64,000 bases of DNA, from assembly GCA_025351345.1 (NCBI GenBank), contig JANXWB010000010.1, positions 86,330 through 150,329 of the forward strand. The letters are read 5' to 3'. This DNA comes from Synechococcales cyanobacterium GL140_1_metabat_312. Its GTDB lineage: Bacteria > Cyanobacteriota > Cyanobacteriia > Leptolyngbyales > Leptolyngbyaceae. Below are positions 1 to 64,000 of this stretch, one piece after another; within the stretch, counting starts at the first letter, position 1, and each line of letters starts with the position of its first letter. A model generated the notes under the pieces. That model saw only the letters and a program-made list of their open reading frames with translations, made no database searches and had not been told where the DNA came from. Both the position numbers and the translations under genes were made by a program.

Positions 1-254
1 CTCAACTCAGCACTACCATTGCACCCACCGCCAATGCCTATTTTTATCGTTATTTGGCCCGCATTGCTTTGACCAGTGGTAATAACGATCGGGCCAAAGA
101 CTTTATGGAACAAGCCTGGAAAAGTGATGCCAGCATTTTTCTCAAAGATCCTCGATCGTTCCTGACATTAATATCAATTAAACTCGCACCACTCGCCCAA
201 ATCGCCATCCAACGTTCTCTCGGAAAATCTCAACCTACCCAGCCGCCATGTTAA
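1..254 (+). CDS. C-terminal end of a probable family 2 glycosyltransferase (5' partial)
   Basis: The frame is open from the left edge (first full codon at 3) to a stop at 252-254, so the start lies outside the window. The visible ~83 residues are helical and include NDRAKDFMEQAWKSD and a hydrophobic end. I see no catalytic motif. C-terminal extensions of this kind occur on cyanobacterial GT2 glycosyltransferases of polysaccharide clusters, and the genes immediately downstream are a flippase and glycosyltransferases, so the call rests mainly on context. Its stop overlaps the start of the flippase gene by 7 bp, which suggests translational coupling in one operon. Confidence 0.45.
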   Translation, partial: QLSTTIAPTANAYFYRYLARIALTSGNNDRAKDFMEQAWKSDASIFLKDPRSFLTLISIKLAPLAQIAIQRSLGKSQPTQPPC

Positions 255-1543
255 GTCTTTGGACAAAACTCACCCATAAACTCACTCAAAGTTCCTGGAC
301 CACCAATACCCTTTGGATGTTCCTGAGCCAAGGCTTAAGACTTGTTCTTCAAGGAATCTATTTTACAATAGCCGTCAAAGCACTGAGACCTGAGCAGTAC
401 GGGGCTTTCATTGCCGCCACCGCATTAGTCGAGATCGTTTCACCGTTTTCGACTTTGGGAGCGGGGGATGTCATGATTAAGGAAGTATCTCGCGATCGTG
501 CTAGCTTTCCAAAGTATTGGGGAAATGCATTACTTTTAAACTTTCTATCATCAATCGTTTTGATAGTGTTGCTAGTATTGGTCGCCCCGATCGTTTTACC
601 GAAAGCTTTTCCGATGGAGCTAGTTATTCTAGCGGCGATTACAAATCTGATGTTTGGTCGGGCGATCGACCTTGCGGGAAATGCTTACCAAGCTATCAGT
701 AATCTTAAACGAACTGCTCAGCTCCAGCTTATTCCCCATGCTTTACGAGCGGGGGCAGCGATCGCAATGGTGACTTTGATTCCGAATCCGAAGGCGATCG
801 ATTGGTTGATTTTTGGACTGATTAGCATTGGCTTGTCAGGCATTTTCTCACTAGTCTTAGTTCATATTGAACTGGGCGCACCGAAATTTACTGGGCGAAT
901 TCGTAAAGCTGAATTATTAGAAGGTTCATATTTCGCTGTCGGACTTTCTGCCCAGAGTATTTACAACGATATTGACAAGACAATGTTAGCGAGATTAGCA
1001 ACGCTAGAAGCAACAGGATTTTATGCAGCGGCCTATCGATTGTTAGACATGGCTTTTGTTCCTGTACGATCGCTCCTTGCCTCATCCTACAGTCGATTCT
1101 TTGAAGCTGGAAAATCAGGTGTGCGAGGCAGTCTGACGATTGCGAGGAGAATCTTACCGATTATGTTAGGGTATAGTGCGATCGCAGCGATCGGATTAAT
1201 GCTTTGTGCGCCGATCGTCCCCATGATTTTAGGTGCAGAATACGGCAGTACTGTTGAAGCATTGCGATGGTTAGCGCCTATTTTGGTCTTCCGCGCATTA
1301 CAATTCATCGCCGCCGACACCTTGGCTGGAGCCGATCTCCAGTCTCACCGCAGTGCCATTCAAGTCACGATCGCGCTGATTAACATTGGTCTTAATTTTT
1401 GGCTTATTCCCCAATTTCCTAGCGCTCCGTGGAAAGGAGCCATGTGGTCTAGTCTGGCATCCGATTGTTTGCTCATGTTGAGTTTATGGTTTACGGTCTT
1501 TTGGCAATACCGTAAAGAGAAACTAATGCTTCTACGATCTTAA
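248..1543 (+). CDS. Oligosaccharide flippase (Wzx-like, MATE/MOP superfamily)
   Basis: A 431-residue polytopic membrane protein with about 12 hydrophobic segments spread over its full length, the usual size of Wzx/RfbX polysaccharide translocases. The N-terminal half shows a pattern typical of the family (FTIAVKALRPEQYGAFIAAT, then a conserved acidic/glycine stretch LGAGDVMIKEVSRD). The role would be to flip lipid-linked oligosaccharide repeat units across the cytoplasmic membrane for exopolysaccharide, capsule or O-antigen assembly. The start codon overlaps the upstream gene by 7 bp. The neighbours are two glycosyltransferases and a ligase/polymerase-like protein. Which glycan is moved cannot be read from sequence. 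Confidence 0.85.
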   Translation: MLSLWTKLTHKLTQSSWTTNTLWMFLSQGLRLVLQGIYFTIAVKALRPEQYGAFIAATALVEIVSPFSTLGAGDVMIKEVSRDRASFPKYWGNALLLNFLSSIVLIVLLVLVAPIVLPKAFPMELVILAAITNLMFGRAIDLAGNAYQAISNLKRTAQLQLIPHALRAGAAIAMVTLIPNPKAIDWLIFGLISIGLSGIFSLVLVHIELGAPKFTGRIRKAELLEGSYFAVGLSAQSIYNDIDKTMLARLATLEATGFYAAAYRLLDMAFVPVRSLLASSYSRFFEAGKSGVRGSLTIARRILPIMLGYSAIAAIGLMLCAPIVPMILGAEYGSTVEALRWLAPILVFRALQFIAADTLAGADLQSHRSAIQVTIALINIGLNFWLIPQFPSAPWKGAMWSSLASDCLLMLSLWFTVFWQYRKEKLMLLRS

Positions 1544-1575
1544 TTCAGAAGTCGATCGAGCCTGCCATAAACCCG

Positions 1576-1606
1576 ATCCCCCTAAATCCATCTTTCCAAG
1601 GGGGAT
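1576..1606. repeat. Dispersed palindromic repeat (ATCCCCCT / AGGGGGAT)
   Basis: A short interspersed palindrome lies between the flippase and the next transferase: ATCCCCCT at 1576-1583 pairs with AGGGGGAT at 1599-1606. The same core recurs at about 20486-20537 and in part near 62190. C/G-run palindromes of this type are common intergenic repeats in filamentous cyanobacteria. No T-run follows that would make it a clear terminator. The rest of the 1544-1758 gap is AT-rich with nothing I can name. Confidence 0.55.
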
Positions 1607-1758
1607 TTTGAAAACGACCAAGGCTTTGATCCATGAAATTCTAATAGATAAATAAAAATTAATTTAGATTTCTTATTTCCTTTTTTAAGGGAGCTGAGGG
1701 ATCGGAATTTATTAATAACCAATCGATTTACAAATACAATTCACCATTCTCAATTCCT

Positions 1759-2910
1759 ATGAAACCGATCGCCCTAATTTATCGTTTTAAACTTCTCCCT
1801 TTTTCCGAGACATTTATTCAAAATCAAGCCGAGAGTCTTAAAGGCTTTGAAGCTCGGTATTTGGGACTCCGATCGATTCCTGGGATTCAAACCAATAGCG
1901 ATCGCACTACCATTATTAATTCTAGTCATAGCCTTGCTGATAAGTTACGCGAACAGCGATTCAAACTTTTCGGAAAAACATCGAAAATTAAATTTAAACC
2001 TGATCTTATTCATGCCCATTTTGCTAACGATGGTGCGATCGTACTTCCCTTTGCAAAACGATTGGATTTACCTCTAATTGTGACTTGTCATGGCTTTGAT
2101 ATTTTCAATCAAATTCAAGGACGCAAAACCCTTTCAGAACAGCTTTATAAACAGCGTTTACCCCAACTTCAAAAGCAAGCAAAGTGTTTTATTGCCGTTT
2201 CTGATTTCTTAAAGGGCGAAATGCTCAAACGAGGCTACCCTGAAGAAAAAATTATTCGCCACTACATTGGTATCGATAGAACTAAATTCCAACCAGAACC
2301 CACCATCCAACGCGAACCGATCGTTCTCTTCACGGGACGTCTCGTCGAAATAAAAGGCTGTGAATACCTAATCCAGGCTATGGAAGAGATTCAACGAATC
2401 ATACCAGAGGTAAAACTCGTAGTCATTGGAGATGGTGAGATTCGACCGCAGCTAGAAATAATGGCAAAAAACAATCTCCGTAACTATGAATTTCTAGGGG
2501 TCCAACCCGCCGAAGTCGTCAAATCTTGGATGGCAAAATCCCGCATCTTTTGTGTTCCAAGTATTAGGGGAAGGGATGGCGAAATGGAAACCTTCGGAAT
2601 GGTTTTCGCGGAAGCCCAAGCGACGGGATTACCCGTAGTCAGCTTTGCCACAGGCGGAATTCCTGAAGCCGTCGCTCACGGAAAGACTGGACTTCTAGCT
2701 AGTATGGGCGATCGGAATGAACTGACCCAACACCTCCTCACCCTGTTGAAAAATCCCGAACTCTGGGAACAATTTAGCCAACAGGGCATTAATTACATCC
2801 GCCAAAACTTCGATCTTCCTACCCAAACGCAACAACTCGAAACTATTTATCGTGAGACTATTCATCACAAAACCCCATCAATTCTGGCCTCACCCTGCAA
2901 AGCTTCCTAA
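1759..2910 (+). CDS. Glycosyltransferase family 4 protein
   Basis: A 383-residue GT-B fold glycosyltransferase. The N-terminal domain contains DLIHAHFANDGAIVLPFAKR and TCHGFDIF. The C-terminal nucleotide-sugar domain contains FTGRLVEIKGCEYLIQAM, an EX7E-like region (ETFGMVFAEAQATGLPVVSF) and GGIPEAV. These are hallmarks of GT4 retaining transferases that build cell-surface glycans on the cytoplasmic side of the membrane. Only 8 bp separate it from the next gene, a GT2 transferase, so the two are probably co-transcribed. The N-terminus (KPIALIYRFKLLPFSETFIQ) resembles the colanic/amylovoran-type branch of the family. Donor and acceptor sugars are unknown. Confidence 0.9.
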   Translation: MKPIALIYRFKLLPFSETFIQNQAESLKGFEARYLGLRSIPGIQTNSDRTTIINSSHSLADKLREQRFKLFGKTSKIKFKPDLIHAHFANDGAIVLPFAKRLDLPLIVTCHGFDIFNQIQGRKTLSEQLYKQRLPQLQKQAKCFIAVSDFLKGEMLKRGYPEEKIIRHYIGIDRTKFQPEPTIQREPIVLFTGRLVEIKGCEYLIQAMEEIQRIIPEVKLVVIGDGEIRPQLEIMAKNNLRNYEFLGVQPAEVVKSWMAKSRIFCVPSIRGRDGEMETFGMVFAEAQATGLPVVSFATGGIPEAVAHGKTGLLASMGDRNELTQHLLTLLKNPELWEQFSQQGINYIRQNFDLPTQTQQLETIYRETIHHKTPSILASPCKAS

Positions 2911-2918
2911 CCCTCACC

Positions 2919-3896
2919 ATGCAAAGCCTCATAAAAATTAGCGTCATTATTCCCACCCACAATCGCCCGGAACTGGTCAAACGAGCGATCGCAAGCGTCT
3001 ATACACAGGATATAGATCAAACAAGTACAATCGTTGAAGTAATTGTAGTAATCAATGGTGATGATGTCGTGACCCGATCGGCTCTAGAACCATTGAATAC
3101 ATTACTCAATTATTCAAATCTAAAAATCTTACAAATTCCTGAAGCTGGTCCTTCCCATGCTAGAAATGTGGGTGTTCAAAATGCACTGGGTGAATGGATT
3201 GCATTTCTAGATGACGATGATGAATGGTTGCCGAAAAAATTGCGTTTACAACACGAGGCTGCGATCGTAAGCACTGCATCAAATCCCGTTATCGCCAGCA
3301 AACTTACTGCCCGCACCCCAAAAGGTGACTTCGATCGTCCCCGCCGTTTCCCAAAACCGGGTGAAGATCTCAGTGACTATCTCCTAGGCCGTACAGGATT
3401 TTTTCAGGGTGAGGGTTTAATTCAAACCTCTGTAATTTTCACAACGCGCCGCCTGCTCCTAGAAGTCCCCTTCAGCCTAATTCCAAAACATGAAGATTGG
3501 GAATGGGTTTTGCGGGTTGCCAAACGATCGGACGTTACGATCGAATTTGTCCCCGACGTTCTCGCGATTTGGTACCTTGAAGAAAACCGCACTAGCCTCA
3601 GCACCAAGCACAACTACCAAGGCTCCCTTGACTGGATTACCCGAAACCGCAATCTCGTAACGCCCGCTGCCTACGCCGCCTTCATCCTAGTCGAAGTCGG
3701 ATCTCAAGCCGCCCAGCAGCAACAATGGAAGCTATTCCCAAAACTCCTTAAACTCGCCCTCACCCAAGGCAAACCCAACGCGATCGTCCTGCTCCTCTAC
3801 CTAGCCATGTGGCTTCTACCATTAGAACTCCGTCGAAAAATCCGAGCCATCCTCACCCGCAAAAAGACAGCAACTCCCACCCAATTCCCAATCTAA
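2919..3896 (+). CDS. Glycosyltransferase family 2 protein
   Basis: A 325-residue GT-A fold inverting transferase. The N-terminal core IKISVIIPTHNRPELVKRAI is followed by AGPSHARNVGVQNALGEWIA and the metal-binding aspartate cluster FLDDDDEW, then a conserved EDWEWVLRV acceptor-side segment. The C-terminal ~60 residues are helical and hydrophobic (LLYLAMWLLP), consistent with membrane association. It would add a sugar to a lipid-linked glycan together with the flippase and GT4 upstream. It lies 8 bp after the GT4 gene and 32 bp before the ligase-like gene. The sugar specificity is unknown. Confidence 0.9.
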   Translation: MQSLIKISVIIPTHNRPELVKRAIASVYTQDIDQTSTIVEVIVVINGDDVVTRSALEPLNTLLNYSNLKILQIPEAGPSHARNVGVQNALGEWIAFLDDDDEWLPKKLRLQHEAAIVSTASNPVIASKLTARTPKGDFDRPRRFPKPGEDLSDYLLGRTGFFQGEGLIQTSVIFTTRRLLLEVPFSLIPKHEDWEWVLRVAKRSDVTIEFVPDVLAIWYLEENRTSLSTKHNYQGSLDWITRNRNLVTPAAYAAFILVEVGSQAAQQQQWKLFPKLLKLALTQGKPNAIVLLLYLAMWLLPLELRRKIRAILTRKKTATPTQFPI

Positions 3897-3928
3897 AGTT
3901 TAAAATCTAAAATTTCTAATCCTCCCCC

Positions 3929-5254
3929 ATGGGCTATCGAATTCGCAAACTCCTTAACTTCACCCTAGATCAAGATTTAGGCGAGCTTTCCCATGCGGAA
4001 TGGGTGATTTATTGGTCGATCGTCCTCACCCCACTCTGGTGGTTATTGGGCATCCAAACCCTATTATTCATGTTGATCCCCGCTTACTTATTTATTCGCG
4101 GGTTCGACCTCGATCGTGTGCTCAGCCAACGCCTCCCGATCGCCATCTGGGCCTGGATGCTCGTCTGCATCGTTACCCTTTCCCTAGCTCTCATCTCTCT
4201 TGCCAACCTCGGACTCCCCAGCGGCAAGATCGTCTCTAGCCTCGTTACCTTCATCAAGGGTTACTTCCTAATTTTTGCCTGTATGGTCACACCGTTTTGG
4301 CACCGCGTCCGCATCAAGGTCATTACTCGCGCCGTTTGCTGGGTTGCCTTTAGTTACCTGATCACTCTGAGTGTCCAAGTCTTCTGCCTCCTCGCCCATA
4401 TCTGGAAAGATCCGATCGCTCCACCCCTCGCCAAGCTCATCCCCGGCGACAAAATGAGCTTACAGGTCAAACCCGCAGTCTGGCAAAAATTCTTCGGCAT
4501 TCTGCTCCCGCGCACCTGCCTATACACTGCCGACCCTCCCATTCCCGCCATTTGTGGACTCCTCTTCTACTTCATCTGTCGCGGTGAGGAAAATAAGCGC
4601 CTTCGCATCATGGGTGTCACCGGAAGTGTCGTGGCCTTAATTGTCAGCCAGAGTCGTCTCGCTTGGGTCTGCTTTCCCTTCACCATACTCACCTCAGCCT
4701 TTTTCCAACATTTCTTTGCACGTCAGCTTAGTATGTGGGGCATGACGGGCATATCTACCTTGAGCGCCATGCTTGGCATCACGATTAAAGAAATGCTCAA
4801 CAAACCTATGGAAATCTTTAACGGTGCGAGGGCTGAGTCCTCCGCAGATCGTGCCCGCGTGGTCGGAGCCACCCTCAAAGCATGGCAAGAATACCCTTGG
4901 TTCGGATGGGGCGTTCCTCAGGGATCCGTGAAATGGTACATCTACGATATCGAGCTTGGATCATTTTCCACCTATGCGGCCATGCTCTATCTTCAGGGCT
5001 ATTTTGGATTTGCGTTCTTAATGTTTGCCCTCTTTTCTACCCTCTGTACCTGCTGCGCCGCCGGAATAAATGGCAGTGTTACGGGGGCTAGGGCTGTGGG
5101 GGCGCTCTTGGGACTTTATTTTCTTATGGAAAGTTTACCCATTACTTGGGTCGCCGTTTATTTTTGGGTGTTTTTTGTCTGGATTGGAGCAATTTTTGCA
5201 GAAAATTCGGATTTACGGACGATCGTTCCCAAATGGCGACATTTATCTACGTAA
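3929..5254 (+). CDS. O-antigen ligase/polymerase-like membrane protein
   Basis: A 441-residue protein with roughly 10-12 transmembrane segments and a periplasmic loop in the second half containing SQSRLAWVCFPF and EYPWFGWGVPQ, the arrangement seen in the Wzy_C / O-antigen ligase superfamily. The family transfers or polymerises lipid-linked glycans on the outer face of the cytoplasmic membrane. Its place at the end of a flippase-GT4-GT2 run fits a terminal polymerisation or ligation step. Membership is inferred from topology and the SRxxW/GWG loop signature. A capsular export polymerase role is equally possible. Confidence 0.7.
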   Translation: MGYRIRKLLNFTLDQDLGELSHAEWVIYWSIVLTPLWWLLGIQTLLFMLIPAYLFIRGFDLDRVLSQRLPIAIWAWMLVCIVTLSLALISLANLGLPSGKIVSSLVTFIKGYFLIFACMVTPFWHRVRIKVITRAVCWVAFSYLITLSVQVFCLLAHIWKDPIAPPLAKLIPGDKMSLQVKPAVWQKFFGILLPRTCLYTADPPIPAICGLLFYFICRGEENKRLRIMGVTGSVVALIVSQSRLAWVCFPFTILTSAFFQHFFARQLSMWGMTGISTLSAMLGITIKEMLNKPMEIFNGARAESSADRARVVGATLKAWQEYPWFGWGVPQGSVKWYIYDIELGSFSTYAAMLYLQGYFGFAFLMFALFSTLCTCCAAGINGSVTGARAVGALLGLYFLMESLPITWVAVYFWVFFVWIGAIFAENSDLRTIVPKWRHLST

Positions 5255-5377
5255 GCTGTCAACCCGCCCAAATATAGTTACAGAAAATATTTATCCCGAT
5301 TTTGTTGAAATATTTTGCACAAATGTGATCGAACCAGGTACTATAAGCAATGTAATCGCGTTGAGCGATCTCACAAC

Positions 5378-5450
5378 GCTGGTGTAGCTCAGTTGGTAGA
5401 GCAGCTGATTTGTAATCAGCCGGTCGCAAGTTCGAATCTTGTCACCAGCT
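5378..5450 (+). tRNA. tRNA-Thr (anticodon TGT)
   Basis: A 73-nt cloverleaf: acceptor GCTGGTG (5378-5384) pairs with CACCAGC (5443-5449), discriminator T. The D-arm is GCTCAGTTGGTAGAGC. The anticodon stem GCTGA/TCAGC encloses the loop TTTGTAA, giving TGT at 5411-5413. The T-arm is TCGCAAGTTCGAATCTTG. CCA is not encoded. It sits between the polysaccharide block and the apc operon. Confidence 0.97.
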
Positions 5451-5873
5451 TTCAGAAGGAAAAATATTAAACCTACAAACCTTATTCGTAGGAGTACTAT
5501 CTCATGGTTAGGATAAGCGTTTCTTGTGATCTGAATAGAGCAAAAAGGTTGGACTATTTTGTTTAGACTTGTAAAGTGAGTCCAAAATGATTGCCGATCG
5601 ACTCAAGACCACGGTTCTTAAGGAAAAGTGGTCTTGACAGATAGAAGAAATTGGTTTTGTTGCGGAGCATTTCATCAAATCTGAGTAAGATTATTACAAA
5701 ATATTTCATAGGTATGGGAATGATGCCTGTGATGCCGCAAGATTGATTTCGAAAGGTAGATAAGGCAGCCTTCTGAATGACTTAAGATTCTTTAATCAGA
5801 ATTCTAACAGTTCAGCAGATAAGGAAACTTACTATTAAAAAAGTCGGTCAGATCCTTTTGGAGGAATCCATCC
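5451..5873 (+). promoter_or_regulatory. Leader/promoter region of the apc operon with a 10-bp inverted repeat
   Basis: About 420 bp without a gene precede apcA. They contain a perfect 10-bp inverted repeat, TCAAGACCAC (5603-5612) and GTGGTCTTGA (5628-5637), with a 15-nt loop, about 240 nt upstream of the apcA start. No U-run follows, so it is not a plain terminator. It may be an operator, an mRNA-stabilising hairpin or a transcript-end structure. A strong Shine-Dalgarno GGAGGA (5860-5865) precedes the apcA ATG at 5874. Long structured leaders are usual for phycobilisome operons, but no promoter is assigned here. Confidence 0.5.
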
Positions 5874-6359
5874 ATGAGTATTGTAACGAAGTCGATCGTA
5901 AACGCTGATGCTGAAGCCCGTTACCTCAGCCCAGGCGAACTAGATCGCATTAAAGGCTTCGTCACCAGTGGTGAAAAGCGCCTTCGCATTGCTGAGACCC
6001 TAACAGGTGCTCGCGAGCGAATCGTGAAGCAAGCAGGCGACCAACTATTCCAAAAACGTCCTGACGTTGTTTCCCCCGGTGGCAACGCATACGGCGAAGA
6101 AATGACCGCAACTTGCTTGCGTGACATGGATTACTACCTACGTTTGGTCACGTACGGAGTTGTCTCCGGCGACGTCACTCCTATTGAAGAAATCGGAATC
6201 GTTGGCGTTAGAGAAATGTACAAGTCCTTGGGAACTCCCATTGATGCCGTTGTCGAAGGCGTACGTGCGATGAAGAGCGTTGCAACCTCCTTGCTGGCTG
6301 GCGAAGATGCCGCAGAAGCAGCAGCCTACTTCGACTACGTAATCGGCGCAATGAGCTAG
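5874..6359 (+). CDS. apcA: Allophycocyanin alpha subunit
   Basis: A 161-residue phycobiliprotein, the standard length for ApcA. The chromophore cysteine is Cys81 in [13 protein letters not shown], which binds phycocyanobilin by a thioether bond. The globin-like core motif DxxYYLRLxTYG and the ending FDYVIGAMS are typical. ApcA pairs with ApcB; the (alpha-beta)3 discs build the phycobilisome core, which passes energy to photosystem II chlorophyll. Strong RBS GGAGGA 8 nt upstream. apcB follows 71 bp downstream and apcC further on, the conserved apcABC order. apcE, often directly upstream in other cyanobacteria, is absent here; a tRNA and glycan genes occupy that place. Confidence 0.98.
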
Positions 6360-6430
6360 TTTTCAGAATACTGAGACTGTTTCAGCCCGTTGACTTTGTA
6401 GTAAACATTCGAGATTAAGGAAGTCGAACA

Positions 6431-6916
6431 ATGCAAGACGCTATTACTGCTGTAATCAATTCCTCTGACGTTCAAGGTAAATATCTTGATTCTTCGTCAT
6501 TGGACAAACTTAAGGGCTACTTCGCAACTGGCGAACTTCGCGTTCGTGCAGCTAGCTCCATCTCGGCTAACGCTGCCGCGATCGTAAAGGAAGCTGTGGC
6601 TAAGTCCCTGTTGTACTCGGACATCACCCGTCCCGGTGGCAACATGTACACCACTCGTCGCTATGCAGCTTGCATCCGTGACTTGGACTACTACCTGCGC
6701 TATGCGACTTACGCAATGTTGGCAGGTGACGCATCCATCCTAGATGAGCGTGTCCTTAACGGTTTGAAAGAAACCTACAACTCTTTGGGAGTTCCTGTAG
6801 GCGCTACTGTTCAAGCGATTCAAGCGATGAAAGAAGTCACTGCTTCCTTGGTCGGCGCTGATGCTGGTAAGGAAATGGGTGTCTACTTTGACTACATTTG
6901 CAGCGGCTTAAGCTAG
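6431..6916 (+). CDS. apcB: Allophycocyanin beta subunit
   Basis: A 161-residue phycobiliprotein homologous to the upstream apcA product. The chromophore cysteine is Cys81 in [18 protein letters not shown]. Asn71 in [11 protein letters not shown] corresponds to the beta-subunit asparagine that is N-methylated in phycobiliproteins. The protein ends [10 protein letters not shown]. It forms the allophycocyanin heterodimer with ApcA in the phycobilisome core on the thylakoid surface. RBS AAGGA lies about 9 nt upstream. It is the second gene of apcABC, and a 266-bp gap with a possible attenuating hairpin separates it from apcC. Confidence 0.98.
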
Positions 6917-7182
6917 AAATAGCAAGTCGTTTTATTAGATAGCTTAAGTCCTATGAGACTTTAGAGGTCTAATCTGTCAAGAGTTGGGATTCAGCTTGTC
7001 AAAGGCTAGCTTAGAAGCTGGTTTTAGCGATCTAAGTTCCTCTCTTGGCATTGTCATTTTAGGCTTCAGGTTTATCAAACTACTAAAAGATTCGGTGCCT
7101 TCATCTGGCGCAACATAAGAATTTATTTTGAGTCTGTTACAGTCTGGCCTTGCTAATCGTTGTCATTAGGAGATGTGGATCC
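6917..7182 (+). promoter_or_regulatory. apcB-apcC intergenic region with possible attenuating hairpin
   Basis: This gap contains CAGCTT (6992-6997) pairing with AAGCTG (7015-7020), followed at once by GTTTTAG. The stem is short and the U-run weak, so at most it is a leaky terminator or a processing site that could set the ApcC:ApcAB ratio. An apcC RBS AGGAG (7168-7172) lies at the downstream end. A separate apcC promoter in this gap cannot be excluded. Confidence 0.35.
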
Positions 7183-7386
7183 ATGAGAATGTTTAAGGTG
7201 ACGGCTTGTGTTCCCAGCCAATCCCGTATTCGCACACAGCGTGAATTACAAAATACGTTCTTCACGAAATTAGTGCCTTACGACAATTGGTTCCGCGAAC
7301 AACAACGCATCCAAAAAATGGGCGGAAAAATCGTTAAGGTTGAGCTATTTGCTGGAAAGCCTGGTGCTAACACTGGCGTGAGCTAG
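7183..7386 (+). CDS. apcC: Phycobilisome core small linker polypeptide (LC 7.8)
   Basis: A 67-residue CpcD-like linker, the usual size for ApcC. It begins MRMFKVTACVPSQSRIRTQR and carries NTFFTKLVPYDNWFREQQRI and GGKIVKVELFAGKPG. It caps the allophycocyanin core cylinders and modulates their energy transfer. The ATG at 7183 is chosen over an in-frame TTG at 7150 because RBS AGGAG sits 10 nt before it and the MxMFKV start matches the family. A second ATG at 7189 is possible. It is the last gene of the apc operon and is followed by a strong terminator. Confidence 0.97.
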   Translation: MRMFKVTACVPSQSRIRTQRELQNTFFTKLVPYDNWFREQQRIQKMGGKIVKVELFAGKPGANTGVS

Positions 7387-7420
7387 TTAAGTTTTTCTTC
7401 CTATAAACTAGAGAACGATC

Positions 7421-7445
7421 GGAGGCATTTCTAGCCTCCTTTTTA
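7421..7445 (+). terminator. Rho-independent terminator of apcABC
   Basis: GGAGGC (7421-7426) and GCCTCC (7434-7439) form a 6-bp GC-rich stem with a 7-nt loop, followed directly by TTTTT. It lies 35 bp after the apcC stop. Confidence 0.9.
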
Positions 7446-7509
7446 ATAAATATTTTCTAGCCTTTTACCTTCAATAAACAGCAGCAATTTTTAGTAGCTC
7501 TAGGCGCAA

Positions 7510-7541
7510 AAAAAGGGAAAGACGGCTGCCTTTCCCTTTTT
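7510..7541. terminator. Bidirectional terminator between apcC and tRNA-Leu
   Basis: AAAAAGGGAAAG (7510-7521) pairs perfectly with CTTTCCCTTTTT (7530-7541) around an 8-nt loop. The A and T runs on both flanks let it terminate apc readthrough on the plus strand and the tRNA-Leu/protease transcript on the minus strand. Confidence 0.85.
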
Positions 7542-7600
7542 GATTACTTTTTAGCTTCTTACAAAGCGCTTGAGTTGCTCAATTTAACCATTCTAGTGGA

Positions 7601-7680
7601 TGGGCGAGGCGAGACTCGAACTCGCACACCTAAGTACCGCATTTTGAGTGCGGCGCGTCTACCAATTCCACCACTCGCCC
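7601..7680 (-). tRNA. tRNA-Leu (anticodon CAA)
   Basis: Read on the minus strand: acceptor GGGCGAG (7674-7680) pairs with CTCGCCC (7602-7608), discriminator A. The anticodon stem CCGCA/TGCGG holds the loop CTCAAAA, giving CAA. It has a short variable arm and the T-arm GCGAGTTCGAGTCTCGC, 80 nt in all. Its 5' 22 nt overlap the 3' end of the co-oriented M48 protease gene and supply that gene's stop codon. Confidence 0.97.
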
Positions 7681-8531
7681 GTTTTTTTCACCTTATTACT
7701 ATAACCTATGGATTTCTTTAAAAGCAAGCTTTGGTAGTCAGAACTTTTTGCCCACCGATCGACTTCTCTTGCTCGAAGCACTGGAAGCGGATGACTCAGT
7801 TGAGCAGTTTGCATTTGACGGAAGGCTCGACCCATATCACTTTGACTCGCCGAGTCGTAATCACGAGCTTGATCAATAAAAGCGTCAAGATTAAGCTGCG
7901 AGGCAAGTTTAGGCGATCCACCCGTGAGTTTCATTAGAACTGACATGATAATACGAGGGTCTTGGGTAGCCAAGAGAGCGGCCCGATCGCACGTCAACTC
8001 TGCACTTCTCACCCAACGCATCATCTGTTCTTGTAAACCTTGGGTCATCAGACCGCCCCAGGGCAATAAATTTGTCGCCATTAACAATAGATTCGCCAGG
8101 GTGAGATAGGTACCGTGTTCACATTTCAAATGGCCTAACTCATGGGCAATCACCGCCTGAATTTCCTCTGGATTTAGCAAATCTAGCAACGCTGTATGCA
8201 CCACAATAAAGGGTTGCTGACCACGAATCGCCATAGTGTAGGCATTGGGAACCGGGTTTTGCTTGATGTAGAGATGGGGAACATCTAGATCAAGGATTTC
8301 GCAAGCTTCTAAGAGAGATGCATGGAGATCGGGAAGTTGACGATCGCTGACGCGAATACTAGTCGCGATGTTTTCCATGTAGAAAAATTGTTCGGCTACA
8401 CCACCAAGCACCGTACGAACCAAGAGATCCAATCCTGGGAGTTGCTGCAACGATTTCGTCGCTTCTAGATCTAGAGGATGACGGAATTGGCTGGCTTTGA
8501 GTCCAGTGAGACGCTGTTTAGGTTGAAGCAT
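7659..8531 (-). CDS. M48 family zinc metallopeptidase (Ste24/HtpX-like)
   Basis: 290 residues with zinc motif HELGH at 130-134 and a downstream acidic ligand in SAELTCDRAALLA (E178), the gluzincin arrangement of M48 peptidases. A hydrophobic stretch (~142-160) follows the HExxH helix. M48 enzymes degrade or process membrane or misfolded proteins; the substrate here is unknown. The last codons (W-W-N-W, stop TAG at 7659-7661) lie inside the tRNA-Leu gene, so the C-terminus is tRNA-encoded. The core domain ends well before this, so activity is probably intact. The upstream neighbour in the same orientation is an RNase D-like exonuclease 36 bp away. Confidence 0.9.
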   Translation of the reverse strand: MLQPKQRLTGLKASQFRHPLDLEATKSLQQLPGLDLLVRTVLGGVAEQFFYMENIATSIRVSDRQLPDLHASLLEACEILDLDVPHLYIKQNPVPNAYTMAIRGQQPFIVVHTALLDLLNPEEIQAVIAHELGHLKCEHGTYLTLANLLLMATNLLPWGGLMTQGLQEQMMRWVRSAELTCDRAALLATQDPRIIMSVLMKLTGGSPKLASQLNLDAFIDQARDYDSASQSDMGRAFRQMQTAQLSHPLPVLRAREVDRWAKSSDYQSLLLKKSIGYSNKVKKTGEWWNW

Positions 8532-8567
8532 GGAATTGTTTGACGTGGGTTTGAGGTGGGGAATGGC

Positions 8568-9266
8568 TCAGTTTTCTGATTGTAGCGTGCTTATTTCTGG
8601 GCAGGGCGATGATCCTTTGGACTTTGGGCGGCCATGACGATAGGTAAGATCGGCGATCGGGAGAATTTTGCAGGGACGCTGTGATTCTAGGGCGATTAGA
8701 ACACGCAGGGCAGAATAGGCATCATTTGCGGCATAGAGCAATTGTGTAGGACTGAGGTCATGCATGGCCCAATTAGAAACGGTAACGCGCCTAGATTTAT
8801 GAAATTGTTGGTTGAGAAGTAGGCCAATAGCCGCTCTGACCCCGATGGTCGTACAATAGCCATCTTTACGAAAAATAATGTCTAAATCTAGAATCGATCG
8901 TAAGTGAACCCTAAGCCTACGGCGCATTTGACCTTGATCGACATTCAACCCAAACCCGACTTTAACAATATCCTTTGACTCTAAAATCTCACGTAAAAAG
9001 GGATAACATTCCGGGCGATGGAGTTGAAAGATAAAGGCTTTGTTCAACGTCGCAAACTGAACAATGTGAGGACCATCAGAAATTCGGCCCTTCGTGAACG
9101 TTGGTCGAGACTCCGTATCAAACCCAACAAACACAGAGTCCTGAATTTCAGAAAATGCGTCACTGAATTGCCCGTACGTAGCGGGAATAAAGATACGACT
9201 TAACGGCAGTCCGATGAACGGCTTCAGTAGCGCTGTTTCGAGCTTTGTTGGAGGAGATTTTTCCAT
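8568..9266 (-). CDS. 3'-5' exonuclease, ribonuclease D-like (DEDDy)
   Basis: 232 residues with the DnaQ/RNase D exonuclease fold. Exo I is VGFDTESRP (catalytic D and E), Exo II lies around VKVGFGLNVDQGQM (aspartate) and DLDI, and Exo III is LLYAANDAYSALRV with the YxxxD signature. No HRDC domain follows, so it is shorter than full RNase D. Single-domain proteins of this kind trim RNA 3' ends or single-stranded DNA. It may be co-transcribed with the downstream M48 peptidase and tRNA-Leu. The C-terminal ~30 residues are basic and low-complexity. Confidence 0.85.
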   Translation of the reverse strand: MEKSPPTKLETALLKPFIGLPLSRIFIPATYGQFSDAFSEIQDSVFVGFDTESRPTFTKGRISDGPHIVQFATLNKAFIFQLHRPECYPFLREILESKDIVKVGFGLNVDQGQMRRRLRVHLRSILDLDIIFRKDGYCTTIGVRAAIGLLLNQQFHKSRRVTVSNWAMHDLSPTQLLYAANDAYSALRVLIALESQRPCKILPIADLTYRHGRPKSKGSSPCPEISTLQSEN

Positions 9267-9374
9267 AGCGCCAGTTTTACCGAACGATCGGAGAGTTGTT
9301 AAAAAATCGATACAATATCATAGCGGTCCCATTCAGGCCGTTCAGTGTAGACCGAATCTAGAGAGAATCATCAC

Positions 9375-9851
9375 ATGGATATTGCAAAAATACTTGAACC
9401 CGCAGCGGCAGTGTTTCGGAGTTTGGGCGTGCCGGAGTCTATTGTTCATTGGGGACATCCATTGATGATGGCGATCGTGGCCTTTGTTATGGGAAGCGGG
9501 GTTGCAATTGCAGGTTGGAAAGCCCGTACCTCTGAAGACAAAGAAGAGGCATTGAAGAACCGCGAAATGCACCGTAAAGCTGCGCCATTGATGGCGGTAT
9601 TTTTAATTTCGGGCTATTCCGGTGGATTGCTGTCACTGGTGATGCAAAACAAACCCGTTTTAGAAAGTCCTCACTTCATTACCGGAACCGCAGTCATTGC
9701 GCTTTTGCTAATCAATGGGAGTTTGGCAGCTTTTGGATTTAAAGGTACAGGCGACGGCGCACGGAAAGCTCATGCTTACATTGGCAGTGGTTTGATGGCG
9801 TTATTTGTCGTTCATGCAGCCTTAGGTCTGAAGCTTGGGTTCTCAATTTAG
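9375..9851 (+). CDS. DUF4079 family membrane protein
   Basis: 158 residues with four predicted membrane helices: HPLMMAIVAFVMGSGVAIAG, AAPLMAVFLISGYSGGLLSL, GTAVIALLLINGSLAAFGF and AYIGSGLMALFVVHAALGL. Conserved histidines sit near the helix ends (VHWGHP, MHRKAAP, KAHAYIG, VVHAALG), as in small heme-binding membrane proteins. The pattern matches DUF4079, a family found in cyanobacteria and chloroplasts with no agreed function. It stands alone, divergent from the exonuclease gene. Heme binding is inference. Confidence 0.75.
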   Translation: MDIAKILEPAAAVFRSLGVPESIVHWGHPLMMAIVAFVMGSGVAIAGWKARTSEDKEEALKNREMHRKAAPLMAVFLISGYSGGLLSLVMQNKPVLESPHFITGTAVIALLLINGSLAAFGFKGTGDGARKAHAYIGSGLMALFVVHAALGLKLGFSI

Positions 9852-9990
9852 AACCATTTAGAAATAAACATTTAAAATCATTAGCTCTAGATTTTAAGAT
9901 TCGTAATTACGGGTCTCAATTCTAGGGTTATTTTTTGAAGATTTGGGCATATTAAAGTAATGTCAAAATTGCAAGCAACAGAAGGCTATT

Positions 9991-12216
9991 ATGCAAGGCT
10001 ATTCAGGTACATTGTGGTGTATTGCTTGGATTGTCGGACTACTCACGACCCAGTCCTCATGGTGGATGACGGGTATAGCCGCGATCGCATTTCCCAGCAT
10101 TGGAATAATCCTGCGGAAACTACGCCCCGCCAGCCATCAAGTTCAACCTTGGCTGATTGCGAGTATGATTATATTGATAGCATTAGGCTGGTATCACTTC
10201 AGAACACCACAGCCAGGAGCCTTTGATATTAGTCGTTTTGTAGAACCGATCGATCGGGCTACCATTCAAATTACAGGCACCGTTGATGAATTGCCTCGGA
10301 CTACTCGCAGTGGTAAAACTAAACTTTGGCTGACGGTGGAAAGCTTAGATGCGGGTAATTTGAACAGTCGGTTAACGATTCCACCAAACAAAGCAAACGG
10401 TAGACTTTATGTGACAATTAGCGATCGACATCCTTCATTTGCACCCGGAACTCTAGTTCAATTGGAAGGAAAATTATATAGTCCTAAAGGCGCACAGAAT
10501 CCCGGTGGGTTTGATTTTAAAAAGCGATTAGCAATTGAAGGATGCTTTGCGGGATTGGCTGCTGATGAGTTTACAATTATCGCCCCGCCCAAACAAACCT
10601 GGGGACTATGGCAACTTCAACAACGAATTGTTCAAGCCCAAATGGTCGGGCTTCCAGGGGAAGAAGGATTACTTTTGGCGGCAATGGTTTTAGGAAATCG
10701 TGCAGTTGATTTACCCAGTGATATGCAGGATGCCTTTACCAAAATCGGAATGTCTCATGCGCTTGCAGCATCCGGGTTTCAAGTTTCACTGACCTTATCC
10801 GTCGTATTGGCATTGTGCAGTCGAGCCTCTAAACAAGTCAAAGCAATTGCCGGCGGAATTGCGATCGTCATTCTGATTGGGTTAGCCGGGGCGCAACCTG
10901 CCATATTACGGGCTGGGGTAATGGGTGCATCGGTGTTGGTCGCGATCGTGGCTGAGAAAAAAGTTAAACCAATTGGGTCATTATTATTTGCTAGTGTATT
11001 ACTTTTAGTTTGGAATCCACTGTGGATTTGGGATTTGGGATTTGAACTTAGTGCATTAGCAACCTTAGGATTACTAGTAACATCAGAACCATTGCAAAAG
11101 AATTTAGATTGGCTTCCAAGTCCGATCGCCGCTGCATTTGCAACCCCGATCGCCGCCTATGTTTGGGTATTACCGTTACAACTTTATACATTTGGATTGG
11201 TCTCGCCGTACAGTATTCCGGCTAATGTTCTCACAACTGTTTTGATTAGTATTATCAGTTTAGGTGGAATGGTTAGTGCATTGCTGGCAGCGATCGTCCC
11301 CAAACTCGGTAGTTTCAGCGCTGGGCTTTTGCATTATCCGATCGTGGCGCTGCTCGGAATTGTCGAACAAATGGGCCGTCTTCCCGGCAGCCAGTGGGCC
11401 GCTGGAAAAATTTCTGTGGGCGTACTGATTATTCTCTATGGTTTTCTAGGCATTGCGGTCAGTAATTACAAATTCATTCAACCCAAACGCTATTGGATAT
11501 TAGGAATGACGATCGCATCATTAGCAATCATTTTCGTTCCTGCATGGCAACAAGCCCAAACTCGAATTCAAATTACAGCGCTCACCACCACCACTCAACC
11601 CATATTAATTGTGCAAGCACGAGGAAAAGTCTTAGTGGTGAATACAGGCGATCGGAATGTAATAGACATGACGATCGCCCCATTTTTACAACAGCAAGGC
11701 ATTAACCAAATTGACGCACTAATTCAATTCCATTCTGCTGATCTAGAAGCAGTTCAAGCCCTGCGAAATAGGCTCACGATTCGGAGCGTTTTGACCACAA
11801 ATGATTTTCAAGAACTCAAACTAGGCCAGATTACCCTGCGCACAATTCCACTGCCTCAACTCGTCCCAACTTCAGGGGGTAGAAAACAACCAGAACCGAT
11901 CGCTCCAGCCCTTCAACTCCAACTTCCCCATCAAGCACCCTGGATTCTCACTCAAAAACTACCGAGAACGTTAGTTCCAGGCAGCCTCAGTTCAACACCT
12001 GCCATCCTATGGTGGAGTGGTGGAAAACTCCCTGAAATGCCACTCGTGGGGGCGATCGCCTATGGTAAAACTCTTCGACCTGAAGTCGCTCAAACCTTAG
12101 ACCAGCAAGGAATTACCACATTTCATCTCGCAAAGGATGGCGCGGTACAATGGAGTCCGAAGGATGGATTCAAAACTAGTTTTTCCATGGACGATGCAGA
12201 ATTCGCCAGACTGTAG
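9991..12216 (+). CDS. comEC: ComEC/Rec2 family DNA-uptake channel protein
   Basis: 741 residues. A DUF4131-like N-terminal region with an OB-like domain (VPIDRATIQITGTVDELPR-like segment around 85-200) is followed by the polytopic competence domain (FTKIGMSHALAASGFQVSL, LGLAGAQPAILRAGVMGA) and a C-terminal part that aligns with the metallo-beta-lactamase domain. In that last part the usual HxHxDH metal motif is missing: the matching segment reads IDALIQFHSADLEAVQ. The protein would move single-stranded DNA across the inner membrane during natural transformation. It stands alone and is followed by tRNA-Ser. Confidence 0.88.
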   Translation: MQGYSGTLWCIAWIVGLLTTQSSWWMTGIAAIAFPSIGIILRKLRPASHQVQPWLIASMIILIALGWYHFRTPQPGAFDISRFVEPIDRATIQITGTVDELPRTTRSGKTKLWLTVESLDAGNLNSRLTIPPNKANGRLYVTISDRHPSFAPGTLVQLEGKLYSPKGAQNPGGFDFKKRLAIEGCFAGLAADEFTIIAPPKQTWGLWQLQQRIVQAQMVGLPGEEGLLLAAMVLGNRAVDLPSDMQDAFTKIGMSHALAASGFQVSLTLSVVLALCSRASKQVKAIAGGIAIVILIGLAGAQPAILRAGVMGASVLVAIVAEKKVKPIGSLLFASVLLLVWNPLWIWDLGFELSALATLGLLVTSEPLQKNLDWLPSPIAAAFATPIAAYVWVLPLQLYTFGLVSPYSIPANVLTTVLISIISLGGMVSALLAAIVPKLGSFSAGLLHYPIVALLGIVEQMGRLPGSQWAAGKISVGVLIILYGFLGIAVSNYKFIQPKRYWILGMTIASLAIIFVPAWQQAQTRIQITALTTTTQPILIVQARGKVLVVNTGDRNVIDMTIAPFLQQQGINQIDALIQFHSADLEAVQALRNRLTIRSVLTTNDFQELKLGQITLRTIPLPQLVPTSGGRKQPEPIAPALQLQLPHQAPWILTQKLPRTLVPGSLSSTPAILWWSGGKLPEMPLVGAIAYGKTLRPEVAQTLDQQGITTFHLAKDGAVQWSPKDGFKTSFSMDDAEFARL

Positions 12217-12273
12217 TATATTGTTGGCATCTGCGTGATGGTTGTCGGAGAATTCCGCACATTGCAAAGCCGT

Positions 12274-12360
12274 GGAGAGGTGGCAGAGTGGTTGAATGCG
12301 GCTGATTCGAAATCAGCTTTAGGGTCACACCTAACGGGGGTTCGAATCCCCCCCTCTCCG
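12274..12360 (+). tRNA. tRNA-Ser (anticodon CGA)
   Basis: An 87-nt class II tRNA: acceptor GGAGAGG (12274-12280) pairs with CCTCTCC (12353-12359), discriminator G. The anticodon stem GCTGA/TCAGC holds the loop TTCGAAA with CGA. It has a long variable arm (TTTAGGGTCACACCTAA) and the T-arm GGGGGTTCGAATCCCCC. It begins 57 bp after the comEC stop. Confidence 0.97.
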
Positions 12361-12518
12361 TATTTTTGGCAAGGTCCATCTAATAAATATTGACTCTGTT
12401 TTGTATAAAGATTTAGCTATGAGCAGCTCTAACGTTAATAATTGCTGCGATCGATCGAATTTTTTGTCACTTTTTGGAACAATGTGATGACTTGCTTAAC
12501 CCGAAAGGAGAATGTTCC

Positions 12519-12773
12519 ATGTCCCCGATGTTATTTGCAGCAGTTCGCACTATTGAGTGGAATCCCAATGTAGCGGCTGTGATGATTGGTTGTAATGTAT
12601 TGGCGATCGTGATTGGTAAATTGACGATCCGTCAGCAAAATGTTGGCTTGGGACTACCTGCTGGTCCATTTTTCGGCGGCATGAGCCACGGAGCAATGTT
12701 GGGCGTAACCAGCTTTGGTCATGTTTTGGGTGCGGGTACAATTTTAGGATTGTCAAGAATGGGCGTTCTGTAA
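12519..12773 (+). CDS. psaK: Photosystem I reaction center subunit X (PsaK)
   Basis: 84 residues with two membrane helices (NVAAVMIGCNVLAIVIGKL and MLGVTSFGHVLGAGTILGL) joined by a conserved stromal loop (TIRQQNVGLGLPAGPFFGG). This is the PsaK pattern. PsaK is a peripheral PSI subunit that helps bind antenna chlorophyll and mediates state-transition coupling to phycobilisomes. The start at 12519 is chosen because RBS AAAGGAG (12504-12510) sits 8 nt upstream and the product has the family length; an in-frame ATG at 12474 would add 15 unrelated residues. It is monocistronic, with its own terminator. Confidence 0.95.
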   Translation: MSPMLFAAVRTIEWNPNVAAVMIGCNVLAIVIGKLTIRQQNVGLGLPAGPFFGGMSHGAMLGVTSFGHVLGAGTILGLSRMGVL

Positions 12774-12830
12774 AGATTGGATGGGTTTCATTACGAAATT
12801 CTTTGCTTTTAATAAGCGTTTAATCTGTAG

Positions 12831-12863
12831 ATGGGGGGTTCATTTCTGAATCACCCATTTTTT
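12831..12863 (+). terminator. Rho-independent terminator of psaK
   Basis: ATGGG with TTCA (12831-12842) pairs with TGAA and CCCAT (12847-12858) around a TTTC loop, with a small internal bulge, and is followed by a run of T ending at 12862. It lies about 60 bp after the psaK stop. Confidence 0.75.
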
Positions 12864-12962
12864 GTGTTTGGGAAGTTATATTTGAACACTTGTATTTGAA
12901 TGCAATATTCAGCATACGAATTTATGGTTTAATCAAATACAGTATTTTTAGGGACGGGTATA

Positions 12963-14606
12963 ATGGCGATCGGTTTTCAGGCAGTAAGGTCAGCTCTGCG
13001 ATCGCGTCTAAAACTGTCTTTATTGGTAGGAATAATTCTCACCCTCATATTTACCCTAAACAGTTGCCAGTCAAGCGCTCCAAAAAATACGACCAGCACC
13101 GATCGTATTACCTTCGGGACAACCGCCAGCATCAGTACCGTTGACCCAGCCGATGCCTACAGCAGCATTGCGGGAATCTTGCTCCATAACTTAGGCGATC
13201 GGCTCTACAGTTATAAACAAGGCACCACCGAACTCGTCCCCCAGCTTGCCACAGCAATGCCGAAGATTAGTCCTGATGGTTTGACCTACGTGATTGGACT
13301 ACGACAGGGAATTGTATTTCATGATGGCGAAAAATTCGATGCAAAATCAATGATGTTTTCATTAGAACGGTTTATTAAAAATGGTGGGGCACCGTCATTT
13401 TTGCTATCCGATGCAATAGAGACCATCCAAGCGACATCCGACTATGAATTAACAATCAAACTGAAAAAGCCATTTACCGCATTCCCCGCACTCTTAGCAT
13501 TTTCGGGCGCTTGCCCAATTTCACCGAAAGCCTATGAAATTAAGGCCGGAAGCTTTAAACCTAAAGAATTTGTGGGAACTGGTCCTTATAGATTAATATC
13601 TTTTGGAGTCGATCGAATTAGGTTAGAACCATTTGAACAATATTGGGGGGACAAAGCAAAGAATGGAGGAATTGATATCCAAATCTTCTCTGGCGCGTCG
13701 AATTTGTTCAATGCATTTCGCACCGGAAGTATTGACATGGCATTACAAGGGTTAGCGATCGAGCATATCAAATCACTTCAAACGCAAGCAACTGAAAAGC
13801 ATTGGCAAGTGATTGAGCAAGCCGGAAGTGGTATGGATTACTTGAGTTTGAATGTGAATTCGGCCCCACTCGATCGGCTTGAAGTGCGTCAGGCGGTTGC
13901 TGCGGTGATGGACCGATCGGTATTACAAGACCGTGTATTTAATCAACAAGTTGTGCCGCTATATAGTCTGTTGCCGAATACATTAAGTGAACAGATACCA
14001 AGTTTTAAAACAGATTATGGTGTGAGTGCAAATATCGAGAAGGCCACGCAACTCTTAGCTAAAGCGGGATACTCTAAAGAAAATCCGCTGAAACTGGAGC
14101 TTTGGTACCGATCGAACTTAACTAACGATCAATTAGCAGCAATTACAATCAAAGGTGTAATTAAAAAAACGTTACCAGATTTGTTAAAAATAGAATTGAA
14201 TGGCGTGGATTCAGCAACAGCCTATAAAAATCTCGACAAAGGCGCATATCCAATGTTTTTGTTAGATTGGTCACCAGATTATTTAGATGCGGATAGCTAT
14301 ATTCAACCCTTTGTCGATTGTGCAAAAGGGGATACAACATCGGGCTGTAAAGAAGGCGCATCCGCACAACAGGGTTCGTTTTATTTCAACGATCGGGTGA
14401 ATACCTTAATTGCTCAGAGCCGAAAAGCCACCAATCCCGAAGAACGCCGATCGGTATATAGGGAATTACAAACGATCGTAGCCCGTGATGTCCCGTTCAT
14501 TCCACTATGGCAAAGTAAAGATTATCTATTTGTACAAGAACGTATTGAGGGTGCAGCGCTAGAAGCAACCCAGAAGATTTCATTTGGTAGATTACAAAAG
14601 CGATGA
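12963..14606 (+). CDS. ABC transporter substrate-binding lipoprotein, family 5
   Basis: 547 residues with a lipoprotein signal (hydrophobic stretch, lipobox LNSC at about residues 31-34) and the SBP_bac_5 fold of peptide, nickel and glycine-betaine-type binding proteins: TIQATSDYELTIKLKKPF, FVGTGPYRLISF and RQAVAAVMDRS are typical signatures. It would capture a ligand in the periplasm for an ABC importer, but no permease or ATPase gene is nearby. Two further family members lie at 16804-20442 on the other strand and are more like each other than like this one. The ligand is unknown; peptide is the default guess. Confidence 0.88.
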   Translation: MAIGFQAVRSALRSRLKLSLLVGIILTLIFTLNSCQSSAPKNTTSTDRITFGTTASISTVDPADAYSSIAGILLHNLGDRLYSYKQGTTELVPQLATAMPKISPDGLTYVIGLRQGIVFHDGEKFDAKSMMFSLERFIKNGGAPSFLLSDAIETIQATSDYELTIKLKKPFTAFPALLAFSGACPISPKAYEIKAGSFKPKEFVGTGPYRLISFGVDRIRLEPFEQYWGDKAKNGGIDIQIFSGASNLFNAFRTGSIDMALQGLAIEHIKSLQTQATEKHWQVIEQAGSGMDYLSLNVNSAPLDRLEVRQAVAAVMDRSVLQDRVFNQQVVPLYSLLPNTLSEQIPSFKTDYGVSANIEKATQLLAKAGYSKENPLKLELWYRSNLTNDQLAAITIKGVIKKTLPDLLKIELNGVDSATAYKNLDKGAYPMFLLDWSPDYLDADSYIQPFVDCAKGDTTSGCKEGASAQQGSFYFNDRVNTLIAQSRKATNPEERRSVYRELQTIVARDVPFIPLWQSKDYLFVQERIEGAALEATQKISFGRLQKR

Positions 14607-14692
14607 TTTTAGGGTGATGACAAAGCCATCGTATTCTTCTGAGGGGAGACCATAATTTAAATTTCTCAGGAGAGTTATTTTAAGCATTATTT

Positions 14693-15292
14693 TCACCCTT
14701 TTAACATCCAAACCAATTTTGCTAATAATGGTCCGATCGGATCAATACCGTAATCTTTTAGGTCGATCGTCACCGTTTGTTCTTCAAGTTTCAAAAACCG
14801 CCATAGAATACCACTGCTCACACCGCCATAAATTACTTCCACAGATTGTTCTGCCAATTGATTAAAGCGTTGTGCTGCAATCATTTCTGCCATACATTGG
14901 CCCATACCAGTATTCAAATCCGCTTTCTTCGCCTCAACTAAAATCACCACTGGGGCTTCAATTTCAAGCTGCTCTGTGGATTGACTGAAAAGAAAATCGC
15001 AAATACCTGACAGTCCTAAACTCGCATCCACCGTAAAATCTTGACCTGAAAAAAGACTCACTTGACGATTAAGATATTTACGAACTTCAACCAAAATAGG
15101 GCTAATTAAGAGTTCAGATTTTGCCTTTTCACTAGGCGATGCCACCGCTAATGGAATGGTTTCAAGCAAAATTTCAATTAGGGTTTGGCTGGGTACGATC
15201 GGTTCTAGTTGAGGGAAAAATGACGGACCTTCGATCGTGGTAATCCCAAACGTTTGTTTCACTTTACGAACAGTAAAATCACTGTATGCCAT
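14693..15292 (-). CDS. PD-(D/E)XK nuclease-like protein of unknown function
   Basis: 199 residues from the ATG at 15292, which has GGAGAG about 9 nt upstream; an in-frame ATG at 15346 would overlap the upstream gene. The middle shows SGICDFLFSQ followed by VVILVEAKKADLNTGMGQC, the spacing of the D ... ExK active site in restriction-endonuclease-like folds, then a conserved CMAEMIAAQRFN helix. I know of similar conserved hypothetical proteins in cyanobacteria but no experimental function. It lies just downstream of a Uma2-family gene in the same orientation, so two nuclease-fold genes are paired. Confidence 0.6.
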   Translation of the reverse strand: MAYSDFTVRKVKQTFGITTIEGPSFFPQLEPIVPSQTLIEILLETIPLAVASPSEKAKSELLISPILVEVRKYLNRQVSLFSGQDFTVDASLGLSGICDFLFSQSTEQLEIEAPVVILVEAKKADLNTGMGQCMAEMIAAQRFNQLAEQSVEVIYGGVSSGILWRFLKLEEQTVTIDLKDYGIDPIGPLLAKLVWMLKG

Positions 15293-15318
15293 TGCTGTGG
15301 TCTCTCCATTAGTTTTGT

Positions 15319-15996
15319 TCAAACCATCAATTGTTTCATAAACCAATTTGCTGCCGCAGTATTTGTTTCTTCCGAAAGGCGTTCCAAAGTTCGTTCTAGA
15401 AGATCGATCGGGAGTCCTTCTAAGATTTGGGAAATGGCGATCGGTTCATACTGTCCCGACTCCATCAATCCAAATGCAAACAATCGCGCCCCTTTCACAT
15501 CAATTACCCAATATTCAGAAATTCCCAAACTCGCATACAATCGCTTTTGTTCATCCAGATCCAAACTCAATGAAGTATCTGCTATTTCACCCACTAAATC
15601 AGGTACACGATGACGCTTAAGATCAATACGGCGAGGTTCACCCGATTTCCACTTAGGAATATCTTCACCTTTATAAAGAACTAAATCTGGCGCACAGGCA
15701 TGAGTTTCAGGCAAATCTATCAAACAACGACCGTAGGACTGGAAGACTATATCCGAATGTAAATAAGCCCAAAAGCCAAAAATAATCGTCATTAAATCGC
15801 TAAACCCAGAATGTCCCGGTCCTTCAGTTCCCATATCTGCCCACAGATGTCCTTTATAAAATGCAATTTTTCGCCAATCATCGGCTTCACTTTCTCGCAA
15901 CATAATATAGTCATTCCAAGTAGCATCAGCTTTTTGGAATACTTTCGTGAGTGCGATCGGTTTTTCGAGAGCGATCGTCATAGCCAGACCCCGCAA
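15319..15996 (-). CDS. Uma2 family endonuclease-like protein (DUF820)
   Basis: 225 residues matching the Uma2/DUF820 family, which has expanded greatly in cyanobacteria. Visible parts are the N-terminal WxxYxxLRE-like helix (TWNDYIMLRESE), the central CAPDLVLYKGED with the conserved PD, VPDLVGEIADTSLSLDLDEQK with the ExxD/S pattern, and KRLYASLGISEYWVIDV. The fold is PD-(D/E)XK-like; biological substrates are not established. An internal ATG at 15981 (MTIALEKP) is an alternative start. It is followed 26 bp later by another nuclease-like gene. Confidence 0.85.
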   Translation of the reverse strand: MRGLAMTIALEKPIALTKVFQKADATWNDYIMLRESEADDWRKIAFYKGHLWADMGTEGPGHSGFSDLMTIIFGFWAYLHSDIVFQSYGRCLIDLPETHACAPDLVLYKGEDIPKWKSGEPRRIDLKRHRVPDLVGEIADTSLSLDLDEQKRLYASLGISEYWVIDVKGARLFAFGLMESGQYEPIAISQILEGLPIDLLERTLERLSEETNTAAANWFMKQLMV

Positions 15997-16036
15997 AAAT
16001 TCATTAAAATTCTAATCTCATCATAACGCCCTATTC

Positions 16037-16807
16037 TCAATCCCCCTTCTCCCACCCCCGCAAAATCTGACACGCTAACATCGCCGCCCCAAACCCATTA
16101 TCAATATTCACCACCCCAATCCCTGACGCACAGGAATTCAACATCCCTAACAGCGCCGCAACCCCACCAAAACTCGCTCCATAGCCCACACTCGTCGGCA
16201 CCGCAATCACCGGACAATCTGCCAGTCCCCCCACAACGCTGGGCAACGCACCCTCCATTCCTGCTACCACAATCAAAACCTGAGCCTCATCAATCACCTC
16301 CCGTTGCGCCAATAGTCGATGAATTCCCGCTACACCCACATCCCAAAGCCGTCGAACGCCAAACCCTGCCAATTCGATCGTCACCGCCGCCTCTTCTGCA
16401 ACGGGTAAATCAGCCGTTCCTGCCGTCAAAATAGTCACAAGTCCCAATCGAGCAGGCACCGCCATTCGTAACGCACAAATTCGGGCACGATCGTAATACA
16501 CCACGTCCGGCAGTAATTGCTTGATTTCAGCAAAAACATTCGGTTCAATCCGAGTCACCATAATCGTATTAGAGCGATCGCGCATTGCATTCATAATTTG
16601 GGCGATCTGTTGTGGCGTTTTCCCCAACCCCCAAATCACTTCAGGAAAACCAGTTCGTAATGCGCGATGATGATCAATATGGGCAAAATCACCGACCTTT
16701 TCAAAGCTTAGATCTTTTAATGATTCCAGTGCTAAATCAGGACTTAATTTACCCTTAGAAACCGCATCTAACAACGATCGTAAGCCTTCAACAGAATTCA
16801 TTGTCAT
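16037..16807 (-). CDS. larB: Nickel pincer cofactor biosynthesis protein LarB (AIR-carboxylase-like)
   Basis: 256 residues with a PurE-like C-terminal domain: LVTILTAGTADLPVAEEAAV, RLWDVGVAGIHRLL, VLIVVAGMEGALPSVVGGLA and VIAVPTSVGYGASFGG. The N-terminal extension (LEDLSFEKVGDFAHIDHHRA-like, then GFPEVIWGLGKTPQQI) is typical of LarB. LarB carboxylates and hydrolyses nicotinic acid adenine dinucleotide in the first step of nickel-pincer nucleotide synthesis. No larC or larE is visible here. The start overlaps the stop of a solute-binding-protein gene by 4 bp (ATGA), implying translational coupling. Some annotations call such proteins PurE-related. Confidence 0.85.
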   Translation of the reverse strand: MTMNSVEGLRSLLDAVSKGKLSPDLALESLKDLSFEKVGDFAHIDHHRALRTGFPEVIWGLGKTPQQIAQIMNAMRDRSNTIMVTRIEPNVFAEIKQLLPDVVYYDRARICALRMAVPARLGLVTILTAGTADLPVAEEAAVTIELAGFGVRRLWDVGVAGIHRLLAQREVIDEAQVLIVVAGMEGALPSVVGGLADCPVIAVPTSVGYGASFGGVAALLGMLNSCASGIGVVNIDNGFGAAMLACQILRGWEKGD

Positions 16808-18597
16808 TTACGATAGACCTCATCAATATTCCACAATCCCCAAAAGGGAAGACCATTATAATTCAAACCTTGAATGTCTTTTCGCACAACCATAAACGCC
16901 CGATCGTTCACCAAATGAATAAGAGGTAATTCTTCTTGAATCAATTGCTGAAATTCACTGTAAATTTTCCGTCGCTTTTCAGGTTCAAATTCCCGCGCAC
17001 CTTCTCGAAAGAGCCGATCGATCTCTACTTCAAAGGGTTTCGGAGCATAGTCCTTAATTTCGGGCTGTCCTGCCTGTTGTTTAAGATTGAAAGAATGGGA
17101 ACCCCCACTACTCAGCCAAAGGTTAGACACCAAATGCGGTTCAACTCCGCCCTCAAAGCCAATCATATGGGTATCCCATTCACGGGAATCATTGATTTTG
17201 CCCACCAGAACACTAAAATTAATCGCCTGAAAATTCAGCTTTATACCGATTTTTTTTAAGTCTTGTTGAACTTGGGAACCGATCGCAACGCGCACCAGAT
17301 TATTTGCATTGGTAATCAGATCAAACTCCACTCGATCGCCCCGATCGTCAAAGAGTTCACCTTTATCATTATATTTAAATCCTGCATCAGTCAAAAGTTT
17401 TCGGGCTTTGTCTAGATTATAAGGATACGTCTTTAGTCCTTGTTCAGGTGAGAGAAAGAATGGGCTTTGGACCGAAATTGGAGAATTTTGAACTACACCC
17501 ACACCGCGAAAAATATTTGTATTAATGCGTTCTTTATCAATACTGAAAGCGATCGCTTGGCGAAAGGATTTCATATTGAACCAGCGGGACTTTTTCACCT
17601 CAACAAATGGCTTGCCACTGGCATCTTTTGCAGTACTAAGATTAAATACAAACTGCAATACTCCTGACCACGGCCCACCATCTAAAACTTGGAAATTTCC
17701 CCGTTTTTCTTCTTGTTTGAGCAATGCATAATATTCTGCTTTTAAAGGCCGTGAGTCACCCATTACATCTAGATCGCCCGATCGGAATTTCATCAATTGA
17801 GTATCTTGATTTTCAATTACTTGCCAAATTATCCGATCGAATTTCGGTAATGCTTTCCCATCAATATCTTTACGCCAGTAGTAAGGATTACGTTTATAGA
17901 TAACCCGTTGACCAGTGATATAACTCTCGATTTGATAGGGACCATTCACAACTAAATCATTTGGAGGCGTATCTGTGCCCCAATAACTAATAAATTTAGG
18001 ATTGCCTTTGCTATCAAATGTTTTAACCAACGGCTCTAACTTATGTTTTGGAAGAATGGCAACAGAACCCGTCCGACCGCCTGTAGTGGTATGTAAAAAC
18101 GGTGAAAATGGTTCGGGAAAGATAAACTCAATGCGCCGATCGTCCAATTTACGAACTTTAGGAAACTCGCCTTTATCGCCCACTCTAATTTGATCTTTAG
18201 CTTCGATCGGAATCTTAGGATTGAATACAATATCATTATAAGTAAACACCACATCATCAGCATTCAAATCAGCGCCATCGGACCATTTGAGATCAGGTCG
18301 CAATGTGAATATAACTTGTTTACGATCGGTAGAAAATTCCCATTTCTCTGCCAATCCCGGCTCAACCTCACCCGTCGCGCCATTCTCACGGGTCAAGCCT
18401 TCATGACTAAACAAAAACACATTAGGAACTGATGCACTGTTAGCGTAATTGAATGTTTTGGGGTCTGTTGGAGTCAGAAGATGAAGAGTATTGGTTTGAT
18501 TGGGGCGATTGGTCGATCGGCATGAAAGCAATACGATCGACAATAGGAGTGCTACTACCACCGATCGGCTCATCCAAGGCATTCGTTTCCCCATCAT
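16804..18597 (-). CDS. ABC transporter substrate-binding lipoprotein, family 5
   Basis: 597 residues. The lipoprotein signal has its lipobox at VLLSC (Cys ~26), followed by the SBP_bac_5 pattern: EKWEFSTDRKQVIFTLRPDLKW, SDGADLNADDVVFTYNDIVF, VVNGPYQIESY and SFRQAIAFSIDKERIN. It would bind peptide-like or metal-complex ligands in the periplasm. It is a tandem paralogue of the gene at 18637-20442: both share the TFTLRPDLKWSDG, KRNPYYWRKD and KIYxEFQQ segments. The ATGA overlap with larB couples the two genes. No permease or ATPase lies nearby, so it must use a transporter encoded elsewhere. Confidence 0.9.
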   Translation of the reverse strand: MMGKRMPWMSRSVVVALLLSIVLLSCRSTNRPNQTNTLHLLTPTDPKTFNYANSASVPNVFLFSHEGLTRENGATGEVEPGLAEKWEFSTDRKQVIFTLRPDLKWSDGADLNADDVVFTYNDIVFNPKIPIEAKDQIRVGDKGEFPKVRKLDDRRIEFIFPEPFSPFLHTTTGGRTGSVAILPKHKLEPLVKTFDSKGNPKFISYWGTDTPPNDLVVNGPYQIESYITGQRVIYKRNPYYWRKDIDGKALPKFDRIIWQVIENQDTQLMKFRSGDLDVMGDSRPLKAEYYALLKQEEKRGNFQVLDGGPWSGVLQFVFNLSTAKDASGKPFVEVKKSRWFNMKSFRQAIAFSIDKERINTNIFRGVGVVQNSPISVQSPFFLSPEQGLKTYPYNLDKARKLLTDAGFKYNDKGELFDDRGDRVEFDLITNANNLVRVAIGSQVQQDLKKIGIKLNFQAINFSVLVGKINDSREWDTHMIGFEGGVEPHLVSNLWLSSGGSHSFNLKQQAGQPEIKDYAPKPFEVEIDRLFREGAREFEPEKRRKIYSEFQQLIQEELPLIHLVNDRAFMVVRKDIQGLNYNGLPFWGLWNIDEVYRK

Positions 18598-18636
18598 TTC
18601 ACTCCAATTCCATAACTCATCACCCCATCTAACCCC

Positions 18637-20442
18637 TTAATCTGCCGTATTTAACTCATGGAGATTCCACAGCGCATCACCACCCTCAGGGTATTGAATC
18701 CCTTTAATCCGATCGCGAGTCGCAGCCATAATTCGGGCATTCACTAAATAAATAAATGGCACTTGTTCTTGAGCGATTTGCTGAAACTCGTTGTAAATCA
18801 ATTTGCGTTTCACTTCATCCATTTCCTGAGAGCCTTTAATATACAAATCCTCAATCTTCTTTTCCCAATCTGAAACTACACGACCTTCCAATTGCGACGA
18901 CTCAGCGGACGGTTTACGATTGAACTGATGGGATTGTGCGTCAGTCAACCAAATGTTACTCCCACCGTGAGGATCAGGCCCGCCACTTCCAAAGCCCATG
19001 AGTATCGCTTCCCAATCCATTGCACTCTCCATTTTTTCTATCAATACCCCAAAGGCTATTTGATTAAGGGAAACTTCCATTCCAATTTTGCCCAGATCTT
19101 GTTTGATTTGAGCGACCATTTTAGCGCGGAGTGCATTTTCAGCATTAGTCGCTATTGTAAATTTCACCCGATTTCCATCTGCATCCAACAATTCATTCTT
19201 ATCATTGTAAACAAAGCCTGTGTTCTTCAATAATTCTTTGGCTTTCTCGGGATTATACGCATAGGTTTTGAGACCTTTTTCAGGAGATAAATAAAATGGG
19301 CTGAGGGTCGGGATACTGGAATGAACCCGATCGCCAATACCCCGATAAAGATTATTAACCATCCGATCGAGATCTAAGGCATAAGCGATCGCTTGCCTAA
19401 ATTCTACTTTGTTAAACCATTTAGATTTAATCGGATCAATCAACGGTTTACCATTGCGAGTCCCTTTGTTTAAATTGAATGTGAGGTAGTTAAATCCCTG
19501 ACGCAATCCACCCACTTGAACTGTAAATTTACCGCGTTTTTCTTCAGACTTAAGTAAGCCAAAGTCTTCAGGACGAATAGGTTCAACCAAATCAGGACCG
19601 CCCGATCGGAATTGCATCATAGAAGTATCTTGGTTATCTACAGACTTCCACACAATCCGATCGATGTAGGGCATTGCACCCCCTTTAGCATCTTTACGCC
19701 AATAGTAAGGATTCTTCTTAAACGTCAGACGTTGATTTGGAACATAGTTCTCAAACGTATACATTCCACTACACACAATATCTTTTGGCGGAGTCCCAAT
19801 TCCCCAAGTAGACATGAATTCTAATTTGCCATCTTTTTTGTTTTTAACAGTAGATTCTAGAATATGTTTTGGCAAAATCGGCGCAGAACCCATTTGACGA
19901 AGTAAGGGCGCAAAAGATTCAGGTGAAATAATAGCAATACGCCGATCGTCTAGCTTTTTCACCGCCGGAAATTTCTTGTCTTTACCAATCCGAAAAGTAT
20001 CTTGAGCGTCGCTGGGAATGTCAGGATTAAAGAAAATATTTTGGAATGTAAATACTACATCATCGGCAGTGAGTGGTTTACCATCAGACCATTTCAGATC
20101 AGGGCGCAGGGTGAAGGTGATAGTGCGACGATCGGGCGAGAATTCCCATTTTTCTGCCAATGCTGATTCCAGTTCCTTAGTAATGCCATTTTCACCAATC
20201 AAACTCTCGTGAGTGTAAGCATAGACAATCGGAATTTCATTGGCTAGGGCGGGATTAAACGTTTTAGGATTTCCGAGTTGAGCCAGAACAATTTGCGATT
20301 TTGGCGTAATGCTATTTGGATTGCAGGCCACAAGTTGAAAGGTGAGACCCAAGACAATAAGGATTCCCGCGAGAAATTTAACCGATCGGCCCCTGATGAG
20401 TTTGAGGAGTGGGATTTGACGCAGGAAGGTTCTCATTGCCAT
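18637..20442 (-). CDS. ABC transporter substrate-binding lipoprotein, family 5 (tandem paralogue)
   Basis: About 601 residues from the ATG at 20442 (alternatives 20436 and 20496; no clear RBS at any). Lipoprotein signal FLAGILIVLGLTFQLVAC. SBP_bac_5 signatures: AEKWEFSPDRRTITFTLRPD, SDGKPLTADDVVFTFQNIFF, ICSGMYTFENYVPNQRLTF-type segment and FRQAIAYALDLDRMVNNLYR. It is a clear tandem duplicate of the gene at 16804-18597, same strand, 39 bp apart, so the two probably share a transcript that also includes larB. A C-run palindromic repeat lies just upstream. The ligand is unknown. Confidence 0.88.
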   Translation of the reverse strand: MAMRTFLRQIPLLKLIRGRSVKFLAGILIVLGLTFQLVACNPNSITPKSQIVLAQLGNPKTFNPALANEIPIVYAYTHESLIGENGITKELESALAEKWEFSPDRRTITFTLRPDLKWSDGKPLTADDVVFTFQNIFFNPDIPSDAQDTFRIGKDKKFPAVKKLDDRRIAIISPESFAPLLRQMGSAPILPKHILESTVKNKKDGKLEFMSTWGIGTPPKDIVCSGMYTFENYVPNQRLTFKKNPYYWRKDAKGGAMPYIDRIVWKSVDNQDTSMMQFRSGGPDLVEPIRPEDFGLLKSEEKRGKFTVQVGGLRQGFNYLTFNLNKGTRNGKPLIDPIKSKWFNKVEFRQAIAYALDLDRMVNNLYRGIGDRVHSSIPTLSPFYLSPEKGLKTYAYNPEKAKELLKNTGFVYNDKNELLDADGNRVKFTIATNAENALRAKMVAQIKQDLGKIGMEVSLNQIAFGVLIEKMESAMDWEAILMGFGSGGPDPHGGSNIWLTDAQSHQFNRKPSAESSQLEGRVVSDWEKKIEDLYIKGSQEMDEVKRKLIYNEFQQIAQEQVPFIYLVNARIMAATRDRIKGIQYPEGGDALWNLHELNTAD

Positions 20443-20485
20443 TTTAAATTTTAGAGTTGGAGATTGCGGGTTCTGCCACGGAGAC

Positions 20486-20537
20486 GATCCCCCCAAATCC
20501 CCCTTGTGAAGGGGGACTAAGAAATTAAGAGGGGGAT
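20486..20537. repeat. Dispersed palindromic repeat (CCCCCTT / AAGGGGG)
   Basis: CCCCCTT (20499-20505) pairs with AAGGGGG (20509-20515) around GTG. An outer GATCCCCCC (from 20486) and a later AGAGGGGGATA form a second nested pairing. The core resembles the palindrome at 1576-1606. It lies between the solute-binding gene and the glutathione peroxidase gene, both on the minus strand. Confidence 0.55.
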
Positions 20538-20562
20538 AAAGAAGATAGCTAGAGAGATATCC

Positions 20563-21036
20563 TTACTTGGCCAACTCAGCCTCGATCGTCTGCGCCAAGC
20601 TCGCTGGAGTCGCACTACTAGGATAACGACCTATTACTTCGCCTTTTTTGTTTACCAAGAACTTCTCAAAATTCCACTTCACATCTCCAGCCGGGGTAGT
20701 GGTGGTCAATTCAGCATAAAGCGGATGTTTGCTAGCACCCAACACCTTTACCTTGTCAAACATGTCAAACGTCACGCCATAACTGGTTTCGCAAAACGTC
20801 GCGATTTTTTCATTACTATCCGGCTCCTGGGCACCGAAGTCATTACAGGGAAAGCCTAAGACCTTCAGCCCCTTTGCCCCATACTCTTTATTTAAAGCTT
20901 CCAATCCGCTGTACTGGCCCGTATACCCGCAGTAAGACGCAACGTTGACACAGAGTAAAACATTTCCAGCGTAATCAGAGAGCATTTTGTCTTCACCTGT
21001 AATGGTTTTGACGGCGATGTTAGAAATATTCGGCAT
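20563..21036 (-). CDS. Glutathione peroxidase (cysteine type)
   Basis: 157 residues from the ATG at 21036; an in-frame ATG at 21063 would add 9 residues, and neither has a clear RBS. GPX family motifs: NVASYCGYTGQYSGLEALNK with the peroxidatic cysteine in place of selenocysteine, VLGFPCNDFGAQEPDSNEKI with the conserved Gln and second cysteine, and VKWNFEKFLVNKKGEVIGRY with the catalytic Trp and Asn. Bacterial Cys-GPX proteins reduce lipid and hydrogen peroxides using thioredoxin or NADPH-linked donors. It stands alone on its strand. Confidence 0.93.
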   Translation of the reverse strand: MPNISNIAVKTITGEDKMLSDYAGNVLLCVNVASYCGYTGQYSGLEALNKEYGAKGLKVLGFPCNDFGAQEPDSNEKIATFCETSYGVTFDMFDKVKVLGASKHPLYAELTTTTPAGDVKWNFEKFLVNKKGEVIGRYPSSATPASLAQTIEAELAK

Positions 21037-21063
21037 GATTAATTCGCTTAATTCAGTGGGCAT

Positions 21064-21422
21064 TTATTCAAGGCGTAGCAGTAAACCACAGCAACACTGG
21101 CTACACCTAAACATTCTATCTGGTCTGTCGAGGCGCATTACCTCTTGCCATCCAAAATCTCAACTCTAAACCCAAAAATATCAACAGCTACCGATCGTCG
21201 CCCTTAAATTGCCCCTCAACTGGCACAGATCAAGAATTGGCCTAGTAATTGTCATATTAGCGATCGGCATCCCAGGGAAACAATAATCCAACCCCTTGAC
21301 TAGTCTGGGATGCAAAATTTCAGGACAATTCCCTCTAAACCAGTACACAAACTGGCCCATTCCCTAGGAAATACCCTCCCCTTTATCCGTAGTGAAAGAG
21401 GTGCCGAAGAAAGGAACCTACC
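21064..21422 (+). promoter_or_regulatory. Upstream region of the HetZ-related gene with a 9-bp inverted repeat
   Basis: A 360-bp divergent gap. GCATCCCAG (21267-21275) and CTGGGATGC (21305-21313) form a perfect 9-bp inverted repeat with a 29-nt spacer, about 110 nt upstream of the regulator start. The spacer contains TTGACT, a possible -35 element. AAAGGA lies about 9 nt before the ATG at 21423. The repeat could be an operator or autoregulatory site for the downstream DNA-binding protein; this is inference. Confidence 0.35.
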
Positions 21423-22625
21423 ATGAACACCACCGCAACCTTGTCCCATCCATCCACATCCTCCGTTTCCCATGAACCCATTGCGCTGACCGTTGATACC
21501 AAAAAACTAACACTGCTACTAGAAGCTGAACTCACTGAAGCCCTCGCCATCAAACCAACAACGATCACCTACAGTCTCAGCGCTCGAATTGCTGTCGAAG
21601 TTGAACGGATTTGTGAAAAGAGCGATCGGATTCAAAGATCAGGCGAATTGATCTCTTGGCGCTTGACCCTTTCTCGCCATCGCATGGACAAATGCATTCA
21701 ATATTATCACCTTGGATCGCATCGAGGCCGGGTGGAATTGCACAGTGTTCTTAGTTCCATGGTTTACCGATCGATCGCCCCCGCCCACCTTCAACTTGGA
21801 TTTCAGGGTCGTTATACCTTAATCGAAGATTTTTTACAGGGCTTCTACACGGAATCGTTGCGAGTATTCCGCCGGGAAAACCAGCTTGCACAAGACTACC
21901 AACCCAGAACTAAACTACAACTCGCAGAATACATGGCCTTCACGGAGCAATATGCCAAGCGCCGGATCAATCTCCCCGGTTGCGACAGTCAACAGCTGGT
22001 CATTCTACGCGCCAGAAGTTTTTCCAACCGCCAACCCAACGAAATTGTGGTAGACATTGAGACCGCAATGGAGTCCGCCAAAGAGGGTGAATCGGATGCC
22101 TATGGCCGATCGCCCATCATGCAAATGATCCGCGAAAAAATGGTGTCGGGCGACAACAAGGAACAGGAAGATGGGGGTTTACGCGATCGAATCATTGACG
22201 AGTTGATCAGCTATCTGAAATCCCAAAATCAACAGTCCTGCATCGACTACCTCAGTCTCAAAATGCAAGATTTGTCGGTGGCAGAAATTGAGGACATCCT
22301 CGGTATCACGCCTCGGGAACGGGACTATCTACAACAGCGGTTCAAATATTACATCGAAAAGTTTGCCCTGAATCACAATTGGGAACTGGTCCATGAATGG
22401 TTAGGTGCTGATCTCAACCATAACTTGGGCATGGGTCCACAACTCTGGATCAGCTTCTGCACCAACCTCGCTCCAGACCTACGCCAACTCTTAGATCTAA
22501 AACGGAACAACACCAAGGATAGTGACATTGCAAAGGCGATCGGTTGCACTCCAAAACAAGTCCACAAACGCTGGAGCAAACTCCTCCAATCCGCTTGGGA
22601 GACCCGCAATCAAGCAAAAGGATAG
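21423..22625 (+). CDS. HetZ-related transcriptional regulator
   Basis: 400 residues, close to HetZ in length. Features I recall from HetZ-type proteins are LHSVLSSMVYRSIAPAHLQL, TLIEDFLQGFYTESLRVFRR and LAEYMAFTEQYAKRRI, followed by a sigma-like C-terminal half (SVAEIEDILGITPRERDYLQ, then KDSDIAKAIGCTPKQVHKRW) with two helix-turn-helix segments. HetZ acts in early heterocyst differentiation in Anabaena, but relatives occur in filamentous strains without heterocysts. No hetP, patU or hetR is nearby, so a heterocyst role cannot be inferred. A strong terminator follows. The name is from memory of the family and should be checked. Confidence 0.6.
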   Translation: MNTTATLSHPSTSSVSHEPIALTVDTKKLTLLLEAELTEALAIKPTTITYSLSARIAVEVERICEKSDRIQRSGELISWRLTLSRHRMDKCIQYYHLGSHRGRVELHSVLSSMVYRSIAPAHLQLGFQGRYTLIEDFLQGFYTESLRVFRRENQLAQDYQPRTKLQLAEYMAFTEQYAKRRINLPGCDSQQLVILRARSFSNRQPNEIVVDIETAMESAKEGESDAYGRSPIMQMIREKMVSGDNKEQEDGGLRDRIIDELISYLKSQNQQSCIDYLSLKMQDLSVAEIEDILGITPRERDYLQQRFKYYIEKFALNHNWELVHEWLGADLNHNLGMGPQLWISFCTNLAPDLRQLLDLKRNNTKDSDIAKAIGCTPKQVHKRWSKLLQSAWETRNQAKG

Positions 22626-22671
22626 GAATGGAACTTTAACTCCTTTACCTCTTAGATTTCGCACATTTTTT

Positions 22672-22700
22672 AGCAGATTGATTCGTCAATCTGCTTTTTT
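22672..22700 (+). terminator. Rho-independent terminator of the HetZ-related gene
   Basis: AGCAGATTGA (22672-22681) and TCAATCTGCT (22686-22695) form a perfect 10-bp stem with a TTCG tetraloop, followed by TTTTT. Confidence 0.93.
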
Positions 22701-22718
22701 ACGATGGAGTACTGAACT

Positions 22719-22755
22719 AAAAAGACGATCGTCAGTTAAAACGATCGCCTTTTAT
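22719..22755. terminator. Terminator of infB operon (possibly bidirectional)
   Basis: AAGACGATCG (22722-22731) pairs with CGATCGCCTT (22742-22751), 10 bp with one G-U pair on the minus strand. On the minus strand the stem is followed by a T run (the A run at 22719-22722). It lies about 40 bp past the infB stop. Confidence 0.7.
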
Positions 22756-22790
22756 TGAGTTCAATTAAACTAGCGCTTTAATCTACCAAC

Positions 22791-25700
22791 TTAGTCTGAC
22801 GACTTATTGGCCAACGTACGACGCTTGGTAATCATGCGATAAGTCTCAATGATGTCACCTTCAGCCCAAGAGTTGAAGTTATCGATGCCCACACCACACT
22901 CATATCCAGCATTGACTTCTTTGGCATCTTCCTTCATCCGCTTCAGCGAATCCAGATTACCTTCAAAGACCTTGTTATTGCCACGATGGACGCGAACCTT
23001 ACAGTTCCGAATCGCCTTACCGTTCTGCACATAGCAACCCGCAACGGCACCCTTGCCCACGGAGAAGACAACTCGAACTTCCATTTGACCCAACGGTTCT
23101 TCAACCAGTTCGGGTTCAAGCAGACCTTCCATTGCCGCTTGGATATCATCCAAGAGTCCGTAGATAATGTTGTACTCTCGGACATCAACACCAGCCCGAT
23201 CGGCGGCTTGACGCGCACCAGTGGCAAGAGTTGTATTAAAACCAATCAAGACTGCTTCGGATGCCGCCGCGAGATCTACATCCGTTTCGGAAATTTCACC
23301 CGGTGCTGCAAACAAAACGCGCACTTGGACTTCACCTTGAGGCAATTGCTTCAAGGAACCCAAAATTGCTTCGACAGATCCTTGGACATCAGCTTTGAGG
23401 ACGATGTTCAATTCCTTGAGATCGCCTTCTTGCGCACGTCCAGAGATGGTATTCAAGCTGACCCGACGCGATGACATCGCCGCCATCAAACGAGATTGAC
23501 GTTTTTCATCAGCACGACTATCAGCAACCGCACGCGCTTCTTTCTCATCTTGATAGATTTGGAACTCGTCTCCGGCTGCCGGAACTTCGCCCAAGCCTAA
23601 GACTTCAACCGCAAATGATGGAGTCGCAGCTTTTACGCGCTGACCCCGATCGTCTACCATCGCCCGAACCTTACCTAAGGACGAACCTGCAACAATAATG
23701 TCGCCGACTCGGAGCGTTCCGTTCTGAACCAGAAGCGTGGCCACCGAACCTTTTCCTTTATCCAGATGGGCTTCAATCACTGTTCCACGAGCTGGACGAT
23801 CGGGGTTGGCCGTCAAGTCTTCGACTTCAGCTACCAACAGCAGCATTTCTAACAACTTATCAAGGTTGAATCCAGTCGTCGCACTGACCGGAACCATGAC
23901 GGTTTGACCACCCCAGTCTTCCGCCAACAAATCATACTGGGTCAGCTCTTGCTTAACGCGATCAGGTTGAGCGGCTTCTTTATCAACTTTATTGATGGCA
24001 ACCACAAGCGGAACGCCTGCTGCTTTCGCATGGCTAATGGCCTCAATAGTTTGGGGCTGCACACCGTCATCGGCAGCAACAACCAAAATCGCAATATCCG
24101 TAACCCGTGCGCCCCGTGCCCGCATTGCCGTGAAGGCTTCGTGACCAGGAGTATCCAGGAATACAACTTGTTGCATTACGTCGTTGTGCATAACATCAAC
24201 GTGGTATGCACCAATATGTTGGGTAATCCCACCCGCTTCACCCGCCGCGACCTTGGTCTTACGGATGGCATCAAGCAGAGAGGTTTTACCATGGTCAACG
24301 TGTCCCATGATGGTGATAACAGGTGGACGGCGGATGAGGCTGTCGGCATCGCTGAGTTCCACCATCTCGGTGACTTTGATGGCTTCGGATTTCTTCTCAG
24401 CTTTATCAACCAAGATTCCCATGTCTTCGCAAACTTGAGTCGCGGTTTTGACATCTAGGGTCTGAGTCACGGTAGCCGCGATTCCCTTCATGAACAGGTT
24501 ACGGATAATTTCGGTATCCGAAACAGCCATCATTTGCGACAGTTCTTGCACCGTCACGCTACCTGTAAGGGTAATGATTTCTGGCTTCTCCAACTTGACC
24601 GCATTCTGTTCACGCCGATCGCGGTTACGGGTAAAGCGATTGCTCCGCCCACGTCCACCGGATGGAACCACTTTACTCGTAGGCGTTGGTGCACTGGTTG
24701 TGGTAGATGTGCTTTTCGGTTTAGCAGGACGAGCCAAGGAAATAGTGACCTGTTCTGCCGACACGATCGCGTCATCATCATCAGAGATATCGATGTCGTC
24801 GTCGTCGTCGTCTTCAACCTTAACCGTTCTGCGTTTGCCTTTTGCGGCTGCCGCTTTTGCTTTCTCAGGAAACTCGCTGGTTTCTTCGTCTTCCCAGACC
24901 TTTTTACGTGCTTTTGGCGGTGTGGGTTTCGCCAACAGTTCAACTGCTGCCGACGGGGCAACGGGCCGACTTGGGCGACTTTTCAACCCAATGGGCGCAG
25001 AGCTGTCTGCCGAAATCACATCATCATCCATGTCGCTGTCATCAACCGCTTTCGGACGACGAAGCTCAACAATTTGAGGACGATTACCAGTAGAACCTTC
25101 GCTTGGACGACCATCTAACCGACGTTCACCGGGCGGTTTTCGACTCGGTGCGCCCGGAGCAGCAGGTTTACGCGGTGCGCCACTCGCAGGTGCGTTGCCA
25201 ACAGGAGCGCCACCACCTTCGGCTCCAACAGGTCGCTCAGTCTTCAAGACGGGTTTGACACCGGGAGCGCTTGGACGAGGTGGGGCTTGACGATCGCCAC
25301 TTTCACGGGGCGCACCACCTTCACGAGGAACAACAGCCCGAACTTCTTGGGTGCGAGCAGATTCGGGACGAGCTTGGGGCTTCGTGGCTGCCGGAACCGG
25401 AACCGCAGCGGGCTTAGCCTCACGTGGGGTACGAGCAGGTCGGGCTTCCGGTGGAACATTCCCAGCAGGAGCAGCCGTCTCAGAAACAGCATTTGGGTTA
25501 GCCCCTACTTCCGGCTTGGCAATCCGTGGTGGCTTGGTGGGCTGGGCGGGCTTGACCGACTCACTGGGCTTGGTGGGTTCGTTTGACTTAGGACCAGAGG
25601 CAGCGACTGGAGCCGACATCGCAGCGATCGTCGGCGGGCTTGACAACTCAGGCCGTTCCAGATTTTCTTCTGCCCGTTGAACGGGACGGCGAATTTCTAA

Positions 25701-25961
25701 TATTTGCTGTTTCTTCTGGTTAATCAAAGTTGCGTCATTCCTCGCGTCATCAGTGGGTGGAGTCGCCTTACGGGGTTGTGTCGGCTTTGGAGCCGAATAG
25801 GTTTTAGCGGCGTTGCGAATTGCCGTAGCTTCTTCTTCGGTAATGCTGCTGCTGTGGCTCTTTACGACGATTTTAATTTGGTCGCAAATAGCTAGAAGAT
25901 CACGATTTTCCAGGTCTAATTCCTTGGACAATTCATAGATTCTAAGCTTCCCATTATTCAT
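22791..25961 (-). CDS. infB: Translation initiation factor IF-2
   Basis: 1056 residues, in the long range for cyanobacterial IF-2. The N-terminal IF2_N module ([20 protein letters not shown]) is followed by a very long Pro/Ala/Arg/Lys-rich linker (~60-450) with an acidic D-run, then a second IF2_N-like region and the G domain near residue 560: [15 protein letters not shown] (G1), [10 protein letters not shown] (G2), [10 protein letters not shown] (G3) and VAINKVDK (G4). Domains II-IV follow. IF-2 recruits initiator tRNA and drives subunit joining. It is the last gene of rimP-nusA-ylxR-infB. The long linker explains several opposite-strand open frames here, which are artefacts. Confidence 0.98.
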
Positions 25962-26304
25962 GCTGATTAAGTCCTCTTAGCAAGTGAGATGGTGTTACAT
26001 AAGTTATTTCGCCTTCTGTTGTTTTGACTAAAACGACGTGCAAGTAAAAGAGAGATCACATTCATGATTCTTTTTCGACAGGACTAATCTCGGGTGAGAT
26101 CAATCGTCTCTACCTGCACTGAGGCTCCCGAAAAGAGCACTTCAGGTCATCAAGCAAAAGATTGGTCGGTGAGATGGGACGATAAATCTGTAGATTCTTC
26201 GCCTGTGTCGAGCATTATACAACACAATGCCTTGGCTGATTAGCCCCCGATCGTCCTATGACGGGCAGATTTCACGGTTAGTGCATGCACTAATAACGCT
26301 GGGA
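25962..26304 (-). other. infB-ylxR intergenic region with a 16-bp perfect palindrome
   Basis: A 343-bp gap inside the operon, unusually long between ylxR and infB. TTAGTGCATGCACTAA (26278-26293) is a perfect 16-bp palindrome just after the ylxR stop. It lacks a T-run and could be a protein-binding site or an mRNA-processing hairpin. An infB-specific promoter may lie in this gap; none can be assigned. No coding potential was seen. Confidence 0.4.
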
Positions 26305-26589
26305 TCAGTGTTCCTTATAAACTGACGCCGAAATCTCAGATTGGTCAGTCATTAACGTTTTCTTAAGAGTTTGATATAAATCTTTTGGAACAGCCGTTTT
26401 AAGGGAACGACTAAGGCGGTCTTTTTTTTCGGCAACGAGTAGACACTTCTCAGTTTGACAGACATAAGCCGATCGCCCCATGCCGTAATTGATAGATATT
26501 TCTCTATTATGTAATCTCACTACACGCCAGAACTCTGATTTATCAGCAAGGCGGCGGCAGCTAATACAACACCGTTGATTGATGGTCAT
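26305..26589 (-). CDS. ylxR: YlxR family RNA-binding protein (DUF448)
   Basis: 94 residues. The N-terminus has QRCCISCRRLADKSEFWRVV, the RxCxxCR signature of the YlxR fold, followed by GRSAYVCQTEKCLLVAEKKD, the GRxAYxC motif. YlxR proteins bind RNA or nucleoid targets and are almost always found between nusA and infB, as here. In other bacteria the family has been linked to RNase P and transcription modulation. No odd features beyond the long gap to infB. Confidence 0.92.
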   Translation of the reverse strand: MTINQRCCISCRRLADKSEFWRVVRLHNREISINYGMGRSAYVCQTEKCLLVAEKKDRLSRSLKTAVPKDLYQTLKKTLMTDQSEISASVYKEH

Positions 26590-26694
26590 AGCTTAAATGA
26601 TCATAACAATATTTTTTAACTAAGGATCAAGAGCGCAATCCAACTTGGGCGACGCTCTTGACGATCGATCAAAGATCAAAGGTTAGCTGCGCAA

Positions 26695-28179
26695 TTAGTC
26701 AGGGTCGCCATTGATCGCTTCATCAACCCCATAAACTAAGGCATCCGCCTCGTCTTGAGCAGCATCAGCCGACATATTAGTCACTGGCAGAAGGTCTGAG
26801 TCTAGCGCATCTAGCCCTAATTCATCTGGCTCTAATGCATCGGAATCCAGCTCTAATGCATCTGGTTCAGACGCTTCTGGCTCTAATGCATCAACATAAT
26901 CCGAATCTAACTCGGCTGCGATCGCCTCGGGTTCAAGCTCATCGTCATACTCGTCTTCATCGTCGTAATCATCATATTGCTGACGAGACGCTTGCTCAGC
27001 GGCACGGGCATCTAGAACATACCGAATACTTTCATCCTCGGCAGTAGCGTCATACTTGTTAATGTCCTTAATGTCGATTTTCCAGCCCGTCAACCTGGCA
27101 GCAAGTCGTACGTTTTGGCCTTCTTTCCCGATCGCTAAACTCAATTGATCATCATGGACCAAAACATGAGCCTGACGACCTTCTGGATCCATCAAACGTA
27201 CTTCCACAACCCGAGCCGGACTCAGGGCATTAGAAATATAAGTCGAGGGATCGGGAGACCAACGAATCACGTCGATTTTTTCGCCCTTCAGCTCGTTGAC
27301 CACAGACTGAATCCGCGATCCCCGCGCGCCAATACAAGCGCCAACCGGATCCACATCGCGTTCTAAAGTATCCACAGCTATTTTCGTACGTGGTCCTACA
27401 AAACGAGACGGCGGATTCGCTTCACGAGCAACGGCGACAATGCGCACCACGTCATCTTGGATTTCGGGCACTTCATTTTCAAATAGATAGACCACTAAGC
27501 CCGCATCCGCCCGAGACACCAAGAGCTGGGGACCACGGTGTGCGCCTTCGCTGACTTTTTTCAGATAGACCTTAAGGGTCGCATTGGCCCGATAGTTATC
27601 ATTTGGAAGCTGATCTCGCTTAAGCAATTCTGCCTCCACTTCAGGCTGTCCAAACCCACTGGTGACGACCACAATCACAGACTGACGCTCGAAACGTAGG
27701 ATGCGGGCCTGAAGAATCGCACCTTCGAGTTCTTGAAATTCTTCTTGGACCAGTTTGCGCTGCTGATCTCGCAATTTTTGAGCCAATACTTGTTTCGTCT
27801 GAATTGCGGCCATCCGACCGAATTCACTTTGTTCTGGCGTCACATCTACAACGACCGCGTCCCCGGCTTGGGCTTCGATCGCCACTTCCTGGACTTCTTT
27901 GAGATCAATTTCGTGATCAGTGCTGGTGACTCCTTCCACGATTGTTTTGGTGGCCAAGACTCGGAAGCCTTCTTCTTCGATGTCGAGTTCTACTTCAAAA
28001 TGATTGAAATAATCTTCGTCAAAGGAAGCGGTTTCTAGATGCTGCGTACGCCGGAAACGCTCGTACCCTTTCATGAGGGCTTCTCTGAGAGCTTCTTGGA
28101 CGGCGCTTTTAGGCAAGTTACGATCGCGGCTAATGCTCTCGATCATTTCCTTAAGGCCGGGAAGAGAAATGCTAGACAT
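26695..28179 (-). CDS. nusA: Transcription termination/antitermination factor NusA
   Basis: 494 residues: NusA N-terminal RNA polymerase-binding domain (1-130), S1 domain (135-200), and two KH domains with DPVGACIGARGSRIQSVVNE and LAIGKEGQNVRLAARLTGWK. NusA controls pausing, termination and antitermination. The C-terminal ~95 residues are strongly acidic and low in complexity, with repeated LELDSD, ALEPDE and LDALDSD units. Replacing the extra helix-hairpin-helix domains of proteobacterial NusA with an acidic tail is known in cyanobacteria. The position between rimP and ylxR is canonical. Confidence 0.97.
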   Translation of the reverse strand: MSSISLPGLKEMIESISRDRNLPKSAVQEALREALMKGYERFRRTQHLETASFDEDYFNHFEVELDIEEEGFRVLATKTIVEGVTSTDHEIDLKEVQEVAIEAQAGDAVVVDVTPEQSEFGRMAAIQTKQVLAQKLRDQQRKLVQEEFQELEGAILQARILRFERQSVIVVVTSGFGQPEVEAELLKRDQLPNDNYRANATLKVYLKKVSEGAHRGPQLLVSRADAGLVVYLFENEVPEIQDDVVRIVAVAREANPPSRFVGPRTKIAVDTLERDVDPVGACIGARGSRIQSVVNELKGEKIDVIRWSPDPSTYISNALSPARVVEVRLMDPEGRQAHVLVHDDQLSLAIGKEGQNVRLAARLTGWKIDIKDINKYDATAEDESIRYVLDARAAEQASRQQYDDYDDEDEYDDELEPEAIAAELDSDYVDALEPEASEPDALELDSDALEPDELGLDALDSDLLPVTNMSADAAQDEADALVYGVDEAINGDPD

Positions 28180-28280
28180 TGGATGTCTCCGTTTTATTGA
28201 GTTTAGGGATATTGAATTGTCTGAAAAGCTTGGAACACAAAGCTAGGAGCTGAGGTTGAACATTACTGTTTTTGTCGGAG

Positions 28281-28775
28281 CTAGTCTTTATCGGAGTTTT
28301 TCTTACGATCGTCAAGCTGAACGCGCTCAACAATCGATCGGGGTAGTTGAATGGTGCGCCCCTTTTGACTCAGACGAATGAACTCTTCATCTCGGCCAAT
28401 CAAGGTTCCAACCCATTCACGATGCCCCTCAAAAATTTCAGTCGCAGTCACCCAAACGAGAAAACCTCGAAACGAGATATATTCCCGATCGGCAGTGAGG
28501 GCACGATCAGCTCCCGGACTAGATACCTCCAACACATAGTTATCAGGCATCCCGACCGGATTTGGATTTTCCTCATCATCCAAATAGGCTTCGAGCGCAC
28601 GACTCATCCGAGTACAGTCCTCCATTCCAGTGTCTTGAGTCAGATTGCGAATATCGACTCGTAGCACCGGAGGATTTTGGTTAGTCCGAAACACCGCTGA
28701 TACGACTTCTAATCCTAGGTTGTGAGCAACCGGGGCGGCCAATTCGAGGATGTGTGGAACGATCGGATGAGTCAT
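28281..28775 (-). CDS. rimP: Ribosome maturation factor RimP
   Basis: 164 residues from the ATG at 28775, giving the typical start MTHPIVPHILELAAPVAHNL; an upstream in-frame ATG at 28823 would add an unrelated cysteine-rich stretch. Motifs: VLRVDIRNLTQ, the conserved DDCTRMSRALEAYLD-type segment, YVLEVSSPGADRALTADREY and a C-terminal Sm-like domain. RimP is needed for 30S maturation. It is the first gene of rimP-nusA-ylxR-infB. Confidence 0.95.
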   Translation of the reverse strand: MTHPIVPHILELAAPVAHNLGLEVVSAVFRTNQNPPVLRVDIRNLTQDTGMEDCTRMSRALEAYLDDEENPNPVGMPDNYVLEVSSPGADRALTADREYISFRGFLVWVTATEIFEGHREWVGTLIGRDEEFIRLSQKGRTIQLPRSIVERVQLDDRKKNSDKD

Positions 28776-28945
28776 AGGTTCAAAATCACAATTTGCACAA
28801 AAAAAAGGGACGCTATTCCCCACTTACCATGAAATGATAGATTTCATGAAGTCCGGCGATCGGCAAAGGGCAGCCTTTTTTAGAAAACCACCCTTGCTGA
28901 AACGTCATTGTAACGGATTCTCGGAATAGATGGGAGCGTCAGACA

Positions 28946-29881
28946 ATGCAGAACCTAAATCGACCGACTGACTCAACAAGTAATCCGCCAGACCATCCGT
29001 TAGACCATCCGCCGGAAAATTCACAAGGTAATCTACAAAGCTCAATCGCCAATGCTGCTGTCCATCCGATCGTCTCGGCAGATTGGTTGAGGCTTCACCT
29101 TGAAGATTCTAGTGTCATCGTAATCGATTGTCGATTTTCCCTCATGGAACCTGCCGCTGGCAGAAAGCAATACGATTTGGGTCACATCCAAGGCGCACAT
29201 TACCTCGATCTCAACCAAGATTTATCAGAAAAAGTCCAAGCCCACGGCGGTCGCCATCCCTTGCCTGATGTCCAAATCTTCAGCTCAAAACTACGGGCCA
29301 TGGGGATTGATGATGACACTTGGGTAGTGCTATACGACTCCGCCCGTCTCTCATATGCTGCTAGAGCTTGGTGGCTGTTACGGTATCTCGGCCACGATCG
29401 GACCTTACTTTTGAATGGCGGATGGCAAGCTTGGACCGGAATGCATTACCCCATCACGAAAGAATTACCTCAAACAACGTCCGGCAATTTCATCCCAGTT
29501 GTTCAATCCGATTGGACCGTTGATATTAATAACGTTAGAGCGGCCATAAATACCCCTGGCAACGTGTTGATAGATTCACGGGAAACAGTCCGGTACCGGG
29601 GCGATCGCGAACCGATTGACCCGATCGCTGGCCATATTCCAGGAGCGATCAATTATCCCTGGCAACAGGTCACAGACGAGCGCGGATATATTAATGCCGA
29701 ACTCCAAGCCGATCGATGGGCCAGTCTACTAGACAGCCTCGAAGACAACGGCAACACCGAAATCATTGTCTATTGCGGGTCAGGCGTTACCGCTTGTGTG
29801 AATCTGCTGTCTCTATCGCTAATGGGACACCACGCCAAACTCTACGTCGGCGGCTGGAGCGATTGGTGTTCTTACCCTTAA
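28946..29881 (+). CDS. Sulfurtransferase, two-rhodanese-domain (3-mercaptopyruvate type)
   Basis: 311 residues after an Asn/Pro-rich ~35-residue N-terminus. Two rhodanese domains: domain 1 (~50-170) with VIDCRFSLMEPAAGRKQYDL and GHIQGAHYLDL but no catalytic cysteine, and domain 2 (~190-305) ending in the active-site loop YCGSGVTAC (Cys277). The CGSGVTA loop is the form in mercaptopyruvate sulfurtransferases; thiosulfate sulfurtransferases usually have a basic CRKGVT loop. The enzyme transfers sulfane sulfur to thiols or cyanide in the cytosol. It stands alone and converges on the beta-barrel gene. Confidence 0.92.
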   Translation: MQNLNRPTDSTSNPPDHPLDHPPENSQGNLQSSIANAAVHPIVSADWLRLHLEDSSVIVIDCRFSLMEPAAGRKQYDLGHIQGAHYLDLNQDLSEKVQAHGGRHPLPDVQIFSSKLRAMGIDDDTWVVLYDSARLSYAARAWWLLRYLGHDRTLLLNGGWQAWTGMHYPITKELPQTTSGNFIPVVQSDWTVDINNVRAAINTPGNVLIDSRETVRYRGDREPIDPIAGHIPGAINYPWQQVTDERGYINAELQADRWASLLDSLEDNGNTEIIVYCGSGVTACVNLLSLSLMGHHAKLYVGGWSDWCSYP

Positions 29882-29907
29882 AAAAAATATCTTCAAGCAT
29901 TTTATTT

Positions 29908-31197
29908 TTAAAAGATTGCAACATTAAAGTTAAACCCCAACCCAAAAATCCAGCTATTCGGTTCGATTCGCTTTTCGCTAGAAACTCCCATACTTCGGCC
30001 CCCAAAAGCATTAAGCGACATCCGATCGTTCAGGTTATAGCTCAAGTTCGCCCCTAAATAATGAGAAACATCATCCCGCGATTGCTCAGTAAAGTGGGTC
30101 CAAGAGGCTTGATAATCCAGTCCAGTACTGATCCGAGGTGAAAGTTTATAGCTGAGTGAAATCTGCCCCCCATTCACCAACCGATCGTATTTTTCAATGT
30201 CACCCGTAAGATTCCAGCGAAACTGATAGGCTGTGATGAGATTAAGAGAAGGGCTAAGAGGATCTTGACGCGTAAGATCAAACCGCAACGAATGTTCATT
30301 AAAAAATCGTACGCCCTGAAACAAGTTTTTTATGTCTTCCTTAGCCGTCGTCAATTGTTGATAACTCCAACCAATTTCACTACTCAGCCGAGGGGTCAAC
30401 TGGCGATAGAGTCCCACCTTCAGTCGTAGCTCGTCATAGTTGAGTCGAGAAAATGTCCCATACCGGAGAATATTAGACTGCGCCAACACTAACAAATAGG
30501 TTTTTGGGCTAAGGCGCGGCAAATAATACAATGCCAATCCTGTCCCTGCTACACCATCGGTCTGCAAAGGAATTGAAGAAAAGACGTTGTCGGTCTGAAA
30601 ATAATTAAAATGTCCCAATAAGTATAATGATGGCGCAGGGCGGGGCGCAGGCGGAGGAGTGACGGGGGGAGTTTCACGAATTTTAATAGTTCCTAGTTCC
30701 GGGTCAGAACCAGATTCGAGCGGTTCGACGATGGCTGGGGAAGTCTCAGGGATAGGAGGAGGTGTAACGGGCGAAGGCGTAACGGGCGACAATTCAGGAT
30801 CTGAGACGACGGGAACTTTAGGCTTAATTAAATTGATTGTGGGATTAACGTTGGGGTCTAGTTTGAAATCGCCTTTTGGCTCGACACGCAGATCTAACTT
30901 AGGCAATTCAGAGTTCAGGGGTTGTTGAGACCGATCGGGTCGCCGAAAGTGATCGGAGTGGGGAGGACGATCGGGTCTCGGAGGGTTATCAGGTCGCCGG
31001 GGCTGATCTGTAATAGGGGTATTGACGATCGTATCGGTCAGAATCACCGAATTGTCCGCCAATGTTGTCAACGGTGTCATCATCACCGCGATCATCGGCC
31101 CAACCGTAATAGTCCCCGCCGATCGCAAGCACCAAAGAAACGATTGGAATCGCTTGAAAAATTTAGACCCGCCCCTCAAAGTCGAATATTTCGTCAT
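29908..31197 (-). CDS. Proline-rich outer-membrane beta-barrel protein (putative)
   Basis: 429 residues, family not recognised. It has an N-terminal signal-like segment (GTITVGPMIAVMMTPLTTLA). A ~150-residue Pro/Arg/Asp-rich linker follows, with repeated RRPDxPP and SPVTP units. The ~240-residue C-terminal domain alternates polar and hydrophobic residues (LYLLGHFNYFQTDNVF, LRLKVGLYRQLTPRLSSEIG, ISLSYKLSPRISTGLDYQAS) and ends with phenylalanine in GLGFNFNVAIF, the beta-signal form of outer-membrane barrels. The linker could span peptidoglycan. It is divergent from a proline-rich FecR-domain gene, suggesting a functional pair at the cell envelope (inference). It may be a porin-like, adhesin-anchoring or secretion barrel. 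Confidence 0.6.
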   Translation of the reverse strand: MTKYSTLRGGSKFFKRFQSFLWCLRSAGTITVGPMIAVMMTPLTTLADNSVILTDTIVNTPITDQPRRPDNPPRPDRPPHSDHFRRPDRSQQPLNSELPKLDLRVEPKGDFKLDPNVNPTINLIKPKVPVVSDPELSPVTPSPVTPPPIPETSPAIVEPLESGSDPELGTIKIRETPPVTPPPAPRPAPSLYLLGHFNYFQTDNVFSSIPLQTDGVAGTGLALYYLPRLSPKTYLLVLAQSNILRYGTFSRLNYDELRLKVGLYRQLTPRLSSEIGWSYQQLTTAKEDIKNLFQGVRFFNEHSLRFDLTRQDPLSPSLNLITAYQFRWNLTGDIEKYDRLVNGGQISLSYKLSPRISTGLDYQASWTHFTEQSRDDVSHYLGANLSYNLNDRMSLNAFGGRSMGVSSEKRIEPNSWIFGLGFNFNVAIF

Positions 31198-31339
31198 ATT
31201 GCCACATCTGCTTCTACGACCACTCTTCCGCCCTTTTGTCAGCCATCGTACTCATTCTCTCAAGGCCAGACTAGCCATTTCTTAGCTCTGTACTTATACT
31301 GAGAAAGTGCATAAACGATCATACGCAGAAATTAGACAA

Positions 31340-31567
31340 TTAGAGCTTTAGTGTATAGAAATCAGGAGCGTTGTTAAAATTAACCGATTGCAATGGTCTA
31401 CGACGACGTTTCACAGATTTTAGAGGCTTCAAGTAACAGATCTGAGATTTACTGTTGTCTAGATAACAGCCATTGTTGCAAAATTTATACACTTCTGCTG
31501 CATCTACTAGTAACGACCAAAATATTGCTAAAAGAATCTGACCGAATTGAAATAAGTAATATTTCAT
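31340..31567 (-). CDS. Possible small secreted cysteine-containing peptide (hypothetical)
   Basis: A 75-residue open frame in the gap between the divergent beta-barrel and FecR genes. A perfect AGGAGG (31572-31577) stands 4 nt before the ATG. The product starts with a signal-like hydrophobic stretch (YYLFQFGQILLAIFWSLLVDAA), then CNNGC and a third Cys, then a basic run KRRRRP. I recognise no homologue. The region is AT-rich, so chance is possible; the RBS and the signal-plus-cysteine layout are the only support. Confidence 0.35.
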   Translation of the reverse strand: MKYYLFQFGQILLAIFWSLLVDAAEVYKFCNNGCYLDNSKSQICYLKPLKSVKRRRRPLQSVNFNNAPDFYTLKL

Positions 31568-31679
31568 ACTACCTCCTAGAAATTCCCGAGATTCTAGGCT
31601 TTACGTTCAGAAACTACTGGTTGTTCACGAAGATTACTTAATTCACTGATACGTTGTCACCAGTTGTCGGAGTTATCCT

Positions 31680-33143
31680 ATGCGCGCACAAATCAAGTTC
31701 CCTGGGAAATGGGTACAGCTCGTCATTATAACGACTTTCAATGGAAGTTTGATTTCGGCTACCCCTCCAGTATTCGCTGGACCTATTCCCCTCATCCAAG
31801 CCACTCTACGTAAAGTAGTCAATCACGTTGACCTAATTCCGTTTAGCCAATCAGCCCGCAGCGCCCAAGTCAACGATCGGCTGAGCAAATCTGGCGATGC
31901 AATCAAGACGCAACGAGCAGCCCGCACGGAACTAAAATTTAACGATGGAACATTAGCTAAAGTCGGCGAATTAGCTACTTTTCGCTTCACACCTAATACT
32001 CGCCGCTTTGAATTAGGCAATGGGACTTATTTGTTTTTAGTTCCTCCTGGTCGAGGCAATACCGAATTTAATACCCCCAATGCAAAAGCAGGGATTAAAG
32101 GATCTGCACTTTTCATTCGCTACATTGAAGAAAGTGATACGACTATTATGGGGGCATTAACAAATAATCCCCTCGGACCGATGGATATTACGGTAGGAGG
32201 CAAGACACAGAATTTATATGCAGGCCAAATGGTCGTTGCGATTAAAGATCGTATCGATCGCATTCAGACCTTCGATTTAAAGACATTTTTTCAAACGAGT
32301 CCTATGTATCGAGATATCGATGTCATGGACCCTGATTTACAGGCGGTTCGTCAGGAAATGGCTGATGCTATTACTACTCAAGTGGCTGCGATCGGAGCAC
32401 TGCCCACTCAAGTTGCAACTACACCCAAACCTCGAATTTCTTCTGATCCAACATCAAGTATGCCAAGAAGAGAGTCAACCGAGGCTCGCGAAATTCTCAA
32501 TGATCCCAATCGCAACCAGCCGATCGTTCGACCAAATCCGCCAAATTTAATTGAGCCTCCGATTGTTCAGCCAAATCTGCCAAATTTAATTGAGCCTCCG
32601 ATTGTTCGACCAAATCCGCCAAATTTAATTGAGCCTCCGATCGTTCCCCCTAATGGGTCAAATCCGGGGATTCCGATCGTTCAGCCAACTCCGCCAAACA
32701 TAAAAGATTCGATCGTTACTCCTCCGATAACCGATCTACCTATTACTCCTCTTCCAACGATCCCACCGATTACTCCTCCAGTAAGGACTCCACCTGTCAC
32801 GCTTCCACCTTCAACAGTCCCACCGATTACTCCTCCAGTAACCAATCTACCTGTCACGCTTCCACCAGTTGTTCCGCAGATAATAACTCTACCCGTTACT
32901 CCTTCGGGAACGACTCCTCAGATAACGCTCCCACCGATTATTCCTCAGATAACACCACCGACTACCCTTCCGATAACGATTCCATCTGTTACTCCTCTTC
33001 CAACGATCCCACCGATTACTCCTGCAATACCTGCTATTCCTGCGAGACCGATTACTCCTGCAATACCTGCTACTCCTGCGAGACCAGGTAGTCCTGCCAC
33101 TCCTGCGATACCTGCCTCACCTACTCCAACTGTTATTCCATAA
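31680..33143 (+). CDS. FecR domain-containing protein with long proline-rich repeat region
   Basis: 487 residues: signal peptide (~1-32, ending PPVFAG), then a FecR domain (~40-210: LSKSGDAIKTQRAARTELKF, GTLAKVGELATFRFT, NAKAGIKGSALFIRY). The C-terminal ~220 residues are Pro/Thr/Ile-rich. They begin with three to four near-identical 13-residue units (RPNPPNLIEPPIV, 39-bp DNA repeats at about 32521-32642), then PPITPP-type and finally IPAxPA-type units. FecR domains in cyanobacteria often sit in exported envelope proteins, not only in iron-signalling anti-sigma factors; no sigma factor gene is adjacent. The divergent neighbour is a proline-rich beta-barrel protein. Confidence 0.8.
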   Translation: MRAQIKFPGKWVQLVIITTFNGSLISATPPVFAGPIPLIQATLRKVVNHVDLIPFSQSARSAQVNDRLSKSGDAIKTQRAARTELKFNDGTLAKVGELATFRFTPNTRRFELGNGTYLFLVPPGRGNTEFNTPNAKAGIKGSALFIRYIEESDTTIMGALTNNPLGPMDITVGGKTQNLYAGQMVVAIKDRIDRIQTFDLKTFFQTSPMYRDIDVMDPDLQAVRQEMADAITTQVAAIGALPTQVATTPKPRISSDPTSSMPRRESTEAREILNDPNRNQPIVRPNPPNLIEPPIVQPNLPNLIEPPIVRPNPPNLIEPPIVPPNGSNPGIPIVQPTPPNIKDSIVTPPITDLPITPLPTIPPITPPVRTPPVTLPPSTVPPITPPVTNLPVTLPPVVPQIITLPVTPSGTTPQITLPPIIPQITPPTTLPITIPSVTPLPTIPPITPAIPAIPARPITPAIPATPARPGSPATPAIPASPTPTVIP

Positions 33144-33159
33144 GCTAACTTCGGCATAT

Positions 33160-33192
33160 AAAAAGCGCCTCAGAACCCCGAAGCGCTTTTTT
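33160..33192. terminator. Bidirectional terminator between FecR-domain and TPR genes
   Basis: AAAAAGCGC (33160-33168) pairs with GCGCTTTTT (33183-33191) around a 14-nt loop, followed by T on the plus strand and flanked by A on the left. It serves both convergent genes. Confidence 0.8.
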
Positions 33193-33213
33193 AATCAATT
33201 CAATTGGCTAACT

Positions 33214-33738
33214 TTAAACTGGAGCAACTCGCTTTTTCAACGACTCCGATCGCAACTTAGCGGTCTCATTCGTAGGTTCTATAGATAACGACTGAGCATA
33301 GGCTTCGATCGCTTTAGTGGTCAGATTTTTCTTCTCGTAAACATGACCTAGATTATTCAGCGCAATCACATAATCAGGATAATTTTTAAGCGCATCCTTA
33401 TAGTGACGAACGGCCAGATCATACTGTTCTTGAGCGAAATAAGTGTAACCCAACGCATTATAAACCGCTGCTACATCAGCCCCTTCTAATTCTCGCTTCT
33501 TGATGGCTTTCTGGAACTGAGGAATCGCTTGAGCAAACAGCTTTTTATCTAAATAAACACTTCCTAACTCATAATGCTCTGCCGCCGTCCCATCACCATC
33601 CTTGAGCTTTTCTGTAAGTCGTGCCAGTGCTCCTTCTAACTTACGAGTTTTGATCACTTCCTTCAGGACGCTGATCCCAGCCGCAATCAGAATCACCACC
33701 AAAACAGCGATATAAACAATAGGAGAATTTTCTTTCAT
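33214..33738 (-). CDS. TPR repeat membrane protein, Ycf37-like
   Basis: 174 residues from the ATG at 33738 (MKENSPIVYIAVLVVILIAA); an in-frame ATG at 33792 would prepend 18 residues unlike the family. One N-terminal membrane helix is followed by about three tetratricopeptide repeats: EHYELGSVYLDKKLFAQAIP, AVYNALGYTYFAQEQYDLAV and ALNNLGHVYEKKNLTTKAIE. Length and layout match Ycf37, a thylakoid protein that helps assemble or stabilise photosystem I. Its place upstream of a solute-binding gene and the rplT-rpmI pair is one I associate with cyanobacteria. The identity with Ycf37 is inferred from memory. Confidence 0.7.
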   Translation of the reverse strand: MKENSPIVYIAVLVVILIAAGISVLKEVIKTRKLEGALARLTEKLKDGDGTAAEHYELGSVYLDKKLFAQAIPQFQKAIKKRELEGADVAAVYNALGYTYFAQEQYDLAVRHYKDALKNYPDYVIALNNLGHVYEKKNLTTKAIEAYAQSLSIEPTNETAKLRSESLKKRVAPV

Positions 33739-33893
33739 GGGTCGATCGCAGTGTCTACAGAAATAGTTGAATGCATCGAAATCGAGATGCACTTGATCAT
33801 CTTATCATCGCAATTCAGTAGCTCTACTGTGCGTTACATTGATTACCAAATCAAATAAAGTGGGACGGCACTAAATGGCCTAAGAGTCATGGC

Positions 33894-34739
33894 TTAAGAG
33901 TCCAAATTCCATCGGTGCCATTGCTCTTTCAACCATCCCGATCGCTGCCAACGATCGACCACACCCTGCACTTTTTCACGGAATGATGCGTACTGCGCTC
34001 CTTTTGGCATAGCGATCGACATAGGATAAAGACCAAACTCATCGGGCAACAATCGTAAATCAGCATCTTTTCGCATAGCACCCAGAGCCATTACTCGATC
34101 GATCGCAAACGCCTGTAGTTGTCCCGATCGCAACTTAGACCAACCATCTGCATAGCTCTCCACCTCGACCAACATCAAACCCAAACGCTCCGACATCAAA
34201 GCATCCATCGCACTAGAATTTTTCAAGACCGCAACGGATTGTCCCCGAAGATCACCGATCCTCCTGACTGAAGCATTCTGAGCCGGACGATTTTGAGACA
34301 GGTTATCCCGCACCACAATGGCCGATCGTTCAAAATAATAGGGCGCACTAAACGCAACCCAACGCGATCGGGAAGGCGTTGCTGTTATTGATGCGATCGC
34401 AAGATCAACTTGCCCATCCGCCACAACTCGTAATCGATCGGAATTTGCTACCGAAATAAATTTGACCGCATCACGTTTCCCACACAACTCAAACGCCAAG
34501 GTCTGAGCCATTTCTATCTCAAAACCAGACCAATGACCCGCAGCATCGCGAAAACTCAAGGGAAACCGATCGTCATGGACTGCCACCGACAAAAAACCAC
34601 GATCGCAAATTGTCTGCAAATCGGCGGAGTTTCCTGGCAATGTCGCCACTGATACCACACTCCAGCTCAGACCAAACGCCAAAAACCAGCCATATATCGA
34701 TCGTTTTCGTCCCATACTCAATCTCTTCAGCCATTCCAT
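33894..34739 (-). CDS. Periplasmic substrate-binding protein, polar amino acid family (SBP_bac_3)
   Basis: 281 residues with an N-terminal signal peptide (YGWFLAFGLSWSVVSVATLP) and the family 3 solute-binding pattern: ICDRGFLSVAVHDDRFPLSF, GHWSGFEIEMAQTLAFELCG, DLAIASITATPSRSRWVAFS and YYFERSAIVVR. These proteins bind amino acids or related small molecules for ABC importers. No permease or ATPase is adjacent, so it may be an orphan receptor or work with a distant transporter. The ligand cannot be read from the sequence. Confidence 0.88.
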   Translation of the reverse strand: MEWLKRLSMGRKRSIYGWFLAFGLSWSVVSVATLPGNSADLQTICDRGFLSVAVHDDRFPLSFRDAAGHWSGFEIEMAQTLAFELCGKRDAVKFISVANSDRLRVVADGQVDLAIASITATPSRSRWVAFSAPYYFERSAIVVRDNLSQNRPAQNASVRRIGDLRGQSVAVLKNSSAMDALMSERLGLMLVEVESYADGWSKLRSGQLQAFAIDRVMALGAMRKDADLRLLPDEFGLYPMSIAMPKGAQYASFREKVQGVVDRWQRSGWLKEQWHRWNLDS

Positions 34740-34856
34740 TCATACATGACCGAAAACTAAAAAAGAAGGGATAGTGCCAGAAACTCTAACACCATCCCCA
34801 CAAAAATTAATCTCAAGATTTACATAAGGTCAAGCAAAAGACTTGTAAGTCTAGGG

Positions 34857-35207
34857 TTAAGCTGCTTTCGCTAACTCAACAACCTTCGCAAACGCAGTCG
34901 GGTCAATGACCGCCAACTGAGCCAGCATTTTGCGGTTGATTTGGATGTCAGCTTTTTTCATCTTGCCAATCAATTGGCTGTAGCTAATTCCATTAATCCG
35001 AGCTGCGGCATTAATCCGAGCAATCCACAGGCGGCGGAAATCGCGTTTCTTTTTACGACGATCGCGATACGCATTCCGCAGCGCTTTCATCACCTGTTGA
35101 TTCGCGACTCTAAACAGCCGTGAATGTGATCCACGGAAGCCTTTCGCCAGCTTCAAAATTTTATTACGACGTTTGCGGGCTACATTACCGCGCTTAACAC
35201 GAGCCAT
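34857..35207 (-). CDS. rplT: 50S ribosomal protein L20
   Basis: 116 residues, normal length. Starts [20 protein letters not shown], with [20 protein letters not shown] and [20 protein letters not shown], all L20 hallmarks. L20 binds 23S rRNA early in 50S assembly and in other bacteria represses its own mRNA. It lies downstream of rpmI on the same strand; infC is not adjacent. A weak hairpin (34839-34852) lies just past the stop. Confidence 0.98.
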
Positions 35208-35347
35208 GAGTTTCCTCTACATTTGGGGATAGGTCATTAGTAACTAAGCAATGTTCAAACTTATAGAATCGAAATTCCAATGATTAAACTTGCCACGATC
35301 GGGAACCAGGCAGTAGAAAAGCCCTAGCCCAAATCGATTGGATCACC

Positions 35348-35545
35348 TTATAAGTAAGGCAGCATAGTACGAACGTTAGCAGCATCACCTTCAAACACAA
35401 CGTTGTAACCAGCAAGACGGCGCTTACGGCTAGGGCTTTTGTGTTCTAAAAGGTGGGCGCGGAACGTACTCCGACGGAGAATCTTGCCCGTTCCAGTCAC
35501 TTTAAAGCGCTTGGCGGCAGATTTACGAGTCTTTAACTTCGGCAT
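35348..35545 (-). CDS. rpmI: 50S ribosomal protein L35
   Basis: 65 residues from the ATG at 35545 ([20 protein letters not shown]), the standard L35 start; an upstream in-frame ATG at 35563 would add six residues. [20 protein letters not shown] and [10 protein letters not shown] follow the family. It is a late-assembling 50S protein. It precedes rplT by 140 bp, the conserved order without infC. Confidence 0.97.
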
Positions 35546-35615
35546 GACGATATCCAAATTCACACAGTTCTAGATTGTACCCCACAGGAAACCTATTTTA
35601 AGCAAATCCCTCAAA

Positions 35616-36908
35616 CTAACCCTGATACACCTTGCCATTGGGCATCGTGGCCCCTTGAAGCTTTGCTCCAATCATCTTCACCATCACCCGATCGTTAAAC
35701 CCCACCTTCGCGCCTTCCAAATTTGCCCCACGCAGATCCGCCCCGCTCAAATCCGCCCCAATCAGATTAGCGTCCTTCAAGTTGGCATAGCGCAAATTGG
35801 CTTCTAGCAGATTGGCCCTAAATAGATTAGCTTGGCTCAGATTTGCGCCTTCCAAGGTGACTCGATGCATAAAGGCATCACTCAAATCACTACCCCGCAG
35901 ATTTGCACAGGTTAAGTCTCGGTTCGACAAATCTTTCTCCTTTAAATCGCGACCACTCAAATCAAGACCCGATCGGCTAATGGGCGGTGGATCAGGAATC
36001 GGCGGTGGAGGCGGTTTGGGAGCTTGTTGTTTGGGAGAAGTTTTAGTAACTTCTGGGCCTGGACGAGGCCATGGACTAGAGCCTAACGGTTGACGAGATG
36101 ACGATTGACCAGATGTAGACTGGCTGGGACCATAATAGCTTGACTGACTAGACGACGACTTTGACTGAGCGCTTTGAGGCTGCGGGGAGGACTGCTGTGT
36201 TACTTGAGGTGTTGGCTGCGGCTGCGGCGTTGGTTTAGGGGCTTGGGATTCGGTTGTGTTGGGCGATCGGTGATATTCCGGGCGATAGCGGGACTGTGCG
36301 TAATAATCTTGATTTGACGATGAATTTGTCGAATTGGTTGAGGACTGACGCTGAGCATCCGTTGCAGAATTGGACTGGGATGAATTGGACTGGGATGTGG
36401 ACTGATTTTTGGCTTGCGCGTTCTGAGTACTTTGAGACTTGTCTTGCGCGCTAGTTTGGCCCTGACTGCTAGTCTGATTAGTCTGACCAGCAGATTGCGA
36501 TCGGTAACTTGAAGCCCCACTTGAAGCCCCACTTGAAGCCCCATGATAGGCACCGTAGTAGGACGACTGATAATAGGCGGATGCTTGCTTTGAGGAGGAG
36601 GACGATCGGGTGTCGGCTCGTTGCTTAGCCGCATAATAACTATCTTGATAGGAACTCGCCTGACCTTGTGCGCTTGACGAACCTGAAGGCGGCGCTTTCC
36701 GGGCGTTAATTTGCTCCCTTAAGTAGTCACGAGCATGATTGATCTCTTTAATTTTTTCTTCTGCAATTTGAAGAAGCCGATCATTCTCCTTAGGAAGCCG
36801 ATCGGGATGCCACACAATCGCCAGATCTTTATAGGCACGGTTCAGGTCTTCCAGCGACGCGCCTACCTTCAATCCGAACAGTTGATAACAGCGATCCAGC
36901 TCACTCAT
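35616..36908 (-). CDS. J-domain protein with Ser/Gln-rich linker and C-terminal pentapeptide repeats
   Basis: 430 residues from the ATG at 36908 (MSELDRCYQLFGL). The N-terminal J domain (~1-65) keeps the HPD motif (IVWHPDRLPKEND) needed to stimulate DnaK ATPase. A ~220-residue Ser/Gln/Tyr/Pro-rich disordered linker follows with YYGAYHG and ASSGASSG-type repeats. The C-terminal ~110 residues are pentapeptide repeats of the A(D/N)Lxx type, forming a quadrilateral beta-helix. A J domain fused to pentapeptide repeats through a long disordered linker would recruit Hsp70 to an unknown partner. It lies just downstream of a DUF2949 gene. Confidence 0.85.
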   Translation of the reverse strand: MSELDRCYQLFGLKVGASLEDLNRAYKDLAIVWHPDRLPKENDRLLQIAEEKIKEINHARDYLREQINARKAPPSGSSSAQGQASSYQDSYYAAKQRADTRSSSSSKQASAYYQSSYYGAYHGASSGASSGASSYRSQSAGQTNQTSSQGQTSAQDKSQSTQNAQAKNQSTSQSNSSQSNSATDAQRQSSTNSTNSSSNQDYYAQSRYRPEYHRSPNTTESQAPKPTPQPQPTPQVTQQSSPQPQSAQSKSSSSQSSYYGPSQSTSGQSSSRQPLGSSPWPRPGPEVTKTSPKQQAPKPPPPPIPDPPPISRSGLDLSGRDLKEKDLSNRDLTCANLRGSDLSDAFMHRVTLEGANLSQANLFRANLLEANLRYANLKDANLIGADLSGADLRGANLEGAKVGFNDRVMVKMIGAKLQGATMPNGKVYQG

Positions 36909-37065
36909 AGACTTCACTTCCCCACCCATACGGCTATAAGTCCCCGATCGGTGTTCGATAAGGTCTATCCAGTGTAAACGGTAGATTTAATAAAAAGTAG
37001 CGCTGTGCAAATTAAGTTTAGAACTGAGTACGAGAATCTACGCCAAAAGCAAGACAAGAGAAAAT

Positions 37066-37254
37066 CTAGCGCGCCGAATCAAGCCAATCATAGATTCGAT
37101 CGAGTTGCTCCAACGAAACTAATCCGTACTGCCACAAGATCATAGGCAATGGTTCAAAATTGCCACTACGTTTGAGTGCGAAGTCAATGGCGGACGAGGA
37201 CATCGCCAAATCATTTTGTAAAAACTGAATTAAGTCTGGATAGATAGAAAGCAT
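37066..37254 (-). CDS. DUF2949 family protein
   Basis: 62 residues from the ATG at 37254 (MLSIYPDLIQFLQNDLAMSS). The frame is open to 37365, but the extra 37 residues look unlike the family and no RBS supports either start. Conserved part: FLQNDLAMSSSAIDFALKR and PLPMILWQYGLVSLEQLDRI, the pattern of DUF2949, a small cyanobacterial family of unknown function. It is all-helical and probably cytosolic. It lies between the J-domain gene and a DUF192 gene. Confidence 0.75.
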   Translation of the reverse strand: MLSIYPDLIQFLQNDLAMSSSAIDFALKRSGNFEPLPMILWQYGLVSLEQLDRIYDWLDSAR

Positions 37255-37480
37255 TAAACTATACCCGTAACCACTTGAAGAATAAAGAGAAAAATCTAGG
37301 AACAACCGCAATGGACGGGGCACGACGCTTAAAACTATTACTGACAAAATAATTTCAACCATCACGATCGGACGTTAACAAAGATTACTGGCTTCCCCCA
37401 ATCAGGTGAAAGTCGTGAAATCACGATAAGGAACTTCTGTAAAGCTTCTGTAGAACTGAAGGGATACTAGCACAAATGTT

Positions 37481-38083
37481 CTATTTTGATACGGTAGTAT
37501 TACTAGGGACGATCGTGGCCGGATCACCCACCTTAATTCCAAGCTCTAGCGCCCGTCCCGATCGCAACTCAAGCACGTTATCAACATCACCTTGCGGACC
37601 GTAGACTGGGCAGTCTGGCGTGGTACAAGACGGAACGGAGGGCGCTATTGCCTTCACTTTTCCTTGATATAAAAACACCATATCGAGAGCAACAGGCACA
37701 TTTTTCATCCAAAATGTCACCGGACGCGCCGGAGTCATAGGAAACAGCATCCCTCGATCATCTGGCAAAGCAGGACGATACATCAATCCCGTGGCTTGCT
37801 CTTGGGGCGATCGAGCGATTTCTAGATTGAGAGACTTTCCACCGATCGTTATTTTAGAGGTGATAGGAAGAATTGTTCCGGTGGATGGAATAGTAGCAAT
37901 ATTGGAGACAATGGCCGTCGGGCTAGTCGCTGGGGATTGCGTTGTGGCACAACCGACCAACAGAAGTTGTACTATAAACAGCAGGATACAACCTCCTAGA
38001 ACTCGACTCGATCGGCTCAGGAATAGAAATTGATTAATTGGAAGGCGATCGGATAAATCTTGGTTAAAACGTCTAGCAGACAT
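37481..38083 (-). CDS. DUF192 family lipoprotein
   Basis: 200 residues. A long basic N-terminus precedes a hydrophobic segment and lipobox (FIVQLLLVGC, Cys ~46), so it is probably an exported lipoprotein. The DUF192 domain (~75-195) shows ARSPQEQATGLMYRPALPDD, RGMLFPMTPARPVTFWMKNV, PVALDMVFLYQGKV and ALELGIKVGD. The biochemical role of DUF192 is not settled. The insertion PSCTTPDCPVYG contains a CxxxxC pair. It precedes or follows the NblR-like gene in the same orientation with a 120-bp gap. Confidence 0.85.
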   Translation of the reverse strand: MSARRFNQDLSDRLPINQFLFLSRSSRVLGGCILLFIVQLLLVGCATTQSPATSPTAIVSNIATIPSTGTILPITSKITIGGKSLNLEIARSPQEQATGLMYRPALPDDRGMLFPMTPARPVTFWMKNVPVALDMVFLYQGKVKAIAPSVPSCTTPDCPVYGPQGDVDNVLELRSGRALELGIKVGDPATIVPSNTTVSK

Positions 38084-38202
38084 AGCTGTAGTATTGCGAT
38101 GGTTGCGATGATATTGAGGATGCCTAGATACTAACCGCAGAACCTAAAACCGCCAGAAATATTCCAGCGATCGCTGTCAAAGCACGTAACCGCCATTTCC
38201 CA

Positions 38203-38919
38203 CTACAGCTCTCGCAATACATAGCCAACCCCACGAACTGTCTGAATTAATCGTTTCTCTCCCTCTTCTTCGATCTTCAAGCGCAAATAACGAATGTATA
38301 CCTCAATCACATTCGATTCGCCGCCAAAATCGTAGCCCCAAACGTTTTCTAAAATTTGTTCACGTTTAAGAACTTCTCGGGCATTTTCCATCAAATATTT
38401 CAGCAAATCAAACTCTTTGGTGGTCAAATCAATAGTGCGACCGTTGCGGGACGCTTGACGAAGACCAAGATCAAGTTTGAGATTTCCATAGCGTAGAACT
38501 TTCTGAGGCAGAACTTCGATGCGCAAATAATGCTGCACCAACCGAATAAAGCTATCGCCTTGATAGGGTTTTAAATAATAATCATCGGCACCCGCCTCTA
38601 AACACATCACCCGATCGTCCACACTATCTTTCATCACTAGTAGCAAAACAGGAAACTGCATCCCATTTCGCCGCAGTTTCGCACAAAATAAAAGTGCTGA
38701 ATCTCCACTCAAGGCTCGATCGACAACAACCAGCGATGGGTTACGCGCTTCAATCTGCGCCAATGCTGCCATAACATCCTGCGTGACAATACAAGGGTAG
38801 CCAGCATCCTGTAAGTCTTGTCTCAGTTGCGTGGCGAGTTGATCATCCGGTTCCACCACAAGAACGTAGGGCGACATTGATAGGGAGGCGTGGCTGGAAT
38901 TTTCCTTTAGCGTTTGCAT
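38203..38919 (-). CDS. OmpR-family response regulator, NblR-like
   Basis: 238 residues. The receiver domain (~17-132) has acidic residues EPDD (23-26), phosphoacceptor Asp67 in SLVVVDRALSG and the late lysine in ADDYYLKPY. The winged-helix DNA-binding domain (~138-236) has LTTKEFDLLKYLMENAREVL and VIEVYIRYLRLKIEEEGEKR ending in GVGYVLREL. The VVDRxLSG and VMCLEAGADDY features and the position next to NAD kinase resemble cyanobacterial NblR, which controls phycobilisome degradation under nutrient stress. The exact orthology is not proven, and RpaB-type regulators are the alternative. Confidence 0.7.
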   Translation of the reverse strand: MQTLKENSSHASLSMSPYVLVVEPDDQLATQLRQDLQDAGYPCIVTQDVMAALAQIEARNPSLVVVDRALSGDSALLFCAKLRRNGMQFPVLLLVMKDSVDDRVMCLEAGADDYYLKPYQGDSFIRLVQHYLRIEVLPQKVLRYGNLKLDLGLRQASRNGRTIDLTTKEFDLLKYLMENAREVLKREQILENVWGYDFGGESNVIEVYIRYLRLKIEEEGEKRLIQTVRGVGYVLREL

Positions 38920-39012
38920 GGCGTTCTCCAGATTTAACCGTTATTTACGATCGCACTTTGAATACTAATACTTTGAATACTAATAATTAAAAACTAGTTA
39001 AGATTTTTTCCC

Positions 39013-39918
39013 TCAAGGCGTTGGCTTTGCAACATGGGCGCGCCCCCATCCTAGCTTTTCTCGGAGCAGATGGAAAAATTCTGGGGTCCGAAGCCGAATA
39101 AATCGAGCGAGATAGGGCGATTTTTGTATGGTGACACAATCATCGGGCAGGATAAAGCAACCTGCATTGCCATCTGCCACCATCACGAGACGATTTTGCA
39201 TGGCCGGATAAATAGTGATGGGTTCAGTATTGCTAAAAACCAAGGCCCGCGAGGCTAAGGAATGGGGACAAATTGGCACTAGACACATGACTGGAATCCC
39301 CGGCGTAATCACCGGGCCACCTGCTGACAGAGAATAGGCGGTCGATCCGGTCGGAGTCGCAACAATCAAGCCATCAGCAGCAATGTCTACTCGGCTATAA
39401 CTCCCCACCTTCACTTCAAAATGACACATACTCGTCAGGGGTTCACGGTGAATTACCATCTCGTTTAGACATAACGCTTCCCACAACAAAGTCCCCGATC
39501 GGATGACTTGTACCGTCAGCATCGTGCGTTCTTCGACTTGATAATCTCCAGCTAAAACAGGTTGAATAGTTGTTTTTAAATCATCCGTCATGACTTCAGT
39601 CAAAAAACCAAGATGCCCCGTATTAACCGTCAGCAAGGGAATTCCACAGGGAGCAACCTGACGCGCCGCCGATAGAACAGTCCCATCACCACCTAAAACA
39701 ATGGCGAATTCCATATCCGCATCAAATCCCGGTGGCACTAGGCTATGAATAGGGGTGTACGTGACTGGTTTCGACTCCGATGAATAGCCTAAAATACCGC
39801 CAACGCCTGTAGCCAAAACGACATCCCACCCCGACTGTGCAAACACCTCCTGAAGCAGACTAGCTGCATTGCAAGCTCTGGGCTTTTGGTCATTGTAGAT
39901 AATGCCTGCTTTTGGCAC
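39013..39918 (-). CDS. nadK: NAD(+) kinase
   Basis: 301 residues from a GTG start at 39918, chosen because AGGGAG stands about 10 nt upstream and the product then starts [10 protein letters not shown] as in the family; an ATG at 39945 would add nine residues. Motifs: [15 protein letters not shown] (GGDGT), [31 protein letters not shown] (the ATP/NAD-binding loop) and a C-terminal DDxxxIQKSP stretch. It phosphorylates NAD to NADP, the electron acceptor of photosynthesis. It is next to the NblR-like regulator in the same orientation. Confidence 0.96.
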
Positions 39919-40009
39919 GATCGTTTGTCTCCCTAAACGCCTCAAACGACGCTAAATATCAATAAAAAACAAAACCAACGTTGATCCCGTTAGGTCGTAG
40001 CCTTTAACA

Positions 40010-41404
40010 CTAACACTCAGACTCGATTCCGTTCAGATTAAGCTCAATCACAAATTCTGCGCCCTGACCCACTTGAGAATCACAATACAAGGTGCCACGA
40101 TGTTTCTCAACAATAATCTGACGAGCGATCGCTAACCCGAGTCCTGTTCCTTTACCGACTTCTTTGGTCGTAAACGATTGATCAAAAATACGTGCCTTCA
40201 CTTCTTCCGTCATCCCAGGTCCATTATCTGCAATAGAAATCAAAACCCGTTGCCCGTTTTCAGATAGTTTTGTACAAATTTTGATTCGATGAGGATTGGC
40301 TTTAAGGGTTTCAAAGCGACCCTCCTGCTGTGACTCTTCTAAGGCATCGATCGCATTCGCTAGTAAGTTTAGAAAAACTTGATTCAGTTGCCCTGCGTAA
40401 CACTTAATAGTGGGCAGGTCGGAATACGCTTTCACGACTTCAATTTCGGGTCGTATCTCATTGGCCAGTAGACGATGTTTAAGGATCAAGAGTGTACTGT
40501 CAAGACCTTGGTGAATATTGAAGGAAACCGGACGATCGCTGTCTGTTCGCGAGAAAATCCGTAAACTGGTGCTAATGTGTTCGAGCCGATTCACACCTTC
40601 CTGCATGGAACTGATCAATTTCGGGAAGTCTTCCCGCAAATATTCCAGATCAATTGCCTCCGTCTCTGCACAAATGTCTGGGTCAGTTATCGGATATTTT
40701 TCTTGATACAGGTTGATTAGGCCAAATAAGTCTTGGATGTAATTTTTTGCAGGACGCAAATTACCAGCCAGAAAACCTAAGGGATTATTAATTTCATGAG
40801 CAACCCCGGCCACAAGATTACCCAAAGCTGACATCTTTTCAGATTGAATCAGTTGCAGTTGTATGTGCTGAAGTTCGTGAAATGCTTGTTCGGCTCGCTC
40901 TTTTTCCTGAAACAGCTCAGCGGTTCGTTCTTGAACACGCACGTCTAAGGCTTGATTGGTCTGCTCTAGCAATCGTTTTGCTTGGTGTAACTCCAGTTCT
41001 GACTGTTTACGAAGGGTAATATCCGTTGCTAGTAGAGTGTACTGGCTGACGATTCCCTCTGAATTGGAAATAGGCTGTCCATCCATCAGTAGCCAAGATT
41101 GAGTCAGATTTCCTTCCTGTTGATACGCAAACTCAAACTTAAAGCTTTCTCCTTTAATCAGTTGCTCCCGAATGTAGGTTTGCTGCGGCAGGTGCTGAGC
41201 ATTCTGAGAGAGAACTTTAAAAAACTTTTGCCCAATCAACATCTCACAGGACTGGTTGTTGTCCATGCAGAATACTTGATTCGCCCATAGCAATCGTCCC
41301 GATCGATCGATCAGTGCCATGTGTAAATCTTCGCGATCGGCAAGTGACTGTCCCACAATTAAAGGGAAATCAATACAGGAATCGAGACTAGAGGTTTGTG
41401 GCAT
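40010..41404 (-). CDS. PAS-domain sensor histidine kinase (soluble)
   Basis: 464 residues without membrane segments. An N-terminal PAS-like domain (~15-135, ending LLATDITLRKQSELE) leads into a coiled coil (~136-190), HisKA with SALGNLVAGVAHEINNPLGF (His203), and an intact HATPase: NLLANAIDALEES (N box), ISIADNGPGM (G1), FDQSFTTKE (F box) and GKGTGLGLAIARQI (G2). It belongs to the NtrB/HEINNP type of cytosolic kinases. Three nucleotides separate its ATG from the arsC stop upstream, so both are co-translated. No cognate response regulator is adjacent. The signal is unknown; the arsC link hints at arsenic or oxidative cues. Confidence 0.93.
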   Translation of the reverse strand: MPQTSSLDSCIDFPLIVGQSLADREDLHMALIDRSGRLLWANQVFCMDNNQSCEMLIGQKFFKVLSQNAQHLPQQTYIREQLIKGESFKFEFAYQQEGNLTQSWLLMDGQPISNSEGIVSQYTLLATDITLRKQSELELHQAKRLLEQTNQALDVRVQERTAELFQEKERAEQAFHELQHIQLQLIQSEKMSALGNLVAGVAHEINNPLGFLAGNLRPAKNYIQDLFGLINLYQEKYPITDPDICAETEAIDLEYLREDFPKLISSMQEGVNRLEHISTSLRIFSRTDSDRPVSFNIHQGLDSTLLILKHRLLANEIRPEIEVVKAYSDLPTIKCYAGQLNQVFLNLLANAIDALEESQQEGRFETLKANPHRIKICTKLSENGQRVLISIADNGPGMTEEVKARIFDQSFTTKEVGKGTGLGLAIARQIIVEKHRGTLYCDSQVGQGAEFVIELNLNGIESEC

Positions 41405-41407
41405 AAG

Positions 41408-41836
41408 TTACAGAGCGTCTCGTCTACCAGCAACGTAGGCTAGCAAAATCTGGCCGATATCGTCGCGAATTTGGCGAAATACCATCAGTTTTTCCTGTTC
41501 CGTTCCTTTTGCCGAAGCAGGATCTGGAAAACCAAAGTGATGGCGCTTAGTTGAAGCGGGCAAACTCGGACAACTCTGATCAGCGTGGCTACAGACCGTG
41601 ATTACCGTATCGATCGGTTCATCAAAGAACGTATTGAGGTGCTTACAGGTGTTGACAGAGATATCAATCCCAATTTCTGACATGACTTTGACTGCCAGTG
41701 GATGAACCTCAGCCGCAGGATTCATACCTGCACTGTGAGCCTCAAATAAATCATCGGCTAATTCTCTCAAAAACCCCTCAGCCATCTGGCTACGGCAAGA
41801 GTTGCCTGTACAAAGAATGATCAGGCGGTGTTTCAT
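41408..41836 (-). CDS. arsC: Arsenate reductase, LMW phosphatase type (ArsC)
   Basis: 142 residues from the ATG at 41836 (MKHRLIILCTGNSCRSQMAE); an ATG at 41851 adds five residues. The P-loop CTGNSCRS gives the nucleophilic cysteine and arginine of the low-molecular-weight tyrosine phosphatase fold. VCSHADQSCPSLP supplies further cysteines and HHFGFPDPAS the general-acid Asp. Such enzymes reduce arsenate to arsenite with thioredoxin or glutathione/glutaredoxin. No arsR, arsB or acr3 is nearby; the partner gene is a histidine kinase 3 nt downstream. Confidence 0.9.
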   Translation of the reverse strand: MKHRLIILCTGNSCRSQMAEGFLRELADDLFEAHSAGMNPAAEVHPLAVKVMSEIGIDISVNTCKHLNTFFDEPIDTVITVCSHADQSCPSLPASTKRHHFGFPDPASAKGTEQEKLMVFRQIRDDIGQILLAYVAGRRDAL

Positions 41837-42097
41837 GGTCTGAGAAGACATGGGACTATTTAACAGAGAAGGGTTAAAACCGCTGCCTTTACAAGCAACT
41901 TTATACCAAAGTAACTAAAATTATGGACTACGCCTAGTCTCAATGCTGACATTTATCCCTAAAGTCTTACTGAGACCGATCGCCCCTCCCAAAAAACTGT
42001 AGTAGTAATCAGTAACGCTAGAATTTTCATCACGAGATCTGGACGATCGCCACCAACAATCAACACCAGAAATCGTATTAAAGCTAGCTAGAACAAA

Positions 42098-43075
42098 TTA
42101 GAACCAAGACATTTTTTTCTTGACTTTCTTTTTGTTTGCTTTCTCCATGGCGTATTCAATTTCCTTGAGCTTTTTCATAATGCGGCTGAAGTAATCCTGC
42201 ATGTACTCATCTAGGCTCGACATTTCAGACTCTTTCAGTCCAAAGGTCTTGTAGGTTTCATCCATGTTTGCAGTCAGCGGATTTCCCGTCGCAATCACCT
42301 CCGCAAAAGACAACCGATCGGCCACATTCCAACTCCACTCAAAAAAGCGAGTTAATCGACGGGTAATGCGAATCACCTCAATGGGAACTTGGCTTACTTT
42401 TGCATCCCTATTTGACAACCGCTCACAGAGATTAATAATCTCATAGCCGTCCCAAGCACGGTTTCCGACCACTGGAAAAGTTTTCTTGCCTGTCTCTGGA
42501 ACTGTTAAGGCTTGAACCCCAAATTTCGCAACATCGATAGTATCCATAAACGCCATGGGGGCGGTTTTACCGATGACCCATACGGATTGGGATTCCAGAA
42601 CTGGAATAGCATATTGCCCAATCAAGCCCTGCATGAATCCACATGGACGCAGAATGGTGTAGTTCAGGCCAGATTCTTTAATGAACTTTTCGGTGTGGCT
42701 CTTGATGTCCATCAGTGGGACAGATGGATGCTTTTCGCAATCGAGAATTGAATAGAAGATGTACCGATCGCAGTTTGACTTTTGGATTGCTTGGATCAGA
42801 TTAACTTTTCCATCCCAATCCACTTTGCGAATACTTAATGAATCAGATGCCCGCGCTGTCGCCGCATCAATAACCGCTGTCACCCCATCAAGTGCTTCCG
42901 TCAAGGTGTCCGGCTCTAACAGATTTCCATAGACTAGTTCCGCACCCCATTCCTTTAGAAATGCAGCTCGCTTATAATTACGGACGAGACAACGAACCTC
43001 GTGGCCTTCATCCAAAGCGCGGCGCGTCACCTGTCTTCCCAGTGTGCCGGTAGCACCTACGACTAAAATGCTCAT
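42098..43075 (-). CDS. ycf39: Ycf39-type photosystem II assembly factor (atypical SDR)
   Basis: 325 residues from the ATG at 43075 (MSILVVGATGTLGRQVTRRA). NAD(P)-binding motif GATGTLG, then EVRCLVRNYKRAAFLKEWGA, DGVTAVIDAATARASD, YIFYSILDCEKHPSVPLMDI and PCGFMQGLIGQYAIPVLESQ, the full Ycf39/HCF244 pattern. Ycf39 forms a complex with high-light-inducible proteins and chlorophyll synthase and delivers chlorophyll to newly made D1 during PSII assembly. The C-terminus is Lys-rich (KANKKKVKKKM). It lies downstream of petM on the same strand, a linkage I associate with cyanobacteria. Confidence 0.93.
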   Translation of the reverse strand: MSILVVGATGTLGRQVTRRALDEGHEVRCLVRNYKRAAFLKEWGAELVYGNLLEPDTLTEALDGVTAVIDAATARASDSLSIRKVDWDGKVNLIQAIQKSNCDRYIFYSILDCEKHPSVPLMDIKSHTEKFIKESGLNYTILRPCGFMQGLIGQYAIPVLESQSVWVIGKTAPMAFMDTIDVAKFGVQALTVPETGKKTFPVVGNRAWDGYEIINLCERLSNRDAKVSQVPIEVIRITRRLTRFFEWSWNVADRLSFAEVIATGNPLTANMDETYKTFGLKESEMSSLDEYMQDYFSRIMKKLKEIEYAMEKANKKKVKKKMSWF

Positions 43076-43281
43076 GTAGGGTTGTGACAAAATGTTAAAT
43101 TTCTCGTCAATTCTATCAGGGATTAGCGCATGAATCTGAGAAATGTAAACTTTTCCCTTGGAGCGATCGACCCCTATTATTTTCAGACATAAATTCTAGC
43201 CATAAAACGGACCCCGCTTTGTCATAAAACAGGGTCTTCTTCTTTTGACCAGAAGCAGTTTCAGCGAATGCTTTAAATGCT

Positions 43282-43386
43282 TTACTCTGGGCTTCCGCCT
43301 TGAAGTTTAAGCAGTGCATAGCCCAGCACTAGACCTATTGGAATAAGGACGATCGGTAGAATGGCGATGTTTAGGATTTCTCCCAT
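43282..43386 (-). CDS. petM: Cytochrome b6f complex subunit PetM (34 residues)
   Basis: A very short gene read on the minus strand from ATG 43386 to TAA at 43282-43284. The product starts MGEILNIAILPIVLIPIGLV, one membrane helix, and ends LLKLQGGSPE. The xGEIxNxAxL start and LLKxQG end are typical of PetM (subunit VII), a structural one-helix protein at the edge of the b6f complex. AGAGGA (43395-43400) stands 8 nt upstream of the start. ycf39 follows downstream in the same orientation, supporting the identity. A weak hairpin with GACCC/GGGTC arms lies past its end, near 43206-43235. Confidence 0.88.
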   Translation of the reverse strand: MGEILNIAILPIVLIPIGLVLGYALLKLQGGSPE

Positions 43387-43477
43387 GACTGGTTTCCTCT
43401 AGAGAATGAATTGATTCTTAAGAGTAATTCTAGACTAGTTAGGTTAAACCTGTTATGGAAACGCAAGAGATCGAAAA

Positions 43478-44506
43478 ATGGTAATCACTCCTAGAATCCC
43501 AAAACTTGTCATTACTATGGGAGATCCATCCAGTATTGGACCTGAGGTAATTTTGAAAGCGCTGGGTCAGGTGAGGCATGGAGAGGCAGAGATCACACTT
43601 TGCGGCGATCGGACGATTTTTCAGGATACCTATCAGCAGCTTTGTCGATCGGGTCTTGATGTTGCGGATCCAGAAGCGTATTCATGGTTAGAGGTCCCGA
43701 TCGATCGGACAAGCTTAGAAATCGGGGTGGGCAATGCGGCGAGTGGCGATGGTGGATTTCGGGCATTGGCAACGGCGATCGAGGCGACTAATCAGGACAA
43801 GTTTGATGCGATTGTGACGGCTCCAATCGCAAAGTCGGCTTGGAAGATGGCAGGGCATTTGTATCCCGGCCAAACGGAAGTTCTAGCCCAAATGTCGGGA
43901 TGCGATCGGTTTGGGATGGCATTTGTGGGCCGATCGCCGCAGTCAGGTTGGATTCTTCGGGCGTTGTTAGCGACGACGCATATTCCGCTTAATCAAGTCC
44001 CGATAGCGTTAACTCCGGCATTGATGACTCAGAAATTAGAACTCTTAATTGAACATTTACAGAATGATTTTCAACTGAAGACTCCCACAATCGCGATCGC
44101 GGGATTAAATCCTCATAGTGGAGAATTGGGCCAGTTAGGAATGGAGGAGATGAACTGGATCAATGGTTGGCTAGAAGAAATGCGATCGCGATTTCCAAAC
44201 GTGACGCTAATTGGGTTATTGCCGCCGGATACGATGTGGGTGAAGCCGGGTCAGGCGTGGTTTCATGGGAAAACTGATGGTGTGGCGGATGGCTTTTTGG
44301 CGTTGTATCACGATCAGGGTTTGATTCCAGTGAAGTTGATGGCCTTCGATCGGGCGGTGAATACGACGATCGGGTTGCCCTTTGTCCGCACGTCACCGGA
44401 TCATGGTACGGCATTTGATATTGCAGGAAGGGGGATTGCGGATGGGACGAGTATGGCGGAGGCGATCGGCTGGGCAGTGGAGTTGGTCCGATCGCGGTGG
44501 GAATGA
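43478..44506 (+). CDS. pdxA: 4-hydroxythreonine-4-phosphate dehydrogenase
   Basis: 342 residues, normal PdxA length. Signatures: [66 protein letters not shown] with a metal-ligand His, [20 protein letters not shown] (second metal His) and [20 protein letters not shown] (third). It oxidises 4-phosphohydroxythreonine in the DXP-independent branch of vitamin B6 synthesis; pdxJ is not in the window. It is divergent from petM with a 91-bp shared upstream region. Confidence 0.97.
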
Positions 44507-44596
44507 GGGAATGAATAGGTCTAAGATTGTTCAACTGGCAACTACTGACAAATAGCTCCAATTTGTTTATGTAAAAGCACGATCGGAACCCTAACC

Positions 44597-45025
44597 ATGA
44601 ATACAACCGCTCAACCGCTCAAAATTGGAGACCTAGCCAAACGATCGCACGTCTCCGTCGGAACCTTACGCTATTACGAAAGTTTGGGCTTAATTATCCC
44701 GATCGATCGTGCGGCCAATAACTATCGTTACTACAGCCCCGAAACCCTACAACAAGTTCAATTTATTAAAAAAGCACAGGCGCTGAATTTCAGTTTGGCA
44801 GATATTCAAAACATTCTGAACCTTCGCAGCACAGGAGAATCACCTTGTAGTTTGGTTGACAAATTACTAAATGAAAAAATTGAACAGTTAGAACAACAAA
44901 TTCAAAGTGCGATTACCTTTAAACAAGAATTAGAGGTATTTCGCGATCGGGTCTCAAACATTCCGCCCACTGCTTCAAGCGATCCCACGATTTGTCAACA
45001 CATTAGCGCCGTCTCTCTGACCTGA
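44597..45025 (+). CDS. MerR family transcriptional regulator (possibly metal-sensing)
   Basis: 142 residues. N-terminal winged HTH of the MerR type (LKIGDLAKRSHVSVGTLRYY, ESLGLI) followed by NNYRYYSPETLQQVQFIKKA, a dimerisation helix (~80-115) and a short C-terminal tail. Two cysteines in plausible ligand positions, Cys in GESPCSLVDKLL and Cys-His in TICQHISAV, suggest a heavy-metal or redox ligand; the site is not the exact MerR, CueR or ZntR set. It lies 33 bp upstream of the activase-like gene in the same orientation. Its target promoter is not identified. Confidence 0.85.
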   Translation: MNTTAQPLKIGDLAKRSHVSVGTLRYYESLGLIIPIDRAANNYRYYSPETLQQVQFIKKAQALNFSLADIQNILNLRSTGESPCSLVDKLLNEKIEQLEQQIQSAITFKQELEVFRDRVSNIPPTASSDPTICQHISAVSLT

Positions 45026-45057
45026 TATAATTAATCCGTACTTCGATCGGTCTTGTC

Positions 45058-46272
45058 ATGGCGTTCTACATCGCACCTGCGTTCCTTGAAAAGCTCGCCA
45101 TTCACATCACCAAAAATTATCTCAACATCCCCAATCTCAAAGTCCCGCTAATTCTCGGGGTTCACGGTCGTAAGGGAGAAGGAAAAACTTTTCAGTGCGA
45201 TTTAGTATTTGAGAAAATGGGCCTTTCGGTTGTACAAATGTCAGCAGGCGAACTCGAAAGTCCTGATGCAGGCGATCCAGCACGGCTAATCCGAATGCGC
45301 TATCGAGAAGCGGGCGAAATGGTGAAGGTGCGCGGGAAGATGGCAGTCTTGGTCATTCAGGATATTGATGCGGGCATTGGACGTGTCGATCAAATGACCC
45401 AATACACCGTGAATACACAATTGGTGAATGGCACTTTGATGAACATTGCCGACACCCCAACCAATGTGCAACTTCCTGGCAGCTATGACGCATCTCCGAC
45501 TCAACGTATTCCCATTATTGTTACCGGAAATGATTTTTCCACACTCTATGCGCCCTTGGTTCGAGATGGCCGAATGGAGAAATATTATTGGGAACCGACT
45601 AGAGACGATCGGATTGGCATTGTATTTGGAATATTTTCAGGCGATCGCGTAAGTGAAGGTGATGTGGCAAAGCTAATTGATATTTTCCCTACTCAATCGA
45701 TCGATTTCTATGGTGCATTGCGATCGAGACTTTATGACGAACAGGTTTCCCAATTCATTCGGACAGTCGGTTTAGAAGGCTTATCAAATAGAATCGTCAA
45801 TTCAAATGAAAGACCGCCAGAATTCATAAGTCCTGATTTTGGATTGAATCATTTAATTGAAGTAGGCAATTCTATTGTTCGTGAGCAAAGACGAATTCAA
45901 GAACTTCGCTTGGTTGAAGAATATAATCAAGGGATTAAACCCCGATCGTCTGAACCCGTAAATCATTCTCCAACGCCTCAATCGTCTAGCCCGATCGGTC
46001 AAAGCTCGAATACTCGTCTAACTCCCGATGTCGTCAGCGAAATCAATCGAATTTTAAGCCAAGGCGATCGCGTGGGAATTGAATACGTCGATAAACGAAG
46101 ATTTCAAACTGGATCTTGGACCTGTTATGGAAGCTTTGAAGGCAATGCCAGTGATGCGATCGCGGCGCTAGAGATGTGCTTGAAAGAACACGATCGCGAT
46201 TATGTTCGTTTAGTTGGAATTAGCAAACAAAGCCGATCTCGCCTGACGGAAATGATGGTGCAGCGATCGTAA
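45058..46272 (+). CDS. Rubisco activase-like AAA+ ATPase with C-terminal SSU-like domain (ALC type)
   Basis: 404 residues. AAA+ core (~1-290) with Walker A GRKGEGKT (37-44) and Walker B VLVIQDID (~97-104), followed by GRVDQMTQYTVNTQLVNGTL and PIIVTGNDFSTLYAPLVRDG-like sensor segments, all close to plant Rubisco activase. A ~30-residue Ser/Pro linker leads to a C-terminal module (~320-404, VVSEINRILSQGDRVGIEYV, SWTCYGSFEG) homologous to RbcS and the SSUL repeats of CcmM. In cyanobacteria such activase-like proteins bind or condense Rubisco through the SSUL module and associate with carboxysomes. It lacks the plant N-terminal domain. The gene follows a MerR regulator by 33 bp. Confidence 0.93.
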   Translation: MAFYIAPAFLEKLAIHITKNYLNIPNLKVPLILGVHGRKGEGKTFQCDLVFEKMGLSVVQMSAGELESPDAGDPARLIRMRYREAGEMVKVRGKMAVLVIQDIDAGIGRVDQMTQYTVNTQLVNGTLMNIADTPTNVQLPGSYDASPTQRIPIIVTGNDFSTLYAPLVRDGRMEKYYWEPTRDDRIGIVFGIFSGDRVSEGDVAKLIDIFPTQSIDFYGALRSRLYDEQVSQFIRTVGLEGLSNRIVNSNERPPEFISPDFGLNHLIEVGNSIVREQRRIQELRLVEEYNQGIKPRSSEPVNHSPTPQSSSPIGQSSNTRLTPDVVSEINRILSQGDRVGIEYVDKRRFQTGSWTCYGSFEGNASDAIAALEMCLKEHDRDYVRLVGISKQSRSRLTEMMVQRS

Positions 46273-46290
46273 AACAATCACTCAAGGCCA

Positions 46291-46632
46291 TTAAACAACA
46301 GCAAATTCAGAATGTATTCTAATTTCAGGGGGCTGATAACCCAACACAATATCAGTCCTCGGAACCCCTAATTCCAGCAATTTATAAGCAATTCCACCTT
46401 CAGTTCCATCATACTGAATCCAGATTTTATTATCCTTAATATCTAAATGAAGTAAACAGCCATAATCTCGGCTACCATTGCGTTTCCAGCCAACGTAAAC
46501 AAGTTGATAATGATCGTCCTCACGATCGAAAACCGTCTGGGCCTCTACATTCATCGAATTTCGCATTGATCGCTCTGCCCGATCGCGCAATAGTTTCTGA
46601 ATATGTTGGCGATAGAGTTCTACTTTATCCAT
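46291..46632 (-). CDS. xisI: XisI family protein
   Basis: 113 residues with the XisI pattern: DKVELYRQHIQKLL at the start, AQTVFDREDDHYQLVYVGW, DIKDNKIWIQYDGTEGGIAY and ELGVPRTDIVLGYQPPEIR at the end. XisI was named as an accessory factor for excision of the fdxN element in Anabaena, but the family occurs widely in cyanobacteria without such elements. The start overlaps the xisH stop by 13 bp, so both are translated together. No recombinase xisF or element border is visible. Confidence 0.92.
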   Translation of the reverse strand: MDKVELYRQHIQKLLRDRAERSMRNSMNVEAQTVFDREDDHYQLVYVGWKRNGSRDYGCLLHLDIKDNKIWIQYDGTEGGIAYKLLELGVPRTDIVLGYQPPEIRIHSEFAVV

Positions 46633-47033
46633 TTTGTTATTTTCACCTCATCTGTGTCATAGACAATTAATCTAATCTGACTACGTTGCACCACTTGTTG
46701 AATAAACTTCAATGAAAAGAAGGAATCATATGCTTTTTTAGGAACTGCTAGATACAAAATACGATCGGGTTCCACTTCCTCTAAAGCATAACGATAATCG
46801 AGAAATTGTCCATGAGCAAGATGAAAATCAGAAATACTTGAAGGACTAACAAAACTTTTTATTTCAACTGCAATTTTCGATTCTTCTCGCTGGGCAGCAA
46901 TCATCGCTTCTGCTCCTAAGTCAATATACATTTCAACCCCTCCTATCCTTAGCTCATAGGGATCATGAGTCACCTGCCAACCCTCATTAATTAAGGCAAT
47001 CTTTACACAATTATGAAATAAATCTTTTGCCAT
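46620..47033 (-). CDS. xisH: XisH family protein (PD-(D/E)XK-like fold)
   Basis: 137 residues: MAKDLFHNCVKIALINEGWQ, VTHDPYELRIGGVEMYIDLG and REESKIAVEIKSFVSPSSIS, then FHLAHGQFLDYRYALEEVEP. The D ... ExK pattern in the second half fits a restriction-endonuclease-like fold, as reported for XisH. Overlaps xisI by 13 bp. In the fdxN element XisH and XisI help XisF-dependent excision; as a free pair they may act as a toxin-antitoxin-like or nuclease-inhibitor unit (inference). The upstream neighbour is a QueD-type gene. Confidence 0.92.
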   Translation of the reverse strand: MAKDLFHNCVKIALINEGWQVTHDPYELRIGGVEMYIDLGAEAMIAAQREESKIAVEIKSFVSPSSISDFHLAHGQFLDYRYALEEVEPDRILYLAVPKKAYDSFFSLKFIQQVVQRSQIRLIVYDTDEVKITKWIK

Positions 47034-47139
47034 TGGGTTTACATAGATATTAGTGTACTAAGTGTTGATAATAAAACAACGATCGGCCAGGATAAAAGAA
47101 TACTCCAACCGATCGTTACAAATGTATTAAAAGTCTAAA

Positions 47140-48006
47140 TTAAACTACCGCTAACTCAGGTTCGCAGATAGACTCAGTAGAATCTTGAAAGAAGCTCGCA
47201 TAGACTTCGCACGCATTGTTTGGGCTTTCATAGAGCTTAATTTTGTGCAACTTCGCACCTAGTTCAGCGATCGGGCCGCGCAATGTTTTCACCATATAAG
47301 CCGCAATATTTTCAGCCGTAGGAACAACACGCTCAAAGTAAGGTACGTCCTTATTTAAGAATGAATGATCCATCGGTTCAATAATCAATGAATCAATCGT
47401 ATTTTGCAACGCAACCAAATCAACCACCATTCCCGTACGTGGATGAATTTCACCCATCACCGTCACATCAACGTGATAGTTATGTCCATGACCATTAATT
47501 CGAGCACATTTGCCATAAATTGCTGAATTTTCCTCAAACGTCAAATCATAATGTGCAAGTCGATGTGCAGCACTAAAATGTGTACTAACGGTCAGGTAAG
47601 CTTCCATAGCGTTTCCTTGATACTCAGCCCAAAGGTTTTCATTTTCGATCAATTTGATATCCACCACAGGAAGGTGGGGCGACAGGCGATTCCAAATCAC
47701 TCGCGCCAAATTTTCCGTCGTCGGCAATGTTTGCTGAAAATCTTCCCACACCTCATTAAGATAGGAAAAATCTAACTGTCCCGTGACCTCATGCTTAATC
47801 ACATGCTTCACATCCGACAGATTCAGAACCATTCCATTTGCGTCTAAATCCCCAAGCATCGAAACATACAACGTGTAGTTGTGCCCGTGACCTGGAAACT
47901 GCATACAGGGTCCAAAGCGATCGGCATTTTCAGCCTCACTCAGCTCCGGCAACCAATAACGATGACTAGCCGAGAATTTCGCTCGACGATTGATAACACA
48001 CTTCAT
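47140..48006 (-). CDS. Tandem 6-pyruvoyl/6-carboxytetrahydropterin synthase (two-domain QueD/PTPS)
   Basis: 288 residues from the ATG at 48006 (MKCVINRRAKFSASHRYWLP), about twice the length of one PTPS subunit. The first domain has FSASHR (zinc His), GPCMQFPGHGHNYTLYV (Cys and zinc-binding HGH) and TTENLARVIW. The second repeats it: STHFSAAHRLAHYDL, GKCARINGHGHNYHVDV and VPTAENIAAYMVKTL. Both keep the catalytic cysteine and all three zinc histidines. These enzymes make 6-carboxytetrahydropterin (queuosine or 7-deazaguanine) or pyruvoyl-tetrahydropterin (biopterin). No queC, queE or queF is adjacent. Confidence 0.9.
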   Translation of the reverse strand: MKCVINRRAKFSASHRYWLPELSEAENADRFGPCMQFPGHGHNYTLYVSMLGDLDANGMVLNLSDVKHVIKHEVTGQLDFSYLNEVWEDFQQTLPTTENLARVIWNRLSPHLPVVDIKLIENENLWAEYQGNAMEAYLTVSTHFSAAHRLAHYDLTFEENSAIYGKCARINGHGHNYHVDVTVMGEIHPRTGMVVDLVALQNTIDSLIIEPMDHSFLNKDVPYFERVVPTAENIAAYMVKTLRGPIAELGAKLHKIKLYESPNNACEVYASFFQDSTESICEPELAVV

Positions 48007-48168
48007 AGACTCGCGCCTAAACCCAGGTGAAGGAGAATGCAATAAAAACTATTAACAGAACTTAACATCGTTCTAGAATAGCTAATAATTGTCCCGTTCT
48101 ACGCGATCGGTTTCAGGGATTCCCGCCCTATTCAAATTAATTGCATCCACTCGGCATTTATCTAGCAT

Positions 48169-49341
48169 TCACAACGCACGAATATCCCAAATCCAAATCC
48201 TTTCGCCGTCATGCATCCAATCAATAGCAAACCCACTACCCAGTTGTTTTTTATACTCTTCACCATACTCTTTTTGCAGCTTAGTCAATAATTCCGCGAC
48301 CTCTCGAATCAGACGATCGGGCGTTTCATAGGTTTTCACATTGGCTGAAATTTGTCCCTTCGATCGCACCTCAAACCGCTCCTGACCACAGGTTACCAAC
48401 ACATAACCCGGCATCACCTCCCGCACCGCACCGGAAAACACCGCCCACACCTTCGGCATCACCATCAACACCATCGAAGCCTTCGCACCATCAAACGCCT
48501 GTAATAAAGCGGCCCGCAATTCCTGATCGCTTTTGCTCTCCCACACCTGTTTCGTCCGATCGTCTAAGGGATTAGCTAGTAAATGAGAATATCGAACGAT
48601 CGCTGGAAACTGAGCCGTAGGCATAGCCAGAGCGATCACCGTTTCAAGATCATCACCGGGATAAACCATCCACCCTTGAGGCACAGAATATCCCGATCGT
48701 CGTAATTCAGATAAATAAGCCGCAGGTTGACCCGCCTGCAACGGCAACACCCGATCGTCCAACGTCACCACCGCCGCATCAGCCCGAAAAAATTTCAACT
48801 CAGTTTCAGACGGATTAACCGGGTGTGTAGATTGCTTCTTCGATCGATCGGCATTTTCATGACTCCAATAAATCAACATACAGAGCAAACCCGTCATCAC
48901 AAGCAGCGGTTGATTAGTGGAATAGCGCAATACCGTCACCAGCATCATGGCAAGCAACACGACGTTCACCCCTTGTTTAGTGGTGCGAAAACAAATCACT
49001 CCTGCACCTGCCAACAACGCCGCAAGCCCCGCCGAGACTGGATCATGTAACCCATAACCCGCAGCAATGCTCCACAAATCTACTCTGTTATCCCGGCGCG
49101 ATCGGGCCAGCACCAATCCCATCAAGGCAATCATGTCCCAAGCCATAACCCACTCAGAACTTCCCGTCGCCAAAAATTGGGCATGAAGCAAATAGGAGAA
49201 TAAAAACTTCGCGACACCCACGCACAATAGCCCTTGCGCCACAGCCCAGCTTGTTTTATCTCGCCAAAGTGGTTGGATGGTGCCCACGATCGGGCCGATC
49301 GCTAAAATCAATAGTCCACCGAATATCTGTTCGATCGTCAT
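48169..49341 (-). CDS. Membrane protein fused to a PEP-synthase-like domain (unknown function)
   Basis: 390 residues. The N-terminal ~165 are hydrophobic with about six membrane segments (GGLLILAIGPIVGTI, AGLAALLAGAGVICF, GVNVVLLAMMLVTVL). The C-terminal ~200 resemble the ATP/PEP-binding half of PEP synthase or pyruvate phosphate dikinase: AAYLSELRRSGYSVPQGWMV, PAIVRYSHLLANP, MVLMVMPKVWAVFSGAVREV and GFAIDWMHDGERIWIWDIRA. I recall similar cyanobacterial proteins annotated as PlsY-like acyltransferases, but I see no intact PlsY motif. Canonical kinase residues appear altered. It may be a regulatory or binding protein at the membrane. It is divergent from an SH3-domain gene. Confidence 0.5.
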   Translation of the reverse strand: MTIEQIFGGLLILAIGPIVGTIQPLWRDKTSWAVAQGLLCVGVAKFLFSYLLHAQFLATGSSEWVMAWDMIALMGLVLARSRRDNRVDLWSIAAGYGLHDPVSAGLAALLAGAGVICFRTTKQGVNVVLLAMMLVTVLRYSTNQPLLVMTGLLCMLIYWSHENADRSKKQSTHPVNPSETELKFFRADAAVVTLDDRVLPLQAGQPAAYLSELRRSGYSVPQGWMVYPGDDLETVIALAMPTAQFPAIVRYSHLLANPLDDRTKQVWESKSDQELRAALLQAFDGAKASMVLMVMPKVWAVFSGAVREVMPGYVLVTCGQERFEVRSKGQISANVKTYETPDRLIREVAELLTKLQKEYGEEYKKQLGSGFAIDWMHDGERIWIWDIRAL

Positions 49342-49516
49342 AGTCTTGCTGTAGGAAATTGCGGTTAAAACTCAAAAAAGCTATCGACAATACATTGGCT
49401 ATAGGAGCTATAGGTCAGTTACCTATCAATTACATAAATGTCCATGGGGGAGTTACAGAGTGGGAGGGCTGGGTATACTTTGGAACATATTATTTGTACT
49501 TCCAGCGTAAATTAGG

Positions 49517-49999
49517 ATGCCTTCTTTCCCCCAATTTTTAACCTTGGCCGCCATCTTATCCGTCGTTTTTCCAAAGGCATCTCCCGGAAAAGCAACTGAA
49601 TGGGCTGAACGCGGCGCAATTAGCTTATTCTACGCTGTTGCCGGATGGGCAATGCTTGGGGCACCAAATTTGCATAAGACAAAGGTTTCTATGCCGGATA
49701 TTTCGTTACCCAAAACCGAACAATCCACATTTACCACTGCTAAAACCGCAACCCCGCTCACCACTGCCGTCACAGCTTCAGCCCAAGCAAACAGCGTATT
49801 AGTTCGCTGCCCCACGACCATTCAACTTGTTAATATTCGTCAAAATGCAGGATTAGCCACGGTTGCAACTCAGGTCAATTGTGGCGATCGGGTGATCGTG
49901 CGGGGCGGCGATCGGCCTGTCATGCAGGGAGAAACTTGGGTACCCGTGCAAAGCAAGGGCATTAATGGATGGGCTACTGCTCGGTATTTAGCATTTTAG
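49517..49999 (+). CDS. SH3-domain-containing exported protein
   Basis: 160 residues. An N-terminal hydrophobic region (1-50, GAISLFYAVAGWAMLGAPNL) may be a signal or anchor. A Thr/Ala-rich linker with TTAKTATPLTTAVTASAQAN follows. The C-terminal bacterial SH3 domain (~95-160) has LVRCPTTIQLVNIRQNAGLA, VNCGDRVIVRGGDRPV and VPVQSKGINGWATARYLAF. Such domains often bind peptidoglycan or partner proteins. Two cysteines may form a disulphide. The function is unknown and nothing in the neighbourhood explains it. Confidence 0.7.
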   Translation: MPSFPQFLTLAAILSVVFPKASPGKATEWAERGAISLFYAVAGWAMLGAPNLHKTKVSMPDISLPKTEQSTFTTAKTATPLTTAVTASAQANSVLVRCPTTIQLVNIRQNAGLATVATQVNCGDRVIVRGGDRPVMQGETWVPVQSKGINGWATARYLAF

Positions 50000-50034
50000 T
50001 CTTAGATAACCTTTAATCTCAGATAACAAAGATC

Positions 50035-51453
50035 TCAGACAAAGAATTTAGGGCTAAACCGATCGTGACTCTTGCTCTGCAAAGGTAAAAACAACGTGAA
50101 AACTTCGCCATGATGGACCGATCGTTCTTTCACCGTCAGCTTGCCGCCCAACGCCTGAAAGATATTTTTTGTTGCAGCTAAATTTAGACTCAACACACCC
50201 GTTTCTGGCTGAAACGTTAACATTTCGCCGAGAGATTGTAGAAGGGGTTGATGAGTTGAGTAGGATTCATCGGGTTGCGTTTCAACTTGTAGCTTAAGTT
50301 GATCGCCAGCAAGACTGACTGCGACTTGAATTTTACTTCCTGACGGTAGCGTTCGCGCCGATCGTTCAATCAAACTGGTCAACGCCTGATCCAGCATAAT
50401 CGGGTCACTCACCACGGCAGGCAATCCTTCCGGCAGCACAACATTTAATACCAGCCCCCGATCGCTGGCCTGCTGTTGCCAACGGGGAATGCTGTGGCTC
50501 AGGACTTGATTCAGGCAAGTGGCAGTGAGAGAGAAATCTTTGGTCTCTGACGTTTCCAATTCCACAGCACGGAAAATTATGCCAAACCGATCGATCTGAT
50601 CACTACACTCGCGATCGATCACCTTCAGCCGTTTAAGCGCATCTGCCGACATATCCTTTCGTTTCATCAAAAGTCGAGTCAGCGTCCGAATCGTCGTCAA
50701 GGGCGTACGAACTTCGTGGGCAATAGCCGTCAATAATTCCACATCCAAACTACGCGGCTCACGTTCATGCTTTGGATCCGTCACTGGAATAGACGCATGA
50801 AGCAAACGGGGCGCTTCGATTGATGGCAAGTAGGACAACAAAATTTGGCTAAAATGGGACACCGTAGAGAACTGCGGTATCACGGGAGGAAACGCTTCCA
50901 CAATAGTATCGAGCTTCTGCATTTGCTCCTGACTCAACATCACCACCCGCAACCGCAGCACCTGCCAAGCCTGCAACACTTCGCCCGGATCAAACGAAAA
51001 CCAAAAGCCCGGTTGATGATCGACGTCTTCACCCAGTACCATAACAAGGCTAAATTTCGAGGTCAGTACCAAACAAAAATGCTCAGAGGCGATCGGATCA
51101 CTCGGCAACAATGGCAAGGTCAAGCTGGTTTCGAGACTAACCGTGGGCGTTTCGCTAGAAGGCGGAAGCTGGAAAAAAGAAGCGATCGCTTGGAGTGATG
51201 GATCCGCTGCAAAGGCCCATACATTAAAGCGCTGCAAAAGACTAGAGTGGCTCAAAATTGGAAATGGTCCCGACAAAACAAGTCCTGATTCAGACTCATC
51301 TACGGTCTCTAAAAGAGCTTCGAGTGCCGCAATAGCGCCCGTCCATTGATGTTCAGCTTGAAGTTGACGTGATGCAACAGACAAACTAGGACGCGACATT
51401 CCCTGCATAAAACTCAAAACTTGACTCAACGTTGGCAAGATCCACTCGCCCAT
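50035..51453 (-). CDS. Histidine kinase-like protein with degenerate ATPase domain
   Basis: 472 residues from the ATG at 51453 (MGEWILPTLSQVLSFMQGMS); the frame is open further upstream but that part does not look like protein. The first ~230 residues look like a sensing domain with no clear family. HisKA (~235-300) carries ELLTAIAHEVRTPLTTIRTL with His246 and KVIDRECSDQIDRF. The C-terminal HATPase region has LDQALTSLIERSARTLPSG in place of the N box (no asparagine), no DxGxG G1 box, and GVLSLNLAATKNIFQALGGK in place of G2. ATP binding is therefore doubtful. It may be a dimerising partner kinase or a phosphotransfer protein. Confidence 0.8.
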   Translation of the reverse strand: MGEWILPTLSQVLSFMQGMSRPSLSVASRQLQAEHQWTGAIAALEALLETVDESESGLVLSGPFPILSHSSLLQRFNVWAFAADPSLQAIASFFQLPPSSETPTVSLETSLTLPLLPSDPIASEHFCLVLTSKFSLVMVLGEDVDHQPGFWFSFDPGEVLQAWQVLRLRVVMLSQEQMQKLDTIVEAFPPVIPQFSTVSHFSQILLSYLPSIEAPRLLHASIPVTDPKHEREPRSLDVELLTAIAHEVRTPLTTIRTLTRLLMKRKDMSADALKRLKVIDRECSDQIDRFGIIFRAVELETSETKDFSLTATCLNQVLSHSIPRWQQQASDRGLVLNVVLPEGLPAVVSDPIMLDQALTSLIERSARTLPSGSKIQVAVSLAGDQLKLQVETQPDESYSTHQPLLQSLGEMLTFQPETGVLSLNLAATKNIFQALGGKLTVKERSVHHGEVFTLFLPLQSKSHDRFSPKFFV

Positions 51454-51715
51454 AACACGCAACCTAAGGTAAAGATTAAAACAGGTGAAACTTGAAAAGA
51501 ACGCCGATCGGCGGACAAAAATATTCTTACAGCCTACTCCTATGAGAGTAACCGAAGGACTTTTTAGACGGCACCGTAGAACCGAACCGCCAAAGGGGGA
51601 AATCACCGCCAAGAGACAATATAGTTTGCATCCTAGAATTAAAATGTGAGAGTTGTGTGGATTTGTAAAAATCGCCCATCTCCATCGAAAAACATCATTG
51701 CGATGAGGCGGACAA

Positions 51716-52537
51716 ATGGATTGGTTAGAAATTGCAGGGAATTGGGTTTTGATTCCACGCAAACCCTTGGGAATTATTCATTTTTTGGGAGGCGCATTTG
51801 TTGCCACTTTGCCCCACCTCACCTATCGCCGACTTCTAGAATTTTTGGCCCAGCAAGGTTATGTGGTCATCGCAACCCCCTTCGTTAATACTTTTGAACA
51901 CACAGCGATCGCTGAAAATGTCCTGTGGCAATTTGATCGCACCCTATATACGCTTGAAGATCGCTACATGTCCGCTCGAAATTTACCTATCTACGGCATG
52001 GGCCACAGCATGGGATGTAAGTTGCATTTGTTGATTGGCAGCTTATATGAGGTGAAGCGATCGGGAAACATTTTGATTTCCTTTAATAATTTTGCGGCCA
52101 AAGACTCGATTCCCATGATGGACCAGGTGGCCCAAATGATGATGCAGTTCGCGCCGCAAACAAATCGCATGATGGCCCCCGAATTTACGCCATCTCCCGA
52201 AGCGACCAATCAGATGGTGCGCGATCGCTATGAAGTCTCAAATAATCTGCTGGTAAAATTTAGCAACGACACCCTGGACCAAACTCGGCCACTTTCTATA
52301 ATTTTGGACGATCGATTTCCAGGACGCACCGAAATCGCAAAACTTAAAGGCAATCACATGACTCCGGTGGCTCAAGATCTAAAATGGACCCCAAATCCAA
52401 ATTTCACGACCTTTGATACGCTGAGTTCTTGGTTCAGACAAGAAGTTTTCCGCGAACTCGAACAGTTAGAGCAGGAAATTTTGTATTGGTTGCGTCAAAA
52501 TGAGACGGTGAGACAGGAATCGTCAAATTTGCTCTAA
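51716..52537 (+). CDS. DUF1350 family alpha/beta-hydrolase-like protein
   Basis: 273 residues. MDWLEIAGNWVLIPRKPLGI, FLGGAFVATLPHLTYRRLLE and a nucleophile-elbow-like GMGHSMGCKLHLLIGS suggest an alpha/beta hydrolase fold. The set of motifs matches DUF1350, found in cyanobacteria and plastids with no clear function. The Ser in GHSMG would be the nucleophile, but acid and His partners are not obvious, so activity is unproven. The C-terminal ~40 residues are Glu/Gln-rich and probably helical. It is divergent from the degenerate kinase gene. Confidence 0.8.
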   Translation: MDWLEIAGNWVLIPRKPLGIIHFLGGAFVATLPHLTYRRLLEFLAQQGYVVIATPFVNTFEHTAIAENVLWQFDRTLYTLEDRYMSARNLPIYGMGHSMGCKLHLLIGSLYEVKRSGNILISFNNFAAKDSIPMMDQVAQMMMQFAPQTNRMMAPEFTPSPEATNQMVRDRYEVSNNLLVKFSNDTLDQTRPLSIILDDRFPGRTEIAKLKGNHMTPVAQDLKWTPNPNFTTFDTLSSWFRQEVFRELEQLEQEILYWLRQNETVRQESSNLL

Positions 52538-52582
52538 ACTAACGATCGCAATCTATCTCGTCCGCACTTGACATTTTTCCAA

Positions 52583-53005
52583 ATGACTGACTTACCACAG
52601 CCTCAACCTCCAACCCAACCCCTGCTCAAGCCGCTAACTGAACCCATGCTCGAACCTATACCGACTGTTGGGTCAACGCTTGGATTAATGGATGTTGATG
52701 CAGTTGAGGAGGCACTTAGCCGATCGCGTGCTTCCGTATATCGTTATGCTAACACCGATCTCAACCAGCTCAATCTCCCCTACAGCGCCAAACATCTCAA
52801 TCCTGAAATCCGATCGCACCACACGGATCCACTGCTTTTTCATCCTAGTGAAGTAGCGCGCTTTGCAAAAGAAGTCTTAAAAATTAAACAAGTAGTCATT
52901 GAGGTCCAAAACCGCGCTCCCGACCCAACTCAAGACTTATTGAGGGAAATCTTAAGTGAACTTCAAGGGATTCATCAAACGTTACGCGATCGTAGTGAGT
53001 TTTAA
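52583..53005 (+). CDS. Conserved cyanobacterial protein, possible HTH (hypothetical)
   Basis: 140 residues from the ATG at 52583; an upstream TTG at 52568 is possible and no RBS decides. The N-terminal ~35 are Pro/Leu-rich. The middle VEEALSRSRASVYRYANTDL resembles a helix-turn-helix, followed by LLFHPSEVARFAKEVLKIKQ. A coiled-coil-like C-terminus (TQDLLREILSELQGIHQTLR) closes the protein. It lies 45 bp after the DUF1350 gene in the same direction. I do not recognise a named family. Confidence 0.55.
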   Translation: MTDLPQPQPPTQPLLKPLTEPMLEPIPTVGSTLGLMDVDAVEEALSRSRASVYRYANTDLNQLNLPYSAKHLNPEIRSHHTDPLLFHPSEVARFAKEVLKIKQVVIEVQNRAPDPTQDLLREILSELQGIHQTLRDRSEF

Positions 53006-53301
53006 AGCCTAGAAATCTTAAACTCTGATAGGTGAATTGGTCAACGATTTACCGAAAGGATGGCTAAGATACATACTTTTTACACCCGATCGCTACAATA
53101 GAGGAGTGTTAATTCACAATTTCTGCACAACTCTGCACAAGGATGACGTATGTCGCTCGTTGGATTGAGCCATAACTTAATTCTCAATGTTCGCATTCAG
53201 ACGTTGCTACTTCAGGCATAATCAGCAAAAACTGTGGCTTGATGATTCCTACGTTCAACTCATCCTAAGTGCTCTTCAATTTTCCTTTTACCCTGCTTAT
53301 T
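53006..53301 (+). other. Gap before a small membrane ORF
   Basis: About 295 bp. TACAAT (53092-53097) after an AT-rich stretch could be a -10 element. A tiny frame at 53150 (23 codons, starting MSLVGLSHNL) has an AAGGA-like site just upstream but is too short to support alone. Nothing else was recognised. Confidence 0.25.
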
Positions 53302-53502
53302 ATGCAACCTGGTAGTTTACTCCCACCGTCCGATCGTCTTTACCCTGAATCCACCAGCGCAATGTCCAATCTGGCCCTGCCCAACTTCTTTGGGATAATG
53401 ATCGCCATTTTGACCTTTGTCTTGCCCATGGTGTTGATTTCCCAGAATTCCACCACGTCTCCTCAGCCCCTCCCAGAAACCCGAACGGCACGGGGCGGTT
53501 AA
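53302..53502 (+). CDS. Small single-helix membrane protein (hypothetical)
   Basis: 66 residues from the ATG at 53302, or 46 from the ATG at 53362. One membrane helix (FFGIMIAILTFVLPMVLIS) is flanked by a polar N-terminus and a Ser/Pro/Arg-rich tail. The size and one-helix layout recall small photosystem or transporter accessory proteins, but I cannot match it to PsbX, Psb30, PsaI or Pet subunits. No RBS supports either start. Confidence 0.35.
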   Translation: MQPGSLLPPSDRLYPESTSAMSNLALPNFFGIMIAILTFVLPMVLISQNSTTSPQPLPETRTARGG

Positions 53503-53632
53503 TCCAGTTGCCACCTGATCGTATTGTCCTCCACAATAAAAACACCACAACTCACACCATTTTCGTCCTAAATTTGTTGGGACTCGATATGATGTGGGAG
53601 ATTTATATATTTTGTCTATCTGGAGTAGGTCT

Positions 53633-54289
53633 ATGACATCCTATGCCGCCTCAACTGCCCGTGCGGAAATGAGCGAACTCCGGCGCTTGAAGACGTTACT
53701 TCCCCCGGAACTTCAAAGCTGGGTCTCTATTGAGGTCGCCACTGCGGTCAATCCAACGCTGATCACCAGTGAAGAAATTGGGCGCGATGAAGTGGAGGTT
53801 CAAATTGACATGCCGAAATGGGATCAGCTTGCAATCGATCAACGCAATCTCCTGTTTTGGCATGAAGTAGGCCGGGTTCAAGCCGATACTATTCCCCGTG
53901 ATGGCTGGGAAATGGCAGCCCTCGCGATCGGACTAGGGGGCGCAGTGGGCGAACTGTGGGTCCAAGATGGACTGCTGCTAATTTTGGCGGCGGGATTGTC
54001 TGGATTTGCGGGCTGGAGACTCTACAACAAAAATAATGGTGAGAAAGTCACCCAAGAGGCGATCGAAGCCGACGAGAGAGCTATTGCTTTAGCAACTCGA
54101 TTTGGCTACACCTTACCCAATGCCTACAAAAGCTTAGGAAGCGCCCTCAAGTCCCTAGTCGAACAAACACCGAAAAAACAACATCGCCAACGCTATGAAT
54201 CGAGGCTAAATGCCTTGAAAAAAAGCGCCGCAAAAGCAAAAGAACGAATGCAGCAGCGCAGTAATGCTGGAGAAGTCTCCTCCTATTAG
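53633..54289 (+). CDS. DUF3318 family protein
   Basis: 218 residues from the ATG at 53633 (MTSYAASTARAEMSELRRLK), chosen over 53594 because GGAGTAGG lies a few bases upstream and the start fits the family. Middle part: FWHEVGRVQADTIPRDGWEM, then two hydrophobic stretches (LAIGLGGAVGELWVQDGLLL, LAAGLSGFAGWRLY) that may be a membrane hairpin. The C-terminus is basic and helical (KKSAAKAKERMQQRS). DUF3318 is cyanobacterial and uncharacterised. The FWHEVGR segment recalls an HExxx metal site, but the second ligand is unclear. Confidence 0.8.
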   Translation: MTSYAASTARAEMSELRRLKTLLPPELQSWVSIEVATAVNPTLITSEEIGRDEVEVQIDMPKWDQLAIDQRNLLFWHEVGRVQADTIPRDGWEMAALAIGLGGAVGELWVQDGLLLILAAGLSGFAGWRLYNKNNGEKVTQEAIEADERAIALATRFGYTLPNAYKSLGSALKSLVEQTPKKQHRQRYESRLNALKKSAAKAKERMQQRSNAGEVSSY

Positions 54290-54512
54290 GCGTGAACTTG
54301 AATATTATGCGGGTCTGGCTAGTGAAAAAGCCGGAATCACCGCCCTTAAGACTCTTGGGGCGGTTTTACGCTGGACAGATTTTTTATAGAACTTACAACG
54401 CTGTTTTTGGGCCGATCGATTCTGAAGCCTCGGTATCAGGTAAAGTTCTGAGGTCTGTTCGACTCCACATTCAGACATCAAAAATTCTACCTATATATAA
54501 GGTGAGTGACTC

Positions 54513-55652
54513 ATGCTCTCGAAGGGATTTGAAATCGAAGTCTATACCGGAACCCCCAATGGCGACATCGTGGGCTTATCCGATCGAATTGTGGCGGATT
54601 TAGAAGGTTTCATTCGTGAACCCGACAGTCGAAATGTGGAGTACACCACAGCGCCCAGTTACCGCTACGAACGATCGCTTCTGGATCTTCTCCAGCCACG
54701 GGCCGCGCTTCGGAACTATTTAAAACTCGATGGCTACACCTTGATTCCAGGAAGCACCTTGCCCTTGGAAGGGTCAGCGAATCGTTTTTGGCGATCGGAT
54801 CCAGAAAATCCATACCATACCTACATCGAACAAACCTACGGCACCAAAGTTGTGACCGCCAGTGTTCATATCAACCTTGGCGTAAGCGACCCTGATGTCC
54901 TGATGCGCCTTTGTCGATTAGTCCGGGTCGAAGCGCCGCTATATCTAGCCCTGAGTGCATCATCACCCTTTTTCAACGGAGCCATAACGGGATCTCATTC
55001 CACTCGCTGGTCGGTTTTCCCACAAACTCCGGCGTTCGTCCCGCTGTTCACCAGCCATCAAAATTTTATTGAATGGACCGAGGAGCAACTTTGCCTAGGC
55101 ACCATGCAAAATGTTCGACATCTTTGGTCATCCGTCCGGCCTAATGGCGATCGTCGTCCTTATATACTCAATCGGTTAGAGATGAGGATTTGTGATTTAG
55201 TCAGCAATCCAATCGACTTGCTCGCCATCACCGCATTGCTAGAAGCCCGATTAATTCAAGCCATGGAGAATCCTGACCTGGATCCATTAGTCATGAGCGA
55301 GTTACCTAAAGCCTCCCGCGAAACCGATCTCGTTACTATGGCCAGCGAAAATGAATTACTCGCCGCAAAATCTAGCCTCGACAGCACACTCACCCATTGG
55401 CAAACCGGGAAACCGATCGTCGCCCGTGACTGGATCCAATCGCTCTACGAAGAAGTCTGGCCCACGGCAAAACAAGAAGGCTTTAGCTGTTTCTTGCTTC
55501 CCGTTAAAAAAATCCTACGCGAAGGAAATGAATCTATGCGGTGGATCCAACTATCTAATCAGGGTTGGAGCCGTGAACAAGTCATTGAATTCGCGATCGA
55601 AGACATGAAAACTCAAGAACTGTCCCTCAGAGCAGAGGTGAGTCTACCTTAA
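54513..55652 (+). CDS. gshA: Glutamate-cysteine ligase, cyanobacterial type
   Basis: 379 residues, the length of the cyanobacterial GshA family. MLSKGFEIEVYTGTPNGDIV begins a GCS2-like fold, with FIREPDSRNVEYTTAPSYRY, GSTLPLEGSANRFWRSDPEN and TYGTKVVTASVHINLGVSDP carrying the conserved acidic and histidine residues of the active site, then NRLEMRICDLVSNPIDLLAI. It joins glutamate to cysteine with ATP in the first step of glutathione synthesis; gshB is not adjacent. It follows the DUF3318 gene by 223 bp. Confidence 0.9.
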   Translation: MLSKGFEIEVYTGTPNGDIVGLSDRIVADLEGFIREPDSRNVEYTTAPSYRYERSLLDLLQPRAALRNYLKLDGYTLIPGSTLPLEGSANRFWRSDPENPYHTYIEQTYGTKVVTASVHINLGVSDPDVLMRLCRLVRVEAPLYLALSASSPFFNGAITGSHSTRWSVFPQTPAFVPLFTSHQNFIEWTEEQLCLGTMQNVRHLWSSVRPNGDRRPYILNRLEMRICDLVSNPIDLLAITALLEARLIQAMENPDLDPLVMSELPKASRETDLVTMASENELLAAKSSLDSTLTHWQTGKPIVARDWIQSLYEEVWPTAKQEGFSCFLLPVKKILREGNESMRWIQLSNQGWSREQVIEFAIEDMKTQELSLRAEVSLP

Positions 55653-55844
55653 GTGTGAGTTTTTGAAATAAATAAATAGGAGGAGAAGAATCATATTTAT
55701 TGATCTACTCCTTCTGATTCATTTGAAAATCTAATCAATGATTCGATCGAATCGAAGTATTAAGAAAATCTATAGGTCTCGTCCTCCGAGACTAAACAGC
55801 CCTTTCTACGCTCATTTACTCAATATCCCCCGAAATCCCGTCCT

Positions 55845-56312
55845 ATGCCCCGTATTGTTCTCGTTAACCCAGAAATTCCACCTAACACGGGAAACATTGC
55901 CCGAACCTGCGCTGCTACAGGGACAGAGCTACATTTAATCGAGCCATTGGGCTTTGAATTAAGCGATAAATACCTCAAACGTGCAGGTCTTGATTATTGG
56001 CAATATGTCCCCCTGACATGCCACGCGTCCTTTGAAGACTTTGCTCGCCACAGTCAAGAACTAGGAGGACGATGGATTGGCTTTAGCACTCGTGGACGAT
56101 TGAGTTATACACAAATCGAATACCGAGAGGATGATTGGCTAATCTACGGCAAGGAAACGAGTGGGTTGTCCCCTGAAGTGTGTGACCAATGCTCAAGTTT
56201 GGTTAGAATTCCTATGGGAGAAACGGGGGTCCGCAGCCTAAATCTCTCTGTTAGTGTGGCAGTTGGGCTGTTTGAATCGCGGCGACAGTTAGGGTATTTG
56301 AATACCCCGTAA
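55845..56312 (+). CDS. trmL: tRNA (cytidine(34)-2'-O)-methyltransferase
   Basis: 155 residues, typical for TrmL of the SPOUT class. MPRIVLVNPEIPPNTGNIAR, TCAATGTELHLIEPLGFELS, LIYGKETSGLSPEVCDQCSS and IPMGETGVRSLNLSVSVAVG are the knotted SAM-binding motifs. It methylates the wobble C34/U34 ribose in leucine tRNAs. Interestingly tRNA-Leu(CAA), a likely substrate, is encoded at 7601-7680. No operon partner. Confidence 0.95.
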   Translation: MPRIVLVNPEIPPNTGNIARTCAATGTELHLIEPLGFELSDKYLKRAGLDYWQYVPLTCHASFEDFARHSQELGGRWIGFSTRGRLSYTQIEYREDDWLIYGKETSGLSPEVCDQCSSLVRIPMGETGVRSLNLSVSVAVGLFESRRQLGYLNTP

Positions 56313-57064
56313 ACCTGAACAAACAGACTTACTTAAGAGACCCTGACGTATGGAGATAAAAGGAATCTAAGCCCGATCGTATTGCTAGGGAGTTTTATAG
56401 GATTAATTAAGGAACGCAGTATTTTTTATTTTACGATCGGAATTATTTTCGATCGTCCGTCATACCCGATACAAAAGGGCTTCCGGCAGTGATAACAATT
56501 TCCAATCATAAGATCCGCAAAAATACTGACTCCTTAACCATCATCTTTGGTCAAGATATGTGGGCGAAGTCATGGTTCAATCTTCGGTCTTCAACTTAGA
56601 ACTGAACGGTACTGACAAAGCCGAGATTCCCCGCCTAAACTGCATTACACCAGTTCTAAGAGGTATCTTGAATGATGAATTTTGCGGACATTCATGAGAC
56701 CCGACGGTAACAAAACAGTAGCGTCGGGCACTCCCCACGTTCTGCACAACACTTAGGGCAAACTCATCTACGAGGCATATGCCAAGATTGTTCTTTCCTG
56801 TTAAGGTATTTGAGCAATCAGATGTTCTCTAACAAATCCAGCAGTTTCCATAAAGCTAGCTAATGTTTGTTATTTGATTTAGATATAGTTTCGTTGCAAA
56901 GCATTAAGAGATACAAACATCTTGATTTGACAAAAGCAACATTACGTAACTAAAGTGTGGACTCAAGACATTCATTTTTCTAGCAGCTCTGTTGCTATCA
57001 GATCTTTGAATGATGTGGGTGGCTCTAAGAACAGTTGAACGCTGGACATTTAGGAGGTTTTCGT
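56313..57064 (+). promoter_or_regulatory. 750-bp leader of the M23 peptidase gene with three stem-loops
   Basis: No coding frame is convincing here. Three inverted repeats lie in series: CTTAGAACTG (56595-56604) with CAGTTCTAAG (56651-56660); TGAATG (56669-56674) with CATTCA (56690-56695); and CCCGACG (56700-56706) with CGTCGGG (56722-56728). Together they look like a structured RNA domain of about 135 nt that could be a riboswitch-like element or a free small RNA. I do not find the conserved ydaO (c-di-AMP) sequence boxes known upstream of such peptidase genes. The end of the gap holds RBS AGGAGG (57052-57057). Confidence 0.5.
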
Positions 57065-58732
57065 TTGGAAAGCACAATTCCCCAGAAAAGTATCTCTACT
57101 GACCCATGTGGTGGCGAAGCGTCTTCTGATGGAGGTCTCGGTAAGAAAATGGCTCATGCATCTCATCGATCGTATGGTTCTACAGCAATGCTTGGTGTTG
57201 CGATAATCGGAACTTGTGGACTTTTTTCTCCCTATCCTGGAGATGCTGCGTTGGCAGTAGAGATTAATAACACAGAGGTATTGAGTACTGAGGCACCCGG
57301 AGTTGCCCAAGAGGTGGTTCCTACTCTTGCATCTTCAAATTCGACTGAATTAGCACAGCCAGTATTAGCCCCCCAACACCATACGGTTCAAGAAGGGGAA
57401 AATCTATCCCAAATCGCTAAAATTCACGGCGTGAGTCTTGAAGGTGTCGCCCTACTGAATCAATTGGATGCGAATTCAGTTCTCCACGTTGGTCAGATAA
57501 TTTCTCTGGATCCGCTGAAAGCAAAGATAGTGCTAAGTAGGATTGGTGAGATTTCTGAAGATAGTGCGATTTCAAAGGTGAAGAAACAGCCGTCTGCAAC
57601 TGGCAAACAAATTGGCAAACAATCAGCGGAGTTTGGTTCTCAGGTGTTTAAATCAGCATCGGTTCCATCTATTCAGGCTCAGCCATCTGAATTTGTGACC
57701 TACCAGGTTGCGCCGGGTGAAACTCTTTCAACGATCGCACGAACTCATGGAATGTCTCTATCATCGATCGCATCGTTGAATCAAATCACAGATAAAAATG
57801 TCCTGAAGACCAATCAGGTTCTAAAGGTTGCCCCCGCAAAAATCCCACCTGTTTCTCCTAAAGTATTCCAGACCATTGCAACAGCAACGCCTTCTTTAAG
57901 TGTGGAATTAGAGGCTGACGCTCCCTCTCCACCCTTGCCAGGTCAGGCTCTTCAAAGCCGTCGTTATGTGGATGGTTTAATGGCGGATGTGGCAAAAGCT
58001 CGCCAGAAATATCAGTCAACAACAGTTGCATACAGACCTGATGTACGATCGATTCAGGTAGGGAACACGTTACCCACACCATCGCTCCCTAAGATTCTGC
58101 CCTCGCCTTCAATCGTGAATCCAGATTTGCAGAGTGCATCCACAAGCCGTAGTTTAACGCCAGTTCCGTTCCAGAGCGTTCCAGAAATCAAGGCATCCAT
58201 CGCTCCTCGGGTAGTAGCTCGGGCGTCTGTTGGGGCTGATACTTATGTACCGTTAGTTCAAACTTCAACCCGTCAGATGGTCTCCCCTGAAATGCCGACG
58301 ATCGGTGCAGCAGATAGCTATTTGCCCCGTGGTAAGAGCGGCGCTATGAATGGGTTTATCTGGCCAGCTCAAGGAGTGCTGACCTCTGGCTATGGCCAGC
58401 GTTGGGGTCGTCCCCACCGAGGAATTGACATTGCTGCTCCCGTTGGAACCCCCATTGTGGCTGCTGCACCCGGTGTTATTGGATACTCTGGATATAACGA
58501 CGGTGGTTTTGGCTATCTCGTTGAGGTAGACCATGCAGATGGCACCATGACTCGTTATGCTCATAACAGTCGTCTTTTGGTCAAAGCAGGCCAACAGGTC
58601 AGTCAAGGGGAGCAGATTTCAGAAATGGGGAGTACGGGCTTCAGTACAGGTCCTCATTTACATTTTGAAGTTCATCCGGGTGGTAAAGGTGCCGTGAATC
58701 CCATAGCCTATTTACCCAACAATCGCGGCTAA
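57065..58732 (+). CDS. LysM-containing M23 family metallopeptidase (murein endopeptidase)
   Basis: 555 residues from a TTG at 57065, chosen because a perfect AGGAGG ends 7 nt before it. A signal/anchor segment (TAMLGVAIIGTCGLFSPYPG, ~40-60) precedes two LysM domains, HTVQEGENLSQIAKIHGVSL (~105-150) and TYQVAPGETLSTIARTHGMS (~210-260), with a Ser/Pro-rich spacer. The C-terminal M23 domain has HRGIDIAAPVGTPIVAAAPG, YAHNSRLLVKAGQQVSQGE and GPHLHFEVHPGG with the zinc motif HxxxD ... HLHFE. It would bind and cut peptidoglycan in cell separation, or act like NlpD as an amidase activator. Confidence 0.93.
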   Translation: MESTIPQKSISTDPCGGEASSDGGLGKKMAHASHRSYGSTAMLGVAIIGTCGLFSPYPGDAALAVEINNTEVLSTEAPGVAQEVVPTLASSNSTELAQPVLAPQHHTVQEGENLSQIAKIHGVSLEGVALLNQLDANSVLHVGQIISLDPLKAKIVLSRIGEISEDSAISKVKKQPSATGKQIGKQSAEFGSQVFKSASVPSIQAQPSEFVTYQVAPGETLSTIARTHGMSLSSIASLNQITDKNVLKTNQVLKVAPAKIPPVSPKVFQTIATATPSLSVELEADAPSPPLPGQALQSRRYVDGLMADVAKARQKYQSTTVAYRPDVRSIQVGNTLPTPSLPKILPSPSIVNPDLQSASTSRSLTPVPFQSVPEIKASIAPRVVARASVGADTYVPLVQTSTRQMVSPEMPTIGAADSYLPRGKSGAMNGFIWPAQGVLTSGYGQRWGRPHRGIDIAAPVGTPIVAAAPGVIGYSGYNDGGFGYLVEVDHADGTMTRYAHNSRLLVKAGQQVSQGEQISEMGSTGFSTGPHLHFEVHPGGKGAVNPIAYLPNNRG

Positions 58733-58788
58733 ACCCGGCGACATATACCGATCGCATGACAGGGTTGGAAAATAGTTGATGATTTTAA

Positions 58789-58824
58789 AAGCGGCGTTGT
58801 ACAAATTGCAACGTCTCTTTTAAT
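58789..58824 (+). terminator. Terminator of the M23 peptidase gene
   Basis: AAGCGGCGTTG (58789-58799) pairs with CAACGTCTCTT (58809-58819) with one mismatch and one G-U pair, 9-nt loop, followed by a short TT run. It lies about 60 bp past the stop. Confidence 0.65.
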
Positions 58825-58955
58825 GTATGTATCATTTTTATACGATGGGCCTTTGATTCCCCATAACTGCTGAGAGACACTAACAAATAGGTAAAAATAT
58901 GACAGCGATCGCTTGACTTACGACGATCAAATCAGTATTGTAATAAGTGCGTTAC

Positions 58956-59027
58956 GGCTCTGTAGCTCAGTGGTAGAGCAGGGGACTCATAAGCCCAAGG
59001 TCGCAAGTTCAAACCTCGCCAGAGCCA
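58956..59027 (+). tRNA. tRNA-Met (anticodon CAT, elongator type)
   Basis: A 72-nt cloverleaf: acceptor GGCTCTG pairs with CAGAGCC, discriminator A; D-arm GCTCAGTGGTAGAGC; anticodon loop CTCATAA. The anticodon stem GGGGA/GCCCA has mismatches at 27:43 and 31:39, and the T-stem GCAAG/CTCGC has an A-C mismatch at 51:63. The CAT anticodon could also be an Ile2 tRNA modified by lysidine, but the acceptor stem resembles elongator Met tRNAs of cyanobacteria. Confidence 0.88.
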
Positions 59028-59071
59028 TTTAATCTCATTCCATAAGCAAATCATCAATAGAGTTCTAGAGC

Positions 59072-60079
59072 ATGGAGCATTTTAATAGCACCTTTACTCT
59101 CTTCCTCAGCTTGATGATCGAGGCGATCCCATTCTTACTGATTGGGGTATTTTTTTCGGGGGTTTTAACTTTTTTTGTTAGCGAACGTCAGCTCCTTCGT
59201 TGGATGCCAAAAAATCCACTCCTCGGCTCCTTGTTTGGAAGCTGCATTGGATTTTTATTCCCGGTCTGTGAATGCGGAAATATCGCGGTGGCGCGGCGCT
59301 TAATGACCCAAGGCGCACCTGCTTCGGTTGCGATCGGATTTTTAATTGCAGCACCGACCATCAATCCCATCGTGTTTTGGGCCACTTGGACCGCATTCCG
59401 CGACCAGCCAGAGATTGTCTTTCTACGGATTGGACTATCATTAGCGATTGCCACATTAATGGGATTTTTGTTTAGTTTGCAGTCTGATCTTTCACCTTTT
59501 TTGCAACCGTCATTAGTCACAAACTTAGAGGCAAGACACAAACGGGAACGATCGGCAGACCACTCCCTCCTCTCCTCCGGAACATTCTTCCTCGGGAAAT
59601 CCACCACCCCGTTGCCCACAGACGATGCTCAAGCCATGAAGGCAAGCATGATGGAGATGATCAACCAACCAATCGGGTTGCGGGTCAAACTCCTAGTAGA
59701 GGGCATGGCCCAAGAACTGCGAGAGCTATCAGCCGTGTTGATTGTGGGAAGTTTAGTGGCGGCGGTGATTCAGGGCTTTGTGCCGCGTGAGGTGGTGCTG
59801 GGGTTAGGGCAAGATCCAGTCACCTCTATTGTGGCGATGATGACCTTGGCCGCACTAGTGTCTATTTGCTCGACCGTAGACTCATTTTTTGCGCTGTCTT
59901 TTGCATCAACCTTTACAACGGGTTCGTTAGTTTCATTTTTAGTCTTTGGCCCCATGATTGACCTAAAAGCGATCGGCCTATTATTGACAATGTTTAAGCC
60001 CCGTGCAATTTTTTATCTGTTTGCTGTGGCGGCTCTGCTGACCTTTTTATCTGCATTAGTGTTAAATCTATTTCTCTAA
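59072..60079 (+). CDS. YraQ/DUF318-type permease
   Basis: 335 residues with about eight membrane helices. The first half has LIGVFFSGVLTFFVSERQLL, GFLFPVCECGNIAVARRLMT and ASVAIGFLIAAPTINPIVFW. The second half repeats the fold with VLIVGSLVAAVIQGFVPREV and AALVSICSTVDSFFALSFAS, an internal duplication typical of the YraQ family. The CECG motif is characteristic. A cytoplasmic loop of ~60 residues with charged and Ser-rich sequence separates the halves. The substrate is not established; metal or thiol compounds have been proposed for relatives. A short uncharacterised gene follows 13 bp later. Confidence 0.85.
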   Translation: MEHFNSTFTLFLSLMIEAIPFLLIGVFFSGVLTFFVSERQLLRWMPKNPLLGSLFGSCIGFLFPVCECGNIAVARRLMTQGAPASVAIGFLIAAPTINPIVFWATWTAFRDQPEIVFLRIGLSLAIATLMGFLFSLQSDLSPFLQPSLVTNLEARHKRERSADHSLLSSGTFFLGKSTTPLPTDDAQAMKASMMEMINQPIGLRVKLLVEGMAQELRELSAVLIVGSLVAAVIQGFVPREVVLGLGQDPVTSIVAMMTLAALVSICSTVDSFFALSFASTFTTGSLVSFLVFGPMIDLKAIGLLLTMFKPRAIFYLFAVAALLTFLSALVLNLFL

Positions 60080-60092
60080 GGCTCCTTATCTT

Positions 60093-60569
60093 ATGAAACG
60101 TAATCCACCCGTACCACTGCCAGAAGAGCTTTGGGGCGATCGTTGGCAATTTGCAAGTCTAATCGCTGGAGATTTTTGGGACTATTTTTTAGGCCGAATG
60201 ATTCCGGTCCAGTCATTACCCAGTGAATGGCAGCCACTGAATTTAGGCTTAGCCTCAGACCAGTTTTTACCCGGCATCGCCATCACTGGAGGCCGCAAAT
60301 CGATGACGATCGCTCGGTGGATTGAAGCTTCAATGCCCCGTGAAGTGATTTATAGTCCAGGTGCGCCGGATGGGATTATTTTGTACTCAGGCGAGGTCGA
60401 TCGGCATATTCTTGCAACCTTTGAAGATCCAGAAATGCGTGAGGCGGGTGAACTCTTTACGACCCGGAAGATTGCAGCCCAGGGATTACATTTTCTGATG
60501 ATTCAGCCCGATGATTCTGGGATGACGCAGAGTGGGCTGTGGCTGTTGCGGAGTGGTACGCTGCTTTAG
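60093..60569 (+). CDS. Conserved hypothetical protein
   Basis: 158 residues, family not recognised. The N-terminus is PPVPLPEELWGDRWQFASLI, then an amphipathic middle with LPGIAITGGRKSMTIARWIE and PREVIYSPGAPDGIILYSGE, and a C-terminal MQPDDSGMTQ-like polar end. No signal peptide and no membrane helix are evident. It starts 13 bp after the permease gene and ends 23 bp before mtnP, so the three genes may form one transcript. Confidence 0.6.
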   Translation: MKRNPPVPLPEELWGDRWQFASLIAGDFWDYFLGRMIPVQSLPSEWQPLNLGLASDQFLPGIAITGGRKSMTIARWIEASMPREVIYSPGAPDGIILYSGEVDRHILATFEDPEMREAGELFTTRKIAAQGLHFLMIQPDDSGMTQSGLWLLRSGTLL

Positions 60570-60592
60570 GTTCTTTATCTTTATGAGTAGTC

Positions 60593-61480
60593 ATGGCGCA
60601 GGATATTAAACAAGACATCAAAATTGGGATTATTGGCGGAAGTGGTCTCTATAAAATGGAGGCGCTGAAGGATATTGAAGAAATAACCGTGGACACGCCT
60701 TTTGGTGAGCCATCAGATGCAATTATTACAGGCAGTTTGTATGGAACACGAGTAGCTTTTTTAGCTCGACACAACCGTAACCACACCATTTTGCCGACAG
60801 AACTTAACTTTCGGGCCAATATCTACGCCATGAAAAGTTTGGGCGTGGAATACATTATTTCAGCCTCGGCAGTCGGTTCATTAAAAGCCGAAGCTAAGCC
60901 TCTGGATATGGTGATTCCAGACCAATTTATCGATCGGACCCGCGATCGAATTTCAACCTTTTTTGGCAATGGCATCGTTGCCCACATTACCTTCGGCGAT
61001 CCAGTTTGTCCGAAGCTAGCGGATTTACTACTGGAATCAGCAAAAAGCTGCAATCTAGAGGGCATCAATATTCATGGCGGCGGAACCTACGTCTGTATGG
61101 AAGGTCCAGCATTTTCGACAAAAGCAGAGTCAAATCTGTATCGCAGTTGGGGTGCCACCATCATCGGTATGACGAATCTGCAAGAAGCAAAGCTGGCTCG
61201 TGAGGCCGAAATCGCCTACGCAACCTTGGCGCTGGTGACGGACTACGATTGTTGGCATACCGACCACGAGAGCGTGACGGTGGAAATGGTGATAGCAAAT
61301 CTGCATAAAAATGCAAAAAATGCTCAAGAAGTCATTAAGGAAGCAGTGCGCCATCTGAGCGAGGATCCATTTGAATCAGAGGCACATTCAGCCCTGAAGT
61401 ACGCAGTCTTGACCCCAATGGACAAAGTTTCAGAAACCACAAAGAAAAATCTTAATTTGTTGCTGAAGAAGTACTTCTAA
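60593..61480 (+). CDS. mtnP: S-methyl-5'-thioadenosine phosphorylase
   Basis: 295 residues. [20 protein letters not shown] (phosphate-binding GGSGLY), [20 protein letters not shown] (conserved RHxxxH), [20 protein letters not shown] (purine-site MEGP) and [20 protein letters not shown], then [20 protein letters not shown]. The family splits methylthioadenosine to adenine and methylthioribose 1-phosphate in the methionine salvage pathway. The C-terminal extension with [15 protein letters not shown] is normal. It may be co-transcribed with the two genes upstream. A strong terminator follows. Confidence 0.95.
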
Positions 61481-61536
61481 CGATCGGATGAGATGAAATT
61501 AATGGGAATCGATCGCACATCCGATCGATTTTTTTT
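61481..61536 (+). terminator. Rho-independent terminator of mtnP
   Basis: CGATCGGATG (61481-61490) and CATCCGATCG (61518-61527) form a perfect 10-bp stem, followed by ATTTTTTTT. The loop of 27 nt includes another CGATCG site. It begins right after the mtnP stop. Confidence 0.85.
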
Positions 61537-61677
61537 CGTAATACTTTTAAAGTAAAAGTGCGACTATCCTTGTCATCAGTGACACTTCGGGAACAGGTCT
61601 AGATCACTCAAGCAGAGATGAACATTGCTTCCATACTGAAAGGGTGAAGCCAAGATTTCCCCAATGGGGTACCCACC

Positions 61678-62094
61678 ATGAAACGTCAATTAGTCTCCGC
61701 ATTTATAACTGCTTGTGCCACCGTTCCCTTGGTCTTCTCCAGCGCGCTTGCACAAACTTCTAATGCGATCTTAATTAATAACGCGAGTCAGACAGCAACA
61801 GTCCAGGGCATGGCCAGTTCAGCGACCTGTGCGACCGCAGCGACTGAAAAACCACAACATACTGTAGAAATCATGGAGGACAGCGATCGGCGTTTCAAAG
61901 TCAAAGGTGACAGCGAAACAACACTCTTACTAATCAACAGCGAAGGCAAACGCTTCTGCATCCAAACCGATAGTTTCTCGAATGGTGAAGCTGAACTAAC
62001 TGGGCGCTGGACACGCGGGACCTACAAAGTTTTTGTGGGCAGTGGCAGTGCAGCCAAACCAAGCTACATCCTATCGGTATCACCCTTGAATTAG
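61678..62094 (+). CDS. Exported hypothetical protein
   Basis: 138 residues with a clear signal peptide: KRQLVSAFITACATVPLVFS then SALAQT, cleavage after ALA. The mature part has two likely disulphide cysteines (SATCATAAT, GKRFCIQTDSF) and a beta-rich C-terminus (GRWTRGTYKVFVGSGSAAKP). The overall pattern suggests a small beta-sandwich periplasmic protein. I do not recognise a family. No operon neighbours. Confidence 0.65.
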   Translation: MKRQLVSAFITACATVPLVFSSALAQTSNAILINNASQTATVQGMASSATCATAATEKPQHTVEIMEDSDRRFKVKGDSETTLLLINSEGKRFCIQTDSFSNGEAELTGRWTRGTYKVFVGSGSAAKPSYILSVSPLN

Positions 62095-62235
62095 TAGCCA
62101 GTGATTAAGTCTTATAACTGAAAATTCCGATTGCCATAAAAACTAAAGAATGCTTCAGTCGAAAATTAAGATTAAAGGATTGAAGCGTTTTTTAAGGGGG
62201 ATTGGATGGGGATTCGCATGTTTAAAACTCCTCCA

Positions 62236-62673
62236 TCAAAACACAGGATATTCGACCAAGAAGGGATGTCCTAAGATTTTCACATGAGCAATAATTTCAG
62301 AAGTAGAGGTCTCTTTACGGCAAATTCCGTCAATTACAGAATCTCGTAATAACTGTTCGACCCGGTTATTTTCCAAGGAGGAGTAGGCCAGAATTTGAAT
62401 TCTAGGACACAGATTTTTGATTTCTTCCGCTGCCGTCAACCCATCGACAACTGGCATTTGGAGATCTAAAATAACCACATCAGGCATACATTCCCGAACA
62501 CAATTAATAGCTTCTAAACCGTTGGTCGCAATGCCAACTAGTTCAATGCCCGAGTGATTCTTGAGCGCGAGCTTAAGAGAAAACCGGGTCAGTTCATGAT
62601 CATCAGCCACCAAAACACGAAGCACAGGACGCTCACAAGAAATCGTTGACACGTTATGATACTCAATGGACAT
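62236..62673 (-). CDS. Single-domain response regulator (receiver only)
   Basis: 145 residues: a ~15-residue N-terminal tail then a CheY-like receiver with VLVADDHELTRFSLKLALKN (acidic pocket ADD), phosphoacceptor Asp70 in PDVVILDLQMPVVDG, LAYSSLENN and a lysine in ICRKETSTSEI. No output domain follows; after the receiver only ~12 residues remain. The receiver sequence is most like the NarL/FixJ class, so it may be a truncated NarL-type regulator or a natural receiver-only protein acting by protein contacts. No cognate kinase is adjacent. Confidence 0.85.
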   Translation of the reverse strand: MSIEYHNVSTISCERPVLRVLVADDHELTRFSLKLALKNHSGIELVGIATNGLEAINCVRECMPDVVILDLQMPVVDGLTAAEEIKNLCPRIQILAYSSLENNRVEQLLRDSVIDGICRKETSTSEIIAHVKILGHPFLVEYPVF

Positions 62674-63010
62674 TCATATAGTCTAATGCGAACATCCAAG
62701 TTGGTCTTCTACCGGAAGGACTAGGCAACGAGATAGAGCTTCAAATAGTGGGACTTAATGTCTTAAATATTACGCAAGCCCTACCAAGATTTACGTCGGA
62801 CAAGCACAGAAACTAGCCACAAAAACAGGCATTATTTTCGCCTCAAATTGAATTAAAATCTCCTATTCTAGGGATCCATAATTAATCTAGTGATAATACA
62901 AAAAAGTACGAAACTTTATTTAGGTAAAATTTCGTACTGATAAGTTAACTCTGAAAAGATGTTATTTTTTAGGGAAAAGACGTGACGTTATAGTGGTTTA
63001 TGAAAGAGAT
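62674..63010 (-). other. Gap between the response regulator and the sigma factor gene
   Basis: A 337-bp gap with no coding potential seen. It holds the terminator of the sigma factor gene at 62899-62938 and, on its left side, the presumed promoter of the response-regulator gene, which I cannot pinpoint. Confidence 0.3.
62899..62938 (-). terminator. Terminator of the principal sigma factor gene
   Basis: AGTACGAAA (62905-62913) and TTTCGTACT (62930-62938) form a 9-bp stem. On the minus strand it is followed by TTTTTT (the A run at 62900-62905). It lies about 70 bp past the sigma gene stop. Confidence 0.85.
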
Positions 63011-64000
63011 TTAAACCCAATCTTTGAGCAATGCTTGACGACGGGGATGGCGCAATTTTCGCATAGCTTTTGCTTGGATTTGACGGACTCGTTCACGAGA
63101 TAAGTCGTAGATTTTACCAATTTCGGTCAAGGTATAATGCTGACCATCTTCAAGGCCATAGCGTAGACGGATAATTTCCCGCTCCCGATCGCTCAAGTGA
63201 TCTAGCACTGAATTCAGCCGATCGCTCAACAGCTTACGATCGAGATTCTCATTCGGAGGAATATTGTCAGAGTCTTCAATAAGCTGCATCAGCTCCGTAT
63301 CTTCGTCCTTGCCAACCCATGCATGGAGGGACAAAGTGCGTTGACTGACATCCAGAACTTGGTCTAGTTTATCCTCATCCATATCGAGAGCCGCCGCCAA
63401 CTCTTGCTTCGTGGGCCGACGACCAAATTCTTGGGAAAGCGTTTGGCGAACCTTGCGGACTTGGTTCAATTTTTCCACCATGTGAACCGGAAGACGCACA
63501 GTACGACTCTGGGACGCGATCGCTCTCGTGATGCCCTGACGAATCCACCAGTAAGCATAGGTCGAAAATTTATAGCCCCGCTCATAATCAAATTTTTCAG
63601 CCGCCCGCATCAAGCCCATGGATCCTTCTTGAATCAAATCTAAGAATGGAACGCCGCGATTAAGATATTTCTTAGCAATAGAAACAACTAGTCGAAGATT
63701 AGCTCGTACTAGCTTGCGCTTAGCTCGCTCTCCAACTGGTCCGCCTTTGGCAATTTCACGGGCTAGTTCAATTTCTTCAGCCTGGTTCAGCAGCGGATAC
63801 CGCGCCATTTCTCGAAGAAAGATCCCCACTGAATCATCCGACAAGCCCAGATAATCACTATTACTTTTCGGCACCGATCGCGCTAGAGCTTCTGGAGTCA
63901 ATTCATCATCGCTCAGGACTTCTACATCTGGGCCAAGGGGTAACTCTTCCGTCGGAGCATCTAGATCAGTTTTTGTTTTCGTTTTAGAAGATTTAGTTAC
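63011..64000 (-). CDS. rpoD: RNA polymerase principal sigma factor RpoD/SigA (5' partial)
   Basis: The frame is open from the stop at 63011 to the right edge, so the 5' end is cut off; about 329 residues are visible. The first ~34 are Lys/Thr and acidic ([20 protein letters not shown]), the end of an N-terminal extension. Regions 1.2-4 follow: [40 protein letters not shown] (2.1), [20 protein letters not shown] and [20 protein letters not shown] (2.2-2.4), and [20 protein letters not shown] (4.2). This is a group 1 sigma factor or a close group 2 paralogue. The cyanobacterial housekeeping SigA is the best match by length and intact regions. Confidence 0.9.

Follow-up and report, generated by a model that had tools for sequence, protein, structure and literature searches.

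The window, a stretch of 64,000 nucleotides from the genome of Synechococcales cyanobacterium GL140_1_metabat_312, carries two divergent open reading frames which encode exported proteins. The one at 29908–31197 on the minus strand encodes P0001, a predicted outer-membrane barrel protein of 429 amino acids with weak Pfam barrel matches and homologues in 42 of 58 relatives, and the one at 31680–33143 on the plus strand encodes P0002, an exported protein of 487 amino acids with a FecR fold, with homologues in 47 of the 58. They are separated by a shared regulatory gap of 482 bp (31198–31679), and this divergent layout is kept in 65 of the 80 FecR loci described below. The sequence-only reading of this DNA was right in placing two exported proteins face to face across about 480 bp. 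Within the gap lies a conserved, promoter-like block (TAGCCATTTC...GTACTTATACT, TAGCCA-17-TATACT, 31272–31303, no strand assigned), the core of which is identical in the window and three relatives; promoter matches over the 482-bp gap show no excess over shuffled sequence. The direct neighbours of the pair are a rhodanese gene and a TPR protein gene, and, as had been noted earlier, neither a TonB receptor nor an ECF sigma factor adjoins it (the window genes further out were read by eye). The rhodanese gene flanking the barrel gene is kept in 41 of the 80 FecR loci. It was considered as a possible fourth partner and dismissed, since no signal peptide is apparent in it and it did not turn up in the same-strand loci. 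In addition, a search of plasmids for either the FecR or the barrel gene found none.

P0001 consists, in this order, of a signal-like segment, a linker some 143 residues long and a predicted barrel domain. The probable signal peptide (residues 1 to about 47, 31057–31197, minus strand) was read by eye from the sequence. Structures were predicted for each protein singly, as the earlier reading had proposed, and for residues 191–429 of P0001 (29911–30627, minus strand) AlphaFold2 gave, from a 64-sequence alignment, a barrel of 12 strands with a mean pLDDT of 89.6 (model m1d06e7aab53c). The domain ends in a phenylalanine which is invariant in 26 aligned sequences, in accordance with the earlier description of a C-terminal barrel ending in Phe. 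The even number of predicted strands, the C-terminal aromatic residue and the signal-like N-terminus are all features of outer-membrane barrels, and the domain is predicted to be one. Its best Foldseek neighbours in the PDB are generic outer-membrane barrels, including 4rl8 (a COG4313 channel) and FapF (5o68); the TM-score with FapF is 0.53, not above that with 4rl8, and the likeness is generic. Pfam gave weak matches to the barrel families DUF2490 and Phenol_MetA_deg, and the search for a specific family of P0001 in Pfam and NCBIfam yielded generic barrel matches and a weak EpsL match, nothing more; for P0002 it gave FecR below the threshold.

The linker of P0001 had been described as proline-rich and about 150 residues long. 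The length is nearly so, but the proline richness is not conserved, the proline fraction among relatives ranging from 0.04 to 0.22. The conserved element of the linker is the motif D-P-E-L-G-x-[LI]-[RK]-[LVI], which in P0001 reads DPELGTIKIRE in the periplasmic linker (residues 165–175, 30673–30705, minus strand). In alignment A3 the E, L and G are kept in 57, 60 and 61 of 64 sequences, respectively, and many relatives have one to six copies of the motif. The AlphaFold2 confidence in this region of P0001 is low, so that DPELG probably serves for docking and does not belong to the barrel; that it docks on the FecR domain is a guess. There is no sign of the motif elsewhere in the genome of the window, where four DNA matches were obtained against five with the reversed control.

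P0002 begins with a probable signal peptide, likewise read by eye (residues 1–33, ...PPVFA followed by GP, 31680–31778, plus strand), and directly behind it comes an all-β domain of the FecR/PupR type (residues 41–197, 31800–32270, plus strand; AlphaFold2 model m421886747d72, pLDDT 85.9). By sequence, FecR is weak: PF04773 matches residues 73–148 with E = 6e-4, under the curated cut-off, and the protein was just above the cut-off in the genome search, while a PDB sequence search with the domain gave no match. By fold, Foldseek matches the domain to the PupR periplasmic signalling domain (6ovk, chain 6ovk_R) and the anti-sigma factor 4m0h with E about 1e-5, over alignments of just 133–149 columns on targets of 212–216 residues; the helix and the disordered tail come after. 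On the predicted model, the FecR assignment is thus solid by fold and weak by sequence. The conserved helix behind the domain (residues 218–240, 32331–32399, plus strand), seen in the AlphaFold2 model and in alignment A4, where V223 and E226 are invariant, occupies the position of the STN subdomain of PupR. An anti-sigma domain, a transmembrane helix and an STN subdomain are not found in P0002, and Pfam detects no LysM or other peptidoglycan-binding domain in P0001 or P0002, the latter giving FecR alone. The protein ends in a Pro/Thr-rich low-complexity tail (32427–33140, plus strand) with 39-bp and 36-bp tandem repeats. The tails of nearly all relatives are of low complexity as well, about 40–620 amino acids long and unrelated in sequence, and they differ even between close relatives. 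Therefore, the earlier description of a FecR protein with a Pro/Thr tail stands as to the fold and the low complexity of the tail, but neither tail length nor tail sequence is conserved. The similar proline tracts of the two proteins, which had been regarded as a sign that they match, are weak in this respect, since the linker tract is not conserved; because the tails differ between close relatives, the proline-rich stretches were not taken as evidence of matching.

The conservation of the pair was examined from both sides. A profile search with the FecR protein gave 80 loci, all of them cyanobacterial, and the barrel profile was then run on their surroundings. A barrel gene is found near the FecR gene in 66 of these loci, 65 divergent and one on the same strand. 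From the side of the barrel, 116 class-wide genomes, for which a completeness of at least 95% was requested, contain 47 barrel places, 43 of which have a FecR gene no more than 4 kb away, divergent in 32 cases and on the same strand in 11; the remaining four are all in assemblies broken into about 100 contigs or more. In the neighbourhood check suggested by the sequence-only reading, the adjacency of the two genes is consequently anything but rare, and its matched envelope pair outside the classical FecIR system is strongly supported by both counts. The pairing is real and old across cyanobacteria. The 14 FecR loci without a barrel gene are mostly FecR paralogues in other neighbourhoods, so that some FecR paralogues function without a barrel. 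Nothing relevant was found in the literature covered on FecR with β-barrels in cyanobacteria.

The neighbourhoods also contain a component missed by the earlier reading, a CHASE2 Ser/Thr kinase. CHASE2-type proteins are among the neighbours in 18 of the 80 FecR loci, in several distinct arrangements, and by Pfam they are of two kinds, Ser/Thr kinases of about 800–880 amino acids and adenylate cyclases of about 650–690 amino acids; in six loci, one of the latter sits beside a second FecR gene. The same genomes were searched with a profile of the kinase-type CHASE2 region. With kinases told from cyclases by open-frame length in most genomes, and by Pfam for eight linked CHASE2 proteins and those of the window's own genome, 44 of the 116 genomes have both kinase and barrel and 71 have neither, one genome having the barrel only and none the kinase only. 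The Fisher p of 2e-31 for this association ignores the kinship between genomes and overstates the evidence, because shared ancestry shapes presence and absence. A FecR gene is present in 43 of the 44 kinase-bearing genomes. In the first sample, 23 genomes from 23 other families had either both kinase and barrel (8) or neither (15), and the departures among its 58 genomes were G004 (82% complete, kinase only), G013 (no kinase) and G011 (a kinase fragment at most). The CHASE2-cyclases do not track the barrel: 18 genomes have a cyclase without the kinase, and 17 of these are barrel-negative. Genome size or general CHASE2 content therefore does not explain the pattern.

Fifteen of the 44 genomes, spread over six families, have the kinase gene no more than 4 kb away from the FecR gene, in two arrangements and nearly always with the barrel gene as well. 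Kinase, FecR and barrel genes are all on the same strand in loci L156, L163, L173 and L174, and the kinase is convergent with FecR and the barrel divergent in L164, L175, L176 and L177; in G118 the barrel gene is on a separate contig. Linkage of the kinase gene to the pair is absent from the window's own family. The genome of the window has one kinase orthologue (G000:C26, 803 amino acids), also unlinked, which shares 37% identity with the linked kinases over about 800 amino acids with a bit score of 455, as against less than 200 for the other CHASE2 proteins of the genome, and its catalytic motifs GSGGFG, HRDIKPSN and DFG are intact. A literature search, with most subscription journals outside its coverage, gave no paper on barrel, FecR and CHASE2 kinase together in cyanobacteria.

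When plasmids were searched with the CHASE2 region of the kinase, the best matches were in Sinorhizobium, including CyaK of S. meliloti, and nsrA is located directly upstream of cyaK in that organism. NsrA is composed of a FecR domain (E = 2e-15), TPR repeats and a C-terminal β region described as a barrel, and some database records annotate it as a FecR domain-containing protein. It is an outer-membrane receptor, and both NsrA and CyaK are needed to perceive a protein signal (PMC7529298, PMC13001267). From the architecture of NsrA and these experiments (PMC7529298), it follows that in one organism a fused FecR–barrel protein feeds a CHASE2 enzyme. The barrel HMM gave no significant match to NsrA, the barrel of which is not detectably homologous to the cyanobacterial one.

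The three genes co-occur and in some genomes are linked, the folds of the pair are as predicted above and the kinase motifs are intact. The pair and the CHASE2 Ser/Thr kinase probably constitute a three-component cell-surface signalling system, which would work like NsrA–CyaK, split into separate proteins and with a kinase as output. The barrel in the outer membrane would set or sense the signal, and the soluble periplasmic FecR-fold protein would be the relay, for which the fold match to the periplasmic signalling domain of PupR counts. The disordered tail of the FecR protein and the disordered linker of the barrel would span the peptidoglycan layer, and the output would be the kinase, a transmembrane protein whose CHASE2 sensor domain lies in the periplasm and whose Ser/Thr kinase domain lies in the cytoplasm. 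The BiofilmReg operon of Burkholderia, described below, also speaks for such a system. The physical contacts, the direction of signalling, the ligand, the kinase targets and the roles of DPELG and of the tail are what we infer beyond the genes themselves. Points against such signalling are that the kinase is unlinked in the window's family, that the barrel of NsrA shows no detectable homology to this one, that the FecR protein is without STN and that 14 of the 80 FecR loci have no barrel gene. A more specific version is held tentatively, a little short of even confidence, namely that the route runs from the barrel through a soluble FecR adaptor to a transmembrane Ser/Thr kinase with docking by repeated DPELGxLRL motifs, as a TonB- and sigma-independent counterpart of FecA–FecR–FecI and the first case of a CHASE2 Ser/Thr kinase with its input in the outer membrane.

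Other explanations were considered. The barrel may export the unfolded Pro/Thr tail, in the way FapF exports amyloid subunits, or it may keep the FecR protein at the surface; the P0001 barrel is similar both to this secretion barrel and to the COG4313 channel, and the FecR tails are disordered, repetitive and variable, as is often the case in surface-exposed segments. However, the similarity to FapF is generic and no better than that to 4rl8, FecR folds are known periplasmic signalling adaptors, and the co-occurrence with the CHASE2 kinase in 44 of 45 genomes and the kinase–FecR–barrel gene order would be left unexplained. Secretion or anchoring is thus ranked lower, as an unlikely function, because it leaves the kinase unexplained. 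Similarly, the earlier suggestion that the barrel anchors or exports the FecR protein through the peptidoglycan is unsupported, the link to the CHASE2 kinase and the fusion in NsrA favouring trans-envelope signalling. About equally doubtful is a role in envelope maintenance, in which barrel and FecR protein would form a structural porin/peptidoglycan complex whose state is sensed by the kinase with no ligand. The Burkholderia FecR protein paired with a CHASE2 kinase has a peptidoglycan-binding LysM domain and both P0001 and P0002 have long flexible segments, but no such domain is detected in either of them. This explanation departs from the signalling system mainly in the nature of the signal.

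Finally, the synteny may be due to chance, that is, to independent genes with a shared divergent promoter, with the kinase correlation as a by-product of genome size and lineage. The flanking rhodanese gene, too, is kept in many of the loci, and the neighbourhood is partly just old. The pair, however, persists without the rhodanese gene and in two gene orders, many barrel-negative genomes are 4–7 Mb in size and some have other CHASE2 proteins, and family f24 includes four genomes with all three genes as well as G057, G071 and G103 with neither barrel nor kinase. The two orientations, the linkage in six families and the coordinated absence largely refute chance synteny, which is considered very improbable.

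For almost no bacterium is the input of a CHASE2 receptor known (PMC10581220, PMC5192318), and the catalogue of CHASE2 Ser/Thr kinases in cyanobacteria names no partners for them (PMC2176072). Two candidate partners can now be named for one class of these kinases, the barrel being present in 44 and the FecR protein in 43 of 44 kinase-bearing genomes, and they are tied to the sole known case of an outer-membrane barrel feeding a CHASE2 enzyme, NsrA–CyaK. What results is a specific and testable proposal for how a signal at the surface of cyanobacteria would lead to phosphorylation in the cytoplasm. Moreover, a general role of the FecR fold is suggested, as an adaptor from outer-membrane barrels to sigma regulators, cyclases, histidine kinases and Ser/Thr kinases.

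Among known systems, the 12-stranded outer-membrane channels FapF and COG4313 share barrel size and general fold with P0001, but no sequence relation beyond generic barrel profiles, and they have no known link to FecR or CHASE2. The CHASE2–kinase architecture of the third component is identical to that of the cbSTKII kinases of cyanobacteria (PMC2176072); these, however, were catalogued as kinases only, FecR is unmentioned in that paper and the literature search gave no barrel partner. In the BiofilmReg operon of Burkholderia, a LysM-FecR protein is encoded together with a CHASE2 histidine kinase (PMC5192318), so that a periplasmic FecR protein accompanies a CHASE2 sensor kinase as in cyanobacteria, whereas the LysM domain and the output by histidine kinase and response regulator are different and no outer-membrane barrel has been reported. 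In FecA–FecR–FecI and PupB–PupR–PupI, a periplasmic domain of the FecR fold (that matched in 6ovk) stands between a barrel in the outer membrane and an output in the inner membrane, as proposed here. Unlike these systems, the cyanobacterial locus has no TonB receptor or ECF sigma factor, and P0002 has no anti-sigma domain, transmembrane helix or STN subdomain; with all of these missing, the pair of the window falls outside the FecIR family. PupR needs both subdomains for receptor binding (PMC7186176), and therefore the interface must differ in P0002, which is without STN. NsrA–CyaK is alike in that an outer-membrane barrel and a FecR domain are genetically coupled and a CHASE2 membrane enzyme is linked or co-occurring. 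In S. meliloti, however, FecR, TPR and barrel make up one protein of 1200 amino acids and the output is an adenylate cyclase, whereas the cyanobacteria have FecR and barrel as two proteins, and the proposed output is a Ser/Thr kinase.

The barrel gene is flanked in the window by a rhodanese gene (28946-29881), and a rhodanese gene lies beside the barrel gene in 41 of the 80 FecR-seeded cyanobacterial loci, distant orders included. In many of the linked loci, that is, those with a CHASE2 Ser/Thr kinase gene near the FecR gene, the kinase gene is adjoined by a gene for a small conserved protein (MNRLSIFVDGNNMFYAQQKNGWFFDPRRVLE), which is NYN-like as judged by eye; examples are found at L164 (701-1222), L175 (2495-3022), L176 (13004-13543) and L177 (11427-12011).

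The FecR tails of Nostocales loci (L124, L126, L130, L132, L135-L137, L139 and others) terminate in SPST, RPST, KPST or LPST, the remaining tail sequence being unrelated, and this shared end is possibly a C-terminal signal. The tail repeats are also frequent end points of contigs (assemblies of L071, L087, L096, L107, L111, L121, L141 and L142), so the tails are either recombination-prone or difficult to assemble.

The genome of the window encodes a second FecR-domain protein (G000:C90; L001, L154), which does not belong to the paired family and has a Ser/Thr kinase-like gene close to its own gene. Furthermore, several genomes carry, in addition to the main FecR-barrel pair, a diverged second pair with both genes on the same strand (L155, L161, L162), and the barrel of this pair at L155 matches BBP2_2.

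At six loci (L068, L073, L081, L084, L085 and L120), a further FecR-type gene and then a gene for a CHASE2-adenylate cyclase lie downstream of the barrel gene in the same orientation, and the main FecR gene is divergent from the barrel gene; two FecR genes thus flank a single barrel gene, with a cyclase gene in addition. This layout is the nearest to that of NsrA-CyaK of Sinorhizobium meliloti, in which a FecR-TPR-barrel fusion is encoded directly upstream of a CHASE2 adenylate cyclase.
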